Part shown: one piece after another, positions 1-22,380 of the stretch | How positions within the stretch are numbered: the stretch's first letter is position 1 | How the letters are laid out: each line of letters starts with the position of its first letter | Source: a virus | Direction: 5' to 3' (one strand) | DNA length: 22,380 nucleotides | Virus record (IMG/VR): IMGVR_UViG_3300043411_001601 | Coordinates: 1 to 22,380 of that record | The notes under the pieces: model-generated | What the model saw: only the letters and a program-made list of their open reading frames with translations | Told to the model about the DNA's origin: nothing | The model's database searches: none | Made by a program: the position numbers and the translations under genes

Positions 1-254
1 CGGTCACGGGTGCGCTGCGCGGCATCGGCCTCGGCGCGGGCGGCATCGGGGTCGACACCCCACCCGTACCAGAGCCGCAGCCCGCGGGCCCGCACGGCGT
101 CGGCGAGGGCGCGGTCGTCACCCGACGGGGGGTCGTGGATGCAGACGCCCAGGTCGCCCGGCGCGGCGTCGCGCGCGAGGGCGTCGAGGATCGGCAGGGC
201 GCGGACGCCCCGCAGGTCGTTGTAGACCGTGACGACGACGGCGGGCGCGGTCAC
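1..254 (-). CDS. Partial hypothetical protein, possibly TIM-barrel hydrolase-like (C-terminus outside window)
   Basis: The first 84 codons are visible and the gene runs off the left edge. It starts with GTG overlapping the TGA of the upstream cysteine-rich gene (GTGA), which supports this start. The visible part begins with a hydrophobic strand (AVVVTVYND), a helix, a second strand (LGVCIHDPP), another helix and a third strand (GLRLWYGWG). This beta-alpha-beta pattern resembles the start of a TIM barrel, such as a glycoside hydrolase. Its place after the tail fibre and next to small membrane proteins would suit an endolysin, but no catalytic motif can be seen in the fragment. The gene is confident; the function is a guess. 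Confidence 0.6.
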   Translation of the reverse strand, partial: MTAPAVVVTVYNDLRGVRALPILDALARDAAPGDLGVCIHDPPSGDDRALADAVRARGLRLWYGWGVDPDAARAEADAAQRTRD

Positions 255-502
255 GACGCACCCCCATCCTCGACGCACACCGCGCTGCCGTCGGGCTCGA
301 CGCTGCACACGGTCACGCGGTCGGGGCGACCGGCGCGGGCGCAGTCGATGCCGCGGCGCCACCGCCCACCCCGGCACGTCTCGATCACCGAGCCCCGGCA
401 CCGCTCGGACCACTCGGGGCACGCCCGGCGCGACGCGACGGCCACGGCGGGGAGTTGCGCCGAGACGGCGACGAGGACGAGGGCGAGGGCCGCGCTGGTC
501 AC
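251..502 (-). CDS. Small secreted cysteine-rich protein
   Basis: This 83-residue protein starts at a GTG overlapping the previous stop (GTGA). Longer in-frame versions would lie inside the neighbouring gene. Residues 4-23 are a hydrophobic Ala/Val/Leu stretch that looks like a signal peptide, with possible cleavage after AVA. The rest carries six cysteines (28, 35, 43, 54, 66, 76) and a GRW motif after the third. The spacing C-x6-C-x7-C-x2-GRW...C...C-x9-C matches the tail of the gene at 1173-1742. Modules of this style are common in myxobacterial surface proteins (family knowledge, not searched). It is probably exported and disulphide-bonded. Function unknown; a role in lysis or envelope interaction is inferred from position. 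Confidence 0.7.
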   Translation of the reverse strand: MTSAALALVLVAVSAQLPAVAVASRRACPEWSERCRGSVIETCRGGRWRRGIDCARAGRPDRVTVCSVEPDGSAVCVEDGGAS

Positions 503-1176
503 GGCCGCCACCCCACGGACTCCAGGGCGGCCACGACCTCCGTCACCACCCCGCCGAGATCCTCCCCCGCGTCGAGGGTGGCCCGCGCGCTGGCGATGAT
601 GCCCGCGGCCAGCCGCAGCGCGTCCGCGTCGAGGCCGTAGCCCTGGAGCGACCGCATGGCGCCCTCGGCCGCAGCCGCCGTCGACTCGCCCCCGAGGCGC
701 ACCCGCACGGCCATCGACGCCGCGTAGCAGGGTGCCTCCCCCGCGGCCCGCGCCTCGGCGCCCACGAGGTAGGCGATGCACCACGGGAGCCCACCCGCGC
801 GGATCTGCCCGGCGTGGCCGAGCTCGTGCCGCACGGTCTCGAGGAGGCGCAGCGGGTCAGACCACACCGCGGGCGACAGCGAGATGACCGTGCGGTCGGC
901 GCCCACGGCTGCGACGGCCGCGGCGAGGATGGGCCCCACCACCGGCACGGCCGCCAGGGCCGCGAGCGCGGGGCCGGCCCCGGGCAGCGTGACGGAGACG
1001 TACTCCGCGACGTGGTCGCGCGACCATGCCGAGCGCCCGCCGTGGCGGGACGCGAGGGCGACGCCCGCGACGATCACGTCTCGCAGGGCATGGTCGGGCG
1101 GCAGGAGCGTCACGCCCGCGGCGTCGCACATGCGCTGCGCCGCAGCGCGCGCCTGCTCCGGCGTGGGGGCCTTCAC
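499..1176 (-). CDS. HELGH metallopeptidase-like protein
   Basis: This 225-residue protein starts at a GTG inside a GTGA overlap with the upstream gene and itself ends in a GTGA overlap with the next. Residues 115-124 (VRHELGHAGQ) contain the zincin motif HExxH, with H117, E118 and H121. Glutamates at 141 and 147 lie 20-26 residues further on, where gluzincins place their third zinc ligand. A hydrophobic Ala/Val/Pro/Gly stretch at about 66-92 could be a membrane helix or a buried core helix. The C-terminal third is Ala-rich and helical. I cannot assign it to a named peptidase family. Context among membrane and secreted proteins suggests a role at the host envelope, perhaps in lysis. Confidence 0.75.
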   Translation of the reverse strand: MKAPTPEQARAAAQRMCDAAGVTLLPPDHALRDVIVAGVALASRHGGRSAWSRDHVAEYVSVTLPGAGPALAALAAVPVVGPILAAAVAAVGADRTVISLSPAVWSDPLRLLETVRHELGHAGQIRAGGLPWCIAYLVGAEARAAGEAPCYAASMAVRVRLGGESTAAAAEGAMRSLQGYGLDADALRLAAGIIASARATLDAGEDLGGVVTEVVAALESVGWRP

Positions 1177-1742
1177 GGCGTCACCACCTGACTCGACGCG
1201 CAGTGCGCGATGCCGGCGGCGGACACCTCGCAGACGTCGGCGCAGCGCCGCCGGGTGCCGTCATCCTGCGGCGGCATCGCAGGCCACCACCGCCCGGCAC
1301 GCGAGCACACTTCGGGGGCGCCGTCGTGGCAGCGGTGGGAGAGGGCGACGCAGGCCACGCGGGGGCTCTGCGTGTCGAGCACGGCCTCTCGCGCCCGCGG
1401 GCAGCCCTGGAGCGCGAGGCTCACGAAGACGAGCCCCAGGAGCCCCACGAAGGCCGCGAGGGCCAGCGCAGGGGCCGACGCCCGGCCCGACTGCCCGGAG
1501 CGCCCAGACGGGGCCGCAGGGCGCCGCCGCAGGATCGCCGCGAGGACGTCGGGCAGGAGCGCGGCGACGCGGGCCGCAGCCGACTCGATCACGGGGACGG
1601 CGGCGGGCCAGCGGCGGGCGACGGCCGGGCGCAGTGCGGCCCACACGAGGCGCGCGAGCACGGTCACGGCGCCGAGGATGACGGGCACGGTGAGGCCGTG
1701 CGAGTCGGCCCATACGAGGGCGCGGGAGAGGGTGTCGAGCAT
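1173..1742 (-). CDS. Membrane protein with C-terminal cysteine-rich module
   Basis: This 189-residue protein starts at ATG, three bases after the previous stop, with CGGAG upstream as a ribosome site. It has a hydrophobic segment at about 17-38, a basic Ala/Arg-rich region, and a second hydrophobic segment at about 90-113 ending in LQGC, which looks like a lipobox but is internal. The C-terminus has six cysteines (131, 138, 146, 167, 171, 181) spaced C-x6-C-x7-C-x3-GRW...C-x3-C-x9-C. That is nearly the spacing in the small protein at 251-502. The likely topology is membrane anchor plus exported cysteine-rich domain. Position after a holin candidate suggests a lysis or envelope role. A holin or spanin identity is possible but unproven. 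Confidence 0.7.
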   Translation of the reverse strand: MLDTLSRALVWADSHGLTVPVILGAVTVLARLVWAALRPAVARRWPAAVPVIESAAARVAALLPDVLAAILRRRPAAPSGRSGQSGRASAPALALAAFVGLLGLVFVSLALQGCPRAREAVLDTQSPRVACVALSHRCHDGAPEVCSRAGRWWPAMPPQDDGTRRRCADVCEVSAAGIAHCASSQVVTP

Positions 1743-1745
1743 AGG

Positions 1746-1994
1746 TCAGGGCTCCGGGTCGGGGGGAGGCGGGGTAGATCGGGCGATGCGGCGCGCGGCG
1801 CGCTCGCCGTGGGCACGCACGATGGGGCGTGCCCACTCCAGCGCGAGCCCGACGACGAGCGACGCCAGGGCGCCGAGGACGATCGCGGGGCCGCGGTGGA
1901 GGAGTGTGTCTGCGACGCCGGTCACGGTGCCGCCCACGCCCATCAGGGTGAGCAGGCGCCCGAGGGCGCCGCTGCTGTCGTCGGGCGGGGTCAC
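1746..1994 (-). CDS. Small membrane protein, holin candidate
   Basis: This 82-residue protein starts at a GTG in a GTGA overlap with the fibre gene. It has one clear hydrophobic helix at about 34-54 (AIVLGALASLVVGLALEWA) and a weaker hydrophobic stretch at about 12-30. A basic segment follows (RAHGERAARRIAR) and then a short Pro/Asp tail. The size, membrane helix, charged C-terminus and place directly after the tail fibre are typical of holins. Holin families share little sequence, so the call rests on architecture and position only. Confidence 0.6.
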   Translation of the reverse strand: MTPPDDSSGALGRLLTLMGVGGTVTGVADTLLHRGPAIVLGALASLVVGLALEWARPIVRAHGERAARRIARSTPPPPDPEP

Positions 1995-2776
1995 GCGGGC
2001 ACTCCCAGGTCGACCGACGACACGTCAGCCCACGACACGACGACGGGCGTGCTGCTCGCCGTCCCGAAATGCAGGGCCCGCGCGCGGACGTGCCCGAGCG
2101 CGACCGTGGGGCTGGCCGCCGCCCACGAGATGCTGTGCGAGCACCGCCACACGGTCGGCGGGGCAGTGCCTACCCCCGTGCCGTGGTAGACCGACACCAG
2201 CCCATCACGGCGGCGGACACGTACCCACCCCGTACCGCCACGAGGGAGCGCCGCCGAAACGGTCCCGCGGCTCGACCCCGAGCCCGACAAGAAGGTCAAC
2301 AACTCGACGCCCCCGCTTGCGTCGACCCACACGGACACGAGCGACACGCCCGTCTCGCCGGATGCGGCCGAGGCCACGTCGAGCACGGCACGCGGGCTGC
2401 CCCCCGCGCCCCCGGAGAGTTCGGCGAGACGCGCGCGCACCTCCCACTCCTCCGGCGCGGCGAGGGGGTACGAGATCGTCGGAGTGTTGTCGCCGAGGCA
2501 CTCGGTCGCCGAGGGGATGCCCAGGTCGGCAGTCTCGGCGCCCGTGTCGATGGCCGCGCTGCCAGTACCGGCGACGACCGTCCATCCCGTCGCGGACGAC
2601 AGGTCGAAGGCGACGCGACTCAGCACGCCGGTGGGCAGCGCGTGCACATGGCCCGCGTCGCTCGCCTCGCCCGTGCTGCCCGCCGCCGCAGTGCCGAGGG
2701 GCTGCGGGGTCGCGGTGGAGAGGGTGACGGAGCTTCCGCCGCCCGAACCGCCTGCGCCCCTGGGAATGATTGCCAT
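1991..2776 (-). CDS. Tail fibre or receptor-binding protein
   Basis: This 261-residue protein starts at ATG 42 bases after the previous stop, with CAGG seven bases upstream. The N-terminus is Gly/Ser-rich, followed at about residues 28-48 by a segment of the type PLGTAAAG...ASDAGHVHAL. The 'G-x-A-S-D-A-x-H-V-H' pattern is typical of trimeric phage tail fibres and collar spikes. The remainder is beta-rich with repeated short hydrophobic strands and few charged residues. It ends VVSWADVSSVDLG, which resembles the last strand of a lectin-like jelly roll. It most likely binds the host surface at the tail tip. The receptor cannot be told from sequence. Confidence 0.75.
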   Translation of the reverse strand: MAIIPRGAGGSGGGSSVTLSTATPQPLGTAAAGSTGEASDAGHVHALPTGVLSRVAFDLSSATGWTVVAGTGSAAIDTGAETADLGIPSATECLGDNTPTISYPLAAPEEWEVRARLAELSGGAGGSPRAVLDVASAASGETGVSLVSVWVDASGGVELLTFLSGSGSSRGTVSAALPRGGTGWVRVRRRDGLVSVYHGTGVGTAPPTVWRCSHSISWAAASPTVALGHVRARALHFGTASSTPVVVSWADVSSVDLGVPA

Positions 2777-2818
2777 TGGTCAACCTGCTTTACAACGTGC
2801 GCGGCCTCGTGTGGCGCG

Positions 2819-3946
2819 TCACGGCTCGTTTTCGATCAAGGCGATACACGACAGGGAGAGCAGCTGTCCAACGCCCGGCCCTGTCGCCGCGAGGGTCACA
2901 CGGGTGAGGCTACCACAGGGCGCGGTCACGTCGCCCGATGCCCACGCCCACGCCCCCGAGGTGCCGGGTAGCGCGAGGGTCTGCGGCGACGCCGCCGACG
3001 AGGCGCTCCACGCATCGGAGACGATGGCGCCATCCTCTAGGGTGACGGCCAGCTGGCACGCGGTCGCGTCGCTCGTGCGGTAGCGCACCCGGAGCTTGTA
3101 CGGCGTCGTCGCCGCGCCGTAGAGGTCGCGTCCTTGCAGGTACCAGCCGGGGTCATAGCTGCCCGCCAGCCAGTCGACCTTGCCAGACGCGGCCGTCTCG
3201 CGTGACCAGTGGGGCGTCGTGCCGAACACCGAGGCGTTGGCCGACTCGACGCCGCACAGTTGCCAGTGGCGGCGGTAGTCGGAGCGCGCGAGGTCGAGTA
3301 GATGCCACACGCGCTCCATGCCGCGCGGGCTCGACGCGCCGCCATCGACGACGTAGCGCCCGGGCCGCGTCGCAGCCGCATCCCACCCGACACCGCCTGC
3401 GCTCACGGGGAGCGAGGCGACGGGTACCTCGGTGACGGCGACGCGTCGCACGCCCGCGCCCTTGCTCGTGGGGGAGGTCGCGACGGAGAGCCACGTGGTG
3501 AGGTCGCCCACGGTGACGCCGGTCACGTCTGCCCACCCTACGAGCTCGCGTGTCGCCGTGCGCCCCGCGCCCCGATTGCGATGCGACACGCTGCCGTCGA
3601 GCCCGCCCGCGTCGATCCACGCCGCGCCCGTGGGCAGCGTGACGGTGATCGTCTGCGTGTCCGTGACCTCGTTGGAGGGCCACAGGTCGACGGAGATGCG
3701 CAGGGCCTCGGCGCCAGGGCTGCGCGTGTACGCCACGGGGACGGAGTACGCGAGGCCCTCCAATGGCACGCGCGGGGCCGCGCCGCGCTGCGAGATCGTG
3801 CCTCCGCCGACGTGGTGCACGGCGTGGCCGAGTAGATAGGACAGCTCACCCGACAGCCGGTCGAGCCCGCCCGACACGACCGGAAGGCCGACGCGTACGT
3901 GCGCGAGGTCGAAGCCCTGCGGGCCAGGGTAGACAGGGGTGCTCAA
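2819..3946 (-). CDS. Tail-tip / minor tail protein
   Basis: This 375-residue protein starts at TTG, in a TTGA overlap with the upstream stop. A strong ribosome site (GAGGTGAGG) sits just upstream and decides this unusual start. The protein is almost all beta, Gly/Ser/Thr/Ala-rich, and has no membrane segment. Its C-terminal third (from about residue 240) reads like a carbohydrate-binding jelly roll, with tryptophans and tyrosines in short strands. Placed between the tail hub and the fibre, it is probably a baseplate or adsorption protein. I recognise no specific family. Confidence 0.7.
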   Translation of the reverse strand: MSTPVYPGPQGFDLAHVRVGLPVVSGGLDRLSGELSYLLGHAVHHVGGGTISQRGAAPRVPLEGLAYSVPVAYTRSPGAEALRISVDLWPSNEVTDTQTITVTLPTGAAWIDAGGLDGSVSHRNRGAGRTATRELVGWADVTGVTVGDLTTWLSVATSPTSKGAGVRRVAVTEVPVASLPVSAGGVGWDAAATRPGRYVVDGGASSPRGMERVWHLLDLARSDYRRHWQLCGVESANASVFGTTPHWSRETAASGKVDWLAGSYDPGWYLQGRDLYGAATTPYKLRVRYRTSDATACQLAVTLEDGAIVSDAWSASSAASPQTLALPGTSGAWAWASGDVTAPCGSLTRVTLAATGPGVGQLLSLSCIALIENEP

Positions 3947-4629
3947 GACCTCACCTCGAATGCCGAGACGCTGTGGATGTAGTCACCCGACCCGCTGATG
4001 TCGTTGGACAACCACCCGACCCACAGCCACAGGGGCGCGACCACGGTGGATGCGTCGGTGTCGCCGTCGCGCGAGCGCCACGGGGTGGACGGCCGCACCG
4101 CGCGTAGGGTCAGGTCAAGCTCTGCGACGAGGTAGTCCGCGGCAGCGGCGGCGGGGAAGGTTTGGAAGGCTTCGGCAATGCGCTCGGTGCGGAGTGGGGT
4201 GTCGTAAATCCCCGTCACTGCCGCCATGACCGTGAGCGACGTGCCGCCCGTGCCGACCTTGCGAAGCTCGACGAGAGCCTTGAGGGAGCGCATGCCGAAG
4301 CCCCGGCCGTCGAGGGCGATCGCGTGCGCGTGGATCGGGCCGAAGCAGACGCACTGCACCCCCTGCACCCACGGGATGCGCGCGAAGATGTCGGCCCCGT
4401 CTTGCTCGAAAACGTCGTAGGTGTCCGCCCACTGGTCAAAGGTCGTGGTGTCGTAGCCGATCACCCCCGGCCCCGCGTGCTGCCCGATCAAGCGGGCGTT
4501 TTGCGCGCTGAGTTCCGAGGCGTTGCTGTGCATGATGTGGGCGCTCCCGGCGTCGAGGGGCGCGCCGTCGGGGGTGACGCCCGTCGTCGGGTGCCGCAGG
4601 TAGGTGCCGAGCCTTTGGCCGATGGTCAT
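3943..4629 (-). CDS. Tail-tip / minor tail protein
   Basis: This 228-residue protein starts at ATG in an ATGA overlap with the tail hub gene and ends in a TTGA overlap with the next tail gene. It has no signal peptide or membrane helix. The N-terminal 60 residues are polar and probably extended or helical. The rest alternates short hydrophobic strands with turns. It ends in a beta-rich segment with WLWVGWL followed by strands, suggestive of a jelly-roll fold. Tight coupling to the hub on one side and a beta-rich tail-tip protein on the other points to a structural tail-tip role. No family recognised. Confidence 0.7.
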   Translation of the reverse strand: MTIGQRLGTYLRHPTTGVTPDGAPLDAGSAHIMHSNASELSAQNARLIGQHAGPGVIGYDTTTFDQWADTYDVFEQDGADIFARIPWVQGVQCVCFGPIHAHAIALDGRGFGMRSLKALVELRKVGTGGTSLTVMAAVTGIYDTPLRTERIAEAFQTFPAAAAADYLVAELDLTLRAVRPSTPWRSRDGDTDASTVVAPLWLWVGWLSNDISGSGDYIHSVSAFEVRS

Positions 4630-7202
4630 GGGGCGATCCTCCTAGCGGGCTCCGCGGTGCTGTCGATGACCAGCGTAGTCTCGTCAGCGACGTGCATGAA
4701 AAGGCCCTGCGCCGCGGTCAGGCCCGCGGTCGCGTAGGAGCTGCCGCGAATGTCGACGGGGCCCGCGCCGATCGCGGTCTGCATCCCCGCCGAGAGCGCG
4801 ACCGTGAAGGCGATGCGCCATTCGGTGCCCGTCCACGTCACGGTGTCGATGATGCGGTCTTCGCTCGTGAGGGTCGTGCTGTCGCGCGTGAGCAGCTGCA
4901 CCCGGTCGCCCGCCGCGAACAGCGATTGCACACCCGTGCCGGTGCCGCCGAGGCCGTCGGTTCCGCCCGCGTAGTCGTACGAGCCCACGGGCGTCGCGTC
5001 GATGTCCACCACCGTCGAGGACACCACCGAGAGCACCCGCGCGCATGGCGCGTACCCGTACGAGACGCGCGGGAATAGCAGGAGTTCCAGCGTGACGGTG
5101 GCCGCGAGGAAGTCGACCTCGCGCCCGTACACCACCCCGCGGCGCGCGGTGATGCCGCGGTCGCCTGCGCCGTCGGGCGTGATCCAGTCCGTGACCGCCA
5201 CGAGGTGGCCTAGCTCGACGCCGACGTGCTCCAGCGACACGACGACGCGCACGGTGGGCAGCGGGTCAGCCCACAGGGAGAGCCGCGCGAGAGCCTGCCG
5301 CGCGAGGACGTAGGGGTCGTCCGACACAGGGCCTTGCGCGTCGACACCCGCGAGGGTGACGGCGATAGGATGCCCCGGCCCGTAGCGCGCGACGCTGCCT
5401 TGATCCACCGTCACGATCTGCAAGCCCGGCCCCTGGAGTTCCAGGCGATTCGCGAGGCCGTCGTCCCACACAGACCAGACCGGCGTGCCGATGATGTCCG
5501 TCGCCGTCAGGGTGGCGTCTGGGGTCGCGGACACCGACGGCCACGCCCACGGGTGGAGGGCCGCGCGGCCCGACCGCATCACGGGCGTCACGCCCGACAG
5601 TAGGCAGCACTCCGACAGGAGCGAGTCCACCGTGCGCCGCCCGTCGAAGGTCCACGACCGCGCCACCGGGTAGCCTCGCGTCGCGGCGACCACGGCGGGG
5701 AGCGTCGACCAGTCCCAGTCATCCTCGGGCTCGCAGTCGTCGGCCAGCGGCAGCGCGGCGCGCCGCAGGCCCCACGCCCAGTGCTGCGTCAGGGCCATCG
5801 TGGCCACCTGCGCCGGGGGCGGGTCGGTGAGGCGGTACTGCCGTACGAGCGTCGTGCTGCCCTGCGTCGGCGCCGACCACGCGCGCGGGGTCAAGCGCAT
5901 CTCAGCCACGTTGAGGGCTGGCGACCACACCCCGGCGCTCGCCTCACCGTGCACCAGGGCGTCTGCCCACATCTCCCGCGAGTGCTCGACGCGCAGGATG
6001 TCCCGCGTCGAGGTCGCGTAGTCGGTGCCCGTGTCGGTGGTCGACCACCCCCACACGGTGGGCAGACCGTCCACCGACGTGACCGCGAGGCGCAGCGGGG
6101 AGCCGTCGAAGAAGACATAGGCCACGCTCGGGATGGGGCCGAAGTCGAGTGACAGGAACTCCCGCGTCGACCCGCGGTTGCGCGACGGCACGAGCTCGGT
6201 GCTTGTCGGAGTGCCAAGCCATGTGACCCCGGCCCAAAAAACCGAGGGGTTGCTGTCGATGTCGACGCGCGCGTTCGCCCCGACGCGCGAGATGAACGCG
6301 GCCACGCCGGTTCCGCGGTCGGTGGTGCCCGACAGCGCGCGCGCCTCCACGCCGCCGGTGAGTTCATCCCACGTCCGCACTGTGCCGGTGCTCGTCGCCG
6401 TGGCCGGGAGGTTGGTGCTCACCTGGATCTGCACACCGAGGACCGGCGACCCGATGCCCGTCGTCTGCTGCCCGTACCCCACGAGGCGCACCGTCGGGTA
6501 GGTGGGCGCGATCGGGGCCGCACCGAGCACCTGGAGGTAGGGGTCGCACGGGAGGTCGAAGGCGCGGCCGTCGTCAACCAGCTTCGGCGCGCGGACGCAG
6601 AAGCCCTGCCACACCGGGGTCGCAACGCCCGCGTCATCGACGCGCCACAGCACGACCTTGCGCCGCTGCACCCACGGGACGGACGTAAAGACTTCGGGCT
6701 GTACTACATCGTCGACAAGGTGCGCGCGGGCCTTCGTGCCGAGCGCGCCGCGCCCGACGGTGACGGTGTTGGACACCACCGACGTGACGCTCATGGCCTC
6801 GCGGCCGACCCACACCCACGCCGAGCCGGTGACGACGCCGCCAGCGCCGACGGTGATCGTGGTCGCGATGGCTGTGGCGGTCGACGCGAGGGGCGTGCTC
6901 GTGACCTCGGTGCTGTCGAGGGTCGCGAGCCGGGTGAGGATGCTGTAGCCCGACGCGAGGCCCGACGACGCCACAGGGTCGCGCAGGCGGAAGGTGATCG
7001 CGTCCACCTCCAGCTCCCCCGCGAGGGGTCGCGCGCGCTCCGCCACCCGGAGTCCCTCGTACCCGAGGACGCCGTGCGCCACGACGACGCCCGACTCCGC
7101 GCCCCACCACAGGGGGGAGGTCGACGTGGGAAGGGCGGTCACGCCGTCCGTGGTGAACACGTATGGCACGCCCGCGATGGTCAATGCAAAGCCGCGGATC
7201 AC
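4626..7202 (-). CDS. Large tail hub / central tail protein
   Basis: This 858-residue protein starts at GTG 17 bases after the lipoprotein stop; AGGTGA lies a little far upstream. At residues 105-161 there is a small beta domain (ATTITVGAG ... VTVGRGALGTKARAH) of a type often seen in tail proteins. At about 185-230, strands like VVLWRVDD and VWQGFCV are followed by a domain ending at the DPYLQVL stretch. Residues 520-555 (VDSLLSECCLLSG then a 'RSGRAALHPW' strand) resemble the linker helix and strand of tail hub proteins. It is the longest tail protein after the tape measure, so a hub or tail-associated role is likely. It lacks a visible peptidase or lysozyme motif. Confidence 0.75.
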   Translation of the reverse strand: MIRGFALTIAGVPYVFTTDGVTALPTSTSPLWWGAESGVVVAHGVLGYEGLRVAERARPLAGELEVDAITFRLRDPVASSGLASGYSILTRLATLDSTEVTSTPLASTATAIATTITVGAGGVVTGSAWVWVGREAMSVTSVVSNTVTVGRGALGTKARAHLVDDVVQPEVFTSVPWVQRRKVVLWRVDDAGVATPVWQGFCVRAPKLVDDGRAFDLPCDPYLQVLGAAPIAPTYPTVRLVGYGQQTTGIGSPVLGVQIQVSTNLPATATSTGTVRTWDELTGGVEARALSGTTDRGTGVAAFISRVGANARVDIDSNPSVFWAGVTWLGTPTSTELVPSRNRGSTREFLSLDFGPIPSVAYVFFDGSPLRLAVTSVDGLPTVWGWSTTDTGTDYATSTRDILRVEHSREMWADALVHGEASAGVWSPALNVAEMRLTPRAWSAPTQGSTTLVRQYRLTDPPPAQVATMALTQHWAWGLRRAALPLADDCEPEDDWDWSTLPAVVAATRGYPVARSWTFDGRRTVDSLLSECCLLSGVTPVMRSGRAALHPWAWPSVSATPDATLTATDIIGTPVWSVWDDGLANRLELQGPGLQIVTVDQGSVARYGPGHPIAVTLAGVDAQGPVSDDPYVLARQALARLSLWADPLPTVRVVVSLEHVGVELGHLVAVTDWITPDGAGDRGITARRGVVYGREVDFLAATVTLELLLFPRVSYGYAPCARVLSVVSSTVVDIDATPVGSYDYAGGTDGLGGTGTGVQSLFAAGDRVQLLTRDSTTLTSEDRIIDTVTWTGTEWRIAFTVALSAGMQTAIGAGPVDIRGSSYATAGLTAAQGLFMHVADETTLVIDSTAEPARRIAP

Positions 7203-7219
7203 CCCGCGACGGTATCACC

Positions 7220-7729
7220 TCACAGCGCGCGGGGCCAACACCGGCCAAGGTGCGTCGCGCGGCCGAGAAGCCCTTGGATGCTGCCGCCCGAGTAGACCCG
7301 CAGGCCGGAGCACGCGGGCGACCACGCCGACACGTCGCAGAGCGCGGGAGGGTAGGTGCACCCCGCGGCGGCGAGGCGGTCCCACGCGGGCCGCAGCGAT
7401 GCGGGCATCCCGGCGACGGCGTACCGCAGGCACTCAGCCCACGGCACGAGCCCGGTGTCGCCGTCGCGCAGGTCGAGTAGGGTGCACCACGCGCCCTCGC
7501 GGGGCTGCGCCGCGGAGCACCACGGGGCGAGGTCGCGCCGCGCGTGGAGGCGGCACAGCGCCTCCGTCCACAGCCCCGCGGCGTCTGGCTCCACAGCGGC
7601 CCGCACGTCGCCCGCGGGGGCGTCGGTGGGCGCCGATGCGTCCGCGGCATCCTCGCCCCCGGACGGGCCATCCGCGGTGGCAGAGCAGGCCATCGTGACG
7701 GAGAGGATGGCGGCGAGCATGTAGCGCAT
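7220..7729 (-). CDS. Lipoprotein-like cysteine-rich protein inserted in the tail operon
   Basis: This 169-residue protein starts at ATG (a second in-frame ATG lies three codons on). Residues 4-14 are hydrophobic and end in TMAC, a lipobox-like site with Cys15. An Ala/Asp/Pro/Gly linker follows (about 16-50, with DAADASAPTDAPAG), a style very common in myxobacterial surface lipoproteins. The rest holds eight cysteines (59, 71, 82, 100, 124, 131, 140, 164) and several tryptophans, suggesting an exported disulphide-rich domain. The lipobox is imperfect (Thr at -3). No ribosome site is obvious. It sits between a distal tail candidate and the hub. It could be a superinfection-exclusion or other moron-type protein, or a virion part; neither is shown. 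Confidence 0.65.
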   Translation of the reverse strand: MRYMLAAILSVTMACSATADGPSGGEDAADASAPTDAPAGDVRAAVEPDAAGLWTEALCRLHARRDLAPWCSAAQPREGAWCTLLDLRDGDTGLVPWAECLRYAVAGMPASLRPAWDRLAAAGCTYPPALCDVSAWSPACSGLRVYSGGSIQGLLGRATHLGRCWPRAL

Positions 7730-7761
7730 GGCCCACGGTAGCGCACCGCGGGCCCCCGAGG

Positions 7762-8625
7762 TTACAGGGTGCCGGTCGCGGCGAGGGAGAGCACGAGCGG
7801 GCCGACGCTGCGCCGGGGGTCGTAGCCCGCGACGGAGAGCGTGGTCGCCGCGCTGTGCGACTCGGGGGTGAGGTACACCACGTCGAAGGTGGTCACGCTG
7901 GTATCGAGCACGCCCTGGAGGTCATCGGTCCACCCGCACCGGGCGCCCACGGCGGTCGCGAGGGTCTGCGGCACCGACCACGGCGGCACCTGCGCGGGGG
8001 CGCTCGCGCCGGGGTCGAGCCGGTACGCGGGCTCGGGTATGGCGGGCGTCGAGGTGCTGCCGATGGTGGCGCGCGTCGCGTAGTCGCGAGGCAGGAGCGA
8101 GAGGGTCACGCGGCGCAGCATGCGGGTACGGCGGTCCTGCCACCCGTACACGGTGCCATCCGGCATCTCTTGCGCCGCGGTGCGCCCCTGCACCACCTGC
8201 CACCCCTCATCCTCGGCGGCGGCGGCGAACACGCAGTGCGTCGGCTGGTAGGTAGCCGTCCACGTCCCGCCCGCGGCGAGCGGCGCCGGGGGTGAGGCGG
8301 TGGAGTACCCGAGCAGCGCGCGGAGGGTGGCGGTGATGGTGAGGTCGCCCGTGCCCGTGCCGGTGTAGGTGATGGTCACGCGACCGTCGGCGCCCATCTC
8401 GCACGACCACAGGGCGCCGAGTAGGGTGTCGACGGTGTACAGCAGCTCCGCTGGGTCGGCCGCGGTGCCCGATCCGGTGATCGGCGCGAGCCGGGTGCGG
8501 TACCACTGCGCGGTGATCGCCACGACCACCCCGGCGCCGTCCGCGTCGCTCTTCGTGATCGTCTGCGAAGCGGGCAGCTGGTAGGGCTGCGCGAGCATGT
8601 AGCAAAGGGTTTCGGCCACGGTCAC
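7762..8625 (-). CDS. Minor tail protein, distal tail candidate
   Basis: This 287-residue protein starts at a GTG in a GTGA overlap with the end of the tape measure gene and stops at TAA. It is beta-rich, with Thr/Ala/Gly-rich strands (VTITYTGTGTGDLTITATL around residue 100), and has no membrane segment. In siphophages, the first gene after the tape measure usually encodes the distal tail protein that caps the tube and holds the baseplate, so that role is the best guess. The sequence itself shows no family signature I can name. Confidence 0.65.
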   Translation of the reverse strand: MTVAETLCYMLAQPYQLPASQTITKSDADGAGVVVAITAQWYRTRLAPITGSGTAADPAELLYTVDTLLGALWSCEMGADGRVTITYTGTGTGDLTITATLRALLGYSTASPPAPLAAGGTWTATYQPTHCVFAAAAEDEGWQVVQGRTAAQEMPDGTVYGWQDRRTRMLRRVTLSLLPRDYATRATIGSTSTPAIPEPAYRLDPGASAPAQVPPWSVPQTLATAVGARCGWTDDLQGVLDTSVTTFDVVYLTPESHSAATTLSVAGYDPRRSVGPLVLSLAATGTL

Positions 8626-10949
8626 ATCCCCCGTCCTGCGCGGAGCACGCGCGGTGATACGCCCCGAGTCGCGGCGCGGTCGAGGGCGCGCACGATGCTC
8701 TCTTCGACGCCCTCGTTGAGCAGCGCGCCCGACACGTTGATGTTGAGCACCAGCGGCCCGCTCGACTCCTGCGACGCGCCGCCCGCGCGGGCCTGCGCCG
8801 GCGCCGGGGTGCGCGCGCCACCTCCACCGGCCTGCGCGGCGGCCGAGTCAACCCGCGGGATGGCAGCGGCTCCGACGCCCGCGGCCACGCCCGTTGCGGC
8901 CCACAAGCCCGCGGCCTTGAGGTACGCGAGGCCCTGCGGCACCGAGCCGCCCGCGAAGGCCGCGACACCGAGGGCCGTGTTTTTCAGGGCCTCGACGGCG
9001 CTCTGTTTCGCGAGGCTCACGAGCACGGCGCGCAGCTGCCGTTGGAGGGCTTGACCGAATGCCTCTTCGCCCTCAAGCGCGAGCGCCGCGGACTCCACGA
9101 AGGCGTTGCCCACCGCGCTCAAGCCCTGCACCATCTCGTCGCGGTAGGCCCGCATCGGGGCGAGGCGCTCGCGCTCGATCGCAGCCCGCTCCCGGTCGGC
9201 GGTGTTGGCCGCGGTCACGAGGCCCACGCGCTGCGAGAGCAAGCCGTTGATCTCGCTCTCCGCGGCGCCTTGCTCGCGGGCCTGGGCGATGCGCCCGTCT
9301 ACCTCCGTCACCAGCTCTCGCATGGCGTCGGCTTGCGACCGCAGCATCTCGGCGCGCCGCATCTCGCCGGCGCCCGTGAGGTCGTCGAAGAATCCCGCTT
9401 GCCCGGGGAGGTCGGCCGCGGCCTCGGAGAAAGCCCGTTGCGTGTCGCCGATGCGACCGGTGAGCCTACCCGCCGCAGCCTCGCGGGCCGTGCGCTCGCG
9501 CGTCTGCTCTGCCTCGCGGGCGGCCTGCGCTTGCTCAAACATCGTCGACATCGTGGGCGCCGACACACCCGTGCCGCGGAGCCGCTGCGCCTCCCGATGC
9601 GCGGCCTCCATCGCGGCCGTCGTCAGGTCGGTGGCGGTGCGGGCGACTGATGTTGCAGCGGCGCGTGGCCGGGGGGGCGGGCGCGGAGGGCGGGCGTTGC
9701 TCGCAACGTCTCCGGTCATCTCGCGGATGACCGCCCCGAGGTCGGAGATGATCGCCTCCCGCTCGCGCGCGTCGATGCTAGGCGCCGCGGCTGTCGCGGT
9801 TTCGCCCGCGCCGAACAGATCACCGAGACCCGCGCCGTCGATGGCGCCGAAGCGTCGCCCTTGGAGGCGCTCGCGCTCCGCTGCCGCGATGGCGCCGCGC
9901 ACGCCCGCGGTGGAGCGCGTGCCCGCAAATCGCGTTCTGAGCTGCCCCGCTGCGCGCTCGAGCTGCGCGGTCGTCAGGCGGTTGAGGGTGTCGGGTGGTG
10001 GAAGGGCGCGCGCGAACTGCTCTGCGGTCCCCCCGCGCTCGATGAACGCCGCGCGCGCCTCGCGCTGTGCAGCCTGGAAGGTGGAGATCGCAGCCCCGCG
10101 CTGCGCTACGTCGGCCTCGGTTCGCGAGGCGTTACGAGACGCGGTGATCGCGTCGTTGATGTCCTCGGTGAGCTGGCGCAGCCGCGTCGCGAGACCCGAC
10201 ACGATGCCTTGGAGCCCGAGGCCGTCCGCGGCCATCATCGCGAAGGCCGACGCCGCTTGCGTGGTCGCCGTGCCGAGGCGCTCCATGTCCTCGGACAGGG
10301 TGCGCGCCGCGGGCGACGTGCCCTCCTGCTGCTGTGCCAGCTGCCGCGTGGCCTGGGCGAAGGCCTCGGTGCGTTCGAGCCCGCTTTGCAGGGAGATGCC
10401 GTACTTCTGGAGTTCGTCGGCGCTCGCGCCCACAAGGGCATCCGCAAGCTGCTCGGTGGCCTGCGTCGCGTCGGTGCCGGTCGCGCGGGCGTAGTCGCGG
10501 GCCGCGCGCGTGATGACCCCGAGCTGCGTCGTGGACACCTGCAAGCCAGAGCGCACGAGGCGCTGTTGCGTGGCGAACGCCTGTTGCGCAGTCACGGTGT
10601 CGCTCGTCGCGCGGCGCACTTCGTCGTACGCGCTGCCGAGCGCGTTGACGGCGCGGAGATTGTCCTCCCCTCGCCCGGCCGCAGTCCCGAGCGCGACGCC
10701 CGCCGCCACAGCCGCCGCGGTGAACGCGGTGACGGCGCCGCCCGCGGTCACGAAGGCCTCACCGAGCCCGCGCGCCGAGATGCCGCCGCGCCGCCCCACG
10801 CCGTCGAGGGCATCGTCTGCCGCGCCCGCCTTGTCGGCCAGCTTGTCGACGCTCTTCTCAAGCTTGTCGACCTCGCCGGTCAGGGCCCGCACCGAGCGGA
10901 CAGCCTCGGGCCCTCCGATCTCTACGGGCACCACGATCTTCTCAGCCAT
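8622..10949 (-). CDS. Tape measure protein
   Basis: This 775-residue protein sets tail length and probably enters the host envelope with the DNA. It starts at ATG inside an 8-base overlap with the -1 frame chaperone ORF. Residues 18-50 are a charged helix likely to form a coiled coil (ALTGEVDKLEKSVDKLADK). A hydrophobic Ala/Gly segment lies at about 64-92. A long Ala/Gln/Arg-rich helical region follows, with a proline/arginine linker near 415-430 (PPRPPPRPR). A second hydrophobic region is near 670-715. This helical, Ala-rich layout with two hydrophobic segments, right after the chaperone pair, is characteristic. By the usual 1.5 angstroms per residue rule, the tail would be a little over 110 nm (inference). 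Confidence 0.9.
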   Translation of the reverse strand: MAEKIVVPVEIGGPEAVRSVRALTGEVDKLEKSVDKLADKAGAADDALDGVGRRGGISARGLGEAFVTAGGAVTAFTAAAVAAGVALGTAAGRGEDNLRAVNALGSAYDEVRRATSDTVTAQQAFATQQRLVRSGLQVSTTQLGVITRAARDYARATGTDATQATEQLADALVGASADELQKYGISLQSGLERTEAFAQATRQLAQQQEGTSPAARTLSEDMERLGTATTQAASAFAMMAADGLGLQGIVSGLATRLRQLTEDINDAITASRNASRTEADVAQRGAAISTFQAAQREARAAFIERGGTAEQFARALPPPDTLNRLTTAQLERAAGQLRTRFAGTRSTAGVRGAIAAAERERLQGRRFGAIDGAGLGDLFGAGETATAAAPSIDAREREAIISDLGAVIREMTGDVASNARPPRPPPRPRAAATSVARTATDLTTAAMEAAHREAQRLRGTGVSAPTMSTMFEQAQAAREAEQTRERTAREAAAGRLTGRIGDTQRAFSEAAADLPGQAGFFDDLTGAGEMRRAEMLRSQADAMRELVTEVDGRIAQAREQGAAESEINGLLSQRVGLVTAANTADRERAAIERERLAPMRAYRDEMVQGLSAVGNAFVESAALALEGEEAFGQALQRQLRAVLVSLAKQSAVEALKNTALGVAAFAGGSVPQGLAYLKAAGLWAATGVAAGVGAAAIPRVDSAAAQAGGGGARTPAPAQARAGGASQESSGPLVLNINVSGALLNEGVEESIVRALDRAATRGVSPRVLRAGRGM

Positions 10950-11409
10950 CGCGCTCTCGCTTCTTGCGCGCGTCTCGCAGCTCCGCGGCTTCGCGGGCGG
11001 AAACGCTGGTGTCGATCAGGTCGATGGCCTCGGCCAACGCTGGCGTGGGCCACGGGACGCGCTGTGCGAGCGACCCGTTGCGCCACCATCTTAGCGCGAC
11101 CAGGGCCTCGTGTGCGTCGGCGCGACGGACACACGCGCCGGGGCATCCCGTGACCTCGCCGGGGTCGCAGCCGATCAGCCGCGCGACTGCCGCCGTCGCA
11201 GCCTCCGTCGCGGCCTCGGGGGCGCCGCTGTGGCCCGCGTGAGGACAGGCCCACACGCGTTGGAGGCGGGCGGCGTCCGCGGCGAGCACGGCGCGCGCAC
11301 GGGGGTCAGGCTCCGCGTCGGCGTCGAGGGCGAGGTCACATCCGCAGGGGTGGTCGCCGAGCGCACGGGTCAGGAGCTCGCTGCCGTGCCACCCCACAAG
11401 GCGAAAGGG
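10942..11409 (-). CDS. Tail assembly chaperone, -1 frameshift extension (T-like)
   Basis: This reading frame continues the upstream chaperone if ribosomes slip back one base on GGGCCCTTTC (11412-11403). The full fusion, from the GTG at 11900 to the stop at 10942, would be about 319 residues, with 153 added after the slip. A weak alternative is independent initiation at an in-frame GTG (11397-11395), giving 151 residues, but no good ribosome site precedes it. The extension holds cysteine/histidine clusters (HPCGCD, WACPHAGH, CDPGEVTGCPGAC), which could bind metal, and a basic C-terminus (ARKKRERDG). In lambda, the analogous G-T fusion recruits tail tube subunits to the tape measure. It ends in an 8-base overlap with the tape measure start. 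Confidence 0.75.
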   Translation of the reverse strand, partial: PFRLVGWHGSELLTRALGDHPCGCDLALDADAEPDPRARAVLAADAARLQRVWACPHAGHSGAPEAATEAATAAVARLIGCDPGEVTGCPGACVRRADAHEALVALRWWRNGSLAQRVPWPTPALAEAIDLIDTSVSAREAAELRDARKKRERDG

Positions 11410-11412
11410 CCC
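11347..11412 (-). promoter_or_regulatory. Programmed -1 ribosomal frameshift signal
   Basis: On the minus strand the zero frame reads AAG GGC CCT TTC GCC. This contains two overlapping X-XXY-YYZ heptamers, G-GGC-CCT and C-CCT-TTC, ending at 11403. After a 7-base spacer, GGGGTGG (11395-11389) can pair exactly with CCACCCC (11353-11347). Inside it CACGG (11388-11384) can pair with CCGTG (11368-11364). The zero-frame stop TGA (11372-11370) lies within the structure. Frame arithmetic gives exactly -1 between the two ORFs. A slip site, short spacer, strong stem and correct gene position are the hallmarks of tail chaperone frameshifting. Confidence 0.8.
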
Positions 11413-11900
11413 TTGGCACCCCGCGGGAGGCGAGAGAGCGACAGGGCCACCTCGCCCATCTCCTGCACCGCGTCGGTGCCGAAGCGGTCCGCGAAGGCTT
11501 GCACCCACTCCTCGGGAGCGAGCGTGACGCCGTAGTCGGCCGCGCGCGCCACGTAGAGGCCCTGCGAGCCGGGCGGGAGCACCTCCATGGGCTCGCGCCC
11601 GGCGACGTGGTGCACGGCCGCGCGGAAGGCCACCACGCGCCGCTGCGCCACCGTCGCCGCCGAGTCCACCACGCCCACGAGGAAGGCCGCGGGGAGGCGC
11701 CGCACCGTGATCCACTCGGGCTCCACGCCCTCGACGTAGCGAAGGAGGCTCTCGTCGCGCTCGGAGATGTACCGCGCGAGGTCGGGGAGGCGCGCACCCT
11801 CGGGGCCCGTGGTCATCGCCTCGAAGTCGATGCTCGGGTCGGGGCACGCGGGAGAGCAGCGGAGGACACGGATGGTGGTCGACAGCGGGGAGATGGTCAC
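11370..11900 (-). CDS. Tail assembly chaperone (G-like)
   Basis: This 176-residue protein starts at GTG 14 bases after the tail tube stop, with GGAG eight bases upstream. Earlier in-frame starts would lie inside the tube gene. It is soluble, with no membrane helix. It has a short Cys-containing N-terminus (VLRCSPACPD), a strand/helix region around 25-75, and a helical C-terminus ending FALWGGTAASS. It sits between the tail tube and tape measure genes, where tailed phages encode the chaperone that coats the tape measure. It also has an overlapping -1 frame ORF with a slip site. Assignment rests on this arrangement more than on sequence similarity. Confidence 0.8.
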   Translation of the reverse strand: MTISPLSTTIRVLRCSPACPDPSIDFEAMTTGPEGARLPDLARYISERDESLLRYVEGVEPEWITVRRLPAAFLVGVVDSAATVAQRRVVAFRAAVHHVAGREPMEVLPPGSQGLYVARAADYGVTLAPEEWVQAFADRFGTDAVQEMGEVALSLSRLPRGAKGPFALWGGTAASS

Positions 11901-11914
11901 GCGGGAGGCTCCGG

Positions 11915-13183
11915 TCAGATGGTGGCGATGCGAAGCGGGGCCGTGGCGAGGTCGCCGGTGCCCGTGGTCGTGTTGTCGCGCAAGAGCCGCAGGGTCAGCG
12001 ACATCTTCGAGATGTTGTTGTCGCCGCGCTCGACGCGGGGCTTGCCCACCACGAAGACGCGCGGGGCGTCGATGACCACGAAGCGGCGCACCGAGGCCGA
12101 CACGTCGAGCTGCACGAAGAGCATCAGGCTGAGGTCCGTTTGCGATGCCCAGTACGAGGTGTCGTAGTCGGTGTCGACATCGCACACGAGGTCGATGGTG
12201 GCGAACGCCTCGGTCAGCCCGGCGCTGCGCATGACGCCCTTCCGCCCCTCGACGCCACAGGTCAAGGTTTCGAGGTGCTCCATGCCGCTCGTGATGTTCA
12301 GGGTGAAGCTGTCCACCTTGACGCACGTGCGGGTCGTGGTGGCCACGGGCTGCAAGTACATCTTCGCGCCGCGCGTCGACAGCGGCGAGGCCATCGGGTC
12401 GGCGGCGACCGCGGCGCCGAGGGAGAGGTTGGCCGGGCCGGTGAAGTCCGCGAAGGTCAACTCAAAGTTGGCCGTCACGAGTTCGCCGCGGGTGAAGCTG
12501 ATCGACACGTTGCCCGTGCCGCCGAGGGCGCGGTATTCGAGCGCGGTGCCGCTGCTCGGTGCGAGCGCGAGCGACATGGAGCGCGTGTTGGTCTGCGTCG
12601 CGTACCACGTGCGGGAGTTGATGACGCGCCCGCCCGCGTCGGGGGCGGCGGCGAGCGCGGGCCACACGGTGATGGTGTCGGTGGAGCGGGTGGTGACGCG
12701 GCACGGCACGAGGTCTTCGGTGCCGCCGTTGGATTGGTCCACCGCGCAGATCTGCCCCGCAGGGAGGCGCGAGCCCGTAGCCGCGCCCACGTCGAAGACG
12801 CGCCCGTTGACGTTGTACGTGCCGCTCGGGATGGTGGCGCCCGCCGCGATCGACTCGCCGCCGAGGATGCACCGCATCGGGACGGAGAGCGGGGAGGCCG
12901 CGTCGCCGCCGGGCGTGGCAGCGGTCACGAGGTACGTGGTGTCCGGCTGGATGTAGTGCTCAAAGCCGCCGCTCGCGGCCTTGTACCCGCGGACGGGCTT
13001 GGTCGGGTCGTGCGCCACGACGCGCAGCCGAAGGGCCTCGATCTCCGTCTGCTCCGCGGAGAGGGTGGCGGTGTCGACGCGCGGGTGGATGCGCTCTTCG
13101 GTGCCAGCGGTGCCGAAGGGGCTTTCCTCGGACACGTAGACCGCGCCGAGGTGTGATGCATGGATGACGGTCTGCTGTGCCAT
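11915..13183 (-). CDS. Major tail tube protein with extra domain
   Basis: This 422-residue protein starts at ATG just after the previous TAG, with AGGA eight bases upstream. It is beta-rich and forms the tail tube by inference from position before the chaperones. Its opening (VYVSEESPFGTAGT) is of a kind often found at the start of tube proteins, and its C-terminal part (CVKVDSFTLNITSGMEHLE and later strands) fits tube-fold strands. It is longer than typical tubes of about 150-250 residues. The region about 105-205 looks like an inserted small beta domain (GSRLPAGQICAVD, then RVTTRSTDTITVWPAL). It may be a surface-exposed decoration or an inserted adaptor domain. Confidence 0.8.
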   Translation of the reverse strand: MAQQTVIHASHLGAVYVSEESPFGTAGTEERIHPRVDTATLSAEQTEIEALRLRVVAHDPTKPVRGYKAASGGFEHYIQPDTTYLVTAATPGGDAASPLSVPMRCILGGESIAAGATIPSGTYNVNGRVFDVGAATGSRLPAGQICAVDQSNGGTEDLVPCRVTTRSTDTITVWPALAAAPDAGGRVINSRTWYATQTNTRSMSLALAPSSGTALEYRALGGTGNVSISFTRGELVTANFELTFADFTGPANLSLGAAVAADPMASPLSTRGAKMYLQPVATTTRTCVKVDSFTLNITSGMEHLETLTCGVEGRKGVMRSAGLTEAFATIDLVCDVDTDYDTSYWASQTDLSLMLFVQLDVSASVRRFVVIDAPRVFVVGKPRVERGDNNISKMSLTLRLLRDNTTTGTGDLATAPLRIATI

Positions 13184-13193
13184 GGTGGGAGTC

Positions 13194-13739
13194 CTACGGT
13201 GTCGTCGTCGGGCCGAACGCGGTGTACTGGTCAGCCCGTGTGAGCAGCTGCATCGTAAAGGTCATCGCGGCGGCTGTCTCGCCCACGTCGAGGGTGTACC
13301 CGTCGGCCGCCGGGGGAGGGTCTTGCGCGTCGGGGTCGATGACCGTCGGCGACACGCCCGACCACGACGGCTGATACCCGAGGGCGGCGCGGAGCACCTG
13401 TGCGTCGTCGGCCGCGCGGTCCTCGACCGTCTCGACCTCGCTCCCGCCGCTCTCGCCGCCGAGGCCCTCGAACGCGGCCTCCCCCTCGCCGACGATGTAG
13501 TGCACGCGCACCACGAGGTCGGTGATGTACAGACCCTGCCCGCAGAGCGGGCTGTTGTACCCTCCGAGGGGCCGGCGCGCGCGCATCTCGACCTCGACGT
13601 ACCGCTCTCGGCGCCCGTCGTCTGTGGCCTCTCCGGTGAGGGAGAAGCGGCCCGAGGCGACGCGGTAGCCGATGGCCCCCGCGGTGCCCGCGATGATGCC
13701 CTCGGCGCGCTCGCGCAGCTCCCTCTGTACGCTCGCCAT
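13194..13739 (-). CDS. Tail completion / terminator candidate
   Basis: This 181-residue protein starts at ATG two bases after the connector stop and ends with TAG. An N-terminal helix (RELRERAEGIIAG) is followed by beta strands (YVEVEMRAR, YITDLVVRVHYIV), an acidic Gly/Ser loop, and a C-terminal strand with TFTMQLL. Small proteins of this alpha-beta layout directly before the tail tube gene usually close the tail or join it to the head. This fits position and size; no signature motif confirms it. Confidence 0.65.
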   Translation of the reverse strand: MASVQRELRERAEGIIAGTAGAIGYRVASGRFSLTGEATDDGRRERYVEVEMRARRPLGGYNSPLCGQGLYITDLVVRVHYIVGEGEAAFEGLGGESGGSEVETVEDRAADDAQVLRAALGYQPSWSGVSPTVIDPDAQDPPPAADGYTLDVGETAAAMTFTMQLLTRADQYTAFGPTTTP

Positions 13740-13742
13740 GGG

Positions 13743-14600
13743 TCAGCCTCGCATGATCGGAAGGTGCCGCGTCCACGCATCGCGGAGGCTCGCGGCGCCG
13801 GTCTGCCCGCGGTCGACAGCGAGGGTGCCGAGCACGCCGTCGCGCTCCTCTGCGTAGCGCGTGGCCATGCGCTCGCGGTACGCCGTGACCTCGGGGCCGT
13901 CGCCCGCGCTCTCTGCGAGAAGGGCCCGCACGAGGTACCCGTGCGCCACGGTGAGGTCGATTGTACCCACGACCGCGCCGGGGTCGATGCGCGTCGCGAT
14001 GTGGCGGCACAGCATCTCCCACGCGTCGTCGCGCAGGGCCGGGAGCCACAGCCCCGCGGGCAACCGCTTGACGACGAGGGGGTCGATGTCGCGCACGTCC
14101 TCAAGGGTCAGCGACGTGACCGGCGTCCACCGGGTCACGTCGAAGGGCACGGCCACCGAGGGGCGATCGTCCGCGACGGGGTAGGTGTACTCGACCCGGT
14201 ACGCGCGGTCGGGCGACGGGAGGGAGGGGAGGGCGAAGGTGACGCGCGACGAGGCAAACGACACGCCCGACGCCCGCGCCGTCAGGATGCGACGCGCGAG
14301 GGTGATGGTGGTGCTCGAGATGCTGCGCACGGTCACGACCTCGCCGCCCGCATCCTCAGCGCCGGCGAGTAGGTAGCGCCGCCCGACGGTGATCCCCGAC
14401 GCGCTGGTCACGACGACGGACAGGGCGCCCGCGTCGGCGCTCGCGCCGAGGGTCGTGTTGACGGCGTCGAGGCTCGCCGCGGCGCTCGCTTGCAGCACCC
14501 CGCCTTGACGGTCGGCCACCACGTACGTCCCCGCCGCGGAGGGTCGGCGCGGGAGGTCGATGGAGATGCTCGACGCGCGGTTGGCCTCGACGAAGCGCAT
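13743..14600 (-). CDS. Head-tail connector with N-terminal beta domain
   Basis: This 285-residue protein starts at ATG sharing a base with the upstream TGA (TGATG). Longer in-frame starts fall inside the upstream gene. Residues 1-45 form strands. Residues about 57-122 are a small beta domain (SVVVTSASGITVGRRYLL ... TITLARRIL), similar in style to segments of the tail hub and tube. The last 120 residues are helical (LEDVRDIDPLVVKRLPAG, then helices around AWEMLCRHIA and AAL-rich parts), as in adaptor proteins that bind under the portal. A connector role is inferred from that helical domain and from position between capsid and tail genes. Confidence 0.65.
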   Translation of the reverse strand: MRFVEANRASSISIDLPRRPSAAGTYVVADRQGGVLQASAAASLDAVNTTLGASADAGALSVVVTSASGITVGRRYLLAGAEDAGGEVVTVRSISSTTITLARRILTARASGVSFASSRVTFALPSLPSPDRAYRVEYTYPVADDRPSVAVPFDVTRWTPVTSLTLEDVRDIDPLVVKRLPAGLWLPALRDDAWEMLCRHIATRIDPGAVVGTIDLTVAHGYLVRALLAESAGDGPEVTAYRERMATRYAEERDGVLGTLAVDRGQTGAASLRDAWTRHLPIMRG

Positions 14601-15142
14601 CAGCGCCCGCCCTTCGCAGGCGCGGCGCGGGAGACCTCTTCGACAAGGTGCCTGTCGATCTCGGGGGCGACGTTGACGCCCCACTGCCGCAGGATGGTGA
14701 CGGCCTCGGCGGTGCGGTAGGCGCGGGCCTCGTGCGTCACCTCGGCCACGTCGTAAAGGTCGCGCCGCGCGCGCTCGGCGGTGAGGCGGTCGGGCGCCTC
14801 CATCGGGCGGTTGCCGAGCTTGACGACCAACACCTTGCCGCGCTTGGCGTCGTCGAGGCGCCGCCCCTGCGGGTCACGGTCGGGCGGCGCAGCACCCTCC
14901 CGCAGCCGCAGTGTGGGCACCCACCCCGGAGGCACGATCTCTCGCCCGGCGTCGTCGCGCCCCGACACGATCAGCTCCATGGCTTCGGACGCGGCGCCGT
15001 CCACCGCGCCCGCGAGGATCGCGGACAGGCTGAGGCCGCCGCCGCGCACCATCGCGCGGAGCTGCTCGGCCACGTAGGCACGGCGCGCGGCGCGCGTCGG
15101 CTGCGTGGCAAACTCGGGGGCGAAGACGGGGATTTCCATCAT
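14600..15142 (-). CDS. Hypothetical head-region protein
   Basis: This 180-residue protein has two adjacent ATG codons at its start and GGAG about eight bases upstream. It is hydrophilic. Its N-terminal half is helical and Ala-rich (TRAARRAYVAEQLRAMVRGG). A Pro/Gly segment with PPGWVPTLR follows, then a strand GKVLVVKLGNRP, and a charged C-terminal helical region. It lies between the decoration protein and the connector, so a head-completion or structural role is likely. I recognise no family. Confidence 0.65.
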   Translation of the reverse strand: MMEIPVFAPEFATQPTRAARRAYVAEQLRAMVRGGGLSLSAILAGAVDGAASEAMELIVSGRDDAGREIVPPGWVPTLRLREGAAPPDRDPQGRRLDDAKRGKVLVVKLGNRPMEAPDRLTAERARRDLYDVAEVTHEARAYRTAEAVTILRQWGVNVAPEIDRHLVEEVSRAAPAKGGR

Positions 15143-15169
15143 GCGGAAGGCTCCGGGGTGGGGCGCCGG

Positions 15170-15565
15170 TCAGGCGCCGGTGATCTCGAAGGTGAACGTG
15201 ACGGTGCTGAGGTCGGTGGCACCGGCGACCTGAATCACGCCGTCGGTGGCGCCCGCGCCGGTGGTGTCGAGGTCGCGGACCTTGATCAGGCCCGTGGCCG
15301 GGGCACCCGCGGCGGCGGGGATGTAGGTGCAGTGGTAGCGGTCTGCCGCTGCGGCCGAGACGCCCACGACCTTGAGCCCGGTGACGCGCACGAAGGCGGC
15401 GTCGGACACGAAGCCGGTGAGCACCGTGTTGGCGCTGCTGAGGTCGATGATCGACCCGCCCGTGTCGTAGGACGCGGGGCCCGTGGCGGTGAGGACAACG
15501 GACTTGCCGCGGCCCATGTCGCCCGTGGCGCAGCCGGTGACGGAGGTGACGGTGAAAGCTCCCAT
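15170..15565 (-). CDS. Capsid decoration-like protein
   Basis: This 131-residue protein starts at ATG with a good ribosome site (AAGGGAG, nine bases away). It is rich in Thr, Val, Gly and Ala with alternating strands throughout (SVVLTATGP, SIIDLSSANTVL, VRVTGLKVVGV), typical of small jelly-roll or beta-sandwich virion proteins. It is encoded directly after the major capsid protein, where decoration or cement proteins usually lie. The motif of a GG-turn followed by IDLS is common in such phage structural proteins. No catalytic features. Confidence 0.75.
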   Translation of the reverse strand: MGAFTVTSVTGCATGDMGRGKSVVLTATGPASYDTGGSIIDLSSANTVLTGFVSDAAFVRVTGLKVVGVSAAAADRYHCTYIPAAAGAPATGLIKVRDLDTTGAGATDGVIQVAGATDLSTVTFTFEITGA

Positions 15566-15606
15566 GATCGTAAACTCCCTTGTCTATGTGGTCAGTCGGT
15601 TGACGA

Positions 15607-16548
15607 TCAGGTGCTGAGCCCGGTGAGCTTGCCCTGCTTGCGGCGGTTGGCCACCTTGAGCATCCAGCCGTGCGAGACCATGATCCGCTCATCGTCGTCG
15701 GTCTTGGCGAGCGTCTCGACCTCCAGGGCGCGCTGCATCCGCAGCTCAATGCCGCTCGACACGTCGAGCATGTACAGCTCGGAGGCGGTCATCAGGCGGA
15801 TCGGAACCCACGGCAGCCCGTTGAAGCTCACGGGTGCGGTGCCCACGATGCCGAGGTCGTAGCGCAGCCCGAGCTCGCTGCGGGGGTTCTGCTGGAAGCC
15901 GTTGCCAGCGACGGCGCCGACAATGCGGGAGTAGATCTCACGCTGCCGCAGACCCGACATGATGACCTCGGGAGAGGCACCCCGGGGCGAGTCGGTGAGG
16001 GTGCGGTACATCGTGTCGAGCACGCCCGCGGTCTGCGCACCGCCGACGGGCGTCTCCAGCGAAGCCCACTCGGTCGTGGTGGCCGGGTCGAGGCCCGCGT
16101 ACACGTCGACCGCGTCGATGATGGAGGCGATGCCCACGCTCGCCGTCGAGCCGAGCAAGGAGGCCTCGCTCGTGCTCATCAGCTTCATGGTGGCGGCCTC
16201 GATGGCGCGGGCCCGCACGTCCTCGTAGGTGCCGCCGCGGGCGATCTGGTCGCGGACGTGGCCCGTGACCTTCTGCCACGCGCGCTCCATGCGGACGCCC
16301 AAGGACGCCTGCTTGTACACGGGCGTACCGGCGACACCGAGGGCCTGCCCCTCCACGAAGCTCTCGGCGGTCACGCCGTCGGAGGTCTCGAGGTTCCAGG
16401 TGTGGGGCGCCCCGCCCGCGTTGTCGACGACGAGGCCGTTGGCGATCAACCAACGCAGGAAGTCGGTGTCCCGAAACTGAAGGTCAATCGCCGGGCCCTT
16501 GTCATTCGGGCGCAGCAGCGGGTTGATGGAGGCGATGTTGGTAGCCAT
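15607..16548 (-). CDS. Major capsid protein (HK97-fold)
   Basis: This 313-residue protein starts at ATG, with GAGG seven bases upstream. It is mixed alpha/beta with a size normal for HK97-fold capsids. It has an N-terminal extended arm (about 1-25), a segment rich in polar and hydrophobic residues with YKQASLGVRMER near 78-90, a long helix at about 108-130 (YEDVRARAIEAATMKLM), and a C-terminal domain with strand/helix alternation ending in a basic tail (ANRRKQGK). There is no N-terminal delta domain long enough to be a fused scaffold. It is placed after the scaffold gene, as usual. The call is confident from position and organisation; no search was done. Confidence 0.85.
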   Translation of the reverse strand: MATNIASINPLLRPNDKGPAIDLQFRDTDFLRWLIANGLVVDNAGGAPHTWNLETSDGVTAESFVEGQALGVAGTPVYKQASLGVRMERAWQKVTGHVRDQIARGGTYEDVRARAIEAATMKLMSTSEASLLGSTASVGIASIIDAVDVYAGLDPATTTEWASLETPVGGAQTAGVLDTMYRTLTDSPRGASPEVIMSGLRQREIYSRIVGAVAGNGFQQNPRSELGLRYDLGIVGTAPVSFNGLPWVPIRLMTASELYMLDVSSGIELRMQRALEVETLAKTDDDERIMVSHGWMLKVANRRKQGKLTGLST

Positions 16549-16554
16549 GAGAGG

Positions 16555-16568
16555 GCCTCGGGGGAGGC
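16555..16568 (-). promoter_or_regulatory. Small hairpin over the capsid gene ribosome site
   Basis: On the minus strand, GCCTC-CCCC-GAGGC forms a perfect 5-bp stem with a 4-base loop. The GAGG that serves as ribosome site for the capsid gene (16559-16556) lies in the 3' arm, seven bases before its ATG. The stem could dampen initiation until opened by a translating ribosome or another factor. It is short, so its effect is uncertain. Confidence 0.35.
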
Positions 16569-16624
16569 TCGCGCGGCGCGCCTAGCAGGGGCCGCGAGTC
16601 AGGGACGACGGTACGTCAAGCGGC

Positions 16625-17197
16625 TTACCCGCGCAAGCGCGCGGCAGCCCCGCCGAGGATGCTGCGCCCGTAGGCGGTCATGCCCTCTTTGGTCGAGAGG
16701 TCGATGGGGGGCGCGGAGGCGGTGCCGGTCGACGACGCGGGGGCGCCGGCGCCACCGGCCGGGACGCGCGGGCCGAGCATGTACGCCCCGTCGCCCTCGA
16801 CCCAGGCCTTGATCACGTCGACGCCCGGCTTCGTGGCGTCCTCGCGGCTCACCAGCTTTCCGCCCACGACCGTGAGGCGGTCGCGCAGGAGGGCGAGGGC
16901 GTGGTCAGGACGCACGATCCCTACGGCCTTGAGCTCGGCCAGCGCCGTGACCTCAAGCACGCGGGCGTCGGCCTCGGCGCGCGCGGCGGCGATGGCAGCG
17001 GCAGCCTCGGCCTTGGCGGAGGCGACGCTCGCGCGGGCCTTGTCAGCCTCGTCGCGGAGCTTGATCACGTCGCGCGGGTCCACGTCCTCGATGCGCTCGG
17101 CCCCGGGCGTGGGGAGGGGCAGCGCGGGCTGCACAGGGGCGGCGGCAACGGGCGCCGCGGCGGGGGTGGGCGTCGGGGTCGTGGTGGTGTCACTCAT
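16625..17197 (-). CDS. Scaffolding protein
   Basis: This 190-residue protein starts at ATG, overlapping the upstream gene by 8 bases, and ends in TAA. Residues 5-32 are Thr/Pro/Ala-rich and probably disordered. Residues 45-90 are a charged, Ala-rich helix likely to form a coiled coil (IKLRDEADKARASVASAKA). A Gly/Pro/Ser linker follows, then a C-terminal short helix (MTAYGRSILGGAAARLRG) that could bind the capsid shell. A helical, low-complexity protein just before the major capsid gene is the usual picture of a phage scaffold. No serine-protease signature is visible, so it is not a protease fusion. Confidence 0.8.
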   Translation of the reverse strand: MSDTTTTPTPTPAAAPVAAAPVQPALPLPTPGAERIEDVDPRDVIKLRDEADKARASVASAKAEAAAAIAAARAEADARVLEVTALAELKAVGIVRPDHALALLRDRLTVVGGKLVSREDATKPGVDVIKAWVEGDGAYMLGPRVPAGGAGAPASSTGTASAPPIDLSTKEGMTAYGRSILGGAAARLRG

Positions 17198-17501
17198 GGA
17201 TCAGTCCTCGGCGGTGGTGGTACAGGGTGCGGGCGGCGTCGGCCAGTCGGCGGACGCTCGCGGCGAGCCGGTCGGGGTCGCAGGGGAGAGAGTATGACGC
17301 GGCCTCTGCGACGGGCACGTCGGGCAGCGCGGGGTGCGCGATGGAGTAGCCTCGGGCGCTCGGCTGCCCGGCAATGGGCCACGTGCGCACGACCATCCCG
17401 ACGGCCGCGTAGGTGATGCACGCCCGCGCGTCGTCGTGGGTCGTCAAGCGATTGACGATGCGGCCTTGCGAGCGGTCGAGCGTGACGGTGGGTTCGGTCA
17501 T
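17190..17501 (-). CDS. Hypothetical small head-region protein
   Basis: This 103-residue protein starts at ATG in an ATGA overlap and overlaps the scaffold start by 8 bases at its end. It has a mostly beta N-terminal half (VTLDRSQGRIVNRL, then ITYAAVGMVVRTWPIAG) and a helical C-terminus (DRLAASVRRLADAARTLYHH). No membrane helix and no known motif. It lies between gpG-like and scaffold genes. Function unknown. Confidence 0.6.
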   Translation of the reverse strand: MTEPTVTLDRSQGRIVNRLTTHDDARACITYAAVGMVVRTWPIAGQPSARGYSIAHPALPDVPVAEAASYSLPCDPDRLAASVRRLADAARTLYHHRRGLIHE

Positions 17502-17959
17502 CGGGAGAGCCTCACGGTGATCTTCGACGTGATCACGTCACCGAGCAATTTGCCGGTCAGGTAGCCGATGCGCGAGTGCCCCTTGCGGGCAGCGTACGCG
17601 GGCGAGAGCGGGGTCATGCGCGACCGCACATCGCCGCCGCCAGTGGCAAGGCGCGCCGCCACCCGGTCGCGGTAGACCTCCGAGGCGAGGCGCCACGGGA
17701 GGCCCGCGTCGCGCGATGTGCCACGGGCGAGGCTTTGCAGCCCGGCCACGTACGCGGCGCCCATCTCGCGCAGGAGGTCGCCCGTCGGCACCTCAAAGTC
17801 GCGCCCGCCCTGGCGCAGCCATCGGAGCTTGTCGACGCTGAGGCGCTGCAACGCGATCTCCACGTCGGGGGTGGTGGCCTGACTCATCAGCGACAGGGAC
17901 GACCGCAGGCGCGCGAAGCCCGTGCGGTACGAGCGGTCGCGGGCGGGCTCACGGGCCAT
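17498..17959 (-). CDS. gpG-like virion morphogenesis / tail-completion candidate
   Basis: This 153-residue protein starts at ATG overlapping the portal stop by 11 bases. An internal in-frame ATG at 17887 is an alternative start that would leave a gap of about 60 bases. The C-terminus (TPLSPAYAARKG..RIGYLTGKLL) resembles the pattern 'PLS..Y..rK....iL..tG.L' seen in phage virion morphogenesis proteins of the Mu gpG and HK97 gp10 type. The N-terminal 60 residues are basic and helical. Position right after the portal, rather than before the tail genes, is unusual for that family. Similarity is by eye only. Confidence 0.6.
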   Translation of the reverse strand: MAREPARDRSYRTGFARLRSSLSLMSQATTPDVEIALQRLSVDKLRWLRQGGRDFEVPTGDLLREMGAAYVAGLQSLARGTSRDAGLPWRLASEVYRDRVAARLATGGGDVRSRMTPLSPAYAARKGHSRIGYLTGKLLGDVITSKITVRLSR

Positions 17960-19535
17960 CGGGCACCTCGTCGTCGGGGCCGTCGTCCTCTGCGTCGTCG
18001 ACCATCACCGGGGGCGGCGGAGCGGCCTCTACGGGCGGCGCAGCGCCCATCGCGCGGACCTCTTCTACCAGCTCCCGCACGCGCTCGTCGCTGAGGTCTA
18101 GGCCCGCGTCGAGCACGGCGCGCGTCACCTCGGCGCGACCCTCGGGGCCGATCGCGTCGCCAAGGGCTTGGATCACGAGGGCGGCGCGCGCGAGGTCGGC
18201 CGACGGCTCGGGTAGGGTGTACCGCCGCGGGTACACGGGGGGCGCGGGCTCGGCCATGCCCATAATCTCGGCGGCGATCTTCAACGCGCGGATCTCGAAC
18301 CGGCGCAGCCCCTCGGCGAAGCGCTTGCAGCGCGCCTCGAAGTCTCTCGACCGGATCTTGAGCGCGGTGCCCGACGCATCGGCGGGACCGTCGCCCGCGC
18401 TCACCTCCAAGCCCGTCGTGCGCAGCGCCGCCGCCATCAGGAAGGCCACGTGGTCGCGCAGCTCCCGCGTGCTGTCGGCGCTCGGCTGGATCCACTGCGG
18501 CGCGCCCGCGGTCGACTGGTAGCCGAAGGCATGGCGCGGCCCGATCTTGCGCGCGGTGCCCGGGTCGAGGGCGCCACCGGCTGCGGGCTCGGGTACGGCG
18601 AGGAAGGGGAAGGCCGTGGCGGCGTGGATCTCGTGAATCCACGACAGGGAGTTGTACATCTGCCGCGCGAGGTCGGCCGCGTCGCTCACGAGGGAGATGC
18701 CCTGCGGCATCGGCGTGCTCGTGTCGCGGCGGAAGTAGGCGAAAACCACCGGAACTCCAGCCGTTTGTGTGGAGCCCGACGCGCGCAGGGTGCCGGGCGC
18801 GAGGTCGGCGCGGAGGGACACTAGCGTCTGCCCCGCCGTCATCGTGACCTCGTGCCGCTCCCACATGCCGGGCGTGTAGCGGTACAGCTGTACGACCTGC
18901 ACACCGCTCGACGACTCGCGGGCGAGGTAGGGCTGATCGACGAACGCAAGCTCTTGCACCTGCCCGTCGCGGTCGACTTCGACCCACGCGACGGCAGTGG
19001 GGTGCACGACGCTCGCGCGGAGCCCGATGCCCCGGGCGCGCTCCTCTGCCCGCGTGGTGGAGTCGTTGACCGGGGGAGGCTCGATGATGGCGCCGCACCA
19101 CCCGTAGACCGCGGCCCACCGGGCGACCTCTTCGACGAGCTCGCCCCACTGCCGGCCCTGCCCGTCGAGGCTCTCGACGTAGGGCGCGAGGCCCGCGAGG
19201 TCGCGCGACACGTCGGCCGTCGCGGCATCGACGTACGCATCGACGATGGGCGCGATCACGTTGACGTACGCGGCGAGCGACATCCGCGCGCGGAAGGCAT
19301 CGGGGGCCTCGCCCGGGTGCGGCACAAGATACGTCAGGAAGCTTCCGATGGTGCGGGCATCCCACTCGTCGAGCATCCTGCCGTTCTCGTCGCGGCGCTG
19401 CACCCACGTGGTGAGCCGCGCGGTGCCGATGGTGGTCGACGACGGGATGCGGTACCGCTCGCCGCCCCAGTAGGAGTCAGCGAGGTATCGGTAGTGATCG
19501 CGGTTGGCGTCGTAGGTGCCGGTGGACGTGCTCAC
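17949..19535 (-). CDS. Portal protein
   Basis: This 528-residue protein starts at GTG in a GTGA overlap with the large terminase stop. It forms the ring through which DNA enters and leaves the head. It directly follows the terminase, and its size is typical for portals. The N-terminal third is mixed alpha/beta (YANVIAPIVDAYV-type helix near 90-110). A central region has beta strands (VVQLYRYTPGMWERHEVTM) followed by a helical stem-like region (DLARQMYNSLSWIHEIHAAT). The C-terminus is helical and ends in an acidic Pro/Asp tail. No Mu gpF-like head protein is fused to it. Confidence 0.85.
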   Translation of the reverse strand: MSTSTGTYDANRDHYRYLADSYWGGERYRIPSSTTIGTARLTTWVQRRDENGRMLDEWDARTIGSFLTYLVPHPGEAPDAFRARMSLAAYVNVIAPIVDAYVDAATADVSRDLAGLAPYVESLDGQGRQWGELVEEVARWAAVYGWCGAIIEPPPVNDSTTRAEERARGIGLRASVVHPTAVAWVEVDRDGQVQELAFVDQPYLARESSSGVQVVQLYRYTPGMWERHEVTMTAGQTLVSLRADLAPGTLRASGSTQTAGVPVVFAYFRRDTSTPMPQGISLVSDAADLARQMYNSLSWIHEIHAATAFPFLAVPEPAAGGALDPGTARKIGPRHAFGYQSTAGAPQWIQPSADSTRELRDHVAFLMAAALRTTGLEVSAGDGPADASGTALKIRSRDFEARCKRFAEGLRRFEIRALKIAAEIMGMAEPAPPVYPRRYTLPEPSADLARAALVIQALGDAIGPEGRAEVTRAVLDAGLDLSDERVRELVEEVRAMGAAPPVEAAPPPPVMVDDAEDDGPDDEVPDGP

Positions 19536-20848
19536 AGTGTATCTCCTGCCCCGCGGGTCAGTGCCATGACGGCGTATCGTAGCGCATCCATCGCGTCGTC
19601 ACCGACCTCGGCGGGCGCCTCAAGGATGCTGCCGTCGCGCGCCTTGCGCCTCGCGTACGACTCAAACTCGCCGATGGTGTGCACGCAGGCGTCGGACACG
19701 TACAGCGCCGGGTCGCGCGCGGGCCCCGACCCCCTCGACGCCGCGCGCTCAAGCAACGCGGTGACTCTCCGCAGCCCTTCGCCAACGTCGTTCTGCGCGC
19801 CGTACGCGCGGGCCCCGAGGCGACGCACCACGCGCGACAGCACCGTGAGGTTGCCCGGCCCGCTCGGGTCGCACGCGTACTCCTGCACCCGGTGGACGTC
19901 GGTCACGCGCTCCCAGATCGGGCCCCACCCGTCCGCGACCGTGGCGTCTGCCACCACGCGGCGCTGGTGTACCTCCTCGGCGAGCACGTAGATGTCCCCG
20001 TGGCCGTCCTGGCCACAGACGATGGTCGCGCCCGGGTGCGCCCACCCCCAATCGACGCCTGCCACCACGCGGCGCCACTGCCGCCCTGCGAGCGATGCCG
20101 CTGGGACCACGTGCACGTCGCGCGAGAACATTTCGTAGACCTGCCCGTCCGCGGCACCGAACTCGGCGTCGAGCCACTGCCGGGCCCACGCGCGCGAGGC
20201 GCCGGGGCGCGACCGTAGCGCGGCCTCGTAGTCCCGCGGGAGGTAGGGGTTGTCGCGGGTGCGAGCGCGCACGACGGCCCTGCGTCGCGTCCCCCATTGC
20301 AGCCCGTCGCCGGGCACGTCGACGCCGGGGCCCGTGCCGAACTCAAGCGCGCTCCAATGGCGCCGCGTGGCGGGCGGTCCCGTGAGCACGATCGACAGCT
20401 GACGACCGGGGTAGCCTCGGCGCACGCGCGACGCGATCACGTCGAAGGCGCTGCGGTCTGTCTCGCGCGTGGCCTCGTCGAACAACGCCCACGCCGCGTT
20501 GATCCCCTCAGACGACCACGGGTTGTCAGTCGACCGCAGGAGGATCGTCGACGGCTTCCCGCCCGTCTGCACAAGCAGGTGCTCACCGAGCGGGCCACCG
20601 CGCACGAGGCGCCACAGGGCTTGCGGCACCCACTGCCTCCACTCCGCGAACCACGCCTGGAACAGCAACTTATACGTCGGCGCCGCGACGAGACCCACGT
20701 AGCCCGGGTGCGTGACCACCGCAGCTTGCAGGGCCTCGACGACGGCGGCCGTGGTCTTACCCGAGCCGTACCCCGCGCAGTACCACCGCCACGCCGCGGG
20801 GCAGTCGTGGAAGGCCTTCTGCCTCGGCGTCGGCGCGTAGGTGAGCAC
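19532..20848 (-). CDS. terL: Terminase large subunit
   Basis: This 438-residue protein is the DNA packaging motor with ATPase and nuclease activity. The chosen GTG lies 7 bases after the upstream TGA; a longer ORF extends into the upstream gene and reads as low-quality Arg/Pro sequence there. Walker A is at residues 25-32 (AGYGSGKT), Walker B at about 119-125 (AWALFDE), and a coupling-type motif at 155-159 (LTGPP). The nuclease domain has D266 (GVDWGW), D327 (YACDPSG) and the pair D417/D418 with D421 (GDDAMDALRY). RDNPYLP (198-204) is a common terminase motif. All key residues are present, so it should be active. Confidence 0.95.
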   Translation of the reverse strand: MLTYAPTPRQKAFHDCPAAWRWYCAGYGSGKTTAAVVEALQAAVVTHPGYVGLVAAPTYKLLFQAWFAEWRQWVPQALWRLVRGGPLGEHLLVQTGGKPSTILLRSTDNPWSSEGINAAWALFDEATRETDRSAFDVIASRVRRGYPGRQLSIVLTGPPATRRHWSALEFGTGPGVDVPGDGLQWGTRRRAVVRARTRDNPYLPRDYEAALRSRPGASRAWARQWLDAEFGAADGQVYEMFSRDVHVVPAASLAGRQWRRVVAGVDWGWAHPGATIVCGQDGHGDIYVLAEEVHQRRVVADATVADGWGPIWERVTDVHRVQEYACDPSGPGNLTVLSRVVRRLGARAYGAQNDVGEGLRRVTALLERAASRGSGPARDPALYVSDACVHTIGEFESYARRKARDGSILEAPAEVGDDAMDALRYAVMALTRGAGDTL

Positions 20849-20855
20849 GGGCGGA

Positions 20856-21182
20856 TCAGGTGGCCTTGATGAGGTACAGCCGAGCGGTGCCCGCGTCGGT
20901 GATCGCGTGCATGGTCGTGGTCGCGGTGAGGCGGAACGTAATCGCGCTCCCCACGGGCAGCACGTAGCCCGCGCCGCTCGCGCCCGATGCCGGGAGGGCG
21001 GCGGCGGCACCGTGGCGGATCAGCGCGTGGTCGGCGCCGGTCGAGCCGACGAGCTGCGCGTAGTACCCACCGGGCGGGAGGGAGATGCTCGCAGACACCC
21101 CCGACACGTCGAGGCGGTAGACGGTCGTGTCCGCGTCGAAGGCGCGATAGCTCAAGTACTTGTCGTCGTAGATGTTGCTCAT
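20856..21182 (-). CDS. Small beta-rich protein between terminase genes
   Basis: This 108-residue protein starts at ATG in a 4-base overlap with the upstream stop (ATGA type) and ends 7 bases before the large terminase. It is strand-rich, with no signal peptide, membrane helix or DNA-binding motif. Its strands read like VYRLDVSGVSASISLPPGGYY and VGSAITFRLTATTTMHAI. The composition suits a small virion surface or head protein rather than a packaging enzyme. Its position between small and large terminase genes is not usual. Function unknown. Confidence 0.65.
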   Translation of the reverse strand: MSNIYDDKYLSYRAFDADTTVYRLDVSGVSASISLPPGGYYAQLVGSTGADHALIRHGAAAALPASGASGAGYVLPVGSAITFRLTATTTMHAITDAGTARLYLIKAT

Positions 21183-21628
21183 GTGTCCTCGGGGGGATCG
21201 TCGGGTGCGTCGAGTCGCGCCACGGTCAGCGATGCGGGGAGGGCCAGCTCGGGGCCTTCGGTGATCGGTGCGGCGCCGTCCGCGCGGAGCTTCGCCAGCC
21301 TCGCCTCGTGCCGGGCCTTCTGCGTCTCGGCTACGCGGCGGTGGTGGCCGTCCAAGAAGGTCAGGTACCGCAGGGCCACGTCCGGGTCTTCGCGCGCACC
21401 GGCGATCACCGACGCCCGGAGATCTCGCTCGATCTCGCCCGCCGCCTCGTCCCACCGGCGCACCCACGTCGCGTAAGGCTCTGCGCCCTCGCGGCCCTTG
21501 CGCACCCACCCGGTCAGGGTAGGCCACGGCACACCCGCCGCGGACGCGCACCGGCGCAGGGGCATCCCCGTCGCCCTCGACGCGCGGATCGTCTCTCCCA
21601 CCGCGTCGGTGAGGTGCGTCGCACTCAC
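21179..21628 (-). CDS. Terminase small subunit candidate
   Basis: This 149-residue protein starts at GTG in a GTGA overlap. Longer in-frame starts would lie inside the neighbouring gene. Residues 11-45 look like a helix-turn-helix (IRASRATGMPLRRCASAAGV then TLTGWVRKG), the DNA-recognition domain expected of a small terminase. A helical middle (EAAGEIERDLRASVI, ALRYLTFL) could mediate oligomer formation. The C-terminus is acidic and Pro-rich, ending DDPPEDT. It precedes the large terminase with one gene between. A regulatory HTH protein is a less likely alternative. Confidence 0.75.
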   Translation of the reverse strand: MSATHLTDAVGETIRASRATGMPLRRCASAAGVPWPTLTGWVRKGREGAEPYATWVRRWDEAAGEIERDLRASVIAGAREDPDVALRYLTFLDGHHRRVAETQKARHEARLAKLRADGAAPITEGPELALPASLTVARLDAPDDPPEDT

Positions 21629-21828
21629 CCGACACCACCGCGCGCGCGATAGGTCTGCGGCCACACGCGGTCGATGTCCGGGAAGCTGGCCAGCACGAGG
21701 ATGCGCCCGTCGCGCCACACTCGCACGGCGTGGCCGGTGCGCAGGAGGGCCATCGCCTCGGCCCGCTCGTCGCGGGCGATGCGAGCCTGATCGTCGAGCA
21801 TGGCGGTGTAGTCGTCGCGTCTGTCCAC
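21625..21828 (-). CDS. Small hypothetical protein
   Basis: This 67-residue protein starts at GTG and ends in a GTGA overlap with the small terminase gene. An internal ATG ten codons on is another possible start. No clear ribosome site is seen for either. It has a charged N-terminal helix (LDDQARIARDERAEAMALL) and a short strand pair (AVRVWRDGRILVLASF). It is the first gene after the intergenic regulatory region, so it probably opens the structural operon. Function unknown. Confidence 0.55.
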   Translation of the reverse strand: MDRRDDYTAMLDDQARIARDERAEAMALLRTGHAVRVWRDGRILVLASFPDIDRVWPQTYRARGGVG

Positions 21829-21936
21829 AGGGGGAGGGTACGCGACGCCCGCCGTTGCCGCAACCGTCCAACAATCCCGGAGAGTTGGTGCCGCACGCGC
21901 GAGGTAGGGGTATGGGGCTCGCCGGGAAAACGGTTG
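21829..21936. promoter_or_regulatory. Intergenic region with GTTG/CAAC inverted repeats, candidate operator/promoter
   Basis: This 108-base gap is the longest without a gene. It holds GTTG-CCG-CAAC (21854-21864), CCAAC with GTTGG 11 bases later (21868-21888), and GTTGTCAAC (21933-21941), all built from the same half-sites. On the minus strand a perfect TTGACA (21940-21935) overlaps the resolvase stop. No convincing -10 box follows at 16-18 bases; CATACC is about 20 away. It precedes the packaging and structural operon and could control it. The repeats are seen; regulation is inferred. Confidence 0.4.
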
Positions 21937-22380
21937 TCAACTTCCGAGCAATGACCGGGGACATACCACGTCCATCACGAGCCCCGGCCACACGTACCGT
22001 CCCGGCGGTAGACCCTCGACGGGCGGCACCCGCAGCACGGTCGCGTCGGGCTGCTCGGTCAGCTCCCACGCGCGGCGCTCGACGGTCACGACCACCCGGT
22101 ACTCGCGGGCGACCGCTTGCGCGTAGTGCCATGAGACGCGGGGGTCGCCGTCGTCGCAGCCCAGCCAGTCGGCCACGCCGTCGCGCAACGACTTTGCGGC
22201 CCTCGCGAGGTTGTCGTCGTCGAGGCGCTTCGGGCCCACGCGGGTGATGCGGACCACCACCGGGAGCGGGAGGGGACCGGGCTCCGCGCGCCGCAGGGCC
22301 GCGTGGACCTGGGCGCGGGCGAGGCGGGCGCGTGCTGCCCCGGCGTGCCACGATCCGCGCGCGTTGGCCTCGGATGCGAG
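21937..22380 (-). CDS. RusA-like Holliday junction resolvase, 5' end outside window
   Basis: The open frame runs in from the right edge and 147 residues are visible. A GTG at 22260 could serve as start, but sequence upstream of it (ASEANARGSWHAGAARARLA) reads as good protein of this family, so the true start is beyond the window. The motif KRLDDDNLARAAKSLRDGVADWLG, quoted here in part as DDDNL and LRDGVADWLG, followed by CDDGDPRVSW, matches the RusA pattern of conserved Asp residues (D-x-DN ... DG ... DD). RusA enzymes cut Holliday junctions and, in phages, help process replicating DNA before packaging. This fits its place ahead of the terminase genes. Confidence 0.75.
   Translation of the reverse strand, partial: LASEANARGSWHAGAARARLARAQVHAALRRAEPGPLPLPVVVRITRVGPKRLDDDNLARAAKSLRDGVADWLGCDDGDPRVSWHYAQAVAREYRVVVTVERRAWELTEQPDATVLRVPPVEGLPPGRYVWPGLVMDVVCPRSLLGS

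What the first reader, a model, noticed from the sequence alone, without database searches (positions are those of the whole stretch)
7220..7729. Host-style lipoprotein between tail genes
A lipobox-like TMAC after a hydrophobic start, an Ala/Asp/Pro linker and eight cysteines are unlike the surrounding tail proteins, and lack a clear ribosome site. Phage-encoded lipoproteins often block superinfection. One placed between distal tail and hub genes could act on the same tail's receptor or injection step.
Basis: partly seen in the sequence, partly recalled or inferred. Interest (0 to 1): 0.6.

Follow-up and report, generated by a model that had tools for sequence, protein, structure and literature searches.

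The report
Optional lipoprotein gene in phage tail operon
A phage of an unidentified, very GC-rich bacterium carries, between two conserved tail genes, an optional extra gene for a small cysteine-rich protein sent to the cell envelope and probably started from its own tiny promoter; by analogy with E. coli phages it most likely shields the infected cell from similar phages, but that role is untested.

Summary
The 169-aa ORF at 7729→7220 has phage-like coding statistics, an export signal ending in TMAC, an Ala/Asp/Pro linker and eight further cysteines. It has no detectable homologue in any collection or library searched. The only close relative found (IMGVR_UViG_3300034072_001539, 35 kb) keeps the tail module in the same order, mostly at 47-75% identity, but there the two flanking genes lie 35 bp apart with no gene between. 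So the gene is an optional extra, not a required virion part. The missing ribosome site has a candidate cause: a TACCGT -10 box 5 nt before the ATG, the signature of a leaderless promoter. The hub gene carries the same signature in both phages. Experimentally tested superinfection-exclusion lipoproteins (T5 Llp, mEpimmI Lpp) also sit beside receptor-binding genes or within structural clusters. Best reading: a moron-like, self-promoted, envelope-anchored exclusion factor. 'Accessory exported protein' is well supported; 'lipidated' is likely but ambiguous (TMAC fails the strict lipobox, and an SPase I site ATA|D follows); 'exclusion' rests on analogy only. New orphan family, known kind. Host not identified.

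The parts
7220..7729 (-). Gene of the exported, probably lipidated Cys-rich protein (169 aa, ATG start, TGA stop)
   Evidence: ORF list; codon-position GC; codon usage and lipobox statistics; absent from the syntenic phage
7688..7729 (-). Signal peptide, residues 1-14 (MRYMLAAILSVTMA), followed by lipobox Cys15
   Evidence: PROSITE-type rule met; hydropathy maximum at residues 4-12
7685..7687 (-). Cys15, predicted lipidation and cleavage site (TMA|C); +2 residue is Ser
   Evidence: sequence; rule
7574..7684 (-). Linker, residues 16-52, rich in Ala, Asp, Gly and Pro
   Evidence: composition
7223..7573 (-). Ectodomain, residues 53-169, with eight cysteines (possible four disulfides); no known family
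   Evidence: fold prediction failed, pLDDT 40
7735..7740 (-). TACCGT, candidate -10 element 5 nt before the ATG (leaderless promoter of the lipoprotein gene)
   Evidence: signature as in PMC3160421 and PMC12340547
7209..7214 (-). TACCGT preceded by TGA (extended -10), 6 nt before the hub GTG; conserved as TAGCGT in the related phage
4626..7202 (-). Downstream neighbour: 858-aa tail protein, probable hub or tail-tip protein by position and a partial PHROG tail match
   Evidence: phrog_1101 tail protein E 8.7e-7; 64% identical in the related phage
7762..8625 (-). Upstream neighbour: 287-aa protein just after the tape measure gene, probable distal tail protein by position only
   Evidence: 52-53% identical in the related phage; fold prediction uninformative

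Best explanation
This is an accessory (moron-type) gene placed at the promoter of the tail hub gene. RNA polymerase is thought to start at its own TACCGT -10 box, so that the mRNA begins at or next to the ATG and is translated without a leader (inferred from sequence). The protein is exported by the Sec route and probably cleaved and lipidated at Cys15; Ser at +2 would send it to the outer membrane if the host is Gram-negative (inferred). A flexible Ala/Asp/Pro linker then holds a small disulfide-stabilised domain away from the membrane (inferred). The most likely use is superinfection exclusion: the domain binds the receptor, or an envelope component needed for injection, used by phages with the same tail, so that the infected cell and its debris no longer take up such phages. 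Shown by computation: the gene, the export-type N-terminus, the cysteines, the absence from the syntenic relative, and the -10 boxes. Not shown: lipidation, location, timing and exclusion.
For: Optional gene: the other tail genes are conserved and collinear in the related phage, whose flanking genes are 35 bp apart. Own expression signal: TANNNT 4-8 nt before a start occurs at only 3 of 35 examined starts (lipoprotein, hub, relative's hub), about 0.2 expected from background density. The narrower form TA[CG]CGT-N5-6-RTG occurs nowhere else in 57 kb on either strand. In the relative an HTH regulator gene shows the full form TTGACA-17-TAGAGT-6-ATG. Export-type N-terminus and extra cysteines. Precedents: mEpimmI exclusion lipoproteins lie within the structural gene cluster and exclude phages when expressed (PMC11893012). 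T5 Llp is adjacent to the receptor-binding gene pb5 and blocks FhuA from the periplasmic side; it has a disulfide, as the related Cor proteins do (PMC9586334). Cor is an outer-membrane exclusion lipoprotein of T1-like phages (PMC13164509).
Against: No sequence relationship to any exclusion protein or defence family. TMAC is not the strict lipobox, and an SPase I site ATA|D follows. The 155-aa mature form is much larger than Llp (77 aa by my own knowledge). No integrase was found in either record, so expression in a lysogen is not supported. Raw counts of the narrow -10 motif are not exceptional by themselves (2 seen, 0.55 expected in the window, P 0.12); the argument rests on their position at gene starts. 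Only two phages could be compared, so gain versus loss cannot be decided.
Confidence: 0.42

Rival explanations
1. Accessory envelope lipoprotein with a benefit other than exclusion: host-type cargo that changes the surface of the infected or lysogenic cell (adhesion, predation, resistance to antimicrobials), in the manner of the lambda Bor and Lom type of morons.
For: Optional, apparently self-promoted and lipoprotein-like in build; accessory or moron loci confer diverse functions (PMC7067206 abstract).
Against: Position directly at the hub gene favours a tail-linked role; no cellular homologue was found; lysogeny is not demonstrated.
Confidence: 0.27
2. Exported but not lipidated: SPase I cuts after ATA (residues 17-19), and a soluble periplasmic or secreted disulfide-rich protein acts in the envelope, for example on injection or on a periplasmic host factor.
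For: MRYMLAAILSVTMACSATA|D has an AXA site (sequence); the lipobox is weak (T-M at -3/-2); the eight remaining Cys make an even number.
Against: The relaxed lipobox rule is met; an Ala/Asp/Pro linker after a Cys is typical of lipoproteins (own knowledge).
Confidence: 0.17
3. A phage-specific tail or lysis component of this lineage (for instance a virion accessory protein or an outer-membrane spanin).
For: It lies in the tail operon, on the same strand, with phage-typical codon usage.
Against: The relative has a collinear tail module without it; the lysis genes are 5 kb away and include their own conserved Cys-rich membrane protein (g1173); it is large and Cys-rich for an o-spanin.
Confidence: 0.1
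4. Spurious ORF in GC-rich DNA.
For: Long open frames occur by chance here: 115 ORFs of 80 aa or more in 22 kb; no homologue was found.
Against: Frame-specific codon-position GC and codon usage, an export signal, a -10 box, and no space for it in the relative.
Confidence: 0.04

Closest known systems
T5 Llp and Cor of T1/phi80 (superinfection-exclusion lipoproteins)
   Same: Small phage lipoprotein; Llp gene adjacent to the receptor-binding protein gene; ectodomain with a disulfide (PMC9586334)
   Different: No sequence similarity detected; here about twice as long, eight Cys instead of one disulfide, a long Ala/Asp/Pro linker, receptor unknown
mEpimmI Lpp exclusion lipoproteins (mEp021, mEp010)
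   Same: Lipoprotein genes within the structural gene cluster, several sequence types, exclude phages that use the same receptor (PMC11893012)
   Different: Those phages are temperate coliphages found by the strict lipobox; here the host is unknown, the lipobox relaxed and nothing tested
TP-J34 Ltp (Streptococcus thermophilus phage)
   Same: Moron-type lipoprotein tethered outside the membrane that stops DNA injection; interaction with the tape measure protein proposed (PMC3952083)
   Different: Ltp lies in the lysogeny module of a Gram-positive phage and no similarity was detected
Leaderless TA-led genes (TANNNT about 12 bp before the start)
   Same: TACCGT begins 11 (lipoprotein) and 12 (hub) nt before the start, no well-placed SD (PMC3160421, PMC12340547)
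   Different: Described for cellular genes, above all of Actinobacteria and Deinococcus-Thermus; here phage tail-module genes

Membership tests
Bacterial lipoproteins (Lgt/LspA substrates) | Relaxed lipobox rule (PROSITE PS51257 type) | tested here: met
   C15, R2, LAAILS-VT-M-A-C; 1.2% of codon shuffles pass
Bacterial lipoproteins (Lgt/LspA substrates) | Strict lipobox [LVI][ASTVI][GAS]C | tested here: not met
   TMAC: T at -3 and M at -2 (sequence); pattern as quoted in PMC11893012
Bacterial lipoproteins (Lgt/LspA substrates) | Acylation of the Cys | not testable with these tools
   needs palmitate labelling or globomycin; SignalP/LipoP were not available
Phage moron | Gene absent at the same place in a syntenic relative | tested here: met
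   flanking genes 35 bp apart in IMGVR_UViG_3300034072_001539
Phage moron | Own promoter | tested here: inconclusive
   TACCGT 5 nt before the ATG, no -35 found; no transcript data
Phage moron | Own terminator | tested here: inconclusive
   One terminator-like hairpin at 7210-7191 spanning the hub start; by eye its stem is not kept in the relative, so it may be chance
Phage moron | Different base composition | tested here: inconclusive
   GC 76.9% against a mean of 73.0%; 8.5% of equal windows are as high
Superinfection-exclusion lipoprotein (Llp/Cor, Ltp, mEpimmI Lpp) | Sequence homology to a member | tested here: not met
   no meaningful hit in PHROGs, Pfam, NCBIfam, PADLOC, phage records or PDB
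Superinfection-exclusion lipoprotein (Llp/Cor, Ltp, mEpimmI Lpp) | Exclusion when expressed alone | not testable with these tools
   no isolate and no host
Leaderless TA-led gene | TANNNT about 12 bp before the start and no SD | tested here: met
   definition
Leaderless TA-led gene | 5' end of the mRNA at the start codon | not testable with these tools
   needs 5'-end RNA-seq

The most novel reading that the evidence does not exclude
A new family of exclusion lipoproteins with an eight-cysteine ectodomain, in phages of an uncultured GC-rich bacterium. The gene entered by capture of, or recombination at, a leaderless hub promoter, so that a phage can gain or lose a self-promoted surface gene exactly where its receptor-recognition genes begin, linking exclusion specificity to the tail that it blocks.
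Probability: 0.25. Interest if true: 0.58.

Novelty: new member of a known kind. Interest (0 to 1): 0.38.

Why it matters
If true, it would extend the tail-linked exclusion lipoproteins known from coliphages to phages of a little-studied GC-rich lineage with an unrelated protein. It also offers a simple way in which such genes become expressed: a bare leaderless -10 box, which needs neither a ribosome site nor a leader. That would make accessory genes in tail operons easier to recognise in metagenomic phages.

Tried and rejected
Homologue searches with the protein: viral contigs, genome contigs, phages, plasmids, own record, PDB, PHROGs, Pfam, NCBIfam, PADLOC: nothing meaningful. Relatives by hub, terminase, capsid (labelled by position) and g2819 queries: the same single related phage each time it hit, plus distant terminases (25-35%) whose loci share no other window gene. 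Host: not resolved; terminase hits are scattered, primase hits are scattered, relatives cannot be drawn for a virus record. A myxobacterial host is suggested only by my memory of similar lipoprotein style and is not claimed. Fold prediction of the ectodomain (pLDDT 40) and of g7762 (pLDDT 34) was too poor for a fold search. Sigma-70 -35/-10 scan: nothing at 6900-8000. My first motif with a fixed GGTGNN spacer was wrong, since the spacer differs (1 nt against 3 nt), and gave only chance matches. Spurious ORF, virion part and spanin were considered and put low.

Full report
What is there. The window is a 22,380-base linear virus record. On the minus strand it carries a head-and-tail operon: terminase, portal, capsid (by position), tape measure, g7762, the gene in question, an 858-aa tail protein that I call the hub, then g3943, g2819, a fibre-like gene and lysis genes. 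The reported gene, 7729 to 7220, encodes 169 aa. Its ATG is the first possible start after the preceding in-frame stop. In such GC-rich DNA long open frames are cheap, so I tested coding: GC by codon position is 0.73/0.66/0.91 like its neighbours, and a phage-trained codon index is 0.71 against 0.40-0.60 for the overlapping frames.

The protein. MRYMLAAILSVTMAC begins with Arg2 and a hydrophobic stretch, and meets the relaxed PROSITE-type lipoprotein rule; 1.2% of codon-shuffled versions do. It does not meet the strict [LVI][ASTVI][GAS]C pattern, and an SPase I site (ATA before Asp20) follows within five residues, so lipidation is likely but open. Residues 16-52 are an Ala/Asp/Gly/Pro linker. 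The remaining 117 residues hold eight cysteines; the whole protein is 5.3% Cys against 0.8% in the other gene products. No library or collection searched has a meaningful match, and a single-sequence fold prediction failed.

Variable insert. The terminase led to one related phage, IMGVR_UViG_3300034072_001539. The other predicted genes from the lysis module through terminase match it in order, mostly at 47-75% identity, down to 37% for the small g17190 and only a 28-residue piece for the fibre-like g1991. The hub is 64% identical over its length. In that phage the g7762 homologue ends at L004:4514 and the hub begins at L004:4550, with 35 bp between and no gene. The lipoprotein gene is the only gene of the tail module without any match there. 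It is therefore dispensable for this tail type. With two phages I cannot say whether it was gained here or lost there; a deletion between two similar promoter boxes would leave the same picture.

Missing ribosome site. Fourteen of 19 examined window genes have a Shine-Dalgarno-like element 1-9 nt before the start; the lipoprotein gene has none. It has TACCGT 5 nt before the ATG. The hub has TACCGT 6 nt before its GTG, preceded by TG-A (extended -10), and the relative's hub has TAGCGT at the same place, preceded by TG-G. Of 35 starts examined in the two phages, only these three have TANNNT 4-8 nt upstream, with about 0.2 expected from its density. Over both strands of both records the form TA[CG]CGT-N5-6-RTG occurs only at these three places, although its mere count is not unusual (window: 2 against 0.55 expected, P 0.12), and the narrow form was chosen after seeing the sites. 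Published work assigns TANNNT about 12 bp before a start to leaderless genes (PMC3160421), confirmed by experiment in Deinococcus (PMC12340547). As an internal comparison, an HTH-type gene of the relative starts with TTGACA-17 nt-TAGAGT-6 nt-ATG (HTH match weak). I infer that the gene has its own leaderless promoter and sits just upstream of the hub's.

Function. Exclusion lipoproteins that were tested by experiment occupy comparable places: Lpp of mEpimmI phages lie in the structural gene cluster and exclude phages that use the same receptor (PMC11893012); T5 llp is adjacent to the receptor-binding gene pb5 and its product acts on FhuA from the periplasmic face (PMC9586334); Ltp of TP-J34, though in a lysogeny module, blocks injection (PMC3952083). 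This makes exclusion the best single guess, not a finding. No integrase was found in either fragment, so I do not claim expression from a prophage. Other accessory envelope roles remain open.

Verdict. It is a new orphan protein of a known kind.

Noticed in passing
window 1173..1742 (-); relative L005:3674-4195: Lysis-module protein g1173 has two hydrophobic stretches, the second ending in a lipobox-like LQGC (LSAC in the relative), then a Cys-rich tail in which all seven cysteines are conserved. It may be a fused holin/spanin-like or lipidated protein; it is conserved, unlike the reported gene.
   Followed up: partly
relative L005:11169-11206: HTH-type gene with TTGACA-17-TAGAGT-6-ATG: a textbook leaderless promoter, as might be expected of a repressor gene.
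   Followed up: partly
window 21828..21840 (-): TACCCT 6 nt before the GTG of a small predicted gene (21625..21828): another candidate leaderless start in the early region.
   Followed up: no
window 10942..12326 (-): Two overlapping reading frames after the tail-tube-like gene and before the tape measure gene both match the relative (61% and 55%), the place where tail-assembly chaperones are often made by frameshift.
   Followed up: no
window 1991..2776 (-): The fibre-like gene shares only a 28-residue stretch with the relative, so receptor recognition probably differs between the two phages, as does possession of the lipoprotein gene.
   Followed up: no
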